Of a DNA stretch of 64,000 nt, positions 1-64,000 are shown one piece after another (the stretch's first letter is position 1; every line of letters starts with the position of its first letter). The DNA is from Clostridiales bacterium (GTDB lineage Bacteria > Bacillota > Desulfotomaculia > Desulfotomaculales > VENG01): assembly GCA_016278505.1 (NCBI GenBank), contig JADQBQ010000014.1:124001-188000 (forward strand), in the 5' to 3' direction. The notes under the pieces were generated by a model. The model worked only from the letters and a program-made list of their open reading frames with translations. It was not told where the DNA came from and did not search any database. A program made the position numbers and the translations under genes.

Positions 1-1184
1 TTCCTGGGTGCCACCGGAATATCCGGCTTCGTAGCCTCGCTCAGCAGCATAATACTGGCCTCACCGATTTGCGCCGAAGCACTCATCTTCGTTTCCTGAT
101 ACTTGCTCACTAAAGCTTCGTAATTATCTCTCAGCATATCCACCTTGCTGCTAAGCCTTTGATCAAGAACCTTTTTCTCAGCCAGCTCAGACTGCAATTG
201 CTCTAACTCAGCGCCTATTGAAGATACATTCTGCCTCAGTGTTACCTGCTCACCCTTTAGATAAGCCAACTCTTCCTGCAGCGTAACCTTCCGCTTTACC
301 AAATCTATGTAAACAGGGTTGATCTCCTCGCTCTTCATGCTTATACCTGACAGCTGATCTATTTGCTTATCACTTACTTCACCGGCCACCTGAAATAGAT
401 AAGGGTCTTCTGCCAGAGACTTTTCTGTTACTAACTTTTGAGGGATTTCGGCAATGGCCGCTTGCACCTGCTTTAGCCCCTCATTATTCTTATTGATTTT
501 TACTTCATTTTGAACCAGCTGATTCTTAAAATCAGTTAAAAGAGTTAACTTGGCATTAAACTCCTTCTGCAGCTCTTCAACCCCGGCAGGCTTGGCCAAA
601 AACTCCTTATACTCATCAACAGCCGCTGCCATCTCTTTCTCCTGCTCGCCTATCTGCTCTTCCAGAAACTGCACGGAATTGCCCAGACGTTCCTTACTAT
701 TGTTATTGACAAATTCCACAAAATTGTCCGCCAGGGAATTAGCAATAGCCGCTGCCGTCGCCGGGTCCTGGTCAGTAACCTTGATACGGATAAGGTTGGT
801 CTTTTCCACAGCCTCCGCCTTTACCTTACCTTCCCTGAACCCATGCACGGTATATTGCTCAGGATCAAGCTTAAGCTCATCAATAACCCCCTGCAGCAAA
901 GCCGGGTTTTTAATCTGATCCCGGTACGTTTCCAGTGTCATAGAAGGGTATTCAGTTAAAGAACCTAAAAGCTGCCCCAAACTGCCGTCATCAACCGCCT
1001 CAGCTTCCTTAGACATATTATTAACCATTATGGTTGCCGAAGCTTCATATTTCTCCGGCAACACGAAAAAGCTTATTAAACCCGCCGCCAGTACCGCAAC
1101 AATACAAATACCGACAATAATCCACTTGCCCTTTAAAAGTACATCAATTAGTTCACGAAGATTAATTTCCTCTTCCAAAATCAT
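1..1184 (-). CDS. Wzz/GNVR-type polysaccharide chain-length regulator (partial, C-terminus beyond window)
   Basis: This frame is open on the minus strand from an ATG at 1184 to the window edge, about 394 residues, so the C-terminus is missing. A GGGGGAG ribosome site precedes it. The N-terminus (EEEINLRELIDVLLKGKW) is followed at once by a membrane segment ending in FFVLPEKYEA, the usual start of a Wzz domain. A long charged coiled-coil-like middle region follows. The last visible residues (KPDIPVAPR) match the proline-rich motif before the second membrane helix. Proteins of this family set polymer length in Wzx/Wzy export or act as the membrane adaptor of a bacterial tyrosine kinase. It lies just upstream of a shorter paralog on the same strand, suggesting an ancient tandem duplication. 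No kinase domain is visible in the window. Confidence 0.85.
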   Translation of the reverse strand, partial: MILEEEINLRELIDVLLKGKWIIVGICIVAVLAAGLISFFVLPEKYEASATIMVNNMSKEAEAVDDGSLGQLLGSLTEYPSMTLETYRDQIKNPALLQGVIDELKLDPEQYTVHGFREGKVKAEAVEKTNLIRIKVTDQDPATAAAIANSLADNFVEFVNNNSKERLGNSVQFLEEQIGEQEKEMAAAVDEYKEFLAKPAGVEELQKEFNAKLTLLTDFKNQLVQNEVKINKNNEGLKQVQAAIAEIPQKLVTEKSLAEDPYLFQVAGEVSDKQIDQLSGISMKSEEINPVYIDLVKRKVTLQEELAYLKGEQVTLRQNVSSIGAELEQLQSELAEKKVLDQRLSSKVDMLRDNYEALVSKYQETKMSASAQIGEASIMLLSEATKPDIPVAPR

Positions 1185-1392
1185 CACTCCCCCGGCTACT
1201 CTAATTCGACACCAGGCCTGGAAATCCTACCCTAACCAGCAAAAAAAACGAGCCAAAGCTCGTTTCAAATCACTTTTAATCAATTTCAATCTTTTTAAAT
1301 CCTTAGTCTTTAAATCTTTAATCCTTTTAAATCCTTAATCCTTTATCCAATCCATACGCCCTTTTCTTTTTCGTTTTTCATCTTTTATCCTT

Positions 1393-1420
1393 ATCCTGCA
1401 AATCCTGTAATCCTGTCAAA
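1393..1420 (-). repeat. ACAGGATT-type periodic repeat block
   Basis: Three spaced copies of ATCCTGnnA end in TCCTGTCAAA. On the minus strand this reads GACAGGATTACAGGATT and so on. It sits in an AT-rich spacer between the two wzz-like genes, next to a run of loosely repeated AAATCCTT words. It belongs to the dispersed family that flanks the GxxExxY gene at 47 kb. Confidence 0.7.
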
Positions 1421-1443
1421 AATTTCTTTTAATCTTTTATCTT

Positions 1444-2304
1444 TTATTCCTTCTCTTCAACCTTTCCTGGCTCAGAATTACGCCAAAACTCCCTAAAGAA
1501 CACCAAAAACACACTCACCATAACCCCCAGCACCCCCGCCACGGCCACATTCAACATCTTCCTGGGTGCCACAGGCTTTTCAGGCAGCGGTGCCTGCTGC
1601 AGCATTATATAAAGCCCCTTACCCCCGGACTGCAGCCCCTCCTCCAGATACTCCTTTTCCGCCTGGAGCTGAGACAGCGAATTACTTAACTCGTCCCACC
1701 TACCGGAAAGCCTTTCATACATAGGATTGACCTCGGGGATCTGCACCACCTGCCGGGCCCCCTGATCCTTTATTTCCAAAGTACCCAAAAGCTTGGGCAC
1801 CGTTTCCAATTCTGTTTCCACATTTTCCAGCATTCTTTCGGTCTTCTCAATCTCTCTGTCCTTATCATCAATAAGCCGCTTCCTGAAATCCGAAATACTA
1901 TCCTGCCCCAAAGTATTCACTACCCCCTGCACCATTTCAGGTTCCGTGCCGGTGGCCGTAATCCTTATCTGCCCGGCCTTGTCATCCACCTCGGTCTTTA
2001 TCGATTCTCCCAGGCCGCTCAAGGTATACTCCTTTTCCCCAAGCTGCAGGTAATCGTACACATACTTTATCCTTGCATGATCCGCCACCAGACCTTGGTA
2101 ACTGGCCAGAGACAAACCCTGCTGCTCCACAAACTTATTATCAAAGATTATAGTAGCCTTGGCCTCATACTTTTCGGGCAGCACAAAAAAGCTGAACACC
2201 CCGGCAAACAAAACAGCAACCAAGCTGATGCCGGCAATAATCCACTTGCCCTGCAATAATACCTCAATTAATTCCCGGAGATTAATCTCTTCTTCCAATG
2301 TCAC
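1444..2304 (-). CDS. Wzz-type chain-length determinant protein, shorter paralog
   Basis: This 287-residue protein has the same plan as its neighbour: a short cytoplasmic N-terminus, a first helix ending in FFVLPEKYEA, a periplasm-type coiled-coil region, a proline-rich PLPEKPVAPRKM motif, a second membrane helix and a short charged tail. GTG at 2304 was chosen as start because VTLEEEINLREL aligns with MILEEEINLREL of the upstream paralog and an AAGGGAG site lies just before it. A TTG 18 bases further upstream has no ribosome site. It probably regulates polymer length of the surface polysaccharide encoded further along the window. No tyrosine-rich kinase tail is present. Confidence 0.85.
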   Translation of the reverse strand: MTLEEEINLRELIEVLLQGKWIIAGISLVAVLFAGVFSFFVLPEKYEAKATIIFDNKFVEQQGLSLASYQGLVADHARIKYVYDYLQLGEKEYTLSGLGESIKTEVDDKAGQIRITATGTEPEMVQGVVNTLGQDSISDFRKRLIDDKDREIEKTERMLENVETELETVPKLLGTLEIKDQGARQVVQIPEVNPMYERLSGRWDELSNSLSQLQAEKEYLEEGLQSGGKGLYIMLQQAPLPEKPVAPRKMLNVAVAGVLGVMVSVFLVFFREFWRNSEPGKVEEKE

Positions 2305-2822
2305 TCGCTCCCTTAATGTCAATAGATTAATTAAATTATACCAGGCGGCTGCCCCCGCCGCATCCGGGAATCCCTGTTAATGAGCCTATTCGATTATCAA
2401 TGTCCTTATATTCCTTAACTTACCATATAACTACATATTATTCCACATTATCATTTGCAGGACAGTTTTGTAAAAACTCATTAGATACCTCCCGCGTTTT
2501 AGGGTCGCAGCTCAGCTAATCATTAAAAAAAGCCCTATGGGGCTGCGTCAATAAACTCCCGGCCGTTCATCTTACTTTAGGTATAGGTAAAATTGCCGGT
2601 AGTTAATTGATATCACAGTAACTTCACCTAAATTTGGCATCAATCAAGTCCTTTTATCTACCAGTCACCTGCTAATGCCGGTTATTCCGGTTTATCCCCC
2701 GAAAAAGCCCATGATAAATGCCTGTTTTGCTTTTTCCCCGGCTGTTCTTGGCATATATTAACCATCCCCGTGGTTGCATTAGATAAGATGGGCCAAAGCA
2801 AATGAGTACAGGTACCTTAAAC

Positions 2823-2999
<177 letters not shown>

Positions 3000-3017
3000 T
3001 TACCCACTTGCCTCCTA

Positions 3018-3046
3018 TTGACTTTTACGTAAACGTAAAGTATAGT
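3018..3046 (+). promoter_or_regulatory. Promoter with MerR-type operator for the acyl-CoA operon
   Basis: TTGACT (3018-3023) and TATAGT (3041-3046) are separated by 17 bases. The spacer contains TTTACGTAAACGTAAA (3024-3039), a 16-bp palindrome apart from its two central bases. MerR-family regulators bind between -35 and -10, and a MerR gene closes this operon, so autoregulation through this site is likely. LiuR-type regulators of acyl-CoA catabolism are known to use ACGT-rich operators, which fits. The match to this particular regulator is inference. Confidence 0.75.
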
Positions 3047-3078
3047 TTAAATAATTAGTTAAATAGGGGTGATTGTAT

Positions 3079-4320
3079 ATGTTTGATTTTATGCTTACGG
3101 AAGAACAGAAAGATTTGCGCGAAAAAGTTAGAATATTCGTAAAAAATGATGTTCCCCAGCAATTAATAGTAGACATGGATCAAGAGAGAGTACATTATCC
3201 CCGGGAATATATAGAAAAGGCTGCTGCCCGGAATCTTTTAGGCCTGCGTTTTCCTAAACAATACGGGGGTAAAGGGCTTAAATGGGAGGATGAAATTATT
3301 GCCCTGGAAGAGATAGGTGTACTGGGTACATCCCTGGGATGCCTTTATTCCCTGGTAAGCATCATAGGTGAAGCAATAAATTCTTTTGGTACGGAAGAAC
3401 AGAAGGAAAAATTCCTTAAGCCCACTGTGGAAGGAAGATTAACCTGTGCAGAAGGCCTGACAGAGCCCCGGGGCGGCTCGGATTTCTTTGGCACTACTAC
3501 TATCGCGCGAAAAGAGGGTGACTATTACGTAATAAACGGGCAAAAACGCTTTGTAGTGGGGGCAGAAGGTGCCGATTATTTCATGATCTATTGCAAAACA
3601 GATCCCAATGCCGAACCCTATAAATCTATTAGTGCATTTTTAGTGGAAAGAGGCCCGGGAGTAGAAGTGGAATATGTATACGGCTTAATGGGCACCCGCG
3701 GCGGAGGCGCCGGAAGGGTAGTCTTCAACAACTGCAAAGTGCCGGCTGCGAACCTGCTGGGCGAAGAAAACGGTGCGGCCCGGATATTTTACCGCATGAT
3801 GCTCCCGGAGAGGATGACCAGCGCTGCGGCAGCAATAGGAACGGCCCGGGCGGCACTTAACATTGCCACGGACTACAGTACCAAAAGAAGGGCGTTTGGA
3901 AATAAAATTAAAAATTACCAAGGAGTAAGCTTTAAGCTTGCCGACTCTACAACAAAACTGGATGCTTCACGGGCGCTGGTATATGCTGCAGCCAGGGCTA
4001 TTGATGCTGATTCCTCAGGGGGGAAATGCCGGCGCATGGTTTCCGAAGCTAAAAAGTTTTCCACAGACGCGGCCTGGGAAATAATCAACGATGCCATGCA
4101 AATCATGGGAGGTATAGGCTACACTAGTGTATATCCCATTGAGCGTCTGCTCCGGGACAGCCGGCTATTAAGCATTTGGACCGGCACCAACGAAATAATG
4201 AATTTGATTATACAGCACGAGATGTTCAAAGAGCACGAAGCTGCAAAAGATACAAATATAAGGGATACGGAATTGGATGCGGTGGAGGCAATGCGTAAAG
4301 AAGAAAAGGTATATGAGTAA
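3079..4320 (+). CDS. Acyl-CoA dehydrogenase
   Basis: This 413-residue, full-length flavoprotein would oxidise an acyl-CoA thioester to the enoyl-CoA and pass electrons to ETF. The N-terminal helical domain begins [15 protein letters not shown]. The FAD/substrate motif is [12 protein letters not shown], and the C-terminal helical domain has [23 protein letters not shown] at 3079 was chosen over the upstream TTG because AGGGGTGA lies 7 bases before it. At the usual catalytic-Glu position (YEGT in MCAD) it has Thr368 in [10 protein letters not shown] Glu at position 244 (LPERMTSA) matches the alternative base used by isovaleryl- and long-chain acyl-CoA dehydrogenases. It is first in an operon with an acyl-CoA synthetase and a MerR regulator. 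The substrate is unknown; branched-chain or aromatic-derived acids are possible. Confidence 0.93.
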
Positions 4321-4346
4321 AAATTACTGGGGAGGATTGGATTTGT

Positions 4347-5834
4347 ATGGCTGAGCTTCTTCATGAATTATTAGAGAGGAATTCACGGAAGTACCCTTAT
4401 GATAAGGCATTGATATGGCCCGACAATGATGTCAGGCTTACTTGGCTTGAATTAAATAAGAGAGCAAATAATGTTGCGCATTATCTACACAATAAAGGAT
4501 TAGGTAAAGGCGATAATGCGGCTTTATTAATCTCTAACCGCCCCGAATTTGTTATTGGTTTTTTCGGAATCCTGAAGGCAGGCCTTTCTGTAGTCCCTGT
4601 CAATGTCAGGCTGACACCCACGGAAATCTCTTATATCCTTAATAACAGTAATGCAAAAGTTATTATTTATGAACCCGAATTAAAGAAAGTTGCAGTAAAT
4701 GCTTCGGAGAAAACAACTCTTATTTCTTTTTCAGAAATTGAAAACAAAGAAAATATAGCTAATTTATCTTTAGATATTTTACCTGACGACATTGCGGAGA
4801 TAATTTACACATCAGGAACTACAGGAAAACCCAAAGGAGTTGTTCTATCACATAAGGCTGCCTATTTGGCTGGAAATATGATGGCATATGAAGGTGAGAT
4901 TAAATATAAAGATCGAGTGTTGCACCTCATGCCGCTTACTCATTCTGCTCCTTTGAATTTGTTTATGATAGGAGCAGTTTATGCCGGCGCGTGTAATGTA
5001 GTAGGGACATATCACCCGCAGACACTCTTAGAATACGTGCACCGAGAAAAAACTACCCACTTTTTCGGAGCACCTGTGGCGTATACCCTAGCTGCTAAAT
5101 TACCAAATTTTGAAAAATATAACCTTAATTCAATGAAGTTGTGGGTTTACGGTGGTGCCGGTGTTTCAGGTGAAGTAGTCAATCAATTAATAAGCAAATT
5201 TAAAGGAAGTTTTATGAGTGTGTACGGCTCAACAGAGGCCGGTCCCAACGGAACGGCATTACACCCGTATGAACACCCTGATTATGCCGGCAGTATAGGA
5301 CGACAGGGAGTTGTCAACAGTGAAATTAAAATAGTCGATGACGAAACAAATGAAGTTTCAACAGGACAGATCGGTGAAATTGCAATAAAATCACCTACTC
5401 TAATGATTGAATATTACAATAACTCAGCAGCAACGGAGGAAGTAATGAAAAACGGATGGCTTTTGTCCGGAGATATGGCACTGCAGGATGAGGAAGGTTA
5501 TATTTGGATTAAAGATCGTAAAAAGGATATGATTGTTACCGGTGGGATCAATGTTTATCCTAAAGAGGTTGAAGATATACTAATAAGTCACTATCAAATT
5601 GCTGATGTAGCAGTAATTGGAATTCCACACCCGGAGTGGGGTGAAACACCGACTGCTGTTGTAATACCTGCAGAGAAAGAATCCCCGCCTACATTAGATA
5701 ATATACGGAAATTTTGCAAGGATAAGCTGGCTGATTATAAAATCCCCCGCAAAATAATATATAGTGACAATATACCCCGGAGCGCTACGGGAAAGACACT
5801 TAAACATATCTTAAAAGAACAGCATGGAGGATAG
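4347..5834 (+). CDS. Acyl-CoA synthetase (class I adenylate-forming, AMP-binding)
   Basis: This 495-residue enzyme would activate a carboxylic acid with ATP and CoA to give acyl-CoA, AMP and PPi. Visible family motifs are the phosphate loop YTSGTTGKPKG (about residues 154-164), YGSTEAGP, the hinge motif WLLSGDMAL..GYIWIKDRKKDMI, the GGINVYPKEVE motif, and the C-terminal catalytic-lysine region PRSATGKTLK. It has the typical length of fatty-acyl or short-chain CoA ligases. A GGAGG site precedes the ATG. It starts 26 bases after the acyl-CoA dehydrogenase, and the two would work in sequence: activation, then first oxidation. The substrate cannot be read from the sequence. Confidence 0.93.
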   Translation: MAELLHELLERNSRKYPYDKALIWPDNDVRLTWLELNKRANNVAHYLHNKGLGKGDNAALLISNRPEFVIGFFGILKAGLSVVPVNVRLTPTEISYILNNSNAKVIIYEPELKKVAVNASEKTTLISFSEIENKENIANLSLDILPDDIAEIIYTSGTTGKPKGVVLSHKAAYLAGNMMAYEGEIKYKDRVLHLMPLTHSAPLNLFMIGAVYAGACNVVGTYHPQTLLEYVHREKTTHFFGAPVAYTLAAKLPNFEKYNLNSMKLWVYGGAGVSGEVVNQLISKFKGSFMSVYGSTEAGPNGTALHPYEHPDYAGSIGRQGVVNSEIKIVDDETNEVSTGQIGEIAIKSPTLMIEYYNNSAATEEVMKNGWLLSGDMALQDEEGYIWIKDRKKDMIVTGGINVYPKEVEDILISHYQIADVAVIGIPHPEWGETPTAVVIPAEKESPPTLDNIRKFCKDKLADYKIPRKIIYSDNIPRSATGKTLKHILKEQHGG

Positions 5835-5837
5835 ATA

Positions 5838-6227
5838 ATGAACGAGCAAGTAACTTATACAATATCCGAATTAGCCAATGAGTTCGATGTAAGTACCAGG
5901 ACTATACGTTATTATGAAGAAGTCGGGTTTCTGCATCCCGGGCGAAAAGGAGATTCAAACCAGCGTATTTATACCCGAAAAGACCGGGGGCGCTTAAAAT
6001 TAATACTCAGGGGAAAACGATTCGGCTTTAGCTTAAAAGAGATAAATGAAATGATTAATTTATATGAAGTCGACCCTGACCAAAAAGAACAGTTAAAGAA
6101 GGCAATTGAATACGGCGATAAACGGGTTGCTGAACTGGATGAAATGATTGAGGAGCTAAAATTAATAAAGAAAGAAATACTGGATTTCCGAGAAAAGTTT
6201 ATGCTTATTTTAGAAGATACCCAATAG
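5838..6227 (+). CDS. MerR-family transcriptional regulator of the acyl-CoA operon
   Basis: This 129-residue protein begins with a MerR winged helix-turn-helix (YTISELANEFDVSTRTIRYY), followed by the conserved GRLKLILRGKRFGFSL segment and a C-terminal dimerisation helix. There is no metal-binding cysteine cluster, so it is not a metal sensor. The arrangement resembles LiuR-like regulators of acyl-CoA degradation, which respond to CoA intermediates or metabolites. It starts 3 bases after the synthetase stop, so it is co-transcribed and probably controls its own promoter through the palindrome at 3024-3039. Confidence 0.9.
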   Translation: MNEQVTYTISELANEFDVSTRTIRYYEEVGFLHPGRKGDSNQRIYTRKDRGRLKLILRGKRFGFSLKEINEMINLYEVDPDQKEQLKKAIEYGDKRVAELDEMIEELKLIKKEILDFREKFMLILEDTQ

Positions 6228-6421
6228 TTGCATCACACCGGTGCCGAAGAAAAGGAAGCGGGGCAAGTAAAGCGGTACCATATCCTTGGGCTGGCGGGAT
6301 GTAGGATACAACTACATCATTAAGCGCAGCGGCAATATGCCGGGGGGCTTAACCTCCAGCCAGGTGTCTCTATTCCACTTCCACGTACTCCATGATAATT
6401 CTTAAAAGGTTATAATTAGAA

Positions 6422-6446
6422 AAGCAAGCTGATTATAGCCTGCTTC
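6422..6446. terminator. Hairpin between convergent genes
   Basis: AAGCAAGCT and AGCCTGCTT pair around a short loop and are followed by TCTTGGTT. It lies at the convergence of the acyl-CoA operon and the AbiE pair and may terminate both. The U-tract is weak. The rest of 6228-6421 shows no gene. Confidence 0.5.
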
Positions 6447-6450
6447 TTGG

Positions 6451-7346
6451 TTAAATATATTTTCTATCTTTATAACTCCAATTCCTAAAGAATTCATCCT
6501 CTAGAATTATTGATTCAAAAGGCGGTAGCGCAAAATCGATAATTACGCTAACAACTTCACTAAAGTCCAGTTCATATTTCAATATTTTCTTGCAGAAATT
6601 ATTCCACCGCTTCAGAATGTCGGTATCCCTTACCAGTCTAGAAATTATAGCAACAGAATCCTTTTCATAGGGTGTGCCTCGATTAGATAGAGTTTCATAA
6701 ATTGCTTCTTGAAGCTTTCTACCCTCAAAATCAAATGTTGTGGCTAAATAATGTATATCATAAAAATCCTTCATGCGCCCCGTGGCTTCCATTAAAGAGA
6801 TGATAGCGTCTAATTTCTCTGCTACTGTAGACTCTAAAGAATAAGTTAAGACTTTAGGTTTCTTATACTCCGGCAGAATTACCGGCAGGGTTCTTTCAAC
6901 TGCAGAGGGCACAATAATATCTCCAACTCCAAAATCAATACTAAAAGGCGTTTTTGTCTTTCCAATAAAACCGATAAGATTAACTCTGATACCGTGGTAC
7001 TCTTTAATCTCACTGATTGCTTCTATACTTTTGATTTCAAACTTCATGTAGTCGTGTTGGCTGGGTAAAGAAATTACTTCGCTAACAAGTGCTTCTATGG
7101 CATCTGTGCTATTTGAATAATTATTTAACAAGTAATCTGCATCTACTGTCGGCCTTATAGTAAATTCACTCAGCGCATATAGCAAAAATCCTCCTTGAGG
7201 ATGAGGTTGTCCCTATAGCGCGACCGAGAAAGCCTTCGAATAAACTCTTCTTGATAAAAAAGGTTTAGCAATTGTTGCAATTGAATACCTTGTCTTTTTG
7301 ACTCGTTTTTTAACCTAGCTAGCACCGATGCTGCCCTATCAACCAT
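6451..7346 (-). pseudogene. AbiEii-type nucleotidyltransferase toxin, frameshifted
   Basis: The gene is split over two frames. From ATG 7346 the N-terminus reads SVLARLKNESKRQGIQLQQL up to NLILKEDF and stops. The other frame then continues LLYALSEFTIRPTVDADYLL to 6451. Adding one G near 7191-7194 would restore the family motif LKGGFLLY and join both parts into one AbiEii protein of about 298 residues. AbiEii toxins are nucleotidyltransferases in type IV TA systems that inhibit growth, and the broken KGG motif is part of the active-site region. Start and antitoxin stop overlap as TGATG. It is either a real inactivation, leaving a free antitoxin, or a sequencing error in a short G-run. Confidence 0.8.
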
Positions 7347-7942
7347 CACAACCACACTCCAATGTAGGTCTGCACCTTGTTTCTAATATTAAGGATTTTG
7401 GCATATTCAAATAGCTTCCTCACATTTTTCTTTTGGTCTTTAACATAGCGTTGCATTGCATTGTTAACTACTTCTTTTTCCAGTTTATTTTCATAACGAA
7501 GAACATCACAAATAGTTCGATTCCGGTCAAATACTTTAACCGTTATACCTTCTACTTGAATTTTATCTGCGCCAACTTCCAGGAATTTGGGCTCTAGATA
7601 ATAAGGCTCTATTACTGGATAATCAATTTTGTACTGCGTTTTTTTACTATCTCTATCAACAGCTATTTGCCATGTTGATGGTATCCTATCTGTATATTCA
7701 TAGTACATCAATGCACTTTCAAGGAATATTACTGCTTGAGGAAATAGCCGTGCTATAATAACCTCTTCTCGAGTAACATAATCAGACAGCTCATAAAAAC
7801 CGTGTTTGATTTTTGAAATTACCCCTTCCTCAAGAAGATTTTTTATTTGGCGGCTTGAAAGGCCCAATTGATTAAGTTCTGCTGTTTTAAGTACTCCTCC
7901 TTGCTTCTTAAATTCTTTTTTTATGGTTTCAATTTTAATCAT
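7346..7942 (-). CDS. AbiEi-type antitoxin (transcriptional autorepressor)
   Basis: This 198-residue protein has an N-terminal winged helix (KKQGGVLKTAELNQLGLSSR, then QIKNLLEEGVISKIKHGFY) and a C-terminal antitoxin domain (EVGADKIQVEGITVKVFDRN, then RTICDVLRYENK). This is the plan of AbiEi proteins. In the studied family members AbiEi represses its own operon by binding inverted repeats in the promoter and neutralises AbiEii without forming a tight complex. The toxin gene follows with overlapping stop and start codons. The frame is intact, unlike the toxin. Confidence 0.88.
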   Translation of the reverse strand: MIKIETIKKEFKKQGGVLKTAELNQLGLSSRQIKNLLEEGVISKIKHGFYELSDYVTREEVIIARLFPQAVIFLESALMYYEYTDRIPSTWQIAVDRDSKKTQYKIDYPVIEPYYLEPKFLEVGADKIQVEGITVKVFDRNRTICDVLRYENKLEKEVVNNAMQRYVKDQKKNVRKLFEYAKILNIRNKVQTYIGVWL

Positions 7943-7946
7943 TCTT

Positions 7947-8021
7947 GCACCTCATGGTCCGCTTTTATTTCCAATAGCGGTCATTTAGGTGCATTGTACC
8001 ATATTATTACTGCCAAATCAA
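7947..8021 (-). promoter_or_regulatory. AbiE promoter and nested inverted-repeat operator
   Basis: On the minus strand TTGATT (8016-8021) and TACAAT (7993-7998) are 17 bases apart. Between the promoter and the start codon lie two nested inverted repeats: GCACCT/AGGTGC (7987-7992 and 7947-7952) and CCGCT/AGCGG (7976-7980 and 7959-7963). This matches the known habit of AbiEi to repress from paired inverted repeats near the promoter. Confidence 0.65.
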
Positions 8022-8046
8022 TGATTTTACAAGTACGTAAAAGATT

Positions 8047-8235
8047 TCATACCGGGATTTCAAGCTCTCTATAGGGGATTTTCTCCCCATCCCTAAAAAG
8101 GAATACTTCACCATCCGAACCGACATGCCCGATGTACCGCTTATCAGGAATTCCTGATAAAATCGTCCATTTTATTAGCAAGCAAACGGGACGAGAACCA
8201 ACCCTTTCCAATAAGAATTGTTTTTCTTCATGCAA
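8047..8235 (-). CDS. Small hypothetical protein (62 aa), possibly a gene remnant
   Basis: The end of this frame (GHVGSDGEVFLFRDGEKIPY) has a protein-like composition, but the start lies immediately beside a terminator hairpin and has no ribosome site. I do not recognise a family. It may be the truncated 3' end of a larger gene. Confidence 0.25.
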   Translation of the reverse strand: MHEEKQFLLERVGSRPVCLLIKWTILSGIPDKRYIGHVGSDGEVFLFRDGEKIPYRELEIPV

Positions 8236-8287
8236 AAAAGCCCCGCAGGCGAGGCCGGAACTTTACCCGGTGCCTACGGGGCTTTTT
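8235..8287. terminator. Bidirectional rho-independent terminator
   Basis: AAAAAGCCCCGCAGGC and GCCTACGGGGCTTTTT form a long stem with A/T tails on both sides. It would stop transcripts leaving the 8425-10338 gene on the minus strand and any transcript reading in from the left. Confidence 0.85.
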
Positions 8288-8323
8288 CGTTTACTGGTGG
8301 GTCAGGTTAGCCAGGTGTTAATT

Positions 8324-8400
8324 GCACACAGGAACCGTCCCCTTGTGTTTTATTTTTTTATCTTTTATCCTTATCCCATAAATCCCGTTCATCCCGTCAA
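8324..8400. repeat. Two dispersed repeat motifs side by side
   Basis: GCACACAGGAACCGTCCCC followed by TTGTGT (8324-8349) resembles the CCACAGGGAnCGTCCCC motif near 60.9, 63.3 and 64.0 kb. Next to it (8373-8400) is an ATCCCGT variant of the roughly 9-nt periodic repeat, reading GACGGGATGAACGGGATT on the minus strand. Both are non-coding. Confidence 0.55.
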
Positions 8401-8424
8401 AAAACAGGTCTTAATCTTTATCTT

Positions 8425-10338
8425 TTAATTCACCGCCACCATATTGGCCCCTGACTCCTGCTCAAATTCACCTTCTACATCCTTAACTCTATCCTCACCC
8501 GGTTTCCGAAACCCCGGAATCACACCCTGCAGCAGCCGCACAGTACTCCCGTCATCCGTATCCCAGCCGGACTCAGTCACCGTACGCAGCAGATTATCCA
8601 ACCTATCCTCATCAGGCCTGTCCACCGCTGCCACATATATTCTATTATGTTTTGTCGCATTGGTCCCCTCGGTCTCGGTAAGCATCTCTTCATACAGCTT
8701 CTCCCCCGGCCGAACCCCGGAAAACACTATTTCGATATCCTCACCGGGAACAAAGCCCGACAAGCGTATCATATTTTTAGCTAGATCCACTATTTTAACC
8801 GGCTCGCCCATGTCCAGCACAAAAACCTCTCCGCTCCGCGCCAGGGCACCGGCCTGGATCACCAGCTGCACCGCCTCGGGTATGGTCATGAAATAACGAA
8901 TCATCTCCGGGTGAGTAACCGTTACCGGCCCACCCCGGGCAATCTGCTCTTTAAATAGCGGCACCACACTGCCCCTGCTCCCTAAAACATTGCCGAAACG
9001 GACCGCGGCGAAATGCGTCCGGCTGTCCTTGCCCACCTCTTGCACCACCATCTCCGCCACCCGCTTGGTGGCACCCATGATACTGGTGGGATTAACCGCC
9101 TTATCCGTGGACACCAGGATAAATTTATCCGCGCTGTACCTATGAGACATGGAAGCAACGCAATAAGTGCCCAGCACATTATTTTTAATGGCTTCCACCG
9201 GATTAAATTCCATCAGCGGCACGTGCTTATGCGCAGCAGCATGAAAAACCACCCGAGGCCTGTACTCCCGGAACACCCCTGAAACAGCGGTTTCATCTTT
9301 CACATCACAAACCACAGGCCTTAACTCCACATCCGGATATGTATTAATTAATTCATTATGTATATGATAAATGCTGTTCTCCCCGTGCCCCAGTAAAATC
9401 AATGACTCCGGCTGAAACTGGGCCACCTGCCGGCACAGCTCCGAACCTATAGACCCCCCGGCCCCGGTTACCAGCACCGTTTTCCCGGTGAGATACCCGG
9501 CCATGGACTCCAGGTCCACCTCCACCGGGTCCCGTCCCAATATATCTTCCACCTGCACCTCACGGATCTTATTTATAGTCACAGTCCCGTCAATCAGTTC
9601 ATACATACCGGGCAATATCTTTAACCGGGCAGAAGTTTCCTGGCAGACCTCCACGATCTCCCGGACAACTTTCTTGGATGCCGAAGGAATTGCGATAATA
9701 ATCTCCTGGATGCCGTAACGTTCCACTATACCGGGAATATCCTCCCTGGTACCCAGCACCTTAAGGCCAAACATTTCCAACCCCTGCTTGGACCGGCTAT
9801 CATCTATATAACCCAAAGGCACACTGTGGTCTACACTGTGCTTATTGAGCTCCCTGGCTACCGCCGCCCCGGCATCCCCGGCCCCCACGATCAAGACCGG
9901 CCTCCCGGCGCGCAGCTTACCGTTTCCGTTAGTTAAATGATTATCACGGAAAAGCCGCCAGGAAAGCCTGGACCCGCCGATAAACATCACCAGCGCCATC
10001 CAAAACAGAATAAACACACTGCGCGGCAGCGGAAGATTACCCCCCTGCATCCAAAAATAAGTGACGCTAACATTCAAAACCGTGGCCACCAAAGCCGCGT
10101 AAACGATGGAAAGAAGCTCCCCTAAGCTGGCATACTGCCACAGGCGCCGGTACAGGCCAAAAGCGTAAAAACACCCCAGGCACGTAACCGTGAAAAGCAG
10201 GGCCAAATCCCGGGAAGACTTCATATACTGCGCCGGGACATCACCTTCAAAGCGCAGCCAGAGCGCCACCATAATGGCCAGATTTATTAAAATAGCATCG
10301 ATAACCAATAGAGCCAAAACTCGCTTGCGGAAAACCAA
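8425..10338 (-). CDS. Membrane-bound nucleotide-sugar dehydratase/epimerase (PglF/CapD/FlaA1 type)
   Basis: This protein of about 637 residues has four N-terminal membrane helices and two Rossmann folds. The first (LIVGAGDAGAAVARELNK) is the CoA-binding-like domain. The second (TVLVTGAGGSIGSELCRQ) is the catalytic short-chain dehydrogenase domain. The active-site block TDKAVNPTSIMGATKR is the hallmark of UDP-GlcNAc 4,6-dehydratases of the PglF/WbpM group, in which Met replaces the Tyr of YxxxK. It probably makes a UDP-4-keto-6-deoxy sugar for the surface polysaccharide. TTG at 10338 is preferred because GGAGGAG lies 6 bases upstream; the in-frame GTG at 10353 overlaps that site. A terminator follows at 8235-8287. 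Confidence 0.9.
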   Translation of the reverse strand: MVFRKRVLALLVIDAILINLAIMVALWLRFEGDVPAQYMKSSRDLALLFTVTCLGCFYAFGLYRRLWQYASLGELLSIVYAALVATVLNVSVTYFWMQGGNLPLPRSVFILFWMALVMFIGGSRLSWRLFRDNHLTNGNGKLRAGRPVLIVGAGDAGAAVARELNKHSVDHSVPLGYIDDSRSKQGLEMFGLKVLGTREDIPGIVERYGIQEIIIAIPSASKKVVREIVEVCQETSARLKILPGMYELIDGTVTINKIREVQVEDILGRDPVEVDLESMAGYLTGKTVLVTGAGGSIGSELCRQVAQFQPESLILLGHGENSIYHIHNELINTYPDVELRPVVCDVKDETAVSGVFREYRPRVVFHAAAHKHVPLMEFNPVEAIKNNVLGTYCVASMSHRYSADKFILVSTDKAVNPTSIMGATKRVAEMVVQEVGKDSRTHFAAVRFGNVLGSRGSVVPLFKEQIARGGPVTVTHPEMIRYFMTIPEAVQLVIQAGALARSGEVFVLDMGEPVKIVDLAKNMIRLSGFVPGEDIEIVFSGVRPGEKLYEEMLTETEGTNATKHNRIYVAAVDRPDEDRLDNLLRTVTESGWDTDDGSTVRLLQGVIPGFRKPGEDRVKDVEGEFEQESGANMVAVN

Positions 10339-10443
10339 AACTACTCCTCCCACCCTAACAATACAAATAAAGACCTACCTACTTTTTTTCGACAGGGACC
10401 AACTTTTTCCTGCCCAAACTCGCTGTGCTCCGGGTGTTTCTCA

Positions 10444-11487
10444 TCAGCAATACCCATAATACCCCACGAACCACTCAGCAAACCTCATCAACCCATCCTC
10501 AATACTGGTACTGGGCTTGAAACCAAAATCCCGCTCCAACTCGGAAGTGTCAGCGTATGTCCTGGGCACGTCGCCCATCTGCATTGGCAAGTATTCCTTC
10601 TCCGCCACGATACTTTTACCGGTAACCTTGCTTAGTGCCTTTTCCAAAGACTCAATAAAATACATAAGCTGCTCCGGCTTGTTATTACCGATATTATATA
10701 CCTTGTGCTGCGCCTGCATTTCGTCTTCAACGGGCGTGTTACACAATATCCTCTCTACCCCGGTCACGATATCGTCTATGTAGGTGAAGTCCCGGTACAT
10801 ATCACCGTGGTTAAAAACTTTTATTGGCTCTCCAGCCATTATCTTGTGACTGAAAGAAAAATAAGCCATATCAGGACGACCCATTGGGCCATAAACAGTG
10901 AAAAACCTTAAACCGGTGGCCGGTATCTTATAGAGATGGCTGTATGTATAAGCCATTAATTCATTTGATTTCTTAGTTGCAGCATAAAGAGAGACAGGAT
11001 TGTCCACGAAATCATCTTCTGAAAAGGGGACTTTCTTGTTGGCGCCATAAACGGAGCTTGATGATGCGTAGACAAGGTGTTCAACGCTTTTAGAATGGCG
11101 GCAAGCTTCCAATATATTAAAGAAACCTATGATATTACTCTGGATATAAGCATCGGGATTATCTATGCTGTAACGCACTCCCGCTTGTGCAGCCAGATTC
11201 ACCACTATACTGGGCTTGTACTTATTAAATACGAAGTTAACCATTTCTTTGTCTGAAATATCGCCCTTGATAAGGGTAAATTGGCCGGTATTGTCATCCG
11301 GTTTCCTCAAATCCTCAAGCCTAGCGTGCTTTAATGCCACATCATAATAGTCATTCATATTATCAATGCCAATCACCCGGCAGCCCTGCTCCAGCAGTCG
11401 TTTGGCCAGAAAATAACCAATAAAACCTGCCGCCCCGGTGATTAGATAGGTCTTTGTATTGTCCAGTTCCTTGTAATCCGCTCTCAT
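10444..11487 (-). CDS. UDP-glucuronate 4-epimerase-like enzyme
   Basis: This 347-residue extended short-chain dehydrogenase has the NAD motif ITGAAGFIG near residue 18 and the catalytic tyrosine/lysine block SLYAATKKSNEL. It also has the family blocks NMNDYYDVALKHARL, LAAQAGVRYSIDNPDAY and TVYGPMGRPDMAY. These are characteristic of CapI/LspL-type UDP-glucuronate C4-epimerases, which make UDP-galacturonate. The gene lies 25 bases downstream of the UDP-glucose dehydrogenase gene on the same strand, so glucose, glucuronate and galacturonate nucleotides form a short pathway. A GAGGAG ribosome site precedes the ATG. Confidence 0.9.
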   Translation of the reverse strand: MRADYKELDNTKTYLITGAAGFIGYFLAKRLLEQGCRVIGIDNMNDYYDVALKHARLEDLRKPDDNTGQFTLIKGDISDKEMVNFVFNKYKPSIVVNLAAQAGVRYSIDNPDAYIQSNIIGFFNILEACRHSKSVEHLVYASSSSVYGANKKVPFSEDDFVDNPVSLYAATKKSNELMAYTYSHLYKIPATGLRFFTVYGPMGRPDMAYFSFSHKIMAGEPIKVFNHGDMYRDFTYIDDIVTGVERILCNTPVEDEMQAQHKVYNIGNNKPEQLMYFIESLEKALSKVTGKSIVAEKEYLPMQMGDVPRTYADTSELERDFGFKPSTSIEDGLMRFAEWFVGYYGYC

Positions 11488-11512
11488 GTAAATATTTTCT
11501 CCTCAATTCATA

Positions 11513-12886
11513 TTAAGCACTATGCAAGCGGTGGCTTGTGTTGTGTATATTACTCAGCTTTAGATCCTTGTTTTCCACAGCCTGTCTACCAATAGAATAA
11601 TACTCCACTCCCGCATCCTGCATCTCCTGGATCGGGTAAATATTTCTGCCGTCATAAACCAGGGGAGTCCGCATAAGCTTTTGGAATGTTTCGGCCTTAA
11701 TTGCTTTAATCTGTTCCCATTCGGTGAAAATAAAGCATACATTGGCCCCGGAAAGCGCCTCTTCCGGTTTATCTACATAATTAATTTTATACTCGCTCTC
11801 CGGATACTTCAGCCTGAAATTATCACTGCCCACCGGGTCATAAGCATATACCCGTGCCCCCTGCTCCAACAACAAAGGAACATTTTCCAGGGACGGCGCT
11901 TCCCTTAAATCATCTGTTTCGGGCTTAAAGGTCAGCCCCAGTACCGCTACCTTAAGACCGTCAAAGGTAATTAATCTATTAGCAGCCTTCCTATATAATA
12001 TCGTCTTCTGGTCATCATTCACCGTAATGGCGGCCTTCACTGTGCGCAGCTCATAGCCGTTCTGCCGGGCCAGGTAGTCCAGTGCCTTAGTATCCTTGGG
12101 GAAGCAACTTCCACCATAACCGATACCGGCATTCAGAAATTTACTGCCGATACGCTCATCAAAGGACATTCCCCGGGCCACGTCCTGTATATCTGCGCCC
12201 ACCAGCTCACACAGGTTGGCGATATCGTTCATATAGGATATTTTGAGCGCCAGGAAATCATTGGCAGCATATTTGATCATTTCAGCTGATCTCCTGCTTA
12301 CTGATACTATTGGCAGATTAAATGGCTCATATATTTTCATCAGCATTTCTTTCGCCCATTTGCTGTCGGTGCCGATGATGATCCTGGCGGCCTCCAGGGT
12401 ATCGCGTACCGCTGTGCCCTGGGCCAGAAATTCAGGATTACTGGCCACTTCTACTCTGACATCATTAGTTAGGAAATCATGAATAAACTGCTCCACTTTG
12501 TCATTTGTACCGACGGGAACTGTGGACTTAACCACCACCAAACAGTCCTTTTCGATGGTTTCCGCGATTTGCCTGGCCACAGTGGCTATGTAAGAGAGAT
12601 TAGCGGATCCGTCGGGTTGCTCGGGAGTACCAACTCCTATGAAAATCGCATCCGCTTCTTTGTAGGCTTTGTTATAGTCAGTTGTAAACTTTAGCCTACC
12701 AGCGGCATAATTCTTCTGCATCAAATCATCCAATCCAGCCTCATAAATGGGAGACATACCTTGCTTAAGCATATTGATTCTTTGCTCATCGATATCGACA
12801 CAGGTGACTTGATGGCCAACTTCGGCAAAACATACTCCGGCCACCAGGCCTACATAACCTATGCCTACTACTGAGATTTTAAACAT
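11513..12886 (-). CDS. UDP-glucose 6-dehydrogenase
   Basis: This 457-residue enzyme has the N-terminal NAD motif VVGIGYVGLVAGVCFAEVGH. It has the Cys-containing active-site motif YGGSCFPKDTKALDYLA near residue 258 and the C-terminal UDP-binding block AVLGLTFKPETDDLREAPS. It would oxidise UDP-glucose twice with NAD to UDP-glucuronate, the substrate of the epimerase encoded just downstream. GAAAGGAAGG precedes the ATG. The two genes form a minus-strand operon supplying uronic acids for the surface polymer. Confidence 0.95.
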   Translation of the reverse strand: MFKISVVGIGYVGLVAGVCFAEVGHQVTCVDIDEQRINMLKQGMSPIYEAGLDDLMQKNYAAGRLKFTTDYNKAYKEADAIFIGVGTPEQPDGSANLSYIATVARQIAETIEKDCLVVVKSTVPVGTNDKVEQFIHDFLTNDVRVEVASNPEFLAQGTAVRDTLEAARIIIGTDSKWAKEMLMKIYEPFNLPIVSVSRRSAEMIKYAANDFLALKISYMNDIANLCELVGADIQDVARGMSFDERIGSKFLNAGIGYGGSCFPKDTKALDYLARQNGYELRTVKAAITVNDDQKTILYRKAANRLITFDGLKVAVLGLTFKPETDDLREAPSLENVPLLLEQGARVYAYDPVGSDNFRLKYPESEYKINYVDKPEEALSGANVCFIFTEWEQIKAIKAETFQKLMRTPLVYDGRNIYPIQEMQDAGVEYYSIGRQAVENKDLKLSNIHNTSHRLHSA

Positions 12887-13064
12887 ATTAACCTTCCTTT
12901 CAAGGGAATATTTTCCCCTACTGCAATATTAGACTCCATCCATCGGAATAACCCTTAAGAAAAAATGCTACCGCAGAAAACCTAACTTGTAGTTGGACGA
13001 GCATAGAAAATTACATTAAACTGGTACTTAATAATCATGAGGATCAAGAATTCACTAGCCGCCG

Positions 13065-13183
13065 GGGCTGTGGATATGTGGTTAACTCGAAGCGTAGCGG
13101 AGAGTTATCCAAGCAGTTGTGAGTAACACAGCCTTTAAGCACTTACCCAAAGGTTACCCACAACTGCGGCATATCCACAGCCC
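13065..13183. other. Nested inverted repeats carrying six DnaA-box-like 9-mers
   Basis: An outer 14-bp perfect inverted repeat (GGGCTGTGGATATG, 13065-13078, and its complement 13170-13183) encloses an inner one (CAGTTGTGAGTAAC, 13114-13127, against 13153-13166, one mismatch). Six 9-mers are close to the DnaA box TTATCCACA: TGTGGATAT (13069), TTATCCAAG (13105), TGTGAGTAA (13118), TTACCCAAA (13143), TTACCCACA (13154) and ATATCCACA (13171). The site ends 20 bases before the DUF1670-like operon. It may be an operator of those genes or a replication-origin-like element. No AT-rich unwinding region is obvious. The remainder of 12887-13064 holds the upstream region of the UDP-glucose dehydrogenase gene. 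Confidence 0.6.
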
Positions 13184-13203
13184 TTGCAGGAAAGTGGGGT
13201 AAT

Positions 13204-14684
13204 ATGGGACGTCCAAGGTTTTATCGGCAAAACTTAATAAGTCAAATTAATTCTGTTAGCCAGAAAAGCCTGTGGGGCTGGTTAGTCAAAGAAACACAAG
13301 AGAAATACGGCATGGCTCCGGCAGAGGCCCGGCTGGTGGCTCTTAAAGGCCAGGCCTTCTTGCATCAGATCTCTGGCCGGGGCGAAAACCAGATTGAGAT
13401 TGAGCTCACTGCCAAAGAATACAGTGGCCGGCGCCAGAAACGAGGTGACCTGCCCCAGCGGGCTGTAATCATGACTCCAGTTAGCTCAGATGACCGGAAA
13501 TAGAAGAACGCTTTGGCCTCAAAGCCATGCAGAATGCCCGCCTGCTACGATTAATCGAAGAATCATACCTGCAGGGGGCCGTTTTTGACCAGCCCAAGCT
13601 CGGTATGGTCACCAACATTACCGCCAAGTCCGTACGTTCCAGGCTTTCTCCTTACCTGCAAAAGGGTATCTGGCTGCCTCTTCTCGAGCAAAAGCGTGAA
13701 TACAGGCTAAACCGTATCTTCCGCAGTACTTGCGCTTTGGAAGAACTGATATCCGGCAAGAGCAACGCTGAAGTTATGTCCGAGTTCCTGTACAACGAAA
13801 ACCAGTGGGAATCCATAAAGCTTGACTTTGTCCGAGCAATTAACACGGCCAAATGTGGTGACAAGATGGAGCAGACTGATATGCACCCGGAAATTGCGGC
13901 GGAATACGCATCCCTGGCTGAAAAAGTCTCGACCCAATCTCTATCCAAGCTGAGGCAGGAATTTATGACCTATTCGCCGCTCCTGCAAGATGAACCTGCA
14001 TTTAATCTGTTAACTGTACTGCAAGAAGAACATAACTTCTCGCCGGCCAAAGCCCGGGCTTACTTGCGCATGCTGCAAAAACACGCTGAGAAAGCTAACC
14101 AAAACCGCCCGGCTACAAGCATAATATATTACGCCGTCTCCGACCGGGAACCGCCGGGTAAGTCCTTGGCTGAGTGCAGCCTGATACCAGTAAATCTCTC
14201 GTATGTGCACAAAGAAGACGAAGCTCTAATTAACCCTGATTCCACCTCCCGGCTGAAATGGAAACGCATCCTACGCTACACCACTGAAGCCAAAAGCCAG
14301 GGGGCATATTTAAGCCAGCCGGATCTTGCCTACCTTCTGGGCGTGCACCCGGAGGTAATCCAAAAGCAGATGCAAGAACATACCAAAGTGGTGGTGCCCA
14401 CCAGGGGCAACCTGGCCGACATGGGTCCGGGCATTTCCCACATGGCTCGCATTGTAGAGCTTTACATGCAAGGCTACACTGAAACACAGATCAAATATCG
14501 TACCGGGCACAGTTATGAAAGCATTGAAGCTTACCTCAAAAACTTCTCTACCTACGTGGTGGGCCTTTTCGAGCAGGGATTGCCTAAAAACTTGATTCGC
14601 AAGGCCATAGGCAAATCCATGCGGGTGGTGAACTCCTGCGCCCGGCTGTATGAAAAGTTTAATACTACCAGTGGGCGTTTATGA
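13204..14684 (+). pseudogene. DUF1670-like protein, frameshifted copy 1
   Basis: Two frames together make one protein of about 490 residues. The first (13204-13503) contains KYGMAPAEARLVALKGQAFL and GRGENQIEIELTAKEYSG. The second (stop-free from about 13489, first ATG 13527) continues EIEERFGLKAMQNARLLRLI, then YLQGAVFDQPKLGMVTN. Near its end it has MARIVELYMQGYTETQIKYR followed by TGHSYESIEAYLKNF. The AEARLVAL/AKARAYL and HS.E.I..Y...F blocks resemble DUF1670, a family of unknown function seen in Clostridia and some archaea. Its repeated helix-turn-helix-like pieces suggest DNA binding. A one-base shift near 13490 separates the halves. It overlaps the next gene by ATGA. The family name is from memory and needs a profile search. 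Confidence 0.55.
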
Positions 14685-15972
14685 AACTGCGCCGCATCTT
14701 CGGCAAAAAAAAAGGGGGCGATTACATAGCCGCCAAGAGGTTCTCCATGTATGAACCTCTGCGGAAAAAAAACCTTTTCAATGCCCAGCGCTCAGAAATT
14801 ATCCGGCGCTTTGACCTGAACAAAGAATCCTGGTTGGCAGAAGAAGTGGTCTCCACAGTTGAAGAGGCGCTTACCGCCAGCGAGGAAGAGGACAGCATTG
14901 ATCGTCTTTATCCCGGCCAGCTGCTCACAGAAGAGATTGCACAAGACCTTTTGCATAACGGCCGCTTTCAAAATGCCAAGCACCAGGTACTGGCCGGTGC
15001 CCAAGACGCTGTGGCCCAGGAAATTCCCGGCGTCAAAGCACAGGATGTGGAAAAGGTCATTACTCCTAGAGAATTAATTCCACACAACGGCTACGGCAAA
15101 ATCTGTCCGCCTAAATCCCCCAAGTATCTCAACGGCAAGCTGGCCCCGCCCGAAAAGGTAGGTGCAAAGCCGCGTGCTTGGCCGACCGAAGCGGACATAT
15201 GGCTGCCTGCTGAAGTGGTGGACTCCCTGGTTGACTATTTAGCCAGGGAAGAAGGCATTAGCTCTAAGAAGGCCAATGCCATGGTATTCCGCCTGGCCCA
15301 CCTGCGGGAAATGTTCTGTCCCCGGGTAGACAAGCTAAAGCCAGGACAAGTGGCCTGGATCGGCATCAGCGCCACCGACAGGCCCAAGTGGGACCAGCGT
15401 ACGACCTACCGCCACCTAGTGCCGCTGGTACTCACTCTGCATACCAAAGAAGAGCTCAAGCAGCTGGCCAAGGTTAAAAACATTGAAGAGCTGGACAGGA
15501 TCCAGCAGGCACAAATGGCCAGGGTGCTTACCGAGGCCTACCTGCAAGGAGGGCTTTTATCCCTGGTGGACCTGCAGCAGCTGTTCTTAAGGTCTTACCA
15601 AACCTTTTCCCGGCTTATGCGCCAATTTATGCAGGAGCACGGGTACATCCTGCCAACACCCGGCACTGTGCTGGATGCCGGCAAGGCCATGACGCACAAG
15701 GACATTGTTATTCATCACTACCTGGACGGGTACTTTAGCCGTGAAATCGCCTGAATGACCTGGCACAGCCCGGAGGCGGTGGACAGATATATTGACGATT
15801 TTGAAAAGGTGATGGTGCTACATTTTTACGGCCTCCCACCAAGGCTGATTTCCCGGGCATGAACCGTGGGGTTGGTGTGGTGCAGGAGTACCTGCAGCTC
15901 ATTGACGAGCACTTCCCCGATAAAGAACATGTCAAGTCTCATTTAAGGCACTGTGGCGTTGAAATTTCCTGA
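14681..15972 (+). pseudogene. DUF1670-like protein, copy 2, with in-frame TGA and a frameshift
   Basis: This frame runs 357 codons to REIA and a TGA at 15752. The same frame then continues at once with MTWHSPEAVDRYIDDFEKVM, the HS.EAV.RYI..F motif expected here, so a former sense codon (for example CGA) has become a stop. A further one-base shift near 15859 leads to NRGVGVVQEYLQLIDEHF and a stop at 15972. The middle contains a diverged repeat of the helix-turn-helix-like pieces of copy 1. Both copies are damaged, so the pair is probably dead. Translational readthrough is possible but unsupported. Confidence 0.55.
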
Positions 15973-15991
15973 TACGGGTTATACCGCTAAA

Positions 15992-16246
15992 ATGCATAAA
16001 AGGGATAACCTGGAATATTACTTCTTACGTACCGGGTTTTATGATTTACTGCAGGTGGCATTAGATCTGATCCTAATATTGGACTTTAACCATGAAGAGG
16101 CAATAGAAGCGATATGCAAAGTGGCCGATAAAGCCAGAATGTACCCACCGACAAAAAACCGGGCAGCTTGGTTCACTACTGTATTTAAAGAAAAACTATA
16201 TGAAGCACGGGCTGAAATTTTCGCTTACAAAAAGTACAATTGTTGA
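15992..16246 (+). CDS. Small hypothetical protein following the DUF1670-like pair
   Basis: This 84-residue frame runs from ATG 15992. The composition is protein-like (DLLQVALDLILILDFNHEEA, then KVADKARMYPPTKNRAAWF) and the frame is intact, but no ribosome site is clear. An in-frame GTG at 15953 overlaps the end of the previous pseudogene. I do not recognise a family. Its position suggests it belonged to the same transcription unit. Confidence 0.45.
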   Translation: MHKRDNLEYYFLRTGFYDLLQVALDLILILDFNHEEAIEAICKVADKARMYPPTKNRAAWFTTVFKEKLYEARAEIFAYKKYNC

Positions 16247-16261
16247 TTGCTTTAAACCCTA

Positions 16262-16306
16262 TAGCTACCGGGTACCGTACTGACGGGAAACCCGGCTATT
16301 TTTATT
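16262..16306 (+). terminator. Rho-independent terminator after the DUF1670-like unit
   Basis: TAGCTACCGGGT pairs with ACCCGGCTA and is followed by TTTTTATT. It closes the plus-strand DUF1670-like unit before the convergent polysaccharide genes. Confidence 0.65.
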
Positions 16307-16314
16307 GCTAATAA

Positions 16315-16424
16315 AATTTGAGAATTATATTTGGATTTACCGATTTAATTTGGGAATCTGGGCTAATAAGTTACCTAACTGGCCCAATTTAAAGTGAGAA
16401 TTATTTACGGGTTAATTTGAGAAT
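16315..16424. repeat. Cluster of AATTTGAGAAT-like words
   Basis: Four related words occur: AATTTGAGAAT near 16316, AATTTGGGAATCT near 16351, AATTTAAAGTGAGAATT near 16386 and AATTTGAGAATCT near 16413. Short multi-copy words of this kind are found at the ends of IS21-like elements, so this may be an insertion-sequence scar. No transposase gene is attached. Confidence 0.35.
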
Positions 16425-17780
16425 CTACAAAATAATGCTTTTACTAGCCCCTAATCTTCTCTTCAAGTCGATAGCTTGAAACAAACAATAAGGCAACAGG
16501 ACTAGAATATCTGCAATAACAATGATGATCCAACCTGGATAAATTCTTGTAATAAAATATGCTATACAAACTTTTACAATAACTCCTATTGTATAAAAAT
16601 ATGATTGAAGCTTCAATTTCCCAATACCACAAGCAAAGGTGGAAAGAATGTTTTGTAGAACGAACGTACTACCAAATATTGAAAATGACACACTATGCAA
16701 ATATGATACTTGAATGCTATTTTCTCCTAACCATATGTTGATAATTATTTGCAAGAATGGAATAATAAAAAGCTGAATTGCAAAAACTAAAAGTGATAGT
16801 TTTAAAAGCATAATAAAATACCTATTAATCCAATTATTATCATGCTCTTCAAATGCTTTTGTTATTGCTGACCACATTGGTGTTAATGCCAAGTTAAACA
16901 ATATCCCCATTAAGGAAAATATCCTATAATACACCTGATAATCTACGACACGCCCAGGACTAATTAAATTACTAATTAAGAAAGCATTTGTACCTGTTAA
17001 AGCTGTGTACATGATTTGATTCCAGAAAAATATTCCACCCAAATGTAAAATATCTTTTGAAGTTTTTATATTCAAGTATTTTAAACTTGGATACTTTCCT
17101 TTAAGATCTTTTTTAAACACATAGATTGTAATAAAAAGTAGCGGCATGTTTACAGTTAACAAATAGACGATCGACAGTGTTTTTATATTAATTGCTGCAC
17201 TAATAGAAGGTAACAATAATACAATGATAACTTGAGATACGCTTGTAACTAAAGCTATAAAATTATTCAGGGCTGATTTTTGCAGTGCATATAGTATGAA
17301 ATTAATAATTCTCAAAAAAAATTGCAGCGTGATTGTTGCAAAAACAAAATACATAACGAATGTAATAACTTCTTGAGACAATAATTCTGGAGATATATTA
17401 AAAAAATTATTCCAATTAATTATTGGTACAAGAAAAAAACCAAGAATCAAAGTGATGATGGAAATTAAACCCAGAACAAAATAGGCAGAAGAAATATTTG
17501 TCCTAATTTCTTCCGAATCTTCATTTATTATGGCTGCCACTAACTTATTTCTAAGCCCATTACCAATCCCAAAATCGAATGAAAGAATCCAAATCAAAAC
17601 TGAGAGTATCGTAAACCAGACGCCTAGAACTTCTTGATTACTGAAGTATCGAATATAAATAGGCAAACTAATTAAGGAAACCAATAATGCAGCACCTTTT
17701 ACTATAAAAGCAGCTAATGTATTTTTTACAACAATAATATCTTTTTCATTACTCACTAATCTTTTCAACTTACTTACCAT
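16425..17780 (-). CDS. Polysaccharide flippase (Wzx/MATE-like)
   Basis: This protein of about 451 residues has roughly a dozen hydrophobic segments, beginning NTLAAFIVKGAALLVSLISL and a following YIRYFSNQEVLGVWF block typical of Wzx/oligosaccharide flippases. It would move the lipid-linked repeat unit across the membrane. ATG 17780 has a GAGGGG site just upstream; the in-frame TTG at 17795 does not. It is the last gene of the minus-strand cluster and is separated from the upstream glycosyltransferase by an insertion sequence, which may have cut it off from the operon promoter. It is AT-rich compared with the flanking DUF1670-like region. Confidence 0.88.
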   Translation of the reverse strand: MVSKLKRLVSNEKDIIVVKNTLAAFIVKGAALLVSLISLPIYIRYFSNQEVLGVWFTILSVLIWILSFDFGIGNGLRNKLVAAIINEDSEEIRTNISSAYFVLGLISIITLILGFFLVPIINWNNFFNISPELLSQEVITFVMYFVFATITLQFFLRIINFILYALQKSALNNFIALVTSVSQVIIVLLLPSISAAINIKTLSIVYLLTVNMPLLFITIYVFKKDLKGKYPSLKYLNIKTSKDILHLGGIFFWNQIMYTALTGTNAFLISNLISPGRVVDYQVYYRIFSLMGILFNLALTPMWSAITKAFEEHDNNWINRYFIMLLKLSLLVFAIQLFIIPFLQIIINIWLGENSIQVSYLHSVSFSIFGSTFVLQNILSTFACGIGKLKLQSYFYTIGVIVKVCIAYFITRIYPGWIIIVIADILVLLPYCLFQAIDLKRRLGASKSIIL

Positions 17781-17804
17781 AATTGGACCCCTCAACTCAA
17801 TGTC

Positions 17805-18853
17805 AAATGATATTTAATTTATTTTTCATGATTATCAAGCTTAATCAGGAACCCCTACTCACCGGGGAACATATGTGCTATAATGGCCATAGTTAATAAG
17901 TGGGGGGGGAACCAAGATTATGGCACAGCAAAAAGGCATGAGTTTATTTGAGTTTCAGCAACGCTTTAGCAGCGAAGAGGCCTGCAAGGAACACCTTTTC
18001 AGTATGCGTTGGGCAGAGGGTTTTAAGTGCCCTCGCTGTGGATGCCAGGAATACTACCATATCTCTTCACGCCGGCACTATCAATGTCGAGATTATAATT
18101 ACCAAGCTTCCCTTACAGCAGGGACCATTTTTCATAAGACCCGCACAGCGTTGCGGAAATGGTTTTGGGCCATATTCCCCTGGTTGCCAATGATAAACGA
18201 GGTTTCTCCGCCCTTTCTTTGCAGCATAGTATTGATGTCAGTTATCCTACAGCATGGCTAATGCTTCATAAGATTAGAACAGCAATGTCCGACCGTGATC
18301 AGCTTTACAAGCTTGCGGGGCTGGTGCAATTAGATGATGCGTTTTTTGGTGGACCAAACGGTTTTCAAGGCCGTGGTACCTCCAAAAGACCGGTTTACGT
18401 TGCGGTATCAACAGACAACGAGGGCAAACCTCTCTACGTTAAAATGAAAGCTGTGGATCGAGTTAACAAGGAGACAGCATTAGAGTTTGCGAACCAGGCA
18501 ATATCCAAAGGATGTGCAGTTACAACGGATGGATTAACGGCGTATCCACAGTTAAAATCCCAAGGGTATACTCATGCGCGAGTTCTATCTTCTTCCCGGG
18601 AAGCCGAAGAAAAGCTTCATTGGGTACATGCCTTAATTTCTAATGCTAAGGCTTTTATGGTTGGTACTTTCCATGGCCTCGATAAAAGCAATTTACAGGC
18701 CTATTTAGATGAGTTTTGCTACCGTTTTAACCGTAGAAAGTGGCGTAACCAGCTTTTCAACAGGCTTTTGCATGCATGTGTGGTAGGTCCAACGGTGACG
18801 TATGCTGAGCTAACTTTATAATCATGTTATTTTTACATAATTAAATATCATTT
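17805..18853 (+). mobile_element. IS1595-like insertion sequence in the polysaccharide cluster
   Basis: The element is bounded by a perfect 15-bp inverted repeat, AAATGATATTTAATT at 17805-17819 and its complement at 18839-18853. A second shared block (CATGATTAT) lies a little inside. It carries one transposase gene in two frames. The right inverted repeat supplies the TGA stop of the upstream glycosyltransferase. No clear target duplication was seen. It lies between the glycosyltransferase gene and the flippase gene, both on the opposite strand. Confidence 0.7.
17920..18821 (+). pseudogene. IS1595-family (ISXO2-like) transposase, frameshifted
   Basis: The first frame holds the zinc-ribbon start: MRWAEGFKCPRCGCQEYYHI, then SSRRHYQCRDYNYQASLTAG. 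After a shift near 18170-18180 the second frame continues LVANDKRGFSALSLQHSID and the DDE-type catalytic core (VQLDDAFFGGPNG, TTDGLTAYPQL, HWVHALISNAKAF). This order is typical of IS1595 transposases. One or two bases appear to be missing in TTCCCCTGGTT. The gene is therefore probably inactive, although programmed frameshifting cannot be excluded. Ribosome site GGGGGGGGA precedes ATG 17920. Confidence 0.82.
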
Positions 18854-20086
18854 AAGTTCACTATATTTTAAGTTATGTGCTATGTTATTTATGACTTTGC
18901 TAATACTTAATTCTTTAGCACTTAAATGACCTTCTAATATTCTTTGAGCCTCGATAATATTGTTAATATCTTTATATTTTACAATTTCTCTTCTTCCTTT
19001 TTTTAATCTCCTAAACCCTCTACTAATAAAATCTGAGATTGGGACATATACCATCGCTAATCTTAATTCTGATAGCTTAATAAACTTCCTCATATTTCCA
19101 ACGTCATCTTTCCCAATAAAATGTTCAATCATCAAATCATTATAATTTTTATATTTATTTAAGCAGTGCACGGTCAAAGCTTGCAAACGAAAATCTTCAA
19201 GAATTGAAAACCTACTCAAATCATTAATTGCAGCTAAAGCTGAATCTGCCCAAATTGTTTCGACACTATAGAAAGGAGGCACCATATCTGACCACTTGTA
19301 ATCAGAGTGACCAACAAAATGAGGAGCGTCGTTTAAATCTCCCGTATGTCTGCCTGTTGCCGAGTCTGCTGATCCACTTTTTTTGCATATCCCAGAAATT
19401 GTGATAGGATAATCAATACAGACCACTTCAGGAATAATCATAGATAAAGCTACTGCACTATAAATATCTGGTGATAATCCACCAAAAAATTTCCCAGTAA
19501 TATTAAATACTTCATCTAAACAATCTTTTCTAACTAAACCATGATAAAGTTTTACTAAGTTCAAAGTTAAATATCTTTGACAGCCATTATTAAGTAATTT
19601 TTTTATTTCTAATGATGTATCTACAATAGTAACTTCTTCCGTTATTTTTGAAACGGTCATATATCCATTATTCTCGTTTTCTATTTCTGATATTTTTATT
19701 GCATCTGGCCAGAAATATACAGCCTGTACTTCTGGCTTGATTGCCTTTATTTTATGCTTGCTAGCCCATCGCGTTAAGTCAATTATTTCTGAGTTTACAC
19801 CATCGTCATCTCCAATGATACATATATACTCACCATCAGCATGGGATACTGCTATACCAAAGTTATCAACAAATGATAAAGTTTGGTGTGAATAGTTATA
19901 CTTTAATCTTTTATCGTCTATTAAATGGGACATCATATTCTCTAATTTTTTGTCATCACTATTATCTTGGATAACCAATTGTAAATTATCATCTGTTATT
20001 GATAATATTTGTTCTGCGGTTTTCAATGCATATTCAGCACGATTTTTAGTAGGAACGATAACTGAAACCAGATATTCATGATTCAT
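18848..20086 (-). CDS. Family 2-type glycosyltransferase
   Basis: This 412-residue protein has a GT-A fold start (YLVSVIVPTKNRAEYALKT) and the metal-binding DXD motif in CIIGDDDGVNSE near residue 95. The long C-terminal half is less conserved. It would transfer one sugar to the lipid-linked repeat unit at the inner membrane face. The stop codon lies inside the inverted repeat of the adjacent insertion sequence, so the native C-terminus may have been changed slightly by the insertion. Neither sugar donor nor acceptor can be read from the sequence. Confidence 0.85.
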   Translation of the reverse strand: MNHEYLVSVIVPTKNRAEYALKTAEQILSITDDNLQLVIQDNSDDKKLENMMSHLIDDKRLKYNYSHQTLSFVDNFGIAVSHADGEYICIIGDDDGVNSEIIDLTRWASKHKIKAIKPEVQAVYFWPDAIKISEIENENNGYMTVSKITEEVTIVDTSLEIKKLLNNGCQRYLTLNLVKLYHGLVRKDCLDEVFNITGKFFGGLSPDIYSAVALSMIIPEVVCIDYPITISGICKKSGSADSATGRHTGDLNDAPHFVGHSDYKWSDMVPPFYSVETIWADSALAAINDLSRFSILEDFRLQALTVHCLNKYKNYNDLMIEHFIGKDDVGNMRKFIKLSELRLAMVYVPISDFISRGFRRLKKGRREIVKYKDINNIIEAQRILEGHLSAKELSISKVINNIAHNLKYSELK

Positions 20087-20109
20087 TAAAGTTACCCCAT
20101 TTCATACAA

Positions 20110-21237
20110 TTAACTTTTTCTCCATACCATTTTATTTATGATGCCAGTATAACTCTGAATCAATCTAATTACCTTCATACTGACATTCTCGCAAGTATAT
20201 CCTTGAACATCTTCTCCTATGTCCCCTTGAGCATTCATCCCTACAGCCATATCCACGGCTTGAAGAACTTGTTCCGAGGTAATGCTACCAATTACCATAT
20301 TGCCCTTATCCAAGGCTTCTGGTCTCTCTGTGCTTGTTCTTACAGATACTGCAGGAAATTTAAAATAGGAAGCTTCTTCTGCAATCGTCCCGCTATCAGA
20401 CACTACACAAAACGAATTCTGCTGAAGTTGATTGTAATCAGCAAATCCAAATGGCTGTAAGCTCCTCACATTTGAATGAAATTTAAACCCTCGTTGCTCA
20501 ATTAACTTCTTGCTTCTTGGATGTGTGCTATAGATAACTGGTAGATCGTAATTTTTTGCCATAGCATTTACAGCATTCATTAAAGCCATAAAATTATCTT
20601 CATTATCTATGTTTTCTTCACGGTGAGCTGATAGTAGGATATACTTACCCTTTTCTAATCCTAATGCTTCGAGTACTTTGCTGCCATCAATTTTTTCTTT
20701 ATTTTCCTTTAATACTTCAACCATTGGTGAACCAACAACATAAGTCCGTTCCTTTGGAACGCCTTCCCAATTCAAGTAATTCCTCGCATGTTCTGTATAG
20801 CATAGATTTACATCACTTGTATGATCAACAATCCTTCTGTTGATCTCTTCTGGAAGGTTTTCATCAAAGCATCGATTCCCAGCTTCCATGTGGAAAATTG
20901 GAATCTTAAGTCTCTTGGCAGAAATTACACTTAAACATGAGTTAGTGTCACCTAGAACAAGTAAAGCATCTGGTTGTTCTTGCACCATGATTTCATAGGA
21001 CTTAGCTAATACGTTTCCCATCGTTTGACCTAAATTTTCACCGACTACATTAAGATAAAAGTTAGGTTCTCTAATGCCTAGATTCTCGAAGAACACCTGA
21101 TAAAGCTCATAGTCATAATTCTGACCTGTATGAACCAATATATGGTCAAAGTATTTATCACTTTTCTTAATAACTTCTGAAAGTTTTATAATTTCAGGGC
21201 GAGTACCCACGATTGTCATTAATTTTAATTTCTTCAT
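20110..21237 (-). CDS. wecB: Non-hydrolysing UDP-GlcNAc 2-epimerase (WecB/FnlC/CapG type)
   Basis: This full-length 375-residue enzyme begins KLKLMTIVGTRPEIIKLSEV and contains HTGQNYDYELYQVFFENLGI, HMEAGNRCFDENLPEEINRR, LLSAHREENIDN and CVVSDSGTIAEEASYFKFP. These are signatures of the WecB-type 2-epimerases. Placed after an FnlA-like dehydratase and a reductase, it probably catalyses the last step to UDP-N-acetyl-L-fucosamine rather than UDP-ManNAc. AGGGGGC precedes the ATG. Confidence 0.92.
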   Translation of the reverse strand: MKKLKLMTIVGTRPEIIKLSEVIKKSDKYFDHILVHTGQNYDYELYQVFFENLGIREPNFYLNVVGENLGQTMGNVLAKSYEIMVQEQPDALLVLGDTNSCLSVISAKRLKIPIFHMEAGNRCFDENLPEEINRRIVDHTSDVNLCYTEHARNYLNWEGVPKERTYVVGSPMVEVLKENKEKIDGSKVLEALGLEKGKYILLSAHREENIDNEDNFMALMNAVNAMAKNYDLPVIYSTHPRSKKLIEQRGFKFHSNVRSLQPFGFADYNQLQQNSFCVVSDSGTIAEEASYFKFPAVSVRTSTERPEALDKGNMVIGSITSEQVLQAVDMAVGMNAQGDIGEDVQGYTCENVSMKVIRLIQSYTGIINKMVWRKS

Positions 21238-21249
21238 TGCACTTGCCCC

Positions 21250-22104
21250 CTATCTGTAATAATGTGGATAGAGATCTTTATGATTATCTATCCATTTTTT
21301 CATCTCAGCTACCATAGCTTCATAACTATGTACTTTAAATGAAAAATCGGTTCGATTGTTAATTAAAGATTTATCTAGTGAGAGCTTATCACTTGGTAAA
21401 ATCTCAACCTGTTCGTCTCTCATATATTTATTAAAGAGTTTTAGCAACTCATACTTACTAATAGTTTCATTATTAACCAGATTATAAAGACCTGTTAGAT
21501 TTTCTTTTAGTGCCTGTTCCATTGCTTTTGCTAAGGTTAATGTTGTTACGCCCGTCCATATGGCTTTAGTAAACCCATAAATCTGTCCTTCTTGCTTCAT
21601 GAACCAATTGAAAAGACCTATTCCTCTTTCGCTCATGTCAGGACCAATAATTGAATTTCTAAATGTTAAGTCTTTATTATTTTCTAGTTCACCTAACGCT
21701 TTTGATCTATCGTAAAAAGTCTCTCCATCTCTGAATGATGTCTCTGAGTAACCTCCAGTCTTACCAGAAAAAACACAGTCCGTACTCATGTGAATAACCC
21801 TTGTCTTCATCTCTATAGTCGTATCGCTTAGGAAATGCGGTAAGCAACTATTCAATAAGACTGCATTTGATTTGTGATCTTCCGCGTCCTTATTTAAAAT
21901 TCCTATAGCATTTATAATTGCATCATATTGACCTTCATTGATAATGTTCTTTAGAATCTCGAAATCCGTGATATCACCATTTATATTCTTGCAATAATCC
22001 ACTTTGCTTCGACTAAAAGCTGTTACATCATGACCAGCTTCTTTTAAATATATTGAAATGGTGTGCCCTGCCATTCCTGTTCCACCTAGAATTAAGACCT
22101 TCAT
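21250..22104 (-). CDS. Nucleotide-sugar reductase, RmlD-like (FnlB/CapF role)
   Basis: This 284-residue short-chain dehydrogenase has the motif VLILGGTGMAGHTISIYL, the block VIHMSTDCVFSGKTGGYSE and a catalytic tyrosine and lysine in FYDRSKALGELE, as in dTDP-4-dehydrorhamnose reductases. It lies between the FnlA-like and WecB-like genes, the position of FnlB/CapF, which reduces the 4-keto group on the way to UDP-L-FucNAc. Unlike CapF (about 370 residues with a C-terminal cupin) it ends after the reductase domain. Its start overlaps the stop of the previous gene (TAATG), with GGGAGG as ribosome site. Confidence 0.85.
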   Translation of the reverse strand: MKVLILGGTGMAGHTISIYLKEAGHDVTAFSRSKVDYCKNINGDITDFEILKNIINEGQYDAIINAIGILNKDAEDHKSNAVLLNSCLPHFLSDTTIEMKTRVIHMSTDCVFSGKTGGYSETSFRDGETFYDRSKALGELENNKDLTFRNSIIGPDMSERGIGLFNWFMKQEGQIYGFTKAIWTGVTTLTLAKAMEQALKENLTGLYNLVNNETISKYELLKLFNKYMRDEQVEILPSDKLSLDKSLINNRTDFSFKVHSYEAMVAEMKKWIDNHKDLYPHYYR

Positions 22105-23126
22105 TATCTTCCCTCCCAGTTTTTTAACTCTTCCTGGATATAATCAAGCTTTAGTAACTTCTCCTTAATCTGCTCAACATTAAGTCTCTCTGTATTATGA
22201 GAGTTATAATCTTCGACTTGCTGAAGCTCTTCATTTCCTTCAACGAAATACTTATCATAGTTTAAATCTCTTTTATCAGCAGGTACTCTGTAGAAGCCGC
22301 CCATATCTTGTGCCCCAACATGTTCTTCCTTAGTTAGAAGCGTTTCGTATAACTTTTCTCCATGTCGGGTGCCTATAATCTCAATCTCATTATCTGTATT
22401 AAATAACTCTTTAACAGCTTGAGCCAAGTCTCCAATCGTTGATGCAGGAGCTTTTTGAACCATAATATCCCCCGCTTCAGCATTCTCAAAAGCGAATACC
22501 ACTAGTTCAACAGCCTCTTCTAAACTCATCAAGAATCTTGTCATGTTTGGATCCGTCACTGTCAAAGGTTGTCCACTTTTTATTTGATCTACAAATAGAG
22601 GTATAACTGAACCTCTTGATGCCATAACATTTCCGTACCTAGTACCAAAGATTAAGGTTCTCGCCGGATCTACTTTTTTTGACTTAGCAACGAAAACTTT
22701 TTCCATCATAGCCTTTGAGATTCCCATTGCATTGATTGGGTAAGCTGCTTTATCTGTTGACAGACAAATTACCTTCTTAATACCCATTTCAATCGCTCCA
22801 GTAAGAACATTGTCTGTTCCTATTACATTCGTCTTGACTGCTTCAAGTGGAAAGAATTCACACGATGGTACTTGCTTTAGTGCAGCTGCATGAAAGACAT
22901 AATCGACTCCATGCATCGCATTTTTAACACTAGCCAAGTCTCTAACGTCACCTATATAAAACTTCAATTTATCATTCTTATAAAGCCTTCTCATATCATC
23001 TTGCTTCTTTTCATCACGAGAAAAAATACGAATTTCTTTTACATCTGTCTGTAAGAATCTTTTCATAACAGCATTTCCAAAAGAGCCTGTTCCACCAGTA
23101 ATTAAAAGGTTTTTATTTTTAAACAT
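22104..23126 (-). CDS. fnlA: UDP-GlcNAc 4,6-dehydratase/5-epimerase (FnlA/CapE type)
   Basis: This protein of about 340 residues has KNLLITGGTGSFGNAVMKRF, the HAAALKQVPSCEFFPLEAVK block and the active site STDKAAYPINAMGISKAMME, in which Met stands in the YxxxK position. It would convert UDP-GlcNAc to the UDP-4-keto-6-deoxy sugar that feeds the next two enzymes. ATG 23126 was chosen because GGAGG lies 8 bases upstream; the more distal ATG at 23141 overlaps that ribosome site. Confidence 0.92.
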   Translation of the reverse strand: MFKNKNLLITGGTGSFGNAVMKRFLQTDVKEIRIFSRDEKKQDDMRRLYKNDKLKFYIGDVRDLASVKNAMHGVDYVFHAAALKQVPSCEFFPLEAVKTNVIGTDNVLTGAIEMGIKKVICLSTDKAAYPINAMGISKAMMEKVFVAKSKKVDPARTLIFGTRYGNVMASRGSVIPLFVDQIKSGQPLTVTDPNMTRFLMSLEEAVELVVFAFENAEAGDIMVQKAPASTIGDLAQAVKELFNTDNEIEIIGTRHGEKLYETLLTKEEHVGAQDMGGFYRVPADKRDLNYDKYFVEGNEELQQVEDYNSHNTERLNVEQIKEKLLKLDYIQEELKNWEGR

Positions 23127-23157
23127 TTTAGTATCCTCCATTTTATGTTTTATTGAA

Positions 23158-24366
23158 TCATCCTATTATTTTATTAATTCCAATTAAAAGTTCTTTAACT
23201 GAATACTCTGCTGTATGAAATTTATAAGTAAATTCTTGATTTTCATTTCCTAGTTGATTACGAAATTTAGTATCATTCTTCAGTCTTAAAATTGCATTCG
23301 CTAATTCAATGTTATCATTTGGTCTAAATGTTAAACCGTTTTTACCATTAATTACAAATTCACAAATGTTAGGGAAGTCAGATATTATAACTGGCTTTTT
23401 CTGAACTCCTATTTCGAATGCAGGCCTCGCTTGATGTGGTTTAGTCATTGGAAATATTAAGATATCACTAGCTGTATAAACTGTCCTCATGTCCGATTGA
23501 ACACCAATAAACTGTACAATATCTTCAATATCATTTCTTGTAATAAAGTCATCAATATTGTGTGAATATTTCAAAACCTTTTGCTTTTTAATTTTCTCAA
23601 CAAGACCTTTAAATCCATGATTATGAATTGAAATTTTATCGTAACCAGCAACAATCAATTGAATCCTGCTATCCTTGAGCCTTGAAATAGCTTTTAATCC
23701 GATATCCAATCCTTTTAATGGATCTTTTCCACCAACAAATACAACATTAAAAAATTCTGATTTTATCCCTAATTTCTCGCAAGCTTTTTCTCTGCTAATT
23801 TTTTCTTCATATTCTAAAACATCCAAAAAATCAGGTGAAACAGCCGTAAAAGCATCTTCTAACCCTGTTTGATTGGCATCATATTCAGACAGAAAAGCCG
23901 CTAGCGAAAATTTGTCTAATAAGCGCCGCATTATCTGATTCATTATACTTTTAGGGTTTCCTGGAATAGTTTCTCTAACAAAACATACACTTTTTATTCC
24001 ATTGAATAATACACCCATCCAACAAAGAACTTTAGAATTTACTAATACTAAATCCGGACTTTCAATCTTGATAATAGATTTCCAAATTTTGAGTTGTGTA
24101 AGAATTCTTAAAGCATGATACCAAAATTTAGGGCTCACTAAAGTATTACCGCCACTATAGTATGTTATTTTCCCTAATCTAAAAGAATATGTTTTGGTTT
24201 TTAATCCTTTATTAACTAAAAACTCCATCAACTCTGGAGGATCACTTGGGACATAACATGAAACTTCATATTTTTCTTCCAGTGCTTTCCATGTATAATA
24301 CAAGCTTATTCCCGCACCACCCAATAAACCTGAATGATGTATTAATAGTACTTTCTTTTTTTTCAT
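23158..24366 (-). CDS. Family 4-type glycosyltransferase
   Basis: This protein of about 402 residues has a GT-B fold. The N-terminus is KKVLLIHHSGLLGGAGISLY. The donor-binding half contains VVFVGGKDPLKGLDIGLKAI and, later, SDILIFPMTKPHQARPAFE with a conserved glutamate. ATG 24366 is 9 bases after the stop of the preceding gene and has GGGAG upstream. Upstream in-frame codons (MHYIAII and so on) overlap that gene and are not protein-like. It would add a sugar to the polysaccharide repeat unit; specificity is unknown. Confidence 0.85.
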   Translation of the reverse strand: MKKKKVLLIHHSGLLGGAGISLYYTWKALEEKYEVSCYVPSDPPELMEFLVNKGLKTKTYSFRLGKITYYSGGNTLVSPKFWYHALRILTQLKIWKSIIKIESPDLVLVNSKVLCWMGVLFNGIKSVCFVRETIPGNPKSIMNQIMRRLLDKFSLAAFLSEYDANQTGLEDAFTAVSPDFLDVLEYEEKISREKACEKLGIKSEFFNVVFVGGKDPLKGLDIGLKAISRLKDSRIQLIVAGYDKISIHNHGFKGLVEKIKKQKVLKYSHNIDDFITRNDIEDIVQFIGVQSDMRTVYTASDILIFPMTKPHQARPAFEIGVQKKPVIISDFPNICEFVINGKNGLTFRPNDNIELANAILRLKNDTKFRNQLGNENQEFTYKFHTAEYSVKELLIGINKIIG

Positions 24367-24374
24367 TTTCTGAT

Positions 24375-25448
24375 CTACTCCCAAAAGAATTTGTATTCGC
24401 CAATTCCAAAGCTTCCACCTGGTGTGCTGATTATGAATTGCAATAATGGCAATATAATGCATGCTGCCCAGCCAATTCTTCTAATATCTTTATTTTTAAT
24501 CATTCTAATAACATTAGGAATTAATATAGTGTTATAGGCCATAAAATATAACGATATCCGTTCAAGAAGCATTACTTCTAAAGCAAAGAAATAAACAATA
24601 AAATTTATACACGATAAGACAAAAAGAATAGATATAGATTCTTTTTCTAAATTTCTTTCCGTGTCAATTTTAGGCCAAAATATTATTGCTGCTAAAGGTA
24701 TTGCTAATGCTACTAATATTACTAAAGGATTTATATCTATGGAATCCTGCATAATCCAATATCGGGAATATCTATCCGGGGACATAATTGAAATAAATCC
24801 TGCTATCCAGCTTTTCACAAAAAATAGTGATGCTGATAACAGATATATTAAAATTGCACTTTTTCGATTAAGTTTTAAATTCTTCAAAAAATAAACCGGT
24901 ATGAATGCAATAGCAGAATTATGAAACGTGTACGCAATAAATACAAATAGAAAAAAGAGGAACTTCTTATTATTCATTAAACTGATAAAAGATATTATTG
25001 TAAGTGATATTGCTAATGATTGACGCAAACCTGTCATTGACATAGCAAATAACCCTATAGTAACATGCAAATAATAGCTCATGAGTATATTTTTAGAATA
25101 TTTATAATACAATTTTGAAATTGCTATCATGAAAATGGCTGATATAATTGATAAGTATATCTGGAAGCTTATCCCAAGTTTATTAGCAAAAAAGTTGAAA
25201 TATGAATAACCTCTTTCACTACTACGAATTAAATTATTTAGATAAAAATCTGCATTTTCAAATTCATATAAATATCTTATTGTATCTGTACCAACTGATA
25301 TATTCCTTGATGCCATTAAAAAAAATAAACTAAATCCCGCTAAAATAAAATAAATTTTGCTGTCATTTTTAAGTCTGTTTTTGAAATTTTGATTTAAAAT
25401 TGTCGCAATTGCTCCCCAGTAACCTAAAATAAATAAATAAACTACCAT
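24375..25448 (-). CDS. EpsG/Wzy-like polysaccharide polymerase
   Basis: This protein of about 357 residues is almost wholly hydrophobic, with about ten membrane segments. It carries the EpsG-type block MASRNISVGTDTIRYLYEFE in the first large loop and MTGLRQSLAISLTIISF later. Such proteins join repeat units on the outer face of the membrane. ATG 25448 overlaps the previous stop as TGATG, so translation is coupled. Low GC content is shared by the whole cluster. Confidence 0.85.
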   Translation of the reverse strand: MVVYLFILGYWGAIATILNQNFKNRLKNDSKIYFILAGFSLFFLMASRNISVGTDTIRYLYEFENADFYLNNLIRSSERGYSYFNFFANKLGISFQIYLSIISAIFMIAISKLYYKYSKNILMSYYLHVTIGLFAMSMTGLRQSLAISLTIISFISLMNNKKFLFFLFVFIAYTFHNSAIAFIPVYFLKNLKLNRKSAILIYLLSASLFFVKSWIAGFISIMSPDRYSRYWIMQDSIDINPLVILVALAIPLAAIIFWPKIDTERNLEKESISILFVLSCINFIVYFFALEVMLLERISLYFMAYNTILIPNVIRMIKNKDIRRIGWAACIILPLLQFIISTPGGSFGIGEYKFFWE

Positions 25449-26653
25449 CAAATCACCTGCGATTTTATTACTTTAGCCATTTCACTAGTCCAATTGTAAA
25501 TATCAAACACATTACTCTCTCGGCAATATCTTTTTAAGTTGACTCTTTTAAATTTATCTAGAGACAATATTTCTATTAATTTGTTTTCATCAATTTCATT
25601 ATTACTTTTATCTAGAATGAACCCATTAAATCCTTCTATTAAAAAGTTATCAATATCGCTAGTTTTGTTTGTGATAACCGGTGTACCACACACTATACTT
25701 TCAGTAAATTTTGTGGGGAATCCAGCTTTTGTAGCCCTGTTATCGTCTCTTATTAATAACGTATAGTCTGCATTACTAGTTTCTTTTTTTATAAACTCAC
25801 TATCTTTTCTACCGTGAAACTTAAGGGCTTCATCCAATTCATCAATAATTTTTTTATCTTCTGGAACTGATTGAAGATATTGAGCTTTAGTGATTCCATA
25901 AATATCAAATGTAAACTTAACGCCTCTTTTATAAATATTATTAAGTGCGTGAATTGCTACATCCAATCTATCCTTAGCCTTACTTCTTTGTTTCAACTTC
26001 TTACCCAACCTAAATGGGATTCCTGCATAAACTAATTTAGGATACTCATTATTACTTATATGTTGATAGTTCGCTTTATTTGAATAATCACTTATTAATG
26101 TAGGGATAACAACTGAAGATTTCATATCATAGTATTTTTTTAGAAAAGTACTTGCAACGATCAAAGCGTCTACTTTTTTATTTACATATCTCATCCTAAG
26201 AGAAGTATCAAAATACTTAATTAGTCTAAATGGCAGACTTCCTTCATCACTTCTGTACCATTCAGTGCAGTCAGCAATAATCTTAATCTTATGTCTTTGG
26301 CAGTAAATTCGAATTCTATCAAATGCTATGGATTGATAATTATAGCAAACAACTGCTTTAATATTTTTATATTTACTCAAAATTTTGATAAATCCATTGA
26401 TATCATATAGATATTTAAACCAATCTGTGGTTTTAATTGGGTATGGTAAACCCCAACAATCAAAGCCATAGAATTTGTTATATGTCATGTTTTCAACATT
26501 GTAATATCTTAATTCTCGATTTATTCCGATAAGCACTGGAGTATATCCAATTTTTCTAATGATTTGAGCATTTGCTATAACTCTTTGAGCCGCTGCGTTT
26601 TTGTCTGGGAGTTCAAAACCTCCTATATAGATTACAGTCTCTTTATCATCCAT
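25448..26653 (-). CDS. Family 4-like glycosyltransferase
   Basis: This 401-residue GT-B type protein starts ETVIYIGGFELPDKNAAAQR. Middle blocks are LVYAGIPFRLGKKLKQRSKA and DYTLLIRDDNRATKAGFPTK. The latter continues FTESIVCGTPVITNKTSDI, the donor-binding region with the conserved E. An AAGGAG ribosome site precedes the ATG. It is an inner-face glycosyltransferase of the repeat unit; donor unknown. Confidence 0.83.
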   Translation of the reverse strand: MDDKETVIYIGGFELPDKNAAAQRVIANAQIIRKIGYTPVLIGINRELRYYNVENMTYNKFYGFDCWGLPYPIKTTDWFKYLYDINGFIKILSKYKNIKAVVCYNYQSIAFDRIRIYCQRHKIKIIADCTEWYRSDEGSLPFRLIKYFDTSLRMRYVNKKVDALIVASTFLKKYYDMKSSVVIPTLISDYSNKANYQHISNNEYPKLVYAGIPFRLGKKLKQRSKAKDRLDVAIHALNNIYKRGVKFTFDIYGITKAQYLQSVPEDKKIIDELDEALKFHGRKDSEFIKKETSNADYTLLIRDDNRATKAGFPTKFTESIVCGTPVITNKTSDIDNFLIEGFNGFILDKSNNEIDENKLIEILSLDKFKRVNLKRYCRESNVFDIYNWTSEMAKVIKSQVI

Positions 26654-26679
26654 GTAATATATTGCTCCTTTTTTTATAG

Positions 26680-27771
26680 TTAGTTAATTATTTCAACCAA
26701 ATATTTTTCAATAACTATCTGCCTATCAAATTCTTTCTCTACTTTGCTTCTACCAGCTAAACCCATATTGACCTTATCGTCAAAACTTAAACTTAAAAAT
26801 TCCTTCACTTTATCTGTTAAATCATCTGAGCTACCTGTTTCAAACAAGTATCCAGTCACTCCATCTTCTATAGCATCCTTAGAACCATTAATTTTTGAAG
26901 CAATACATACTCTTCCCATTGCAGCAGATTCAAGAAGTACATTTGGCACTCCCTCTCCACCATATGATGGGATAATTGTACAATGACATTTTTCAATCCA
27001 AGACTTGATATCTCTTTGAAAGCCTATGTATTTTATAATCCCTTTTGAATCATATTCATCTATAATAGGCTTGTACATTTCTTCCTCAATAAAACCTGCA
27101 ATATAAAAATTAGTATTTGGATAACTTTCTTTCACTACTTTTGCTGTTTCTAGATACTGATCTATACCTTTTAGCGCCATAACCCTTCCCATAAAAATGA
27201 AATTGGTCTCTTCATCTGATGGTAAATTACTTACCCGGAACTGCTCTAAATTGACGCCAGATCCCGGAAGCATGGCATAATTATCTTTAACCATGTTGTT
27301 CTTGACGAATAGATCCTTATCTCCTCTGTTTTGAAAAAACACCTTGTAAGATTTTTTAATTGACATCTTATAGAGAAACTTTGCAACTTCACTAACAAAG
27401 TTTCTTTTTAAGAAAGTACCACCTGTACCAGTGATGTTATTAATCTGCTTGTTCTTTGTAATATTAGAGGCTATAGACCCATAAATGTTCGGCTTAATGG
27501 TATAAGAGAATACGATGTCCGGTTTAACTTCTTTCATAATTCTTAGATATGTCATAATTAAACCAACGTCTCTTACGGGATTGATTCCTCTTCGATCAAC
27601 AGGCGTCTCAATGATTTTGCAGCCGATATCTTTGAAGAACTTATTATCATCTGACTTTGGCATGGAAATGTAGACTTCATGTCCTTCATCATTTAGTCTT
27701 TTGATCAGTTCTTTTCTAAAGTTATATAAGGTAATAAAATGATTCGACAGAATCAAAATTCCCTTTCCCAT
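26680..27771 (-). CDS. Family 4 glycosyltransferase
   Basis: This protein of about 363 residues starts ATG 27771 (GKGILILSNHFITLYNFRKE), 11 bases after the previous stop and with AGGTG upstream. GT-B blocks include NNITGTGGTFLKRNF, NFIFMGRVMALKGIDQYLET and CTIIPSYGGEGVPNVLLESA with the E-x7-E-like donor motif. It resembles enzymes that add the second sugar after an initiating phosphoglycosyltransferase, which fits its place two genes after that enzyme. Confidence 0.87.
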   Translation of the reverse strand: MGKGILILSNHFITLYNFRKELIKRLNDEGHEVYISMPKSDDNKFFKDIGCKIIETPVDRRGINPVRDVGLIMTYLRIMKEVKPDIVFSYTIKPNIYGSIASNITKNKQINNITGTGGTFLKRNFVSEVAKFLYKMSIKKSYKVFFQNRGDKDLFVKNNMVKDNYAMLPGSGVNLEQFRVSNLPSDEETNFIFMGRVMALKGIDQYLETAKVVKESYPNTNFYIAGFIEEEMYKPIIDEYDSKGIIKYIGFQRDIKSWIEKCHCTIIPSYGGEGVPNVLLESAAMGRVCIASKINGSKDAIEDGVTGYLFETGSSDDLTDKVKEFLSLSFDDKVNMGLAGRSKVEKEFDRQIVIEKYLVEIIN

Positions 27772-27781
27772 TACAGTACAC

Positions 27782-28669
27782 CTACAATCTTCCAAGATAT
27801 TCTTTAACTTCCCTTGCAATGCCTACTTCAAAAGGTTCAGGTCGATATCCAAAATCAGCAATTGCTTCTTTATGTGAAAAGCTTCTATCTTCACTCATTC
27901 TTTGCACTCTTTCAACATAATCGATTTTACCTAATGTAATCCCTTTAAGAATTCTGGCCATGATTACACCAAAACCCAGAGGAAAACTTATGAATGTTGT
28001 TTTCTTCCCAAGGTTATTGCTTATTAACTTAAATGCTTCAAACATAGTGATAGGTTTTTCACCAGATAGGATATATTCTGATTTAGCTTTTTCTGCTGGC
28101 ATCATCAGTACACCATAATAAGCCTTGCCTAAATCTCTAGCATTCACCGGTTGAATCAGGCTCTTACCATGATTGATAACAGGAAATATTCTAAATCTAT
28201 CAACCATCTTTATGAACTTACTCATATTTCTATCACACACATCACCATAAATCATGGTTGGTCTCAATATTATCATGCTGATGTCGTTCTTAGAGAGAAT
28301 GTCTTTGATTTCCTTTTCAATGATTACATATTCCTCAGAAGCAATTCTGAATTTAGAAAATATACCTGTTGTATGTACGCTAACAATACGCTTCACATCA
28401 TTCTTAATTGCAGCATTTAAAACTCTAAGAGTATGCCTGATATTTATGATATGAACAATTTCATCTACACCTTTTGTTACTTCCTCTAGGAATGCTTCAT
28501 CATGGATATCTCCATAAACCTTCTCAATATTTAATCCGCTGTTATCCAATATTGAAGTGTCAGATGTCTCCCTAACGATGCAGCGGATTAGTCCTTCATA
28601 TTTATGATCAATAAGTTGTTGTAGAAAATACCCGCCTGTGTGTCCTGTAATCCCTGTCACTAATAACAT
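27782..28669 (-). CDS. Atypical NAD(P)-dependent sugar reductase/epimerase
   Basis: This 295-residue Rossmann protein has MLLVTGITGHTGGYFLQQL at the start, RPTMIYGDVCDRNMSKF in the substrate domain and ILSGEKPITMFEAFKLIS later. The usual YxxxK is weak (SEEYVIIEKEIKDIL may supply Y and K). Enzymes of this kind beside an initiating transferase reduce UDP-4-keto sugars (for example to UDP-QuiNAc), so it may prepare the first sugar of the repeat unit. That role is inferred from position. Confidence 0.75.
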   Translation of the reverse strand: MLLVTGITGHTGGYFLQQLIDHKYEGLIRCIVRETSDTSILDNSGLNIEKVYGDIHDEAFLEEVTKGVDEIVHIINIRHTLRVLNAAIKNDVKRIVSVHTTGIFSKFRIASEEYVIIEKEIKDILSKNDISMIILRPTMIYGDVCDRNMSKFIKMVDRFRIFPVINHGKSLIQPVNARDLGKAYYGVLMMPAEKAKSEYILSGEKPITMFEAFKLISNNLGKKTTFISFPLGFGVIMARILKGITLGKIDYVERVQRMSEDRSFSHKEAIADFGYRPEPFEVGIAREVKEYLGRL

Positions 28670-28679
28670 CTGCTCACCC

Positions 28680-29303
28680 CTACTGTTTCACTGACTCTTT
28701 ATCAGCTTTTTTCGATCCAGTCCCACCTTCAATAACACCATCACTTCTAAGAACACTAAAAATAGTCCCAAAGAAGCATCTGACATCTATTAATAACGCA
28801 ATCTTTTCAGCATACTCTCCATCAAGCCTCGCCTTCACATCAATCTCAAGCTCGTCTCTACCATTAATCTGCGCCCAACCTGTAAGACCAACAGGTACAT
28901 CATTCGCACCATACTTGTCTCTTTGTTCAATCAGATCATACTGATTCCTTAGAGCTGGCCGAGGTCCGATGATGCTCATTTCACCCTTAAAGATATTAAT
29001 GATTTGTGGCAGCTCATCTAGAGAAGTTCTGCGTAGGAACTTTCCTACCTTAGTAATCCACTGATCCGGATTTTCTAATAGATGAGTTGGGGTGTCCTTC
29101 GGCGTGTCGATCCTCATAGTTCGAAACTTCAATATATTAAAATGACTCTTATGAATCCCAACTCTCTTCTGTTTAAAGAGAACAGGCCCAGGGGAGTCAA
29201 GCTTGATTGCTATAATGAGTACTAAAAAAACAGGAGATAATATGATAAATCCTAATGACGAAAGTATGATATCTATTAATCTTTTGATTTTTAAGTAAAC
29301 CAT
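28680..29303 (-). CDS. Initiating phosphoglycosyltransferase (PglC/EpsL type)
   Basis: This 207-residue protein has one N-terminal re-entrant membrane helix (LIDIILSSLGFIILSPVFLV). The catalytic core contains DSPGPVLFKQKRVG, FNILKFRTM, LRRTSLDELPQIINIFKGEM and IIGPRPALRNQY. It matches small monotopic phosphoglycosyltransferases that load the first sugar phosphate onto undecaprenyl phosphate. AGGAGG precedes the ATG. It is the first gene of the minus-strand operon, behind a long leader. Confidence 0.93.
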   Translation of the reverse strand: MVYLKIKRLIDIILSSLGFIILSPVFLVLIIAIKLDSPGPVLFKQKRVGIHKSHFNILKFRTMRIDTPKDTPTHLLENPDQWITKVGKFLRRTSLDELPQIINIFKGEMSIIGPRPALRNQYDLIEQRDKYGANDVPVGLTGWAQINGRDELEIDVKARLDGEYAEKIALLIDVRCFFGTIFSVLRSDGVIEGGTGSKKADKESVKQ

Positions 29304-30709
29304 GTTAATTCCTCCTGCTTCGGTTATGTATGTTTAGGTGTATAGAACACCTTGGTTTCTTGATTTATGTAGTATGTTGTACTGAATTTCAGTACTATAT
29401 CTTGCATAATTCCGTCTCATGATTGGATGCTTAGACGTGTAATGCTTCTGTAACATTAGCTCTCTTGCTCCAGCCTCTGAACACATTGATTTTACTGGGC
29501 TAGACCCTATTTATCCTTTCACCATACTCACGTCGATTGGGTCTTAAATACATAAAAGTTTGCAATTTCTTAGTCTACATAGACTACAAAAACTTTGCAA
29601 CCATTAATATTACTGGGTTTGAGCCTGTAGTCTGACTTTGTAGTCCGACTACTTTTTGTTTTCTACTCATACAGTATATTGCATGCGCACACTCGCTCCC
29701 CACTATATCTTGTTATTCTAAAAGCATACTTACGTCGAAATAACCATTAAACTTTCTGAAAGCATTAACCCATTATTGATTTGTTACTATTTAAAGGTAG
29801 GTTTTTAGATGTTTTTCTAAAGTTCTCATCATCCCATTACTCTATCGTTAGCTTTTGGGGATTCTCTTCTTACCTAAAGAGCATAATCTCAAGCCGTTAA
29901 CTAATAAAATATTTTTCATTCTTCGTTATCATCTTTATTACATACGTACCACCGGAAAACAAAACAAGGAACACAAAAGTGCCCCCATTCAATTTTTAAA
30001 TATTTTCTTGTAAATATGAGTGGGCGCATTACCAACTTCTTTTCTATTTTTAGACCATTGTAAAACTCGCGGTAACATGTACTTTAGTAAAAGAATTTTG
30101 TCTTCGTTACATCCTCACTGCGGGATTCGCCGTTCAATCTTTTTGGTTGGAAGTACAAAGTTGGTTAGTTGGTAGGTACAAAAATTTCCCCAGGCGTCTT
30201 ATAGCCATTCAATCCCCAACTCATTTTGCTCCCCCCCGAATGTTGTATTCTCTGTATAATTAAATCACTATATATTATGGTTATCTAATCAACATACTAA
30301 CGACCCAATGCCCATTCAATCACACAAATTTAACTAATTAACTACTGCCCATAAATTGCTTTTTTGAAAGGATTATAAAATCGGAACACTTCCTTCATTA
30401 TCATCATTGTTCTCACCATCGTCATCCATCAAATGAAGCGTACATTGAACCTTTTTGTCCCTATACCTAATATCTCCATCATCTGGACAAACGCTTTCCC
30501 CATAATCTTCTGGATATTAAGTATATCAGTCTTGCCTGTCCACTTAGTTTAGCTTCATTCTTACCGATGGTAGACATAATTAGAAACACCCTCATCCCGG
30601 GCCACAAAAAACTTTTATAAAGAAAAGGGCACTAGACAATTCGTATACTGCTATCCAAATCGTGTGCCCAAATATAACTAAGTGCATAAGTGCATTAAAA
30701 TCTACCGTT
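29304..30709 (-). other. Long non-coding upstream region of the polysaccharide operon
   Basis: No gene fills these 1.4 kb. On the minus strand, the way the operon is read, the part nearest the first gene contains several palindromes. These are GTACTGAAATTCAGTAC (29376-29392), TAGTCGGACTA near 29640 and TAGTCTATGTAGACTA near 29572. Two diverged copies of a CCCAGTAAnATnAATG word and two of TCGACGTnAGTATG suggest an internally repeated leader RNA. Further upstream are fragments of broken genes: an integrase-core-like end (LNGYKTPGEIF, 30165-30224) and VQCTLHLMDDDGENND near 30400. The long structured leader could act in processive antitermination, as known for other exopolysaccharide operons, but no known motif was recognised. 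Confidence 0.45.
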
Positions 30710-33079
30710 CTATCCTGAAAGAATCGGTAATCCTTTCAGATTTTCGTAGCTTTTTTCTATCCCGGAGGATATTTTTACAGCCTGTGATAATAATTCGCTA
30801 GCTTTTTGCTTCTGCCCCTGTTTTTCTTTGATCAGGGCCTGATACATAAGGGCTTCTGCCTTGAGATTCTTATTTTTAGCTGCATTCTGTAGGTTCTTTT
30901 CTGCAGCCGCAAAATCACCCAGCCAATAGCTTGCCTCACCCATTGACAAAAGCATTTTTCTAGTTAATGTCAGCTTGGCGCCGCTCCACATTTCTTTGTT
31001 GGCCTCATCTATACTTTCCCAGCATTTTGTCATCTGATCTGGCACCTGGAGGGATTTGCTGAAATATTCCCGGGCTTTTTCTTTGTTTTCCCTTTTCAAC
31101 TCCAACACGCCTAAACGGTTATAGGTCTGGGCCAGGTTTTCGTACATGGTGCGCTCGTTGGGAGCCAGTTCAACTGTTTTGGCCGCTGCTTGTGCGGCCA
31201 GTTCATAGTCCCCTGCAGCTACGGCTATTTGGGTTAGGTTATTTCTTGGGTTAGTATTATATTGGCTTAAAGCTATGGCACGTTGAGCCTGCTCTAAAGC
31301 CTTGTCCTCTTGGTTTAAACTAATATATAACTGGGACAGAGTCAAGTGGTAACCGGCATTAAACGGGTTGTAGTTTACTGCTTTTTCCATGTATTGTATT
31401 CCCGGGTTTGCGTGGTTTGATTTTACCAGGTTTATACCCTGGGTCATGAGGCTGCGGGCCTGGGCCATCGAGAAAACTCCTAGCAGTATAACTAAAATTA
31501 ATGTTGAGCAGGCAGCAGGCGGCAACCAGCGGGGTATGACAAGGCCTGAACGGGCTTGTCCCTCTTCCGGGGCTTTTTCTTCCTTGCTTAGACCGGCAAT
31601 TATACCGAAAGCACTCCAGAGTACCAAAGTAAGGGCGGAAAGGGACAGGTCAAAGTCTATGGTGGCGTGCCCCGCTATCATCAAGAACACTATAGTAAGT
31701 GTCCAGATTAACTGCCTGCGCGCGGGATTATTCCTACTGCCGTGGTACAGGCGGTGAGCCAGGTAAAGGAATGAAATCCAGATTCCCGCCACGGCCAGAA
31801 GGCCGGGGATGCCTGTCTCCACACCCAGTTGCAAGTAATAGCTGTGTGCTTCTCTGCTGGTGAATCTATAATTCATGTATGTCTGGTAGGCTTCTTTCCA
31901 TCCGCCACCACCCCAACCAAGCAAAGGATGGTCTTTGACCATTTCGGCAGCAGTTTCTATCATGTTAAGGCGCTGATAAGCGCTTCTAATCTTGCCACTA
32001 TTAAAAACATCATCGATTACCTGCGAATTACCCGAAAGCCAAAGGCCAGTTACCATCACGGCAACCAGCGCTAGGACACAAAAGGCCAATGTTGCTTTTT
32101 TACTATCTAATCGCAGACCGACTAATACTCGTTGATCAAGGATTTTAAAGACTGCCTGCCCGGCTGCGGCCAGGATTAATCCTCCCAGTATCCACGTCCA
32201 GGCCTGTCCCATTTGTTCTTTCTGGGCAAAGGGAATGAATTTATTTATGGTTATGTAGGCTATTGCCCCCGAATAACCTAGGTGGAGCACGGAAAGGAGT
32301 CCTTTTTTCGCCCCCATTCCGATAAGAAATAGCACAAATACCAGCGCGAAAACCAACAGCCCGCCCCGGGACTTGGTACCGAAGAAAACAGCCAGGAGCA
32401 AAAAATTACCACAGGCAAACAGGTAACCCCATAGGTTTATGCGGTCCAGTTTATTCCAAAAATTTTCCCGGCCTGCTTTTAATGCCTCGCCGTGCTTGTC
32501 CAGAGCCCGGTTCCAAAGGTAGGCACCAATAAACACAACCGCGCCCAGGTAGGCGGCCAGGGCATTGGGGTATTGGAAGGTGGAATATATGCGTCCGTGA
32601 AGAAATCCATCCTTGATGTCTATAATCCCCGTGGCAGTGGCCAGCCCGGCCACTGCCACGCCTATAGCACTTATGTAAATTACCTTTAATATATTCTCTG
32701 CATCTCTCTCATGCCTTACCAGCCGGGCAACTGACCAGAAGGTTAAGAAGTAAAGTATATTTTTCACTACTTCCTGAATGGCCAGGCCTTTGTTGACGGC
32801 CCCGAAGGTGGACAATATGTACACCACCGGCAATGCCAGGGCAAACCAGTCCAGGGGTGTAGCCAGGAACTTATGGTCCCGCTGCAGCCAGCGCCAGATA
32901 AAGGTTACCCAAAAAACCAGTGCGGCCAGGATAAGGGCCTTTTCCTGCTCGGGGGCAAAGAACAGACCGCGAAAGTAGGGCGGGAAAAAGAGAAGAAGGG
33001 TCAGTCCCCAGAAGGCTATCTGGTGCAGCCAGTCGTGGGAATCTTGTTGTTTTTTCTTTTTTGCTTTGGTAGCTACCAT
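30710..33079 (-). CDS. O-antigen ligase-type (Wzy_C) membrane protein with C-terminal TPR repeats
   Basis: In this 789-residue protein the first roughly 500 residues hold about a dozen membrane helices. The large loop contains HPLLGWGGGGWKEAYQTYM and EAHSYYLQLGVETGIPGLLA, the WaaL/Wzy_C signature. The last roughly 270 residues are tetratricopeptide repeats (for example YHLTLSQLYISLNQEDKALE and AQRAIALSQYNTNPRNNLTQ). This combination is common in Clostridia and probably polymerises glycans or attaches them to an acceptor, such as an S-layer or pilin protein, on the cell surface. AAGGAG lies 9 bases before the ATG. The gene is more GC-rich than the neighbouring glycosyltransferases. Confidence 0.88.
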   Translation of the reverse strand: MVATKAKKKKQQDSHDWLHQIAFWGLTLLLFFPPYFRGLFFAPEQEKALILAALVFWVTFIWRWLQRDHKFLATPLDWFALALPVVYILSTFGAVNKGLAIQEVVKNILYFLTFWSVARLVRHERDAENILKVIYISAIGVAVAGLATATGIIDIKDGFLHGRIYSTFQYPNALAAYLGAVVFIGAYLWNRALDKHGEALKAGRENFWNKLDRINLWGYLFACGNFLLLAVFFGTKSRGGLLVFALVFVLFLIGMGAKKGLLSVLHLGYSGAIAYITINKFIPFAQKEQMGQAWTWILGGLILAAAGQAVFKILDQRVLVGLRLDSKKATLAFCVLALVAVMVTGLWLSGNSQVIDDVFNSGKIRSAYQRLNMIETAAEMVKDHPLLGWGGGGWKEAYQTYMNYRFTSREAHSYYLQLGVETGIPGLLAVAGIWISFLYLAHRLYHGSRNNPARRQLIWTLTIVFLMIAGHATIDFDLSLSALTLVLWSAFGIIAGLSKEEKAPEEGQARSGLVIPRWLPPAACSTLILVILLGVFSMAQARSLMTQGINLVKSNHANPGIQYMEKAVNYNPFNAGYHLTLSQLYISLNQEDKALEQAQRAIALSQYNTNPRNNLTQIAVAAGDYELAAQAAAKTVELAPNERTMYENLAQTYNRLGVLELKRENKEKAREYFSKSLQVPDQMTKCWESIDEANKEMWSGAKLTLTRKMLLSMGEASYWLGDFAAAEKNLQNAAKNKNLKAEALMYQALIKEKQGQKQKASELLSQAVKISSGIEKSYENLKGLPILSG

Positions 33080-33860
33080 TATTAGTTTACTCCTTAAAAG
33101 GTTATCCGCTTGAAGTGGTTCTACAGTTTTTTACAAAAACCCTTCAATAATTCCTATATTTTTAAAGGGATTACATGTAAAATAACCCCTAAAGCGGGGA
33201 GCATTGACGAAACGGCAAAACCCAAAACATTAAAATCTTTGACAGGATTGCAGGATAAAACAACGATTAAGGGCTTTTGGGCACAACTCTGGGGTTTAAT
33301 AGTTTGATAAGATTAAGGCTTTGGGTATTTCTTTGGGGTCTTTTTTATTTTTTACGAAAATGCCCGGGATATATGGGATTTTTGCATGCGTTCTTTTAGT
33401 TTTAGTTTTTTGATATGAAAACATCTTAGGGTATTTCTTTAGGGTCGTTTTCTGACAGGATTTACAGGATTCGCAGGATTTTTTTAAGCAAGATCATTAC
33501 TTTGAGAGCGTAGATAATTCTATTCGTCATTGCAAATCTATCTCTAATCATGTTTTATTTATAAACACACTAAAAACTTATTCTTAAAGGAAAATTCCAT
33601 TGACAGATAAACTTCATTGCGCATCCAATTAATCCTGTAAATCCTGTCAAAAATTGGTTGGCCGCAAAGTACGACCCCAACTGTTTTTTTGCGGGTATAA
33701 ATTTTCATTCTAGTTTGTGTATATGATTCATGTGAGTTTTGACGGGATTAACGGGATCTAGCGGGATTTTGTTTTTGAAAAAGTGAAAAAGCTCTCCAGT
33801 ATATACCAATTAATGATTCGAAATAGTACTAAAGAGGGGTATAATAATATTAGTAAAGTA
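33080..33860. repeat. Spacer filled with ACAGGATT/ACGGGATT periodic repeats
   Basis: Four blocks were read: GACAGGATTGCAGGAT (33241-33256), GACAGGATTTACAGGATT plus CGCAGGATT (33454-33480), the inverted AATCCTGTAAATCCTGTCAA (33631-33650), and GACGGGATTAACGGGATC plus TAGCGGGATT (33741-33770). A GGGTATTTCTTTGGGGTC word (near 33319 and 33429) is also found, inverted, in the units at 53.5-54.4 kb. The spacer therefore contains diverged copies of the same composite element. No gene is visible. Confidence 0.65.
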
Positions 33861-33879
33861 AAACCAGAGGGGTGAACGT

Positions 33880-34149
33880 GTGAGTATTAATAAACTTTCG
33901 CACAAAGGCCAAATAGTAATCCCCAAGCAACTAAGAGAAAAATACGGGTTAAAGCCTGAAAGCAATGTTCGGGTGACAGAAATTGACGGTCACATAGTCA
34001 TAATACCAATATTTGATGACCCTATCAAAGACACCCGGGGAATCCTGAAAAAGAAATATCCTGAAGAGACATTGACCGCAGGTGAAATAATAAAGGAGTA
34101 CCGGGAAGAAGAAAAAAAGTTGGAGGCCGGTAAGGGGGCCAAGTCTTAG
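33880..34149 (+). CDS. AbrB/MazE-type antitoxin (paralog of 41525-41794)
   Basis: This 89-residue protein has a SpoVT/AbrB swapped-hairpin DNA-binding domain (KLSHKGQIVIPKQLREKYGL) and a charged C-terminal tail that would bind the toxin. The start is GTG 33880 after GAGGGGTGA. It is about 90% identical by eye to the antitoxin at 41525, which uses ATG. The next gene, a PIN toxin, survives only as two ends, so this antitoxin is an orphan that may still protect against, or cross-regulate, the paralogous module. Confidence 0.88.
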   Translation: MSINKLSHKGQIVIPKQLREKYGLKPESNVRVTEIDGHIVIIPIFDDPIKDTRGILKKKYPEETLTAGEIIKEYREEEKKLEAGKGAKS

Positions 34150-34246
34150 TGGAAAGATATGTTCTCGATAGCTACGCTGTCCTCGGGAATTTCAACCACT
34201 TGAAAACCAGCTTTTAAAAATACGTTGGTTGGCGAAACATCGCTAG
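34149..34246 (+). pseudogene. PIN-domain toxin with internal deletion
   Basis: The first residues (VERYVLDSYAVLG) and the last part (HLKTSF and the sequence up to the TAG) correspond to the two ends of the intact toxin at 41794-42207. About 315 bases in the middle are missing. It overlaps the antitoxin stop by one base, as in the intact module. The 45-bp palindrome P1 begins 5 bases after its stop. Confidence 0.8.
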
Positions 34247-34251
34247 CATCC

Positions 34252-34296
34252 AATAACTCAAGCTTTTGGTGACAGTCACCAAAAACTTGAGTTATT
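34252..34296. repeat. 45-bp palindrome P1
   Basis: Left arm AATAACTCAAGCTTTTGGTGAC, central A, and a right arm complementary except for one base. It lies 5 bases after the stop of a deleted PIN toxin gene. Member of the 14-copy family whose copies flank the Y1 transposase gene at 45.6 kb. Confidence 0.92.
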
Positions 34297-34367
34297 TCTC
34301 TTGGACATCTATCTTGGTATTAAATGTGTTATAATGCTTTTAAGAATGCTCTTGGGAGTGATATTTA

Positions 34368-34667
34368 GTGCGTATGGTTAGCATCACTGAAATAAGAAGG
34401 AATGCTAAATCCGTGCTGGCAGAGTTATCAAGAACCAAAAAGCCTATTGCTATTCTGCAAAGATCAAAGCCAGTGGCTTATATTATTGATGCCGAAAGTT
34501 TTACTAAAATGCAATTATTTGAGGAAAATGAATTGGTAGAAACTCGAAAAAAGAGTCTGGAAAAAATGCTGTACTTAAAAGAACGGGTTGCCCAAAGGAC
34601 CGGCAGGCAAGAGGATTCTGTAAAATTAGTTCGTGACTTGCGTGAAGGAAATAATCGTTATGAGTAA
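34368..34667 (+). CDS. Phd/YefM-type antitoxin
   Basis: This 99-residue protein has the short Phd fold: MVSITEIRRNAKSVLAELSR followed by KKPIAILQRSKPVAYIIDAE, and a long helical C-terminus for toxin binding. GTG 34368 (GGGAG 9 bases upstream) is the likely start; ATG 34374 is possible. It overlaps the PIN toxin gene by 8 bases. It would repress its own promoter and neutralise the downstream PIN ribonuclease. Confidence 0.88.
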   Translation: MRMVSITEIRRNAKSVLAELSRTKKPIAILQRSKPVAYIIDAESFTKMQLFEENELVETRKKSLEKMLYLKERVAQRTGRQEDSVKLVRDLREGNNRYE

Positions 34668-35112
34668 GTACATTTGTGTGGATACTTCGGTATTTGTTAA
34701 ATTGTTTTTTGAGGAAGAGGATAGCTTTAAGGCTAAAGTTCTAATGCGCAAAATTATTGAAGACAATCAAATCATAGTTTTACCGAGTTTTGCTTGGGCA
34801 GAAATCGGAAGTATTTTCAGAAAAAAGATTAGGAGCAAGCAAGTAACTATTCAAGATGCTGAGGAAATGTGGGAAGCTTTCAGGGATTTCCCGGGTATTG
34901 AGTATATTGAAGGAGAATATATCATTGACCGGGCTTGGAAGATTAGTTGTTATTTTGATTTACCGACCTTATATGATGCTGCGTTTTTGGCAGTAGCCGA
35001 AGAAATTGAAGATAAAACCGGAGAAATCTGCGATTTCTGGACAGCAGATGAACGATTGGTTAATTCTTTAGGCGGGAAAAAAGAATATGTTAACTTTCTT
35101 AAAGAGCTATAA
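34660..35112 (+). CDS. PIN-domain toxin (VapC-like ribonuclease)
   Basis: This 150-residue protein has the PIN acidic residues in ICVDTSVFVKLF (first Asp), LPSFAWAEIGSIFRKK (Glu), LPTLYDAAFLAVAEE (Asp) and DFWTADERLVNSL (last Asp). The frame is intact. ATG 34660 was chosen because it follows the antitoxin start pattern with overlap; the in-frame ATG upstream lies deep inside the antitoxin gene. The last 31 bases before its stop region recur exactly at 38467-38497, where they end at palindrome P5. Confidence 0.9.
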   Translation: MSKYICVDTSVFVKLFFEEEDSFKAKVLMRKIIEDNQIIVLPSFAWAEIGSIFRKKIRSKQVTIQDAEEMWEAFRDFPGIEYIEGEYIIDRAWKISCYFDLPTLYDAAFLAVAEEIEDKTGEICDFWTADERLVNSLGGKKEYVNFLKEL

Positions 35113-35114
35113 TC

Positions 35115-35451
35115 TATTGGGTAGAGGAAGCAAAAGAAGATTTAATAACTGCTAAAGCCCTTTTTGACACTAAACGGTATTTAGAATGTGGCTTTTTTTG
35201 CCACCTCGCCATAGAAAAAATGTTTAAGGCTTTTATAGTAAAACATACCAATGAAGTTCCACCCAAAAATCATAATCTAATTTTTCTTGCTAAGAAATCT
35301 GGTATCATTGGTGAATATCGAAGGACGTTACCCGGAAGATAGAAGAAAAATACTAAAGGTCACCCCTAAAAAGGTCTTTCAGGATATCCTAATTAGCACA
35401 CAGGAGGGGGTTAAATGGTTAGAAACAAACCTCAGATTAAGAATGAAATAA
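35115..35451 (+). pseudogene. HEPN-domain protein remnant
   Basis: Without a start codon the frame reads YWVEEAKEDLITAKALFDTK, then RYLECGFFCHLAIEKMFKAF and VPPKNHNLIFLAKKSG. This is a typical HEPN domain. After a frameshift near 35310 the end reads RRKILKVTPKKVFQDILIST followed by VKWLETNL. HEPN proteins of this type pair with MNT nucleotidyltransferases, and a damaged MNT gene follows. Confidence 0.75.
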
Positions 35452-35700
35452 CGAAATTAGTTGAAGCTCTCAAAAAAAATATTAAGGTAGAGTTCGTTTG
35501 CAAAAGGTAATGCCAGTAAAGATAGTGATGTTGATATTGCAGTCATCTCTACGGAATGGGCAAAATCCCTTAAAAGACAAACAGTTAATTTATAGAACCA
35601 TTATTAAAGAAATACACGTGAACTAAAATCTAGTAATAACTACTTTATTTCTGAAATACGTTCATCAGGTCAAAAAATTTGGCCGGAACCAAGTGACTGA
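35415..35700 (+). pseudogene. MNT-type nucleotidyltransferase remnant
   Basis: From ATG 35415 it reads KNEITKLVEALKKNIKVEF. After a shift it continues GNASKDSDVDIAVISTEWAK, which holds the DxD of the nucleotidyltransferase active site, and ends near YFISEIRSSGQKIWPEPSD. The G-S motif before the DxD is deleted. It is the partner of the HEPN remnant just upstream. Palindrome P2 follows 14 bases after its stop. Confidence 0.72.
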
Positions 35701-35714
35701 CATCTAAAGAGATT

Positions 35715-35759
35715 AATAACTTAAGTTTTTGGTGACAGTCACCAAAAACTTGAGTTATT
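35715..35759. repeat. 45-bp palindrome P2
   Basis: AATAACTTAAGTTTTTGGTGAC, central A, then a right arm complementary apart from one base. It follows the stop of the MNT remnant by 14 bases and precedes the next TA module. Confidence 0.92.
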
Positions 35760-35859
35760 GTTGCTACACCAGCTCAGATGACTACAAAAAGCAAACCTTA
35801 TGTTATAATAAGAGGAAATTAAGGATTATATTTTGTTATTTAAAGTGGGGGGCGAGCAA

Positions 35860-36069
35860 ATGAACTCAGAACTTAGAAACCTTCCGATTGACCAGCGAAT
35901 ACGTTTGGTAGAAGATTTATGGGACAGTATTTCATCTGACCAAAATGCATTGCCTTTGACGGATGAACAAAAGACTGAGCTGGATCGACGGTTAGATGCC
36001 TATGAAGCGAGTGGTTACAAAGGACGTTTAGCCGAGGATGTATTGTCTGACATCAGAAGACGTCTATGA
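35860..36069 (+). CDS. Addiction-module antitoxin (RelE/ParE partner, small helical)
   Basis: This 69-residue protein from ATG 35860 reads LRNLPIDQRIRLVEDLWDSI, then LPLTDEQKTELDRRLDAYEA, the pattern of small 'addiction module component' antitoxins that pair with RelE/ParE toxins. GGGGGGCGAG is the ribosome site. It overlaps the toxin gene as ATGA. The toxin is frameshifted, so the antitoxin is probably an orphan. Confidence 0.87.
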   Translation: MNSELRNLPIDQRIRLVEDLWDSISSDQNALPLTDEQKTELDRRLDAYEASGYKGRLAEDVLSDIRRRL

Positions 36070-36361
36070 TTTATGAAATAAGATTTCAATATGAAGCCGA
36101 GAATGATATTGAGGATGCAGCTTTATGGTATGAGAACCAGCGGCAGGGACTTGGTAAGGATTTTTTGGACGCAGTCGTAATTCATTAAAGATTATTGCTG
36201 AGCGCCCTTTCCTTTATCCTATTATATATAGAAACACGCACCGTGCATTAATCCACAGATTCCCATTTGGGATCTTTTATCGCGTCGAAAAGGAACTTAT
36301 TGTAGTTATTGGCGTTATGCACGGTAGTCGAAATCCTCGTAGGTGGAAGGAACGAGAGTAA
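36066..36361 (+). pseudogene. RelE/ParE-family toxin, frameshifted
   Basis: It starts MIYEIRFQYEAENDIEDAAL, then WYENQRQGLGKDFLDAV, and stops early. A one-base change near 36170 restores the frame SLKIIAERPFLYPIIYRNTH, RALIHRFPFGIFYRVEKELI and VVIGVMHGSRNPRRWKER. These are the conserved parts of a RelE/ParE ribosome-dependent or gyrase toxin. The intact product would be about 98 residues. Confidence 0.85.
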
Positions 36362-36385
36362 GGTAGAACATTTTAAAACTACCAC

Positions 36386-36430
36386 GACAATCTTAGTTTT
36401 CGGTGCCAGGCACCAAAAACTTGTGTTATT
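36386..36430. repeat. 45-bp palindrome P3, left arm degenerate
   Basis: The right arm GGCACCAAAAACTTGTGTTATT is nearly consensus and the centre is A. The left arm keeps TTTTCGGTGCC but has lost its outer part. It lies 24 bases after the stop of the RelE pseudogene. Confidence 0.8.
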
Positions 36431-36563
36431 TATACTCACATTTAGTGAATTACGTTTACAAGAGGGTTACCTTTCGGGCATTATTTCGTTCATGGTTTCA
36501 ATAAAAGTATTTAACCGCCGTTTCTTTAGAGATAAGGGAGGGACGAACAAAATTATTTACGGG

Positions 36564-37459
36564 TCATAAGAGTTTCCCCTCTTTCCTGGCTTTATTTCTT
36601 AAGCCCGGGCAGGCGTCTTCACTTAGAACCACGTTTACTTCTACCGGTGCAGTTATTTCCTCCAGTTCCACCAGCATACGCCAGTAACTTGCTTCAGCCG
36701 GAAAATCCTCTACCATGAGATCAATATCAGAACGGTGGTCAAAGTGTTTTCCCCGGGCCAATGACCCGTACAGATAAACAGATTTTACTTTATATTTTTC
36801 TTTTTTCTCCCAGGCATGTTTTGCTTCCTTTAAATGCTTTAGAATGTGCTCAATAACCCTTAGTTGCCCTTTTGTACCCTGATAATTGCTTATGAGTGCC
36901 AGAGTAAACACCAGCAGGTCCGGATCTTTTTCCTCATCTACAATATTCCAAGACTCCTCGGTAAGTACGATATTTCTTTCCGAAGCTATTCCAACCACCA
37001 AGCTATGAAGCGTGGAGCTGTCCCAGTTTTTTCCGGCTGTGACTACCTGCTCCTTTAACGAGTTTTTGATTTCTTCCGGGTAGGGTATTTCCAGTTGCTC
37101 TGGACAGGGTGAAACGGATTCCGTTGCAAGGGCAGCGTTCTCATCTGATAGCTGAGTACTGTTTACAATATGATCGACTGTATTCTCTTCTTTAATTTTC
37201 AACAGCATTTCTTCAATCTTCTGCTCGGGCAGGCCCGTAACTTCGGACATCTGCTGGCAGGCCGAACTCTTTTCAACAAATAAAAAGCGATAGACAGGAC
37301 GTCGACTAGGTTCCGGCTGGGACCGTCCGGGTCCATACAACCCACTTCCACCAAAAACCGCAAATCTTCCGTCCCGTCTAGAATATCCAGACATTCCGAA
37401 AGAGCGCCGACAGTCTGAGAATCATAATTCGAAAGCTCGGCCTTGGCAAAGTCACCCAA
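36564..37459 (-). pseudogene. Nucleotidyltransferase-domain protein, frameshifted
   Basis: Two overlapping frames join near 37285. The N-terminal part (FAKAELSNYDSQTVGALSEC, then LDILDGTEDLRFLVEVG) is unfamiliar. The C-terminal part has the MNT/polymerase-beta motif SVYLYGSLARGKHFDHRSDI followed by DLMVEDF, that is, GS and DxD. It resembles MNT subunits of HEPN/MNT pairs with an added N-terminal helical domain. No HEPN partner is adjacent. It lies between palindromes P3 and P4. Confidence 0.65.
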
Positions 37460-37460
37460 A

Positions 37461-37505
37461 AGAAGAACAAGTTTTTGGTGACAGGCACCAAAAACTTGAC
37501 TTATT
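37461..37505. repeat. 45-bp palindrome P4, left arm degenerate
   Basis: The left arm keeps CAAGTTTTTGGTGAC, the centre is A, and the right arm is GGCACCAAAAACTTGACTTATT. Its outer TTA (37501-37503, minus strand TAA) is the stop codon of the frame ending there. Confidence 0.85.
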
Positions 37506-37889
37506 TTTCACCGGGATACTTTACTGCAACCACAACAGCATCGTCCTCCACCGGCTCAATATAGAATTTAAACTTCCGAACCACTATACGCATAAAACCG
37601 GCATATTCCCCTGCTTCTTCGATGTAAACTTTACATCGGGTGATATGTTTGCAAGAAATTGTTTCGTGGTTATTTTATCACCTGTTTTGTATGCTTCACG
37701 ACTGTCTCTTATCATTTGACGCAATTGAGCATTAGATTCAGTCTCCGATAATATCGATGGTGGATCTTCGTCCTGAAGAATAATTTTGAATGTTCCTTTT
37801 CCCGGAACATAAATCTGAGTTACTGAATTCCTTTTGCTCATTTTCTCAATATGTTTATACAATTCAGTTCCAGACAGTATTTTTTCCAT
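37501..37889 (-). pseudogene. Unrecognised small gene, frameshifted
   Basis: Start ATG 37889 reads KILSGTELYKHIEKMSKRNS and continues YVPGKGTFKIILQDEDPPSI and LRQMIRDSREAYKTGDKITT. The frame is lost near VKFTS (about 37610). A shifted frame, EEAGEYAGFMRIVVRKFKFY followed by IEPVEDDAVVVAVKYPGEK, then ends on the TAA supplied by palindrome P4. The product would be about 128 residues. I do not recognise it. Its position between palindromes suggests a TA-like antitoxin or regulator, which is only inference. Confidence 0.45.
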
Positions 37890-37895
37890 TTTTAT

Positions 37896-38466
37896 TCACC
37901 GCCTACGTTCAGACTTTTTATTATTATAACAGAAAAGCCCAAAAAAGTTGCTGGCATTCTCTATGTACTCATACGCCCGCTCAATCTCAACGAAACAAGG
38001 TGGAACTTGTTCCCAGGAACTTACGGGATCCCTATCCCAGTTCCGCTTATCCCTGATATGAACCAATATCTCATTCACCATATCAGGTAATGGCGCGCCG
38101 TGGGGCGGCAGATTGGCCCATGCAAAGGCATGAGCCAGAATCAACGCGCTATTCCAGATTGAAAATAGTTCAGTTTTCCTCTTATAAAGCGCATACTGTG
38201 GCGAATACCGCACCATCATTTGTAGAATATATGTTAAAATTCCTTCATGCCTCGTCTGGATCAAGTGAAGTAAAACCCGACCGATATATACTGCTAGGAG
38301 ACGGCTGTAGGCCTTCTCTCCAGCCCATGGTGCAATGTCGACCCGCCGACGCCGTGCCAAGTCTATCAAGTGCTCTGCAATTTCCAGACGGGTCCAAAGC
38401 CCCCCTCTTTGCGCCAGCATTTCTAAGAGAGGAAGATCCCAACCGTAAGGTGTCGCTTCGCATAAC
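37896..38466 (-). pseudogene. Unrecognised gene fragment, 5' end lost
   Basis: The frame is open from the palindrome P5 side down to 37896. Readable parts are LPLLEMLAQRGGLWTRLEIA, RLLAVYIGRVLLHLIQTRHE and FVEIERAYEYIENASNFFGL. No start codon with a ribosome site is visible. The 5' end is cut where a 31-base piece of a PIN gene (38467-38497) joins palindrome P5. This suggests a recombination joint. The family is unknown. Confidence 0.4.
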
Positions 38467-38505
38467 AAAAAAGAATATGTTAACTTTCTTAAAGAGCAAT
38501 AACTC
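38467..38505 (+). pseudogene. 3' tail of a PIN-toxin gene fused to palindrome P5
   Basis: Bases 38467-38497 are identical to 35077-35107, the last codons of the PIN gene at 34660-35112 (KKEYVNFLKE). Identity stops exactly at the first base of P5. The following AATAAC supplies a new stop (GAG CAA TAA). Confidence 0.8.
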
Positions 38506-38542
38506 AAGTTTTTGGTGTCAGGCACCAAAAACTTGAGTTATT
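38498..38542. repeat. 45-bp palindrome P5
   Basis: AATAACTCAAGTTTTTGGTGTC, central A, then the complement with one T:G-type mismatch. It is bordered on the left by the PIN tail joint and followed by the 3' end of another PIN gene. Confidence 0.92.
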
Positions 38543-38569
38543 GCTCCTCCGGCGGAATAATTATTGTTA

Positions 38570-38956
38570 TTACCAGAGTACTTCGACCTCATATTGACGT
38601 ATTTTATTGTCTGCTGTCACTAAGGGTAGGTTTTCTAATTTTGCCTGGGCAACCAAAAGTCGATCAAATGGGTCCCGGTGATGTTCCGGGAGGGAATAAA
38701 CGAATAGGGAATGATTTAACTGGACAGGTAAACTCTCAAAACCATTGATAACAAGCTGTTCCGTTATAAAAGATATCGGTTCAGCCTGCAAGCGCAACTT
38801 GCCGAGCCCGGCCTTAATCGCCATTTCCCAGCCGCTGGCGGCACTTAGGTATATTTCATTTTTAGTTTCTTTTATCACTTCATAAGCGCGTGAAGACAAC
38901 CGGGAATCACCGGTAACCCACCACAAAAATACGTGTGTATCTAGCAATACTCTCAT
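38570..38956 (-). CDS. PIN-domain toxin (VapC-like)
   Basis: This complete 128-residue PIN ribonuclease reads MRVLLDTHVFLWWVTGDSRL (first Asp), YLSAASGWEMAIKAGLGKLR (Glu), LPEHHRDPFDRLLVAQAKLE (Asp) and LVTADNKIRQYEV (last Asp). These are the Phd-associated VapC signatures (HxRDPFDR). It overlaps the antitoxin gene by ATGA. It lies between palindromes P5 and P6 as a compact two-gene module with its own promoter. Confidence 0.93.
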   Translation of the reverse strand: MRVLLDTHVFLWWVTGDSRLSSRAYEVIKETKNEIYLSAASGWEMAIKAGLGKLRLQAEPISFITEQLVINGFESLPVQLNHSLFVYSLPEHHRDPFDRLLVAQAKLENLPLVTADNKIRQYEVEVLW

Positions 38957-39189
38957 TTTTCAAATTCCTTCATTATTGATTCCGGTAACGGGTCATCAAA
39001 ATCCGGGGTCATAGTAATTTTACCTTTGCCGGTTCCGGGAACACGCTCAGCTGTATACTCTTTCATTGGAACTAATCGCGCAACGGGTGTACCACCCTTG
39101 GCAATGATAATTTCTTCTCCATTATTTACCCTGGCTATTAGCTTGGAAAAGTGTGTTTTCGCTTCGTGAATGTTTACTTTTTGAGGCAA
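38953..39189 (-). CDS. Phd/YefM-type antitoxin of the PIN toxin
   Basis: From TTG 39189 the protein (78 residues) reads PQKVNIHEAKTHFSKLIARV, then NNGEEIIIAKGGTPVARLVP, the standard Phd/VapB fold. TTG is chosen because AGGGGGTG lies 7 bases before it and because the promoter at 39211-39239 lies upstream. The longer frame from 39243 would start inside the -35 box. Confidence 0.9.
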   Translation of the reverse strand: MPQKVNIHEAKTHFSKLIARVNNGEEIIIAKGGTPVARLVPMKEYTAERVPGTGKGKITMTPDFDDPLPESIMKEFEK

Positions 39190-39210
39190 TCTTGGCACCC
39201 CCTTAAGCAC

Positions 39211-39239
39211 ATTGTAGACTAAGTCCCTGACTAAGTCAA
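39211..39239 (-). promoter_or_regulatory. Promoter and operator-like repeat of the Phd/PIN module
   Basis: On the minus strand TTGACT and TACAAT are 17 bases apart. The word GACTTAGTC occurs twice in direct orientation, overlapping the -35 box and spacer, and is a likely antitoxin binding site. Confidence 0.7.
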
Positions 39240-39276
39240 GCAAGTCCAGGGAGGGCTCCTGCCGCTCTACGAAAAA

Positions 39277-39321
39277 AATAACTCAAGTTTTCGGTGACAG
39301 GCACCCAAAACTTGACTTATT
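39277..39321. repeat. 45-bp palindrome P6
   Basis: AATAACTCAAGTTTTCGGTGAC, central A, GCACCCAAAACTTGACTTATT on the right, with several arm mismatches. The right arm supplies the TAA stop of the minus-strand gene ending at 39317. Confidence 0.9.
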
Positions 39322-39790
39322 GCTCCTCCAGTTCGGTAAGATCCTCTACATTTGCCATATCCGCCAGCATCTTGGCGTACTTTCGAAGTTCAATCTGCAA
39401 TTGCCCAAGTTCCCGGCGGAACAATTTACATTGTTCCGGATCGTCAAATTCTTTAGCTAAGCTTAGCTTATGCCACTTAGCGGTAAATGGTCTTATTATT
39501 TGATTTAAAACTACTACGGCAATCTTGGTGAATTCTATACAATCTCTACCGTTATTTTTTATAATGTTTCTGGTTAATTTAAAAAGGGAGTGTATACTTT
39601 CCAAAGCAGTTTTTTCATCTCCATGGTCCGGCTCCAGATACTGGGTTGATACCCTTGTTAACAGCTCAATATAAAGTTCCCAAGCTGCATTTTTATCCGC
39701 ATCTGCGGGAGCCCAATCCATTTCTAAAAAGGATGTTTTGATTTTCAGAGAAGTCATATCCCAGTCTTCAAGCCATTTTTTCCACTTCAT
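39317..39790 (-). CDS. Conserved-looking hypothetical protein (157 aa)
   Basis: Start ATG 39790 with GGGAGGG upstream. The protein is mainly helical and charged: MKWKKWLEDWDMTSLKIKTS, ADADKNAAWELYIELLTRVS, KEFDDPEQCKLFRRELGQLQ. It ends LEEQ on a stop codon that lies in palindrome P6. Its promoter region (39846-39874) is a near copy of that of the AbrB/RelE module at 42.8 kb. I recall similar proteins near restriction and defence genes but cannot name a family. Confidence 0.65.
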   Translation of the reverse strand: MKWKKWLEDWDMTSLKIKTSFLEMDWAPADADKNAAWELYIELLTRVSTQYLEPDHGDEKTALESIHSLFKLTRNIIKNNGRDCIEFTKIAVVVLNQIIRPFTAKWHKLSLAKEFDDPEQCKLFRRELGQLQIELRKYAKMLADMANVEDLTELEEQ

Positions 39791-39845
39791 GGCAACACCC
39801 TCCCTTGACAACATTTAATAGGAAAATCTCATTGTTCCTATTATT

Positions 39846-39874
39846 AATATACCTAATTCACCCATAAAGTGCAA
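39846..39874 (-). promoter_or_regulatory. Promoter shared with the 42.8-kb module by duplication
   Basis: Minus-strand TTGCAC and TATATT are 17 bases apart. Just downstream, AATAGGAA and TTCCTATT form an inverted repeat. The same promoter occurs at 42841-42869, so the two units probably arose from one duplicated upstream region. Confidence 0.65.
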
Positions 39875-39902
39875 TTTCAAAAAGGGGTCAAGCTTAAAGC
39901 AA

Positions 39903-39925
39903 AACAACTCAAGTTTTTGGTGCCA
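39903..39925. repeat. Half palindrome P7
   Basis: Only the left arm and central A of the 45-bp element remain (AACAACTCAAGTTTTTGGTGCC plus A). The sequence then passes directly into a segment (ATAGCAGGAATTAACAATATT) that in the duplicate copy at 42.95 kb follows a full palindrome. A deletion of one arm is the simplest explanation. Confidence 0.8.
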
Positions 39926-40004
39926 CGAATTATAGCAGGAATTAACAATATTTTTGGCGTACTCTTAGGGTATTTTAATACTTTATACTCTGGAGGCTTA
40001 CCCA

Positions 40005-41426
40005 ATGTCATTTTTATCACGGTTACTGTGTATAGTTTTACTGGTTTTAGTTTGTGCCGCCCCTGCCTATGCCCGGGTGCATGCGGGAGTCACGGTGGAC
40101 GACCGGGTGTACATACCGCTGCGGGGGGTTTTTGAAGAGATCGGATGCAGCGTGTCGTGGGACGGGGACATACAGGCGGTCGCCATCGTAAATGGCGAGC
40201 TGCGGATAGGACTTAAAGTGGGGGCCAGGGAGGTAACCATATCTGGTTCTATCGTTACCACCGAAAACCCGCCGCTGATGAGAAATGGCCGGGTGTATGT
40301 GCCGCTGCGTTTTTGCGCCGAGACCCTGGGTGCCGTGGTGGATTGGGATTCGGCTGCCCGGGAAGCAGTTGTGTCGTATGAAGGGAAAAATATTACGGTA
40401 ACTACCGCGCACGAGAGTTCCGGCAGCCCGGGGGATGCCGGGAACACCGGGAATACCGGCGGGAAAAGTGGTATCAAGCATTACACCCAAAAGATTGACG
40501 GCACTACGGCCAATGTGATTGAAATAGCGCCGGGCGCAGCTGTCCCTACGGTGGTGCTGGCCCAGGACCGGGTAGGCGGCACCGAAGAATTGGCCGCAAT
40601 GGCTTCCCGTTCCGGTGCCAAAGTGGCCATCAACGGCACCTTTTTCGAGGCTTACGACGGGGTACCGGAGCCTTGGGGCACATTAATTAAAAACGGGCAG
40701 GTCGTCCATGTGGGCAGCGTGGGTACCACCGTTGGTTTCACTGCCAGCGGCCAGGTAAAAATGTCACCGGTGGAAATAAACATCCAGGGCGGTAAAGACG
40801 GTTCCTACTCCTGGCCGGGTAACTGGTACGCTTATGGTTTCAACCGCACTCCCACCGGGAACAGCGTGTATATTTACACTCCTGAGCGAGGTGCCCGTTT
40901 GGGGTTTAAGTCAGGTATAAATGTGGTTGTTTCCGGCGGCAAGGTTACCAAAATAACCCGGGGCGAAAACAGCGATATACCCGGGGACGGCTATGTGATA
41001 AATCTATCCGGCTCGGAGGAATACCTGGCGGATAGGTTCAGCGTGGGGGACACCGTGCAGTACCGGGTCAATCTGAACGCCGGTGACGGCAGTGACTGGA
41101 GCGATGTGATTACGGCGGTGGGAGCCGGGCCCCGCCTGGTTACAGACGGTATGACCAGCGTGAACTCTGCCGGTGAGGGATTCACCAGTGAAAAGATACT
41201 CACCATGGCCGGCGCACGCAGCGCCATCGGAGTAAAACAAGACGGCACCATCATGCTGGTAACCGTGCCCGGTGCTACTATCGAAAGACTGGCCGGGATA
41301 ATGAAGGGGCTTGGCGCCCACAACGCCATGAACCTGGACGGCGGCGCCTCCTCGGGATTATGGTATAACGGCAAGCACATCACCCGCCCCGGCAGGCAGC
41401 TAAGCAACGCTCTGGTTTTCAAATAA
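40005..41426 (+). CDS. Exported phosphodiester glycosidase-family protein with copper-amine-oxidase-type N-terminal domain
   Basis: This 473-residue protein has a signal peptide (SFLSRLLCIVLLVLVCAAPA, then YA). Residues 25-130 contain two copper-amine-oxidase-like N-terminal repeats (VDDRVYIPLRGVFEEIGCSV; RNGRVYVPLRFCAETLGAVV). A Gly/Asn-rich linker leads to the NAGPA-type domain, with AINGTFFEAYDGVPEPWGTL, GAGPRLVTDGM and NAMNLDGGASSGLWYNG. Such proteins probably remove sugar-phosphate caps or act on wall glycans at the cell surface. A TCTGGAGG ribosome site precedes the ATG. Its TAA stop lies in palindrome P8. The 5' part is duplicated in truncated form at 43021. Confidence 0.88.
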   Translation: MSFLSRLLCIVLLVLVCAAPAYARVHAGVTVDDRVYIPLRGVFEEIGCSVSWDGDIQAVAIVNGELRIGLKVGAREVTISGSIVTTENPPLMRNGRVYVPLRFCAETLGAVVDWDSAAREAVVSYEGKNITVTTAHESSGSPGDAGNTGNTGGKSGIKHYTQKIDGTTANVIEIAPGAAVPTVVLAQDRVGGTEELAAMASRSGAKVAINGTFFEAYDGVPEPWGTLIKNGQVVHVGSVGTTVGFTASGQVKMSPVEINIQGGKDGSYSWPGNWYAYGFNRTPTGNSVYIYTPERGARLGFKSGINVVVSGGKVTKITRGENSDIPGDGYVINLSGSEEYLADRFSVGDTVQYRVNLNAGDGSDWSDVITAVGAGPRLVTDGMTSVNSAGEGFTSEKILTMAGARSAIGVKQDGTIMLVTVPGATIERLAGIMKGLGAHNAMNLDGGASSGLWYNGKHITRPGRQLSNALVFK

Positions 41427-41466
41427 CTCAAGTTTTTGGTGCCTGTCACCGAAAACTTGAGTTATT
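41422..41466. repeat. 45-bp palindrome P8
   Basis: AATAACTCAAGTTTTTGGTGCC, central T, right arm with two mismatches. It contains the stop codon of the glycosidase gene (TTC AAA TAA). A promoter TTGAAA (41466-41471) -16- TATAAT (41488-41493) for the next module starts at its edge. Confidence 0.92.
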
Positions 41467-41524
41467 TGAAATAGCACCAAAAAGGGGTATAATATTGGCA
41501 AAGTAAAACCAAAGGGGTGAACGT

Positions 41525-41794
41525 ATGAGTGTTGGCAAACTGTCATACAAAGGCCAAATAGTGATACCAAAGCAACTAAGAGAAAAGTACGGATTAAAAC
41601 CTGATAGCAATGTTAGGATTACAGAAATTGATGGCCACATTGTCGTAATACCTATATTTGATGATCCTATCAAAGACACCCGGGGAATTCTGAAAAAGAA
41701 ATATCCTGAGGAGACATTGACCGCAGGTGAATTAATAAAAGAGTATCGAGAAGAAGAGAAAAAGTTAGAGGCCGGTAAGGAGGCCAAGTCTTAG
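41525..41794 (+). CDS. AbrB/MazE-type antitoxin
   Basis: This 89-residue paralog of the 33880 antitoxin reads KLSYKGQIVIPKQLREKYGL (AbrB domain), then DDPIKDTRGILKKKYPEETL and an acidic/basic tail. ATG 41525 follows AAAGGGGTGA. It overlaps the toxin GTG by one base. The operon promoter is at 41466-41493. This is the intact version of the module that is broken at 34 kb. Confidence 0.9.
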   Translation: MSVGKLSYKGQIVIPKQLREKYGLKPDSNVRITEIDGHIVVIPIFDDPIKDTRGILKKKYPEETLTAGELIKEYREEEKKLEAGKEAKS

Positions 41795-42207
41795 TGGAAA
41801 GGTATGTACTCGACAGTTATGCTGTTTTCGGTTATTTTCTGGACGAGCCATGTGCAGACACAATAGCTTCAATATTGGAACTAGCTAAAAAAAACGAAAT
41901 AAAAATTTATATGTCCTGGGTCAATCTGGGTGAAGTTTATTACATGATACAGCGAAGATATGGACGGAAGGAAGCCATTGAACTTGTCGAAAACATTAAA
42001 GCTTGGCCTATTGAACTGGTAGAAGCTTCTAATGAGCAGGTAACCGCTGCCGGTGACGTGAAGGCAAAATTCCCACTGGCTTTAGTAGATTCATATGCAG
42101 CGGGCTTAGCCATACGCGTACGAGGGATTCTTTTGACTTCAGACAAAGAATTTGAACCACTTGAAAACCAACTTTTAAAAATACACTGGTTAGCAAAACA
42201 CCGCTAG
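41794..42207 (+). CDS. PIN-domain toxin (VapC-like), intact
   Basis: This 137-residue PIN protein reads RYVLDSYAVFGYFLDEPCAD (first Asp), MSWVNLGEVYYMIQRRYGRK (Glu), FPLALVDSYAAGLAIRVRGI (Asp) and LLTSDKEFEPLENQLLKIHW (last Asp). It starts with GTG in the antitoxin stop region. Comparison shows that the copy at 34149-34246 lost its middle. Confidence 0.92.
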   Translation: MERYVLDSYAVFGYFLDEPCADTIASILELAKKNEIKIYMSWVNLGEVYYMIQRRYGRKEAIELVENIKAWPIELVEASNEQVTAAGDVKAKFPLALVDSYAAGLAIRVRGILLTSDKEFEPLENQLLKIHWLAKHR

Positions 42208-42255
42208 CTTTCAATAATTCAACTCGGTAGCCGACAACCGGGAACCACTGTTAAT

Positions 42256-42525
42256 TTAATATTGGTTTAAAATATCGTGATGTCCCACGTCAACCAGTAT
42301 AATCATTTGTTCACCTTCATAGTACCATATAATGCGGATACTCATAGTGACACTACATTCGAAAAGATCATCGGTACCTTGTATCCGTTTAGTTCTCAGC
42401 GAGGGATGCAAAACATTTTGTGTAAGCAGCTTGACCTTTTTCATTACTTGCTTTTTCTCATTCGGATGTAGTTTTTTATAGTGTTTTCTAAACCTTTCCG
42501 TATAGGAAATTTTGTAAGCCAACAC
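42256..42525 (-). CDS. RelE/ParE-family toxin (YafQ-like mRNA interferase)
   Basis: This protein of about 89 residues from GTG 42525 reads LAYKISYTERFRKHYKKLHP, then NEKKQVMKKVKLLTQNVLHP, SLRTKRIQGTDDLFECSVTM and SIRIIWYYEGEQMIILVDVG with a final H-H motif. These are typical RelE-superfamily features. It follows the AbrB-type antitoxin by one base. The longer frame upstream overlaps that gene and is not used. Confidence 0.88.
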   Translation of the reverse strand: MLAYKISYTERFRKHYKKLHPNEKKQVMKKVKLLTQNVLHPSLRTKRIQGTDDLFECSVTMSIRIIWYYEGEQMIILVDVGHHDILNQY

Positions 42526-42526
42526 A

Positions 42527-42793
42527 CTACATCTCCGGTGAATCGAGCTGCTTGAATAAATCTTCAACGTTATCGAAAACCGGCTGGTCACCCGACTCAA
42601 TTTTATTCTTAATTTCAGTAATCTCTTCTTTTAACTCATCAAGATATTTTTTAGGATATACTACAACCGGCATTACCTGAATAACACCGTCTTTTTCTAT
42701 TATCTCAAGCTTATCTCCCTCTTTTAGGCCAAGCTTTGACATTAGCTCTTTTGGAATAGTAATTTGAGATTTTTTCCGAATCTCAGTGATCAT
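42527..42793 (-). CDS. AbrB-type antitoxin of the RelE-like toxin
   Basis: This 88-residue protein starts MITEIRKKSQITIPKELMSK, then LGLKEGDKLEIIEKDGVIQV. The C-terminus is long and acidic for toxin binding. ATG 42793 has GGAGTG upstream. The promoter (TTGCAC at 42864-42869, TATATT at 42841-42846, 17-base spacer) is a near copy of that at 39.85 kb. Pairing of an AbrB fold with a RelE-type toxin is less usual than with MazF or PIN toxins. Confidence 0.88.
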   Translation of the reverse strand: MITEIRKKSQITIPKELMSKLGLKEGDKLEIIEKDGVIQVMPVVVYPKKYLDELKEEITEIKNKIESGDQPVFDNVEDLFKQLDSPEM

Positions 42794-42888
42794 ATATTTC
42801 ACTCCTTCAATTAGTATGAAAATCTCATTTTCCTACTAATAATATACCTGATTCACATATAAAGTGCAAACAACTTCTGAAAATATTA

Positions 42889-42933
42889 AATAATTCAAGT
42901 TTACGGTGACAGTCACCGTAAACTTGAATTATT
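42889..42933. repeat. 45-bp palindrome P9, perfect, with paired changes
   Basis: AATAATTCAAGTTTACGGTGAC, central A, and an exact complement. Three positions differ from the family consensus, and each change is matched on the other arm, so the hairpin is fully kept. Confidence 0.95.
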
Positions 42934-43020
42934 TGTTCCTCCACGCATATTAGCAGGAATTAACAATATTTTGTCGTACTCTTACGTATTTTAATACTTT
43001 ATACTCTGGAGGCTTACCCA

Positions 43021-43086
43021 ATGTCATTTTTCTCAAGGTTAATCTGTGTGGTTTTACTGGTTTTGGTTTTGTTGTATCATGCTTGA
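43021..43086 (+). pseudogene. Truncated copy of the glycosidase 5' end
   Basis: MSFFSRLICVVLLVLVLLYH plus one residue and a stop corresponds to the signal peptide of the gene at 40005. The preceding about 70 bases are also near identical, including the ribosome site. It is the edge of a segmental duplication that includes palindromes P7 and P9. Nothing else is recognised up to P10. Confidence 0.8.
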
Positions 43087-43146
43087 TATATTTTAGACCG
43101 AGCTTAAATGATATGCGTTCGATGATGGGGAGATTTCTTAAAACCG

Positions 43147-43191
43147 AAATAAGTCAAGTTTCTGGTGCCTGGCACCGAAAACTTGACTTAT
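43147..43191. repeat. 45-bp palindrome P10
   Basis: AATAAGTCAAGTTTCTGGTGCC, central T, GGCACCGAAAACTTGACTTATT. The G of AAGTC is paired with the C of GACTT, a compensated difference from most copies. It contains the stop codon of the minus-strand gene ending at 43188. Confidence 0.93.
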
Positions 43192-44498
43192 TTGACCAGA
43201 TATTTCTTAGCGATGGACAACAAGACAGTACGGTTATTCTTATCGGGGTCTTCCAGTACTACATCCAACAATAAATTGAACACCCTGCCCATTTGGGGCC
43301 CCTGTTGCAAACCAATTTCTATAAGATCGTGGCCGTTGATGGCCAGGTCTTTTTGCGTCAAGGGAGGTTTTTCAAGGCGAATTCGGTCTAGGCCGTCACG
43401 CATGGCATCCAATTCCGAGAAGTTAAAGGGTGGCGCCGACCCGAGGATGTCGGCTCTTTGCAGGTCGAACAAGTCGTCCACATTATGCTCACCCACCCTG
43501 TTGACCAGCCTTTTCAGGCTGGTGTTCCTTACCTTGGGAAGGCGGCTCATGTGCTCAGCCACAAGTGCTGACACGTCCGCTCTGGTTTTGTTGTCATACT
43601 TAAGCCGCCTCATAATGTCCTCAGCCATCCTGCACCCCTCTTTATGGTGACTGTAGAAATGGCCGACCCCATTTTCATCTATGCTGAAGGTTGATGGTTT
43701 GCCAATATCATGCAGCAATGCGGCCAGGCGCACATTGAGGCGCGGAGGAACCGCTTCCAATACGGCCATGGTGTGCTCGAAGAGATCCTTGTCATGCCGT
43801 TTATTCCGCTGGTCAAATCCGGCCATGGGCATGGCCTCAGGCATGACATGCTGCAGCAATCCCGTCTCCAGCAAAAGCCGGATTCCCAGGGACGGCCGGT
43901 CGGATATCAAGATGCGATTAAGCTCTTCCCGCACCCGTTCCAGCGCAACTTTTGGCAACAGGGAAGCTTGTTTTATTATAGCCTCGTATGTTGTCGGGTG
44001 CAGTGAGAACCCCAACGCACTGCAGAACCGTATTGCCCGCATCATTCGCAAAGGATCTTCTACAAACCGCTGCTCCGGCTCATTTCGCGGCGACCGGATC
44101 ATCTGACGCTTGAGATCTTCCCGGCCGCCAAAGGGATCGTAAAGGCTGCCGTTTTCATCAACAGCCATGGCATTCATGGTAAAGTCCCTTAATGCAAGAT
44201 CCTGCTCCAAGCCGGCCGGGCTTTCCCCGCTTTGCTCAAGCATACACCCTTTGAAAGTTGAAACTTCCACGGCGGAGCCGCCTATCAAAACCGCAATGGT
44301 GCCGTGCCTCTCGCCGACAGGAACGGTTTTGGGAAAGAAAGATATAATTTCTTGCGTAGTTGCCGAAGTAGCTACATCATAGTCCGCCGGCATTCTTCCC
44401 ATCAACATATCCCTCACGCAGCCACCCACAACGAAGGCCTGTTTACCATTTTGTTTCAATGTTTGAATAACTTGAACTACATAAGAAGGTATCTGCAT
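43188..44498 (-). CDS. CCA-adding-type tRNA nucleotidyltransferase with HD domain
   Basis: This protein of about 436 residues has the class II nucleotidyltransferase head (FVVGGCVRDMLMGRMPADYD, then VATSATTQEIISFF). The flexible-loop and RNA-binding blocks are LRDFTMNAMAVDENGSLYDP and RFVEDPLRMMRAIRFCSALG. The HD domain (AALLHDIGKPSTFSIDENG, HHKEGCRMAEDIMRRLKYDN) is typical of CCA enzymes with phosphohydrolase activity. It would add CCA to tRNA 3' ends or repair them. ATG 44498 gives a conventional N-terminus; ATG 44528 would overlap the upstream gene. The stop codon lies in palindrome P10. Whether this is the housekeeping enzyme or an accessory copy is unclear. Confidence 0.9.
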   Translation of the reverse strand: MQIPSYVVQVIQTLKQNGKQAFVVGGCVRDMLMGRMPADYDVATSATTQEIISFFPKTVPVGERHGTIAVLIGGSAVEVSTFKGCMLEQSGESPAGLEQDLALRDFTMNAMAVDENGSLYDPFGGREDLKRQMIRSPRNEPEQRFVEDPLRMMRAIRFCSALGFSLHPTTYEAIIKQASLLPKVALERVREELNRILISDRPSLGIRLLLETGLLQHVMPEAMPMAGFDQRNKRHDKDLFEHTMAVLEAVPPRLNVRLAALLHDIGKPSTFSIDENGVGHFYSHHKEGCRMAEDIMRRLKYDNKTRADVSALVAEHMSRLPKVRNTSLKRLVNRVGEHNVDDLFDLQRADILGSAPPFNFSELDAMRDGLDRIRLEKPPLTQKDLAINGHDLIEIGLQQGPQMGRVFNLLLDVVLEDPDKNNRTVLLSIAKKYLVK

Positions 44499-44515
44499 TA
44501 CAGGTCTCTCTTTCT

Positions 44516-45523
44516 TTAGGTTTTCCATGCTGCATCAGCAAAGTTCGCCTCGGTTATATCAATTAAAAGCTGGTTTACCTTCTCGGCATCCGGGGAATCA
44601 GGAAGCTCACTGTTCGCGTACGCTTCATCCAGCAAACTGAATAGTTTTCCGGCCTCTTGTTTGATATGATCCAGCGTAAACTCACCGTACCGGATGGCCA
44701 TCAAATAATTGTTATCGGGCCGCAAAACCCTGCATTCACCTTCCGTAAGAATCTCCAGTCCCATGTGCAGCAGTCGAATTAAATGCATGGCGTGCTTAAC
44801 ATCGTAGCCGTATTTTTCGATAAGTCCGGCATGAGAGCCATGGTGATTGTGGTTTCCTCCACGCATAAGCCTTTCGATCTCAGCCCGGTCTTCTTCAATA
44901 GCAGCCAGCCGTTGCTCCACCGATGCAAGTTCACTGCGCAGATTCAGAATATACTGGATATCATCACGGGTTAACTGCTCTTTTTGAAAATACTGCGTTA
45001 TCTTGTGTTCCACCCTGACAGCGTAAGTTTGTAAATTTTTCTCAGTCTCAGTAAGTTTTGAGATCTTGCTTTTCGACTCTTCCATAGGAAGCTTATTGGT
45101 CAGCCTGCGCAACTGGCTGAAAGCATAACCGCCAAAGGTGTGCCTGGCCCTTCTGGTCAGAAAAAGATGGCGATTATCCATTAACATCCGGCCCAGGCTA
45201 TTGCAATGCAAAACATGCGTCCGGTCAGTGAATAAAGTTTCAATGATGTTTGGATTACAGTTAAATGCCAGTTTTACAAACTTGTGCAGCCCGTAAATCA
45301 CGGTGTCGGCAGCTAATCCCGTTTTTTTATACCCAGGATAGTTTGTATAGCTTTTTGATTCATATTGCTCAAAGGAATAAAAACCATATAAATATGGTTT
45401 GGGCGGGATACAAACCCCACCAATATCCACATCGCTATTAGCATGATTAGTACCGTAAGCATGTGAGCCTTTATATACCTTTAAAATTATACGATCCTCC
45501 AACCACTTTTCCACTTCGTACAT
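44516..45523 (-). CDS. RlaP/YcgL-like predicted nucleotidyltransferase
   Basis: This 335-residue protein has an N-terminal polymerase-beta nucleotidyltransferase motif (VYKGSHAYGTNHANSDVDIG, with GS and DxD) and the following block IPPKPYLYGFYSFEQYESKS. A helical C-terminus contains LIRLLHMGLEILTEGE. This is the plan of RlaP/YcgL, a family predicted to act on RNA, often near RNA-repair genes. It lies directly upstream of the CCA-type enzyme, with the two frames abutting, which supports a joint RNA-end-processing role. ATG 45523 has GAAGGA upstream. Palindrome P11 starts 25 bases before it. Confidence 0.82.
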   Translation of the reverse strand: MYEVEKWLEDRIILKVYKGSHAYGTNHANSDVDIGGVCIPPKPYLYGFYSFEQYESKSYTNYPGYKKTGLAADTVIYGLHKFVKLAFNCNPNIIETLFTDRTHVLHCNSLGRMLMDNRHLFLTRRARHTFGGYAFSQLRRLTNKLPMEESKSKISKLTETEKNLQTYAVRVEHKITQYFQKEQLTRDDIQYILNLRSELASVEQRLAAIEEDRAEIERLMRGGNHNHHGSHAGLIEKYGYDVKHAMHLIRLLHMGLEILTEGECRVLRPDNNYLMAIRYGEFTLDHIKQEAGKLFSLLDEAYANSELPDSPDAEKVNQLLIDITEANFADAAWKT

Positions 45524-45547
45524 AAAGACCATCCTTCACCTAATATC

Positions 45548-45592
45548 AATAACTCAAGTTTCCGGTGCCAGGCACCGAAAACTTGAGTTATT
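45548..45592. repeat. 45-bp palindrome P11 (downstream flank of the transposase)
   Basis: AATAACTCAAGTTTCCGGTGCC, central A, complementary right arm with one mismatch. Bases 45588-45590 are the TAA stop of the transposase gene on the minus strand. Confidence 0.95.
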
Positions 45593-46409
45593 TTAGCATT
45601 TTGGACATGTTTGATTCAGATAAGCTTATATGTTGGGCGATTTGCCGCTTGGTGTAGTTTTGTTTATGAGCTTCCCGGGCAAAGACTTTTTTGTACGCTG
45701 TCAGGTCCCGCCTGCGGCTGCCGTTTTTGATCAGTTCGAATTCTTTTGCGCTTACCCCTGTACCGCGGAGTATTTCGTCTAGGCCTTCACCGGCCTTGTC
45801 TCCCTTCGAACTATGCTCTGCAATAAAGTCCTCGTCACCGACCACGCTTACTGAGCTATAGTCGTGAGTCTCCCCTTTTTGCACAAATGCTTTATAGCTT
45901 GCTATGGCCTTTTTCCGATTATCGGAAAAGATATCGAGAATAAGGTCTATGTCTATAAATCCGGGTTGGTTTTTCCGGTAGTATACATCACTGCTCCAGG
46001 GATATTCCCATACATTTTTGCATATCTCGCCTCTGACGGGATTCTGGTGCACGTACCTTAATAAGGTCACGGCGTACCTCTCGTTCTGCACCAATATCGC
46101 CTTATACCGGCCTTCAAAAACGTGCCCTGTACGCTCTTTACAATGATTATAATGCCTGGCAAATGAACTATTCACATGATGCATTATTTTATGTAAGGGA
46201 TTAGTTAGCGTCTGCAATATCAAATGATAGTGATTTCCCATAATGACATACCCGTACAGCCTAAAATCAAGATGCTTTTTACAATAAATCAACTTTCTCA
46301 AAAAATAATTCTTTTCATTATCATTGTCAAAAACAAACTCACGATTATTTCCCCGTTGAATTACGTGATACAAGGCACCCTCAAACTCAATCCGTGGCCT
46401 TCTGCCCAC
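45588..46409 (-). CDS. Y1 (HUH) transposase, REP-associated (RAYT) type
   Basis: This protein of about 273 residues from GTG 46409 has AAGGGGTG 6 bases upstream; ATG 46430 has no ribosome site. The start GRRPRIEFEGALYHVIQRGN is typical of the family. The HUH motif is YVIMGNHYHLIL (His60, His62), and the candidate nucleophile is Tyr119 in LLRYVHQNPVRGE. EGRYKAILV and WEYPWSSDVYY are further family blocks. A C-terminal helix-turn-helix (YTKRQIAQHISLSESNMSKM) ends the protein. Such enzymes cut and join single-stranded hairpin DNA through a 5' phosphotyrosine. All catalytic residues are present, so it may be active. Confidence 0.9.
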   Translation of the reverse strand: MGRRPRIEFEGALYHVIQRGNNREFVFDNDNEKNYFLRKLIYCKKHLDFRLYGYVIMGNHYHLILQTLTNPLHKIMHHVNSSFARHYNHCKERTGHVFEGRYKAILVQNERYAVTLLRYVHQNPVRGEICKNVWEYPWSSDVYYRKNQPGFIDIDLILDIFSDNRKKAIASYKAFVQKGETHDYSSVSVVGDEDFIAEHSSKGDKAGEGLDEILRGTGVSAKEFELIKNGSRRRDLTAYKKVFAREAHKQNYTKRQIAQHISLSESNMSKMLK

Positions 46410-46457
46410 CGACCTGCACCCCTTATCCATTTTGGCAAATATTATCTGATAATTATG

Positions 46458-46502
46458 AATAAGTCAAGTTTTCGGTGACTGGCACCAAAAACTTGAGTTA
46501 TT
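46458..46502. repeat. 45-bp palindrome P12 (upstream flank of the transposase)
   Basis: AATAAGTCAAGTTTTCGGTGAC, central T, GGCACCAAAAACTTGAGTTATT, with a few arm mismatches. It also abuts the stop codon of the HlyD-like gene ending at 46502 (one-base overlap). Confidence 0.93.
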
Positions 46503-47158
46503 TATTTGATGTGGATGCGGACTATGGCGTTGGTGCCTACTACCAGGGGTTGTCCTGCGTAGTCGTCGAGTTTGATGGTTATGGGCACTCGCTGTACTAC
46601 TTTGGTGAAGTTGCCGCTGGCGTTGCCGGACGGGAGCAGTGAGAAGGTGGAAAGTGATGCTCCCCTGATGGAGTCTACTTTGCCGTCGAAGGTTTTACCG
46701 GGGATGCTGTCGATGGTGACTTCTACGTACTGCCCGGGTTTTATTTTGGAGAGGTCGGTTTCTTCTATGTTGGCGCTGATGTACATGTCGGAGGTGTCTA
46801 CCACCATGGCTACCGGCTGGCCGGGTGCACCTATTTCTCCTTCATGGGCGGGGACATATACTACTCTGCCGTCTATGGGTGTGCGCACCAGGGTGCGGTT
46901 TAGGTTGGCGCCTTTCGGCAGGTTGGCTTCGTCCAGGCGGGCCAGTATTTGGCCTGCTTTTACTTTGTCGCCGCTGGCTGCGTCGATTTCGATTATTTTG
47001 CCGGCTATCTGGGGGCTTACTTTGATGACGTCGGCGTCTACTTTGGCGTCTTCGGTGGTGACGTAGCGGGCGTTGTTGTACCAGTAATACCCGCTGACGC
47101 CGGCGAGGGTTAGGATCATTATGGCGAATATGGCGATAAAGGTTTTTTTGTTTTTCAT
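46502..47158 (-). CDS. Short HlyD/EmrA-like membrane fusion protein
   Basis: This 218-residue protein has a single N-terminal membrane anchor (TFIAIFAIMILTLAGVSGYY) and a lipoyl/barrel-sandwich half (YVTTEDAKVDADVIKVSPQI, AGKIIEIDAASGDKVKAGQI). The second half joins after a very short linker (VRTPIDGRVVYVPAHEGEIG), followed by the beta-barrel domain. The usual coiled-coil hairpin between the lipoyl halves is absent, so it is a compact version. ATG 47158 has GGGGGAG upstream. No transporter gene is directly attached; the nearest is the RND pump upstream. It may serve an MFS or ABC exporter elsewhere. Confidence 0.85.
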   Translation of the reverse strand: MKNKKTFIAIFAIMILTLAGVSGYYWYNNARYVTTEDAKVDADVIKVSPQIAGKIIEIDAASGDKVKAGQILARLDEANLPKGANLNRTLVRTPIDGRVVYVPAHEGEIGAPGQPVAMVVDTSDMYISANIEETDLSKIKPGQYVEVTIDSIPGKTFDGKVDSIRGASLSTFSLLPSGNASGNFTKVVQRVPITIKLDDYAGQPLVVGTNAIVRIHIK

Positions 47159-47201
47159 ATTTATATCTCCCCCTAAGTGTAAAAAGCAAAAACATTTTTT
47201 A

Positions 47202-47230
47202 GACAGGATAACAGGATTAAACAGGATTTT
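47202..47230 (+). repeat. ACAGGATT repeat block, right-facing flank of the GxxExxY gene
   Basis: GACAGGATAACAGGATTA plus AACAGGATTTT. It lies 22 bases beyond the stop of the GxxExxY gene and is inverted relative to the block on the other side. Confidence 0.8.
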
Positions 47231-47251
47231 TAAAAACAATATGCAACTCAA

Positions 47252-47629
47252 TTACTTTTTTCTTAATTGTCTTACCTTGCGCCGAATCTCAAGTTCATAT
47301 GGGCCAAAGTTTAAAATTAATCCAACTGGTTTTCCCGTTCCAACCAAATAATTTACTAATTGTACCTCATGAGCTCTGATAATTTTATTGACTGCTTTTA
47401 GTTCGATAATAACTATACCATTAACAATTATGTCAGCCACGAACTCTCCCACTAAATGTCCTTCGTAGTGAACAGTAATTGGCTTTTGGGCTTCTGCCAT
47501 TAACTCTTGTTTTTCTAATTCTATCAATAAACATTTTTCATAAACACTTTCCAAAAAGCCAAACCCCATTGTGTTATAGACCTTAAAGGCACAGCCAATT
47601 ATTTTTTCAGTTAGCTCTTTATGTTCCAC
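47252..47629 (-). CDS. GxxExxY protein (PD-(D/E)XK nuclease-like)
   Basis: This 125-residue protein from GTG 47629 has AAAGGG 7 bases upstream. The family signature is GFLESVY at residues 24-30. The nuclease-like core follows: VHYEGHLVGEFVADIIVNGI, then VIIELKAVNKI with D...E-x-K. The end (YLVGTGKPVGLILNFG) is typical. Upstream in-frame codons to 47686 are translation of the ACAGGATT repeat and were left out. The family is widespread and its biological role is not established. Here the gene is framed by inverted copies of a dispersed repeat. Confidence 0.9.
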   Translation of the reverse strand: MEHKELTEKIIGCAFKVYNTMGFGFLESVYEKCLLIELEKQELMAEAQKPITVHYEGHLVGEFVADIIVNGIVIIELKAVNKIIRAHEVQLVNYLVGTGKPVGLILNFGPYELEIRRKVRQLRKK

Positions 47630-47659
47630 ATCGTTTCCCTTTATATATTTTTTGTCTTT

Positions 47660-47687
47660 ATCCTGATTATCCTGTAATCCTGTCAAA
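47660..47687 (-). repeat. ACAGGATT repeat block, upstream flank of the GxxExxY gene
   Basis: On the minus strand it reads GACAGGATTACAGGATA plus ATCAGGAT, ending 30 bases before the GTG start. With 47202-47230 it forms inverted repeats around the gene. Confidence 0.8.
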
Positions 47688-47704
47688 TTTAACTGACCCT
47701 TGAG

Positions 47705-50700
47705 CTACGACCCCAGGTTTTCTGCTGTTTTTCCCAGCTTCTTTTGTTTTTTCTTTTCGCGGCGGTTTTTCCACCAGCGGGGGATGTCGTCCATTGTTGC
47801 GTAGATTACCGGTACCAGTACCAGGGTGATTACCGTGGAGAAGGTTAGGCCTCCTACTACTACCGTGGCCAGGGGTGCCTGGCCTTCTGCGCCTGCACCT
47901 AATCCCAGGGCCATGGGGAACATGGCCAGGATGGCTGTCAAGGCAGTCATCAGGATAGGCCTTAGCCTGGTGGGGCCGGCCTTGAGTATGGCTTCGTCCC
48001 TTTCCAATCCCCGGCGCCTGAGTACGTTTATATAATCCACCAACACAATGGCGTTTTTAACTACGATACCGGCCAGTAGAATGACTCCGATAAACGCCGG
48101 TACGCTGAAGGGCCGGCCGGTAAGAAGCAGGCTCAGCGTTACCCCAATGATGGTAACCGGTACGCTGAACATAATGATAAAGGGGTAAATAAGTGACTCA
48201 AATTGGGCCACCATAACCAGGTAGACCAGTGCTACGGCTAACAAAAGGGCCAGGCCCAAGTTGCCGAAAGCGTCAGCCATTTCCTCGTTTTGGCCGCCGT
48301 ATTCGATGGTATACCCCTGAGGTACGTCCATGTTGTTCATTTTAGCTTTAATATCTTCCATAACGCTGCCCAGATCCCGCCCGCTGAGATTGGCGGTAAC
48401 ATTTACTACACGGGCCTGGTCCGTCCGGTTAATGGAGTTAGGACCCTCTGCTTCTTCCAAGCGGGCGATCTGGCGTATGGGTACCGTTCCGGCCACGGGA
48501 CTGGATACAGTCAAGTTTTGCAAGTCTTCTATATTGGCATTCTGCCCGCCTTCCAGGCGGACGCGAACATCTACTTCTTCGCCGCCGGTACGATACTGGG
48601 TGGCCACCGTGCCCTGAACGGCAGTGCGCACGGCTGAAGCAATCTGCGATCCTCCCAGGCCGTAAGCAGCAGCCCGGTCACGGTCTGCGATCACTCTTAT
48701 TTCCGGCCGTCCTTGACCCATGCTATTAGAAACCTCCGCGGTTCCTGGCACTTCTTCCACCAGTGAAGTAGCCTCTTTAGCCAGGGAACTTAAAACGTCC
48801 AAGTCGTCGCCCTTAAAGGTAACAGAAACGGGGGAGCCTGCCTGTTGGCCTTCGGAGGCCGGCCCGGTGGCTGAAACATTTATGTCGGCTCCTGCAATTT
48901 GCTCTGCCTTTTCTCGCACCACGTTAGCTATATCTTCCGTTGACCTGGTTCGCTGCCCTTTCTCCACAAGCTGGAAATAAATCTGTGACTGGTCACTGCT
49001 GGCTTGACCACCCATACTCTGACTGCCTGTGAATCCTACATTGGTGATTACATTTTCTACTTCCGGTATTTCTTCTGCCAGAGCTTCTACCTTGGCGGTG
49101 ATACGATTTGTTTCCTCCAAATGAGTCCCGTCCGGTAGGTCCAGCGTGGCTTTTACATACCCCTCATCCATGCCGGGCATGAACTCGGCCCCCACCATGG
49201 GGATCAAGGCCAGGCTGCCGACAAACATTAGGGTAATGGTGATAATCACGGTTTTGCGATGCCCGAGGCTCCACTGTAGTATTCTCCGGTACCAGCTATA
49301 GAACCGGTCAAATTTTTCACCTGACGAACGGTATACTTTCCCCCATAACGTTCCTTCCCGGGGCTCTTCCATTTTCAGATAGCGGGATGACAAAAGCGGC
49401 ACCAGCGTTAGGGCTACCATAAGGGAGGTCACTACCGCAAAGGTTATGGTGTAAGCCATGGGTTTAAAGAGCTGGGAAGCCAATCCCTCAACAAAAACAA
49501 TGGGCATAAACACAGCAACGGTGGTCAGCGTGGCCGAGGTTACCGCGTTGCCAACCTCGTCTGTGGCCTGCTTGGCCGCATCCACCAACCCATAGCCCTG
49601 CTGCCGGTGCCGGTAGATATTTTCCAGCACCACAATAGCATCGTCCACAATAAGACCTATGCCCAGAGCCAAACCGCCCAGGCTGATCAGGTTTAGTGTC
49701 ATATCATTAAAATAAAGGAGTACAAAAGTACCGATAATGGAAATGGGTATAGCTGTGGAAATGATAAGGGTACTGCGCACGTTGCGCAGGAATACCAGCA
49801 TCACCATGATGGCCAATGCTCCTCCGAGAAGTATCTTTTTGATAACGCTGTTAATGGACTCTTCAATAAACTCGGACTGGTCCATCACTTTCTGGAAGGT
49901 AAAATCAGCCGGCACCTCACCCTTCAGTTCCTCAAGAGCAGCCTTGATATCCCGTGCCACCTGTACGGTATTTACGCCGCTTTGCTTATTTATCATTACC
50001 GCCAGGCCGGGCTGGCCGTTGACACGGCTGAGGTGAACCTGCTCTGCGGAGCCGTCGGTAACCTCTGCGATATCCTCAAGGTATACCTGAGCACCCGATG
50101 AGGAAGTTAAGACTACTTTCCTTATTTCCTCAATACTGTCAAACTCACCGGTAACACGCACCAGCATGTCTTTGTTACCGCTTTGCACGTCACCTGCCGA
50201 AACGGTCCTGTTCTCCGCCTGCAGCTGGCCCACAATCTGGTCCAGGCTCAGCCCGGCACCATTTAGCTTGGCCTTTTTCACCAACACTTTTATTTCCCGC
50301 TGCACACCGCCCTCTACTCTCACCGCGGCAACCCCGGCAATTCTCTCCAGGCGCGGTTGAATAACGTCCTCTGTTACTTGCTTAACCTGATGGGGACGGT
50401 CTCCTACGATGGCCAGCTGCATAACGGGCAGCATATTAGGATCCATTTTAAAGACCATGGGATCGTCGGCACCTTCGGGCAGCATGCCCTTGACCAGGTC
50501 CACTTTCTCCCGCATTTGCAGGGAAGCAAAATCCATATCGGTTCCCCAATTGAACATTACAATTACAATGGAGTTACCGGTACTGCTGACGGACTGAATG
50601 GTATCCAGGTCATTGACGGTACCCATAACGGATTCCAGGGGCCTGGTCACCTGGTTTTCCACTTCCTGCGGCCCCGCCCCCGAGTAACTGGTCATAACGG

Positions 50701-50836
50701 CCCCTACCGGCAGATTCATCTCCGGATACAGGTCAATGGCCAACCTGCTCAGGGATACAGCTCCCAGAAGTAATATTACCACCACAAGCACCGCAATGGT
50801 CATGGGTCTTTTTATAGAAAAATCAGTGATTTTCAT
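47705..50836 (-). CDS. RND efflux transporter (HAE1/AcrB family)
   Basis: This 1043-residue protein is full length for an inner-membrane RND pump: first helix ITDFSIKRPMTIAVLVVVIL, two large extracytoplasmic loops and twelve membrane segments. The proton-relay helix carries LGGLALGIGLIVDDAIVVLE with the paired Asp residues. The C-terminal half has AFIGVILLAGIVVKNAIVLV. It is driven by the proton gradient and exports hydrophobic compounds. It lies 3 bases after the adaptor gene in a MarR-adaptor-pump operon. No outer-membrane factor is present, as expected for a monoderm Clostridium-type cell. Ribosome site AGGAG. Confidence 0.96.
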   Translation of the reverse strand: MKITDFSIKRPMTIAVLVVVILLLGAVSLSRLAIDLYPEMNLPVGAVMTSYSGAGPQEVENQVTRPLESVMGTVNDLDTIQSVSSTGNSIVIVMFNWGTDMDFASLQMREKVDLVKGMLPEGADDPMVFKMDPNMLPVMQLAIVGDRPHQVKQVTEDVIQPRLERIAGVAAVRVEGGVQREIKVLVKKAKLNGAGLSLDQIVGQLQAENRTVSAGDVQSGNKDMLVRVTGEFDSIEEIRKVVLTSSSGAQVYLEDIAEVTDGSAEQVHLSRVNGQPGLAVMINKQSGVNTVQVARDIKAALEELKGEVPADFTFQKVMDQSEFIEESINSVIKKILLGGALAIMVMLVFLRNVRSTLIISTAIPISIIGTFVLLYFNDMTLNLISLGGLALGIGLIVDDAIVVLENIYRHRQQGYGLVDAAKQATDEVGNAVTSATLTTVAVFMPIVFVEGLASQLFKPMAYTITFAVVTSLMVALTLVPLLSSRYLKMEEPREGTLWGKVYRSSGEKFDRFYSWYRRILQWSLGHRKTVIITITLMFVGSLALIPMVGAEFMPGMDEGYVKATLDLPDGTHLEETNRITAKVEALAEEIPEVENVITNVGFTGSQSMGGQASSDQSQIYFQLVEKGQRTRSTEDIANVVREKAEQIAGADINVSATGPASEGQQAGSPVSVTFKGDDLDVLSSLAKEATSLVEEVPGTAEVSNSMGQGRPEIRVIADRDRAAAYGLGGSQIASAVRTAVQGTVATQYRTGGEEVDVRVRLEGGQNANIEDLQNLTVSSPVAGTVPIRQIARLEEAEGPNSINRTDQARVVNVTANLSGRDLGSVMEDIKAKMNNMDVPQGYTIEYGGQNEEMADAFGNLGLALLLAVALVYLVMVAQFESLIYPFIIMFSVPVTIIGVTLSLLLTGRPFSVPAFIGVILLAGIVVKNAIVLVDYINVLRRRGLERDEAILKAGPTRLRPILMTALTAILAMFPMALGLGAGAEGQAPLATVVVGGLTFSTVITLVLVPVIYATMDDIPRWWKNRREKKKQKKLGKTAENLGS

Positions 50837-50839
50837 GGC

Positions 50840-52018
50840 TTATTTCTCCTGCTTTTTGATTTCGACCTGCATGCCGTCCCTGAGAGCACCATTGCCCACG
50901 GCAACTACCTGTTCCCCTTCCTTTAAACCGGTAAGAACAGCAACATCTTTGCCGTTATCGGGGCCCAATTTAACATCACGGCGCACGGCTTTGCCTTCCT
51001 CGACTACCCATACGGCATAATCACCACCGGATCCCACAATTGCTTCTTTGGGTACCACAATGCTGTCCGGATGCTCCTGGGTCAAATTGATTTCGGCAAA
51101 CATACCAGGTTTTAGTTTCCCGTCCGGGTTGCCCAACTGTACTTCCACCGGGAACGCCTTAGTGCTTTTGTCCGCTGCCGGAGCAATACTGGTTATCTTG
51201 CCTTTAAAAGGCTCTGCCGACACCGCGGAAACATTAACTTGCACTTCATTTCCTTTTTTGAGCTTATTTACCAGGTCCTCTGCTACGGCAGCCTTGACCA
51301 CCACCGTGCTTAAATTGGCCACAGCTACTACCGGCACCGCAGCGGATGCCATTTCCCCGGGGTCTACATTGACATCTGTAACCACGCCGGCAATAGGCGC
51401 TTTGATGAAGCTATTATTGTAATTTTCCCGTGCCTGGGCCAGCCCTGCTTCTGCACTGGCTAAAGCTGCCGGCCTATTCTTTTCAAAGTTTTGCTTGGCC
51501 TTTTTATAGGGTATCTCGTAAGCAGTCTCAAATCCCTGCTGTCCTGCTTTGGAGATAGCCCCCTGCTCGAAAAGGGTTTTGCCCCGCTCATAATTGACCT
51601 TGGCCTGTTCGTAATCTATTTTGGCTATTTCCAGTGCCGATTGCGCCTGCACCACTCCCTGTTCGGCCTGTCTCACTGCAGAGGAAAGAAGGGTGTTTTC
51701 CAGGACCACCAGGGTTTGTCCCTTTTTGACCCAATCTCCTACATCTGCATTAACTGACTCTACCTTGCCGCCCTGACCACTGGGGACCACACCGGAAGAT
51801 GCAAGGGCCTCCAATTTACCGGTGACTACCGAGGTTTCCACAAGGCTGCCCTTCTGCGCCTTGACCACCTCTACCGGCGCTGCCTTACTCTCTTCATTAC
51901 CATCCTCCGGCTGTTGGCCACATCCGGCAGCCAATAAACTAACTAATAAAATAACTATAATAGCAACCTGTATATACTTACGACCGGCCATTTGCCACCA
52001 CACTCCCTCTCTCATCAT
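50840..52018 (-). CDS. RND efflux adaptor lipoprotein (membrane fusion protein)
   Basis: This protein of up to 392 residues has a lipoprotein signal (AIIVILLVSLLAAGC, Cys at the lipobox) and lipoyl halves (VVPSGQGGKVESVNADVGDW; FIKAPIAGVVTDVNVDPGEM). A helical hairpin with the repeat-like NYERGKTLFEQGAISKAG and a beta-barrel domain complete the fold. ATG 52018 overlaps the MarR stop with GAGGAG upstream; ATG 51991 is an alternative start. It couples the RND pump to substrate capture at the outer membrane-face or cell surface. Confidence 0.93.
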   Translation of the reverse strand: MMREGVWWQMAGRKYIQVAIIVILLVSLLAAGCGQQPEDGNEESKAAPVEVVKAQKGSLVETSVVTGKLEALASSGVVPSGQGGKVESVNADVGDWVKKGQTLVVLENTLLSSAVRQAEQGVVQAQSALEIAKIDYEQAKVNYERGKTLFEQGAISKAGQQGFETAYEIPYKKAKQNFEKNRPAALASAEAGLAQARENYNNSFIKAPIAGVVTDVNVDPGEMASAAVPVVAVANLSTVVVKAAVAEDLVNKLKKGNEVQVNVSAVSAEPFKGKITSIAPAADKSTKAFPVEVQLGNPDGKLKPGMFAEINLTQEHPDSIVVPKEAIVGSGGDYAVWVVEEGKAVRRDVKLGPDNGKDVAVLTGLKEGEQVVAVGNGALRDGMQVEIKKQEK

Positions 52019-52443
52019 TCTTGCTCCTCTTCTTTTAGAATTTGCACAAACTTTTCATTTATCTCAATCAGCCGGGTAAGGTCATCTTCGGTCAGTTTGC
52101 TGAAGTATTTTCCCAGAACCCTGCGCCGGCTGTCGTCGCATATTTTAACCTTCTCTTTACCCGTGGGGGTGATCTCCAACCGAACCAGACGACGGTCCTT
52201 ATCATCCCGCCTCCGGCTTGCCAGGTCCACTTTGCACAGGCGGTCAATCAGTGCGGTAACGGCGCTCAAAGAAACCCCCAGGTCATCGGCCACCTTCGAC
52301 ACTGTCATGTTGCCGTTCTCGTGCAGTTTTTTCAGTACCATGTACTGGCTGCCCGTAACCCCAACATCTTGCTTTCCTATCTCCTTGTGGATTTGGCGCA
52401 ACATACGCTGCGCGGCATCGTCCATCCCGTCAAAATAACGCAT
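52015..52443 (-). CDS. MarR-family regulator of the efflux operon
   Basis: This protein of about 142 residues from ATG 52443 (AAAGAGGA upstream) has the winged helix MTVSKVADDLGVSLSAVTAL, then IDRLCKVDLASRRRDDKDRR with the DxR wing. It is first in the operon with adaptor and pump, overlapping the former by 4 bases. MarR proteins typically repress such operons and release on binding the pump substrate. The promoter TTGACA-17-TAAACT lies at 52508-52536, and a 26-bp palindrome lies further upstream. Confidence 0.9.
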   Translation of the reverse strand: MRYFDGMDDAAQRMLRQIHKEIGKQDVGVTGSQYMVLKKLHENGNMTVSKVADDLGVSLSAVTALIDRLCKVDLASRRRDDKDRRLVRLEITPTGKEKVKICDDSRRRVLGKYFSKLTEDDLTRLIEINEKFVQILKEEEQE

Positions 52444-52507
52444 TATCAAGTCCTCTTTCAAATTGAACCCCTCCAAGGCATTATGTCCAAAATACTTTAC
52501 CTCGTTA

Positions 52508-52536
52508 AGTTTATTATGAGTGGGATAAAGTGTCAA
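52508..52536 (-). promoter_or_regulatory. Promoter of the MarR-RND operon
   Basis: Minus-strand TTGACA (52531-52536) and TAAACT (52508-52513) with a 17-base spacer. The start codon of the MarR gene lies 65 bases downstream. Confidence 0.6.
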
Positions 52537-52578
52537 CGTAAATATTAGATTGACAGCTGCAAAGAAACATTTTACAAT

Positions 52579-52604
52579 CCCAAGTAACCATATGGTTACT
52601 TGGG
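52579..52604. promoter_or_regulatory. 26-bp perfect palindrome between MarR and TetR genes
   Basis: CCCAAGTAACCAT and its exact complement, without spacer. The GTAACC-GGTTAC core is a typical size for a MarR or TetR dimer operator. It lies upstream of the MarR promoter and about 250 bases before the divergent TetR gene. Confidence 0.7.
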
Positions 52605-52857
52605 TGGGCTTGGCAAGGCTGTGAGCCTACCTGTCTTTTGCGCCCGCTCATTCATTTCATCTCGCCGGCCAGGCTAAAGCTCAGTCTCACGCTCCAGCGG
52701 GGTACCCGCCCCATTCGCCGTCCATGGCTCAGGGGGCGGCCTCGCACGTCCTGTGCTCGGCCCCGCTTCCGCTTATCGCCTTTGCTAAGCCTGGCAGCTG
52801 CTTGATTCAATTCATTCGCTATGCGCAAAAGACAGGTCTGTCGTAAATTTTATCAAA
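52605..52857. repeat. GC-rich structured element with 15-bp terminal inverted repeats
   Basis: ACCTGTCTTTTGCGC (52629-52643) and its exact complement (52823-52837) enclose about 180 bases that are much richer in GC than the surroundings. A second, imperfect pair (GGCTTGGCAAGGC; GCCTTTGCTAAGCC) crosses it. No reading frame is convincing. It looks like a non-autonomous mobile element or structured RNA. Confidence 0.55.
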
Positions 52858-53514
52858 GTGCCCTTAAGATTATTTGGACGCGTGGAGGTGGCCTGTATCA
52901 ACGAGTACCAGGATAGTAAGGAGCGTATCATAATAATGGCGGAAGATATTTTTGCTCAAAAGGGGTTTGCGGGAGCGCGGGTGAACGACATTGCGGCCAA
53001 GGCCAGGGTTAATAAACGCATGCTTTACCACTATTTCGGCAGCAAGGAAGGGCTTTATGAAGCTGTTTTAAGAGTTAACCTGGAGAAGGTCTACTCCATA
53101 GAAGATAAACTTTCTTCATTAAATAGTGTTATGGAAAGGATCACGGGCGCTATACGGCAATATTTTTACTTCCTGGCGGAGAACCCAAATTTTGTGCGAA
53201 TTATGGAATGGGAGTTTTTGCAGGGGTCTGAGCACTTGAGTAAACTGTTTAGCCGGTATGACATTTATAATCTGCCTGAAGTGGCTGGTGTTTTAAAAGA
53301 GGGGATTAATGAAGGAATTTTTCATGCCGACATAGACAGCCGCCATTTGATGCTGAGTATTAATGCTATGTGTTTTATGTATTTCAACAGGGCGGGGGCG
53401 TTAGGTGCGGTCTGGGAGGGGGATATGCTGTCGCCGGAGATGCTGGAGGAGAGGCTGCGGCATATTTTGCAGGTGGTGTTTCGGGCTATTTTGAAGGAGC
53501 CTGGTGGTGTGTGA
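52858..53514 (+). CDS. TetR/AcrR-family regulator
   Basis: This protein of about 218 residues has the N-terminal helix-turn-helix DSKERIIIMAEDIFAQKGFA, then GARVNDIAAKARVNKRMLYH and YFGSKEGLYEAVL, the canonical TetR pattern. The C-terminal ligand domain has FYFLAENPNFVRIMEWEFLQ. The start is uncertain: GTG 52858, 52882 and 52888 are in frame. It is divergent from the MarR operon and upstream of the HlyD/ABC-2 genes, so it may control either export system. Confidence 0.88.
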   Translation: MPLRLFGRVEVACINEYQDSKERIIIMAEDIFAQKGFAGARVNDIAAKARVNKRMLYHYFGSKEGLYEAVLRVNLEKVYSIEDKLSSLNSVMERITGAIRQYFYFLAENPNFVRIMEWEFLQGSEHLSKLFSRYDIYNLPEVAGVLKEGINEGIFHADIDSRHLMLSINAMCFMYFNRAGALGAVWEGDMLSPEMLEERLRHILQVVFRAILKEPGGV

Positions 53515-53520
53515 CTTTTA

Positions 53521-54417
53521 AAAGATTAAAGGCTTTTTTGGACAGGATTACAGGATTTGCAGGATAGGTAAGTTAGGTGGGCTTGGGATTGGTGTGTTTG
53601 CTGATTAAGGGGTGTTGGTCGGGGCTACTATTAAGAGATTAAAGAATTAAGGCCTTTGACGGGATTAACGGGATTTGTGGGATTATGGGTTGATTGGGGT
53701 TTCGATGAGAGGCTTTAAATGTTTGGCACATAAGGAATATGGCGGATTTATTTTTAAAAAGATTTATTGTTTAAACATTATAGGGATAATTTCTTAATTT
53801 GGAGTGGATTAGTTTATATACCTCTGAGTTGTGGCAAATGAAATAAACAAAATCCCGCTTAATCCCGTTAATCCCGTCTAAATATAAAAGACCCCAAAGA
53901 AATGCCCAAGGTTTTAATCGTCTTTTATCCTGTAATCCTGTCAAAGGTTTAAAAGATTTTAAAGATTAAAGGCTTTTTTGGACAGGATTACAGGTTGCAG
54001 GATAGGGAAGTTAGGTGGGCTTGGGATTGATGTCTTGGCTGATTAAGGGGTGTTGGTCGGGGCTACTGTTTAAAGATTTAAAGATTAAGAGATTAAAGAA
54101 TAAAGTCTTTTGACGGGATTAACGGGATTTATGGGATTGGTGAATTACAAGGGCTTAGAGTGAATGCTCTACTATTGAGCAGATAAGGTTTTTTTGTGGG
54201 TCTGTTTTGAAAGATTTATTATTTAAAACTCCTTATAGGCTCAGTATTGAATATAGAATGTATTAGTTTATATACGCTAAGTCACGCAAACGCGCATAAA
54301 CAAAATCCCGCTTAATCCCGTTAATCCCGTCTAAATATAAAAGACCCTAAAGGAATGCCCAAGGCTTTAATCGTCTTTTATCCTGTAATCCTGTCAAAGG
54401 TTTAAAGATCTTAAAGG
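53521..54417. repeat. Two tandem 440-bp units with nested ACAGGATT/ACGGGATT inverted repeats
   Basis: Unit 1 begins at 53521 and unit 2 at 53961 with the same AAAGATTAAAGGCTTTTTTG. In each unit an outer pair (GACAGGATTACAGG at 53541 or 53981; CCTGTAATCCTGTC ending near 53942 or 54395) encloses an inner pair. The inner pair is GACGGGATTAACGGGATT at 53658 or 54112 and AATCCCGTTAATCCCGTC ending at 53878 or 54331. Ends are well conserved between units, while the middles differ. No gene is present. The 3' end reaches to about 100 bases before the HlyD-like gene. Confidence 0.8.
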
Positions 54418-54521
54418 TTTAAGCACTTAGGGACCGGTACATCGTAAAACAAAACACTAGACGGGCTTGCCCGGTAAAAGGATTCAGCCTGTCCAAAACC
54501 ACAGCAAAAGAGGGGCTCATC

Positions 54522-55547
54522 ATGAAAAATAGCAAAAGTTTTTTACTAACTATCTGTTTAACTGTCTTAATCACTTTTATTTCCAGCGGGTGTGGAGACG
54601 AAAAAACCGCAACGGAACTGCCTTCCGGGTACGTAGAGGCCCAGGAGGTAGACATAAGCACCAAAATACCCGGGCGCGCAATTAAACTACTGGTGCAGGA
54701 AGGTGACGAGGTAAAGCCGGGCCAAGTGGTGGCCCAGCTGAACAAAAAGGACTTAAAGGCTAAGGAAAACCAGGTATTGGCGAGTATCCGGGCTGCAAAA
54801 GCACAACTACAAAAGGCAAAAACCGGGCGCATAGTCACCCAATCAACGGTTAAGGCCAAGCTGAAAAGAGCCAGGGCGGCACTGGAAAAAGCCAAGGCAC
54901 AAGCTGAATTATCTACTAAAACATTTCACAGAATGGAAGCTCTCTTTGAACAGGGGGCCATACCCGCACAGCAGCTGGACCAGGCACGGGCAAAAGCCCG
55001 GGTCGTACAGGCAGCAAAAAATGAAGCCACAGCCGCAGTGGAAGAAGCAAAGGCAGCAGAACTTAAAATAAATCTGGCCCAGGATGAAGTGGAGGCGGCA
55101 CAAGCACAGCTGGAGCAAGCCAACGCCGCCCTCGGCGAAGTCAGAAACAACCTACAGGAACTACAAGTAGAAACCCCGTGCGCAGGCACGGTTACAGCAA
55201 TAAACGTTGAAGCAGGAGAACTGGTCTCCACCGGACTGCCCATCATTACGGTTACCGACTTTACTAATAACTGGGTGGAAATGCAGGTTAATCAGGACAT
55301 TGTGCAGTCGCTGCAGATAAAGCAAAAAGCCACCGTGCTGGCCGGAGGGAAAAGCTATGCAGGGCAAATCACCAGGATCGGCAGCAAGCCATCCTTTGCT
55401 ACCAGGCGGGCAACCACAGACCGGGGAGATAAAGATATAGTGACCTACCAGGTACGCATCAGTGTGGGCAACCCGGAGCTGCGCCCGGGCATGAACGTAC
55501 AAGTGGAATTTGAAGCTGCGACCGGTGGTGTTAACAATGCTGCGTAA
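54522..55547 (+). CDS. HlyD-family adaptor lipoprotein of an ABC exporter
   Basis: This 341-residue protein has a lipoprotein signal (FLLTICLTVLITFISSGC) and lipoyl halves (YVEAQEVDISTKIPGRAIKL; VETPCAGTVTAINVEAGELV). The coiled-coil hairpin is very rich in Ala, Lys and Glu (AKAQAELSTKTFHRMEALFE) and is followed by a C-terminal barrel. It resembles YhiI-type adaptors. GAGGGG lies before ATG 54522. It overlaps the following ABC-2 permease gene by 11 bases, so the two products should form one export system. Confidence 0.92.
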   Translation: MKNSKSFLLTICLTVLITFISSGCGDEKTATELPSGYVEAQEVDISTKIPGRAIKLLVQEGDEVKPGQVVAQLNKKDLKAKENQVLASIRAAKAQLQKAKTGRIVTQSTVKAKLKRARAALEKAKAQAELSTKTFHRMEALFEQGAIPAQQLDQARAKARVVQAAKNEATAAVEEAKAAELKINLAQDEVEAAQAQLEQANAALGEVRNNLQELQVETPCAGTVTAINVEAGELVSTGLPIITVTDFTNNWVEMQVNQDIVQSLQIKQKATVLAGGKSYAGQITRIGSKPSFATRRATTDRGDKDIVTYQVRISVGNPELRPGMNVQVEFEAATGGVNNAA

Positions 55548-56694
55548 TATTTGGCTCGTCACCCTGCGGGAATGCCGGCGCATACTGGCCGACCGCCGCC
55601 TGCTGGTGGTTATGCTGGGCATTCCCCTTTTATACGCAACCTTTCTTAATATTATGTACATCAAAGGGGTAGTTAACCATATCCCCACCGCAGTGTATGA
55701 CAGCAGCGGCACAGCCCTGAGCCGCGCCGCCATTCAAGCATTCCATGATTCCCAGCGGTTTAACATTGAAACCACGGTCAGCAGCGAGGCTGAAATGCGC
55801 CGCGCGCTGGGGACAAAAGAGGTGCAGGTGGCTGTGGTCATACCTAAAGATTATGCCCGGGACATTAAGCGTGGAGAAGGCTCCAAGATACTGGTGGCGG
55901 TCAACGGCACCAACTTTCTTTACAGTAATGCGGTGCTCAGCTCGGCGGGACAAATAGTGGGCACCATATCCGCAGCCACCGAAGTGACCACCTTAGAAGG
56001 CAGCGGCTACCTGCCGGATAAGGCCAGGAATTTAGCCGGGCCGGTGCAGCTGGCCACCCGGGTCTGGTATAATCCTTATTTTAATTACCCTAACTTTCTT
56101 ATGCTGGGTCTGGTGGGAGCTGTAATCCAACAAGTGCTGCTGCTGTATGTGGCCATAGCTATTACCAAAGAAAAAGAAGAGGGTACTCTGAAGGAATTGA
56201 TTGCCAAGCAGTATTCGGCGGCGCAGGTGGTAATGGGTAAAACAATACCTTATTTCCTCTTTAATTTTATCACCATGAATATAGTACTGGCCGAATGTTA
56301 TTATCTATTTAAAATTCCGTTTAACGGCAGTATAGGCAATCTGCTGTTGCTGGAGGTTATATTCCTGGGCGCCATTACAGCCCTGGGGATTCTCCTTTCT
56401 GTAATCTGCAGAAACCAACTGGAAGCTACCCAGCTGGCCATGCTTTTTGCGCTACCCTCATTTCTGTTCTCCGGCTACACCTGGCCGCTGGACGCCATGC
56501 CGGCGGTCGCCAAAGGGATCGCCGCTGTTATGCCGCTCACTTATTTTGTTACCAACTTAAGGGACATAGCGCTGATGGACCTGCAGCTGCCGGTGATGAT
56601 GAAGGATATAATGATACTGGGGGCGATGAATCTAGTGCTGCTGCCGGCGGCGATTCTGATCTTCGGGAAGCAATACCAAAGGTTTCTTCATTAA
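55537..56694 (+). CDS. ABC-2-type transporter permease
   Basis: This protein of about 385 residues has one N-terminal membrane helix (RRLLVVMLGIPLLYATFLNI), a large extracytoplasmic domain of about 150 residues and five C-terminal helices. The ABC-2 motif blocks are EGTLKELIAKQYSAAQVVMG and FLFSGYTWPLDAMPAVAKGI. It resembles YhhJ/YbhR-type permeases. ATG 55537 overlaps the adaptor stop. No ATP-binding subunit is encoded next to it, so an ATPase must come from elsewhere or the operon has lost it. A terminator hairpin follows. Confidence 0.9.
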   Translation: MLRNIWLVTLRECRRILADRRLLVVMLGIPLLYATFLNIMYIKGVVNHIPTAVYDSSGTALSRAAIQAFHDSQRFNIETTVSSEAEMRRALGTKEVQVAVVIPKDYARDIKRGEGSKILVAVNGTNFLYSNAVLSSAGQIVGTISAATEVTTLEGSGYLPDKARNLAGPVQLATRVWYNPYFNYPNFLMLGLVGAVIQQVLLLYVAIAITKEKEEGTLKELIAKQYSAAQVVMGKTIPYFLFNFITMNIVLAECYYLFKIPFNGSIGNLLLLEVIFLGAITALGILLSVICRNQLEATQLAMLFALPSFLFSGYTWPLDAMPAVAKGIAAVMPLTYFVTNLRDIALMDLQLPVMMKDIMILGAMNLVLLPAAILIFGKQYQRFLH

Positions 56695-56717
56695 GTTGAT
56701 TGGCACCAAAACATCAA

Positions 56718-56744
56718 AAAGACCGCCACTACTTGGCGGTCTTT
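56718..56744. terminator. Bidirectional rho-independent terminator
   Basis: AAAGACCGCC, loop ACTACTT, GGCGGTCTTT. It stands between the convergent ABC permease and PemK-type toxin genes and would serve both. Confidence 0.88.
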
Positions 56745-57093
56745 ATAAATTAAAAACATCTTTTATTGAAGCTATGATCTCCTTAAATTCTTTCCTAGTC
56801 GGTTGTTGAGGAATCTTAAAGAGTAATTGATTTCTTTGTATAGTATAAATTTTATTTGTTCTTACATATGTCTCCTTTTTTAACTGGACTTTTTTATCAT
56901 AATCAGTTTTTGGAGGTTGGGCCGTGCACTTGCAAATGATGACATCCTCATCGTCTCCATCATTACCTGCTATAAATGCAGGGGCCTTTCTTATTTGACC
57001 ATCAACTAGATAGTTAGCAAAAAAGAAATCACCTTGCTTTGCTTCCCTTCTTTGCTTATCTATCTTCGTATAAAGACCTGAGCTCTTCCTCAT
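56743..57093 (-). CDS. PemK/MazF-family toxin (endoribonuclease)
   Basis: This protein of about 116 residues reads KQRREAKQGDFFFANYLVDG, the QGD-start of MazF/PemK folds, then IRKAPAFIAGNDGDDEDVII and YVRTNKIYTIQRNQLLFKIP. ATG 57093 overlaps the antitoxin gene by 38 bases; a later alternative start near the antitoxin stop is possible. It would cut mRNA when freed from the antitoxin. Confidence 0.85.
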   Translation of the reverse strand: MRKSSGLYTKIDKQRREAKQGDFFFANYLVDGQIRKAPAFIAGNDGDDEDVIICKCTAQPPKTDYDKKVQLKKETYVRTNKIYTIQRNQLLFKIPQQPTRKEFKEIIASIKDVFNL

Positions 57094-57289
57094 ACCAATC
57101 CTTAAAGGGATCTCCTTTTTTTTCCAATTCTTTAGCATCAGAAGGAGACAATGTTATTGGGTTTACCTTATCAAAACCTAGTTCCTTTTCTATTTCTGGG
57201 ATTGTTTTCCTGGTCATAGAACTGCCCCCTTGTGCTAGTTTCATGACCCTTTTAGGATCCACAGAAGGTTCTTTTAACAATACACTCAT
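57056..57289 (-). CDS. Small antitoxin of the PemK-type toxin
   Basis: This 77-residue charged protein (MSVLLKEPSVDPKRVMKLAQ, then IPEIEKELGFDKVNPITLSP) ends in an acidic tail (DPFKDWYEEELRSLYEDR) suited to binding the toxin. It does not show an AbrB or Phd fold. Its role is inferred from its position and overlap with the toxin gene. The start may be at 57289 or at a later ATG. Confidence 0.7.
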   Translation of the reverse strand: MSVLLKEPSVDPKRVMKLAQGGSSMTRKTIPEIEKELGFDKVNPITLSPSDAKELEKKGDPFKDWYEEELRSLYEDR

Positions 57290-57365
57290 TCTTTACCCTC
57301 TCTCCTTTAAACTCCATAACTTGAAAGCATCATAACATATGAGAAAAAAAGAGGCAAGGTGAATT

Positions 57366-57500
57366 CCTCCAAAGGTAGATAATACAATTGGTGTCCAGCG
57401 CTACTTTACCAATTCCTTTTAATTCCCTGGCTATTTTCCCCATTCGTGTTCGTGCCTCCTTTACAATTCTTTATCTCCATTTTTCACCAATAGTATAACT
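57366..57500 (-). pseudogene. AbrB tail and PIN-toxin N-terminus, remnant of a TA module
   Basis: On the minus strand ELKGIGKVALDTNCIIYL (starting MGKIAR) matches the N-terminus of the PIN toxin at 59639 (MARIAGALKGVGKVGLDTNC). The bases before it match the 3' end of the paired AbrB gene. The rest is lost. The remaining 57501-57639 shows nothing beyond the upstream region of the SLH gene. Confidence 0.78.
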
Positions 57501-57639
57501 CTTTGTCAAAAAGTTTAAAACATGTCGGACAAAAAATACAAACAGAGACTTTTAATCAAATAAGGATTTGCAGGAAAAACAAGGTAGCTAGCCAATTATA
57601 GTACTCATCAGAGAAAAATCCAAAGAAAGGTTGTTACCT

Positions 57640-59115
57640 ATGCAAAAGACCGGCAGATCGATTATTTTACTGACCCTGACAGCCTTTTTATGCCTGGTGG
57701 GTACTAATCCAGCCCTTGCACTGGATATTTACTGGAAACCCTCGGAGAAAAATACCGGTTACAGCCAGAGGCTTTATTCCACCACTAACAAAGTAGACAT
57801 CCAAGTGCGCGTGGAAGATGCCGAGGAAGTACAGGTGAACGGCGAGGAAGCTATGCAGTACGGAGATGATGACTCGGATTTATGGCTGCTGGACGAGTAC
57901 ATCTTAGAGCCCGGGGAAAACACCATTAGCGTCTCAGTGACATTAGATGAATCCGCTACCGATGACGAAGATGAGGAGGACGTGGAAACCAGTGGTGAAA
58001 TTACCATCACTGTCTTTGACCGTCCACTTTCCGGTTCCACCCGCTATTTCGAGGATGTCGGTGAGGGCATAACGGCTTTTGACGGTGCCGTTGAGCTAAC
58101 CTTACCTGAGAACGCGGTCATCACGCGGGGCAGCAGGGCGGCCTGGGATCAGGGTGTTACCGTGCGCAGTTCCGAGCCTTTATTTAAATTATCACCTAAA
58201 TATGTACCACTCAGCCCGGTTTACACCATAAACGCCCCCGCATCGTCTTACTCGCTTTCCGATGCGGGCGAATTGACTCTGGAATATGACAGCGCTACCG
58301 GCGCTAATAACGGCTACATAACCGTCCTTTATGCCATGCCCAACATGATGTACCCGCAAGCCATGCAAAGACAGAACAGCTACAACTTAACCGGTGACAG
58401 CGTTACCGTTCCGTTCTCTAAGACCGGCTTTGGAAATTACCTGGTAGTACGTGTAATCCAGGACTTTCAGGATTTTTATCTTAAACAGGAAGGCAAAATT
58501 GACCTGGAATGGGCGCGCCCTTATATAATGACATTATGGTCCCGGGGAATAATGGGCGGGCTGGAAAGATACCCGGACGGTAGGCCGGTGCCGGAAGGCT
58601 TCTTTGGGCTGGCGAATAGTTCCGGGAGCTCAGAGATTTCCATTACCCGCAAAGAATTTATAACAATGCTGGGTAAAGGGATGCGGTTGCCGGTTACATT
58701 CTCTCTGCCGCACCTGCGCACTTTCCAAGATCTGCAGGGTATTGAATTGGAACAAATACAGTATATAGAGGCGGCGATGAGGGCCGGCTGGATTCCCAGC
58801 ACTGCGCCCAAGGATGGAAGACTATCCTTTAGGCCCGGGGATCCGCTGACGCGCGGGCAAGCCTGCATTATTATGGCCCGGGCACTGGGTCTGCAGCTCC
58901 CTACTCAGGACAGGGCCAGCCAGCAGTTGCAGGCCTACTTCCCAGCAGACTATCAGTCCACTTACAGCTGGAACAGACCCCATATAATCGCCGGCATCCA
59001 GGCCGGGCTGCTGCCTTTAACCAAAAAAGGAGCACTACAGCCGGATAAAGCGGTAACCCGGGCCGAAGCAGCCCGCATGGTCTATAAAGTAATGAAGATA
59101 GCCAATAAGCTCTAA
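57640..59115 (+). CDS. Secreted protein with S-layer homology (SLH) domains
   Basis: This 491-residue protein has a signal peptide (SIILLTLTAFLCLVGTNPAL, then ALA) and an N-terminal acidic beta-rich region with an Asp/Glu-rich stretch near residue 115. Three C-terminal SLH-like repeats are marked by WARPYIMTLWSRGIMGGLER, IEAAMRAGWIPSTAPKDGRL with FRPGDPLTRGQACIIMARAL, and PHIIAGIQAGLLPLTKKGAL with PDKAVTRAEAARMVYKVM. SLH domains bind pyruvylated wall polysaccharide, so it is a surface protein. ATG 57640 is preferred (AAAGG upstream) over TTG 57631. Palindrome P13 begins 4 bases after its stop. Confidence 0.93.
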   Translation: MQKTGRSIILLTLTAFLCLVGTNPALALDIYWKPSEKNTGYSQRLYSTTNKVDIQVRVEDAEEVQVNGEEAMQYGDDDSDLWLLDEYILEPGENTISVSVTLDESATDDEDEEDVETSGEITITVFDRPLSGSTRYFEDVGEGITAFDGAVELTLPENAVITRGSRAAWDQGVTVRSSEPLFKLSPKYVPLSPVYTINAPASSYSLSDAGELTLEYDSATGANNGYITVLYAMPNMMYPQAMQRQNSYNLTGDSVTVPFSKTGFGNYLVVRVIQDFQDFYLKQEGKIDLEWARPYIMTLWSRGIMGGLERYPDGRPVPEGFFGLANSSGSSEISITRKEFITMLGKGMRLPVTFSLPHLRTFQDLQGIELEQIQYIEAAMRAGWIPSTAPKDGRLSFRPGDPLTRGQACIIMARALGLQLPTQDRASQQLQAYFPADYQSTYSWNRPHIIAGIQAGLLPLTKKGALQPDKAVTRAEAARMVYKVMKIANKL

Positions 59116-59119
59116 CCCA

Positions 59120-59164
59120 AATAACTCAAGTTTCCGGTGCCTGTCACTAAAAACTTGAGTTATT
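59120..59164. repeat. 45-bp palindrome P13
   Basis: AATAACTCAAGTTTCCGGTGCC, central T, right arm with a few mismatches. It lies between the SLH gene stop (4 bases) and the 3' end of a PIN toxin gene (28 bases). Confidence 0.92.
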
Positions 59165-59192
59165 TTAAGCCGCGATGGCTGCCGACCGCTAT

Positions 59193-59639
59193 TTAAATAA
59201 AATCTCCAATGTTAACCACGTGAATTTCCCGTACTTTTCTAAGTTGATCATCATTGGAAACAAATACTTCTGCTTCACCGGTCAAAGCAGTCGCAACAAA
59301 TATAGCATCCGGAGTTTTTAAATGATATTTTGCCCTTAACCAGGCAGCCTGCTCTCCGATCCTGGCTCCGACATTCAATACATACAAGTTGGGGAAATAT
59401 TTAAACAAGATTTTGTATTCATTGGCCAGCGTATAATCTCCCATTTTGTAGGGTTTAGTCAAAACCTCCGTCAAAGCAAGGGTAGAAGTAATGCCTGTTA
59501 CACTACCCGATTCGATCATGTCGAAAAGCTCTCTGACAGGCCTAAAGAATTTATCATTTTGCTCCAGAAGATAAATAATGCAATTAGTGTCCAGTCCTAC
59601 TTTACCAACGCCTTTAAGTGCACCGGCTATTCTTGCCAT
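59193..59639 (-). CDS. PIN-domain toxin (VapC-like)
   Basis: This 148-residue protein reads VGKVGLDTNCIIYLLEQNDK (first Asp), GITSTLALTEVLTKPYKMGD (Glu), AKYHLKTPDAIFVATALTGE (Asp) and EVFVSNDDQLRKVREIHVVN (last Asps). It is a complete PIN ribonuclease. It overlaps the AbrB-type antitoxin gene by 13 bases. A degraded relative of the same module lies at 57.4 kb. Confidence 0.92.
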   Translation of the reverse strand: MARIAGALKGVGKVGLDTNCIIYLLEQNDKFFRPVRELFDMIESGSVTGITSTLALTEVLTKPYKMGDYTLANEYKILFKYFPNLYVLNVGARIGEQAAWLRAKYHLKTPDAIFVATALTGEAEVFVSNDDQLRKVREIHVVNIGDFI

Positions 59640-59899
59640 TCTTGTTCGCGCTCCCTTTTTAATTCTTCAACCCCATTTTCCCACAAGTGTTTTCCAAGCC
59701 CGGAAAGCGCTTCGGTGAAGTTTCGCGGCCTTTTGATTGCAGTAATAGTTTTACTGTTTTCATCGTATTCCCAGAGCAATACATCACCCACATTTAATTT
59801 TGCATTGTCACGAATAAACGCAGGAAGTGTAATTTGGAACTTTTCCCTGATTACAGTTTCCCTATCTTTCATCTCAGTTTCGTTTGGATTGATTATCAT
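59627..59899 (-). CDS. AbrB/SpoVT-type antitoxin of the PIN toxin
   Basis: This 90-residue protein reads TVIREKFQITLPAFIRDNAK, then LNVGDVLLWEYDENSKTITA, an AbrB-type DNA-binding fold. The C-terminal helix is ALSGLGKHLWENGVEELKRE. The first ATG at 59899 is acceptable; ATG 59872 (MKDRETVIREKFQ) is a possible shorter start. It would autoregulate the module. Confidence 0.88.
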   Translation of the reverse strand: MIINPNETEMKDRETVIREKFQITLPAFIRDNAKLNVGDVLLWEYDENSKTITAIKRPRNFTEALSGLGKHLWENGVEELKREREQEWQE

Positions 59900-60002
59900 A
59901 CAACCACCACCTGAATATGTTAGAATTATTATATACTATTTCCTACAAATTTAAAACTTGTGTGACACTGGTGCCGGGGCTATTGGTGTCCCGAAGAAAA
60001 TA

Positions 60003-60160
60003 AAACCCCCTTCCTGAATGTAGCCCGGAGAGGGGATTTTCTTTTTGTTTTAATATTCGACACCGAAACACTAGCCAGGAGAACCGTCTGAGACTACTGA
60101 AAAAAAGTCCAAATTCCTGTCATTCTGAATGAAACGAAGTGAAGTGAAATGAAGAATCTT
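60003..60160. repeat. Terminator-like repeat followed by GTCATTCTGA-type repeat
   Basis: AACCCCCTTCCTGAATG pairs loosely with CCCGGAGAGGGGATTTT (60003-60040) and is followed by TTTTGTTTTAATATTCGAC, as in the copies at 60.8 and 63.9 kb. Further on, GTCATTCTGAATGAAACGAA and GAAGTGAAATGAAGAATCTT (60118-60159) form the known widespread CATTCTGAnnGAAnnGAAGAATCT word. No gene is seen in 59940-60230. Confidence 0.6.
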
Positions 60161-60230
60161 AAAAGCCACTGACTATACCATGTAAATAACGAGTACCACA
60201 TATGTAACAACCATCCATTTATCGAAGAAA

Positions 60231-60446
60231 ATGGGGCTCCCCCAGAGCAGCCGGGAAGCCTTTAAGCTGTTAAATCAAAACGGTATAATTGATAATCTTT
60301 TAGCTTCACGCTTGGAAGCTATGGTGGGGTTTGGAAATATTGCTGTACATGATTACCAGTTAATTAACCTTGTTATAGTAAAAAAGGTGATTGAGGAGCA
60401 CCTGCAAGATTTTGAGGTATTTGCTAATAAGGTCTTGGAATATTAG
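60231..60446 (+). pseudogene. HepT-like (DUF86) HEPN toxin fragment
   Basis: The C-terminal half of a HepT protein reads GLPQSSREAFKLLNQNGIID, then NLLASRLEAMVGFGNIAVHD and VIEEHLQDFEVFANKVLEY. The family motif R-N-x-x-V-H, which forms the RNase or AMP-acceptor site, has Gly in place of Arg (GFGNIAVHDY). The N-terminal half is absent. It is therefore inactive by truncation and by loss of the key Arg. Confidence 0.8.
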
Positions 60447-60514
60447 AAACAGGGGGACGTTGCCTACGGCTTACTTTTATTCCCATGATAAAGGCTTGGC
60501 AATTGCCCGTCTTT

Positions 60515-60628
60515 ATAAAGTACTGGAACATCCTGGTGGACTTGAAAAGGGCTTCCACTGTATTTCAGGCACGGGTGATCACCACCGGAAAAGTTATTTA
60601 TGTTCCAAATAGTACCGGCATCGGATAG
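60515..60628 (+). pseudogene. MNT (MntA-like) nucleotidyltransferase C-terminal fragment
   Basis: The frame reads LVDLKRASTVFQARVITTGK, then VIYVPN, and stops at 60628. This matches the end of MntA-type antitoxins (VDLVDL...P.....V...G..IY) that pair with HepT. Together with the HepT fragment just before it, it marks a decayed hepT-mntA module. The remaining 60629-60810 shows nothing recognisable. Confidence 0.55.
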
Positions 60629-60814
60629 GGCTTCCCGAAGGGAGGTAACAAATATGGGATGCCACTGTTTGGTGGACAATTTATACACAGCCTTTCTTGT
60701 ATTATACCACTTTTTTACTTTTGCTTCATAGATTAATTATATCTTTTTTTACTACTCGGAACAAGTGTTTGTAGTGTTTTTTTGTAAACTTGTATGGGGA
60801 GTTTTATCCATAAG

Positions 60815-60913
60815 AAATCCCCTTCCAGGATGTAACCCGATAAGGGGATTTTTCTTTTCATTTCAACATTTCACACCGGCACACCAGCCACAGGGAGCGT
60901 CCCCCTGGCTGGT
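60815..60913. repeat. Terminator-like repeat plus CCACAGGGA-CGTCCCC hairpin
   Basis: AAATCCCCTTCCAGGATG pairs with CCCGATAAGGGGATTTTTC (60815-60853), a good rho-independent terminator in form. It is followed by ACCAGCCACAGGGAG and CGTCCCCCTGGCTGGT (60883-60913), a second hairpin. The same two pieces recur at 62.05 and 63.3-64.0 kb. Confidence 0.65.
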
Positions 60914-60947
60914 ATGCAGAACGTCCCTCTGGCTGCCTTCTTCTTAC

Positions 60948-61934
60948 CTAATCTTGCAATTCTTTCTTTAGTTTTAAAACAACTTCTCTGGATAGTCCGG
61001 TTATTTCCACTACTACATCTACAGATAACCCTTTTACCAGTGCTGCCCTAGCAACGTCCATCCTACCCTTTTGTTCTCCTCTTTGTTCTCCTCTTTGTTC
61101 TCCTCTTTTTTCGCCTTTTCTTTCTCCTTTTTGTTCCGCCTGTTTTTTCATTTCATCCAAGGTCAGTTCAAGGTTGGTGATCATTATTTCCACCTCCCAC
61201 GGGTTATTAACTTCTAAAATACGGTCCATTTCTTCCTGTAGGTATTCCGGCATTTTGGGTTTTACTACGTTTTTAAGCCAGGTCATTATTTGCCTAAATT
61301 CATCGGGGGTTAATTCTTTTAGTATCCCAATCAGCTTTCTCAGGCGATTAGTCAGTTCCTGGTGGTTCATGGTCTGATCCAACACAAACACGCTGGCGAT
61401 CACGTTGGCCGCTTGGTATAGCTCTTCTTGGCTATATCGGTTGATGTCGAAGAGTATGTAGTTAAAATCTAATATATGTTTTTGAAATCTTTCATGACCG
61501 GATAGGATTTCTCTGAACCGGGTACTTGCGGTCCAATTACTTTCACCATTATAGAGTACTGCAGGTATTATGGCAGGGAGACGGAAGTCTTTCCTTTCCC
61601 TTTCATTTTCCGGGGTATTATTGTACGCATCGCGCCAGATCTCAGTCATGTATAGCAAGAGGCGGAAAGGCATGGTGTAGTCTACGGTGGACTGAAGTTC
61701 CAGTAGTACGTAGAATATAACATTGGTGTCTTTTACCTGCATTCTGTAGACAATGTCGGCCTCTTTCTCTTTGAAGTCCTGCAGGACGTACGATTTATTA
61801 ACCGGTATCAGATCGTCTTCGTTTATTTCTTTTACCCATTCTTCCCTGACAAAGGTTTTTATGAGTTCTAAAAAGGCTTTTTTGTTAGACAAGAGCTGTT
61901 TGTAGCCTTTGTCGTGAGAATGATGAATGGACAT
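60948..61934 (-). CDS. Rpn/PD-(D/E)XK family nuclease (transposase-like, recombination-promoting type)
   Basis: This 328-residue protein has the nuclease core DFKEKEADIVYRMQVKDTNV followed by IFYVLLELQSTVDYTMPFRL, with D...E-x-Q in the active-site position, then YMTEIWRDAYNN. This is the Rpn/YhgA-type pattern. The C-terminus carries a highly charged repeat (KGERKGEKRGEQRGEQRGEQ) and a helix typical of this family in Firmicutes. ATG 61934 has AAGGAAGTG upstream. The frame is open further upstream into palindrome P14, but that part is not coding. Rpn proteins cut DNA and can promote RecA-independent recombination. Confidence 0.88.
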   Translation of the reverse strand: MSIHHSHDKGYKQLLSNKKAFLELIKTFVREEWVKEINEDDLIPVNKSYVLQDFKEKEADIVYRMQVKDTNVIFYVLLELQSTVDYTMPFRLLLYMTEIWRDAYNNTPENERERKDFRLPAIIPAVLYNGESNWTASTRFREILSGHERFQKHILDFNYILFDINRYSQEELYQAANVIASVFVLDQTMNHQELTNRLRKLIGILKELTPDEFRQIMTWLKNVVKPKMPEYLQEEMDRILEVNNPWEVEIMITNLELTLDEMKKQAEQKGERKGEKRGEQRGEQRGEQKGRMDVARAALVKGLSVDVVVEITGLSREVVLKLKKELQD

Positions 61935-62048
61935 AAAAATCACTTCCTTGTTAATTATTATACCATACTTGGAAATCCGGTAGAAGTTGACGATTTTGAG
62001 GCCCATGGTTTTTAATTGTTCATTAATATGAGTTAGATAAAAAAAAGA

Positions 62049-62085
62049 AAATCCCCTTCCGGAATGCATCCCGGAGAGGGGATTG
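62049..62085. terminator. Terminator-like hairpin repeat
   Basis: AATCCCCTTCCGGAATG pairs with CATCCCGGAGAGGGGATT. It is the third copy of the AATCCCCTTCC family in the last 4 kb and lies between the Rpn-type gene and palindrome P14. Confidence 0.6.
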
Positions 62086-62125
62086 TTATTTTCTATTTTA
62101 CATCCAGCACCTTCTGTTCTTGAAA

Positions 62126-62170
62126 AATAACTCAAGTTTTTGGTGCCTGGCACCAGGAACTTGAGTTATT
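62126..62170. repeat. 45-bp palindrome P14
   Basis: AATAACTCAAGTTTTTGGTGCC, central T, GGCACCAGGAACTTGAGTTATT; two mismatches. It is the last copy in the window and the only full one not close to a stop codon of a recognisable gene. Confidence 0.92.
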
Positions 62171-62234
62171 CTTTTACTGGACTTTAGAGCAACCCAAAGG
62201 CCCCCTTGGTTTGTCCCATATTGCCGTCCACCTA

Positions 62235-62263
62235 TTGACAACCTCTTATCAATAATCTATTAT
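62235..62263 (+). promoter_or_regulatory. Promoter of the riboswitch-TerC transcript
   Basis: TTGACA (62235-62240) and TATTAT (62258-62263) with a 17-base spacer, about 20 bases before the riboswitch. Confidence 0.8.
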
Positions 62264-62280
62264 TGGAACTATAAAGCTGT

Positions 62281-62427
62281 GCAAAGGGGAGTAGCTGTTA
62301 CAATAAAGCCGTCATTACGAGGTAAGCCAGTATCTTCGGCTTTATTGGCAACTAAATGTTGTTAGCAAGACCTTTGCCTTAAGGTAGCGTTTTTTAAAAC
62401 CGTTATCTTATGGCAAAGGTCTTTTTT
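62281..62427 (+). promoter_or_regulatory. yybP-ykoY manganese riboswitch with overlapping terminator
   Basis: The conserved start GCAAAGGGGAGTAGC (62281-62295), the CATTACGAGG-type internal block and the closing AAGACCTTTGCC fit the yybP-ykoY class, which senses Mn2+. Aptamer stem P1 pairs GCAAAGG (62281-62287) with CCTTTGC (62371-62377). The same CCTTTGC also lies in a terminator, GACCTTTGCC with GGCAAAGGTC followed by six T. The two structures exclude each other, so Mn2+ binding should turn the gene on. The controlled gene is a TerC-family protein, a known target of this class. Confidence 0.9.
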
Positions 62428-62461
62428 AAAATGTTAAAAACATTCCGAGGGGGCACCGAAG

Positions 62462-63250
62462 TTGGATTTAGTTTTGTTGATGGAGTATGGTTGGGTTTTA
62501 CTAGTATTAATTGCTTTAGAAGGTCTTCTAGCTGCAGATAATGCCTTGGTTTTAGCCATCATGGTTAAACAATTGCCAGAGGAAAAAAGGAAAAAGGCCC
62601 TATTTTACGGTTTGGCCGGCGCCTTTGTGTTCCGGTTTGCGTCACTGTTTGTGATCTCGTTCATGGTGGATGTGTGGCAGGTACAAGCCATTGGTGCCAT
62701 TTACCTACTGTTTATCGCCTTGAACCACATATTTAGAAAAGTTGTGTTTAACAAATCACCAGAGAAACAAGAACCTAAGCAAGTTTCACAAGCTAACAAT
62801 AAATCCGGCTTTTGGGCCACTGTATTGAAGGTGGAATTCGCAGACATTGCCTTTGCAGTGGATTCAATACTGGCAGCTGTTGCCCTGGCGATGGCACTAC
62901 CCGAAACCAGCCTGCCCTCAATTGGCGGCTTGGATGGCGGCCAATTTTTGGTCATCTTCACCGGCGGCTTCATTGGCTTAGTAATTATGCGTTTTGCTGC
63001 TACCTTCTTTGTAAAATTATTGCAACGGCGTCCCTCTTTAGAAGTGGCCGCTTTTGTTATTGTAGGCTGGGTGGGTGTTAAACTTGCAGTTTATACCTTA
63101 GCTCACCCGGCAATTGGCCTGTTATCTGAAGGGTTTGCCAAATCCCCTGAATGGAAGATAACCTTTTACATTGTGCTAGTGTTAATCGCCGTTACCGGCT
63201 GGTTCCTTTCTAAACCTAAGGAAGAGGCTGAGACCAATTCCAGTTCTTAA
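62462..63250 (+). CDS. TerC/YkoY-family membrane protein (probable Mn2+ exporter)
   Basis: This 262-residue protein has seven to nine membrane helices. The first TerC motif is LIALEGLLAADNALVLAIMV (E...AADNA), and the second is VEFADIAFAVDSILAAVALA (DIAFAVDS). These acidic residues bind the metal. TTG 62462 has GAGGGGG upstream. The preceding Mn2+ riboswitch indicates that it helps remove excess manganese or loads exported enzymes with it, as shown for TerC proteins in Bacillus. Confidence 0.92.
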   Translation: MDLVLLMEYGWVLLVLIALEGLLAADNALVLAIMVKQLPEEKRKKALFYGLAGAFVFRFASLFVISFMVDVWQVQAIGAIYLLFIALNHIFRKVVFNKSPEKQEPKQVSQANNKSGFWATVLKVEFADIAFAVDSILAAVALAMALPETSLPSIGGLDGGQFLVIFTGGFIGLVIMRFAATFFVKLLQRRPSLEVAAFVIVGWVGVKLAVYTLAHPAIGLLSEGFAKSPEWKITFYIVLVLIAVTGWFLSKPKEEAETNSSS

Positions 63251-63316
63251 GAACTATAAAGCAATGGTATTCTCTTCTCTTTCTATAGTTTAAACCTTCA
63301 TAACGGCATAAACTAC

Positions 63317-63348
63317 CCAACCAGCCACAGGGATCGTCCCCACGGTTG
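63317..63348. repeat. CCACAGGGA-CGTCCCC repeat
   Basis: CAACCAGCCACAGGGATCG followed by TCCCCACGGTTG. It can fold into an imperfect hairpin and matches the sequence at 60883-60913 and at the window end. It lies 67 bases after the TerC gene. Confidence 0.55.
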
Positions 63349-63429
63349 CTCCTTACTTGCAATAATTGATCATTGATGGTAATATGGTAAAAATTGTTTT
63401 TAGTATAGGAAAGAGGAGGTACCAAGCCC

Positions 63430-63645
63430 ATGCGGCAATATAAATTTACCGTAGTTGTAGAACAGGACGAAGATGGTAAGTACATTGCCTATGTCCCCGC
63501 ACTTAAAGGGTGCCATACTCAAGCCGATAACCTCAATGATTTAGATAATCGTATAAGAGAAGCTATAGAATTATGTTTAGAAGTGCAGAAAGATGTGGAG
63601 CAATCCAGGTTTGTTGGAATACACGAAGTAGAGATTGCAAAATGA
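63430..63645 (+). CDS. hicB: HicB-type antitoxin (short)
   Basis: This 71-residue protein reads MRQYKFTVVVEQDEDGKYIA, then YVPALKGCHTQADNLNDLDN and IREAIELCLE, the partial RNase-H-like fold of HicB. It lacks a C-terminal DNA-binding domain, which is common in short HicB proteins. GAGGAGG is the ribosome site. It overlaps the HicA gene as ATGA. The order antitoxin-toxin is one of the two known arrangements. Confidence 0.92.
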   Translation: MRQYKFTVVVEQDEDGKYIAYVPALKGCHTQADNLNDLDNRIREAIELCLEVQKDVEQSRFVGIHEVEIAK

Positions 63646-63887
63646 CAAAGCTGACTATTATAAAACCAGAGCATATGATAAAAATATTAAAATATCTCGG
63701 ATTCGAAATTATTAGACAAAAAGGAAGCCACATTTACTTTAAACATCCTGACGGAAGATCTACAGTGGTCCCTTATCATCGTGGCGAAGATCTCGGCAGA
63801 GGGCTAATTCGCAAAATACTCAGGGATATTGATGTAGCTCCTGAGAAATATGAAAGACTTAAGCAGAAATTACACTGCTCTATATAA
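63642..63887 (+). CDS. hicA: HicA-type toxin (mRNA interferase)
   Basis: This 81-residue protein reads MIKILKYLGFEIIRQKGSHI, then YFKHPDGRSTVVPYHRGEDL. This is the double-stranded-RNA-binding-like fold of HicA with its catalytic His in the GSHIYF motif. ATG 63642 was chosen because it overlaps the HicB stop; an upstream in-frame ATG lies inside hicB. The module is intact. Confidence 0.92.
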   Translation: MTKLTIIKPEHMIKILKYLGFEIIRQKGSHIYFKHPDGRSTVVPYHRGEDLGRGLIRKILRDIDVAPEKYERLKQKLHCSI

Positions 63888-63889
63888 AA

Positions 63890-64000
63890 AGCGCATATAC
63901 AGGCGCCGAGCGACTTCCGGGATATCGCCAACAAGGCGATTTTTCTTTTTGTTTTAATATTTAGTATCGGTTCAAACCAGCCACAGGGAACGTCCCCTTG
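63890..64000. repeat. Variant terminator-like repeat and CCACAGGGA motif at window end
   Basis: GCGACTTCCGGGATATCGCC with AAGGCGATTTTTCTTTTTG is a variant of the AATCCCCTTCC hairpin family and would terminate hicBA. TTTTAATATTTAGTATCGG and AACCAGCCACAGGGAACG follow, in the same order as at 60.8-60.9 kb, so this is a composite repeat that runs to the window edge. Confidence 0.55.

Follow-up and report, generated by a model that had tools for sequence, protein, structure and literature searches.

A Y1 transposase gene and its dispersed palindrome in a Clostridiales bacterium: a probable TIRtron-like element with REP-like miniature copies

In the stretch of DNA analysed here (the window; 64,000 nucleotides, C41:124001-188000 of the 3.92 Mb, 56-contig genome G000) a transposase gene stands between two copies of a palindrome that is dispersed in the same genome, which raises the question of what kind of element the gene and its palindromes form. 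An earlier note on this DNA proposed a divergent RAYT-palindrome pair in Clostridia. The gene-palindrome pair is real and coherent, and by its anatomy it is RAYT/REP-like; we think it probable that it represents a TIRtron-like element, i.e., a subclass 2.1-type Y1 transposase with self-complementary inverted ends that have spread as REP-like miniatures. The locus bears on the origin of REP-like repeats and on why one palindrome pairs with one transposase.

The transposase gene (45588-46409, minus strand) encodes 273 residues when read from a GTG at 46409, the start favored by its homologs (MGRRPR...), or 280 residues from an alternative ATG at 46430. Its product is an HUH/Tyr (Y1) transposase with a single catalytic tyrosine: the NHYH and YVHQNP motifs are intact, and both HUH histidines and the catalytic tyrosine are invariant across eight aligned homologs. 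The numbering first given for these residues (His60, His62 and Tyr119) is correct for translation from GTG 46409, and becomes H67/H69/Y126 when counted from ATG 46430. The protein matched PF01797 (E-value 9e-10) and the NCBIfam model NF047646, REP_Tyr_transpos (7e-21; 74.6 bits, under the cut-off of 80), and a PDB search with a profile of the eight homologs returned TnpA_REP (4ER8) as its sole match, a weak one (0.017). A phmmer search of the PDB with the transposase gave chance-level matches only, no relative turned up when the GTDB contigs were searched with this one protein, and an AlphaFold (AF2) model made without an alignment was too poor for use (pLDDT 38.6). Weak C-terminal helix-turn-helix (HTH) signals were seen in some homologs (HTH_28, 0.0036; HTH_23, 0.042; Sigma70_r4, 0.012), the matches coming from one or two clade members only and the window protein itself giving none. 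The gene has a HUH/Tyr core and hairpin ends in common with the IS200/IS605 family (TnpA of IS608 and ISDra2), and no target duplication was noticed; it differs from that family in having Y...NP rather than Y...Q, inverted rather than direct ends, a single copy in the genome (plus a 54% identical paralog) and no tnpB seen beside it. Membership of IS200/IS605 was rejected on the YVHQNP motif, the length of 273-280 residues and the copy number.

The palindromes do directly flank this gene, as the earlier note had it: P11 lies downstream (45548-45592, minus strand) and P12 upstream (46458-46502, plus strand), in the opposite orientation. These 45-bp copies are 88% identical over 50 nt. Their arms had been described as 22 bp long and nearly perfect around one central base, which holds for P11 (21 of 22 positions complementary) and less so for P12 (19 of 22). 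The stop codon of the transposase, TAA at 45588-45590, was likewise correctly placed within the end of P11, where it is part of the palindrome's own AATAA; P12 abuts the upstream HlyD-like gene, whose stop at 46502-46504 has one base in common with it. As single-stranded DNA such palindromes fold as a single hairpin (-20.0, -13.2 and -20.7 kcal/mol for three copies, with z from -6.9 to -12.6; -20 kcal/mol and z -10 for P11, z -6.9 for P12). A 35-nt pattern, allowing up to three mismatches, matched five times in the window vs 0.00 times in shuffles, and a chance origin of the palindromes is thereby excluded.

Across G000 the general form AATAAnT..GTGnCnGnCAC..AnTTATT is shared by 38 two-sided palindromes (0 with the reversed control), which arm sequence sorts into three families: F1, that of the window (17 strict copies, about 22 including partial ones), F2 (13 copies) and F3 (8 copies). 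F1 is strongly clustered, with nine of its strict copies falling in a span of 12.3 kb (the null reached 4 at most) and 12 within 40 kb; 14 of the 22 copies lie at most 20 kb from the transposase gene, where 0.22 would be expected, and F1 copies are also present on other contigs. As F2 and F3, found over 10 and 8 contigs, respectively, are not clustered, F1 clustering is not a general property of these families. None of the other 112 genomes searched in the order has the F1 arm pattern, and the exact pattern was not found in the GTDB contig collection, from which this genome itself was possibly left out. Rfam and tRNA scans of the window and a PADLOC search gave no matches, and nothing relevant was found in the literature naming the palindrome core by sequence.

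The 13 window copies include, besides P11 and P12, several dispersed on either strand (the strand being that of CTG). On the minus strand these are 34252-34296, 35715-35759, two one-sided copies that keep only the foot 5' of the CTG hairpin (36391-36435, with approximate edges, and 37461-37505), and three that immediately follow a Shine-Dalgarno-like sequence, GGAGGAGC at 38498-38542 and 39277-39321 and GGAGGAACA at 42889-42933, the last a perfect palindrome in which both arms have changed; on the plus strand they are 41422-41466, 43148-43192, 59120-59164 and 62126-62170. Gene boundaries are tight sites of F1: five of the 13 copies contain or abut a stop codon. Stops lie within the copies at 39277 (of a 165-aa ORF), 41422 (of ORF 40005-41426) and 43148 (of a PolyA_pol/HD-domain gene, 43188-44528), and the copy at 59120 lies 5 bp past the stop of ORF 57631-59115. 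The copy at 38498 may part its Shine-Dalgarno-like GGAGGAGC from the start of the downstream gene. A YhgA-like putative transposase gene (60948-62153; PF04754, E-value 4e-33) adjoins the palindrome at 62126.

Positions at stops and after Shine-Dalgarno-like sequences favor the view that the palindromes are selected host sites (operators, chromosome-organising sites, terminators or mRNA stabilisers) at which the transposase has inserted or which it carries, as does the fact that palindromy is maintained via paired changes and that some genomes have repeats without the gene. However, the arms vary by family and genome, following the transposase tree, the F1 pattern is confined to this genome among the 113 of the order, and most copies have no T-run after them, though some score terminator-like; terminators were rejected as the main role, and host sites in general are a distinctly unlikely explanation. 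Duplication or recombination of a palindrome-bearing segment, in place of hopping, would fit the concentration of F1 in ~12 kb, and duplicated segments do hold some of the one-sided repeats of genus g31; but the F1 copies have unrelated flanks beyond the palindrome, occur in both orientations and extend to other contigs. On these grounds segmental duplication of the cluster was rejected, and we consider such an origin very improbable. By eye, the only insertion consensus in the oriented F1 flanks is an A-rich base before the foot.

No GTAG-like foot had been noticed at the palindromes, and indeed GT[AG]G was found 0-2 nt 5' of the hairpin at none of the 13 oriented window copies. A look for a conserved foot revealed, instead of GTAG, another one adjoining the hairpin: AATAAGTT in relatives, and AATAACTC or AATAAGTC in F1. 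Read outward from the gene, P11 runs from the foot AATAACTC into a hairpin with a CTG loop and P12 from the foot AATAAGTC to the CTG loop, and this outward order of foot and CTG is found on both flanks of all three genes that have two-sided palindromes (the window gene, its paralog and the homolog in the sister genus G001). The two-sided palindromes are terminal inverted repeats with a hidden polarity. The unpaired core positions of the window copies share this polarity (GTGCCTGTCAC), with P12 as the exception; in four of four F1 copies that are missing one foot, the remaining foot is the one 5' of the CTG strand, which is only suggestive as evidence of polarity; and about 131 of 150 one-sided matches across the order, by a hand count among the matches listed, have T at the hairpin center with the foot first. 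As to the paired changes, in 20 F1 copies 15 cells are altered on both sides, vs 8.3 in shuffles and 0-2 with slid partners, and the pairs with a both-sided change number five, a count reached in 28 of 500 shuffles. Arm-to-arm copying during replication could yield the same paired changes without selection.

A survey of 113 genomes of the order identified 20 with a homolog of the transposase at an E-value of 2e-57 or less, and in 15 of 20 clade members the terminal inverted-repeat score exceeded the maximum of 100 shuffles; this automatic score missed loci L088, L098 and L099, and at L089 the best-scoring pair was an inner repeat. The relatives have a common end plan in which, outward from the gene, AATAAGTTAATAAGTTA is followed by a short hairpin, in inverted repeats. 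The ancestral-looking end has the foot AATAAGTT(AATAAGTTA), with one or two AATAAGTT units, and the hairpin GGTGC-CTG-GCACC. Among the loci read, nine have GGTGCCTGGCACC as the end hairpin, G027 and G029 have GGTACC types, G013 has GAGCCTGACCCC, G103 has GGTGCCTGACCCC at its upstream end, and G088 and G090 have GGTGTC/GGTGCC mixtures. At the window gene, the paralog (C41:68193-68981; palindromes 68152-68194 and 69011-69053) and the 61% identical G001 homolog (palindromes 14396-14436 and 15300-15340) there is a second foot on the far side, giving one 41-45-bp palindrome; the arms of the paralog and G001 palindromes are unlike F1, but their design is alike. In relatives, then, the transposase is flanked by other sequences than in the window but by the same design, with the end type following the transposase. 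With modest sampling, and with end types that were assigned after the sequences were seen, several of them by reading flanks, the five types need four changes on the tree of the transposases, which is the minimum (shuffles had a mean of 7.6, and 0 of 2000 reached 4); end type thus tracks the transposase tree perfectly. The G001 transposase is in the same neighborhood as that of the window, ~8 kb off and beyond the AcrB gene, and the HlyD C-terminus RIHIK*, at whose stop P12 starts in the window, has no palindrome in G001. This comparison is one between genera, at a synteny break, and offers no clean empty site.

The association of gene and repeats was also seen in the counts: GTGCC-type repeats occur in 13 of 20 genomes with a close homolog vs 26 of 93 without (Fisher p 0.003). 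When seven genomes with other or unfound ends are left out this becomes 13 of 13 vs 26 of 93 (Fisher p 5e-7), an exclusion chosen after the ends were seen, so that 0.003 is the safer figure. Repeats exist without a close homolog in G063-G066, G025 and G081. The adverse case named earlier, genomes rich in the palindrome that never had the gene, was partly seen in G063, a single contig, 100% complete, which holds nine one-sided repeats but lacks a homolog; its congeners G062 and G067 carry one, and gene loss would explain the G063 repeats. In addition, two palindrome families have the same design and no flanked transposase, F3 (8 copies) and a 29-bp family of G001 (16 copies); these may be orphans or mobilised by the enzyme of another family. 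The F3 sites are on C6, C19, C23, C36:64207, C38:227, C44, C45 and C47:16322. One-sided AATAAGTTAAGTGCCTGGCAC repeats at L175-L178 (G062, G063, G064 and G066, all of one genus) lie in duplicated or syntenic segments, some in genomes without a homolog.

By its motifs, its length and a probable C-terminal HTH, the transposase would fit TIRYT/subclass 2.1 (Bertels group 1), an assignment that these sequence features partly support. Subclass 2.1, in which no REP-like sequences were found (Quentin 2018, PMC6006769), has been equated with Bertels group 1 and is probably the TIRYT group of Di Nocera 2013 (PMC6006769; PMC3733652). Its HUH motif, NHVH or NH[YF]H, appears as NHYH here and in close homologs and as NHFH in two, and YVHQNP is one residue off the published YIELNP or Y[IV]HLNP while agreeing with the class-2 Y---NP. 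The locus is like TIRtrons/TIRYTs in its Y1 transposase, by NH[YF]H and, less clearly, by Y[IV]H.NP and a long C-terminus that may carry an HTH, in terminal inverted repeats around the gene that lie at or overlap its ends, in moderately abundant dispersed repeats and in self-complementarity, which some TIRYT repeats have. The consensus GGGGWSAS, said of 'some' or the 'majority' of TIRs and not strictly defining (PMC3733652; PMC6006769), fits the ends of the relatives G013 and G103 (GGGGTCAG) but is not in the window repeats (GGTGCCAG/GGTGACAG). Unlike in TIRtrons/TIRYTs, the ends here are GGTG[CA]CAG, fully symmetric and footed on either side, F1 shows strong clustering near the gene, and the ends follow the tree of their transposases. 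None of six likely clostridial and related genus names or terms occurs in the text of PMC3733652.

The closest competitor in anatomy is a canonical RAYT/REP pair, i.e., a gene of the TnpA_REP branch with ordinary REPs that have lost or changed their GTAG foot. In RAYT/REP and REPIN systems (TnpA_REP; E. coli, Pseudomonas, Stenotrophomonas), too, a single-copy Y1 transposase with Y..NP lies between inverted copies of a dispersed palindrome, each transposase has its own palindrome family, stems show paired changes and genes co-evolve with repeats, and the REP_Tyr_transpos and weak 4ER8 matches speak for this reading as well. We nevertheless hold it unlikely: the NCBIfam score is under the cut-off, the NHYH/YVHQNP motifs, the protein length and the C-terminal HTH signal would fit subclass 2.1 (REP-less in PMC6006769), another branch by motif, the foot is AATAAGTT-like and not GT[AG]G, the palindrome is perfect and long, and there are ~20 copies where canonical REPs usually exceed 100 (PMC2817692). 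In a tree with E. coli rayT the latter sat on an extremely long branch, and the placement was not settled by the tree. Double-foot REPs, of subclass 2.4 (PMC6006769), resemble the window palindromes in having a foot and its reverse complement at the hairpin ends, but again the foot here is other than GT[AG]G, and by motif the transposases belong to different branches. What stands of the divergent RAYT-palindrome pair first proposed is thus a single-copy Y1 transposase with its own dispersed palindrome, whereas the enzyme itself appears to belong with TIRYT/subclass 2.1.

For the TIRtron-like element that we favor, whose F1 ends also occur alone as ~20 REP-like miniature copies, the enzyme may bind the folded hairpin in single-stranded DNA, by analogy with TnpA_REP and IS200/IS605 (PMC8266576, PMC6006769). 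By the same analogy the foot would guide the choice of cleavage point and the nicked palindrome would join another single-stranded site; insertion at gene boundaries could occur without harm, and the local F1 cluster might reflect insertion near the donor or near the gene of the enzyme. Mobility is what we infer from comparing sequences, no insertion event having been seen between close strains, and since F1 copies are few and partly diverged the activity may be past. Local hopping may be read from the F1 cluster only, the pattern being absent for F2, F3 and the G001 families. Tentatively, we suggest as a possibility that a TIRYT-type transposase independently evolved REP-like, non-autonomous elements, its terminal repeats having turned into perfect two-footed hairpins that move by themselves and insert mainly within ~20 kb of the gene; if so, the F1 cluster would record hopping that was local and perhaps linked to the replication fork, and such clustering about a single gene could reveal whether these elements hop locally. 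The clade forms a graded series within one order, from one-sided inverted ends in most genomes to two-sided dispersed palindromes in one family, and we regard as the strongest new points the two-sided ends, whose polarity is hidden, and the end type that tracks the transposase. The foot (AATAAGTT) and the CTG-loop polarity are features open to a simple nicking assay.

Some minor observations concern the relatives and the assembly. At L087, L089, L091 and L092 an inverted repeat such as ACACCTCCTGTTAAAATATAGCAGGAGGTGT lies just upstream of the transposase and spans its likely Shine-Dalgarno sequence, GGAGGTGT; it could mask the ribosome site and so limit translation. Both C41 and C16 have clusters of F1-like copies close to their ends, and these contigs may be chromosomal neighbors. 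At the ends of C11, C38 and C51 stand F2 copies that are nearly identical.
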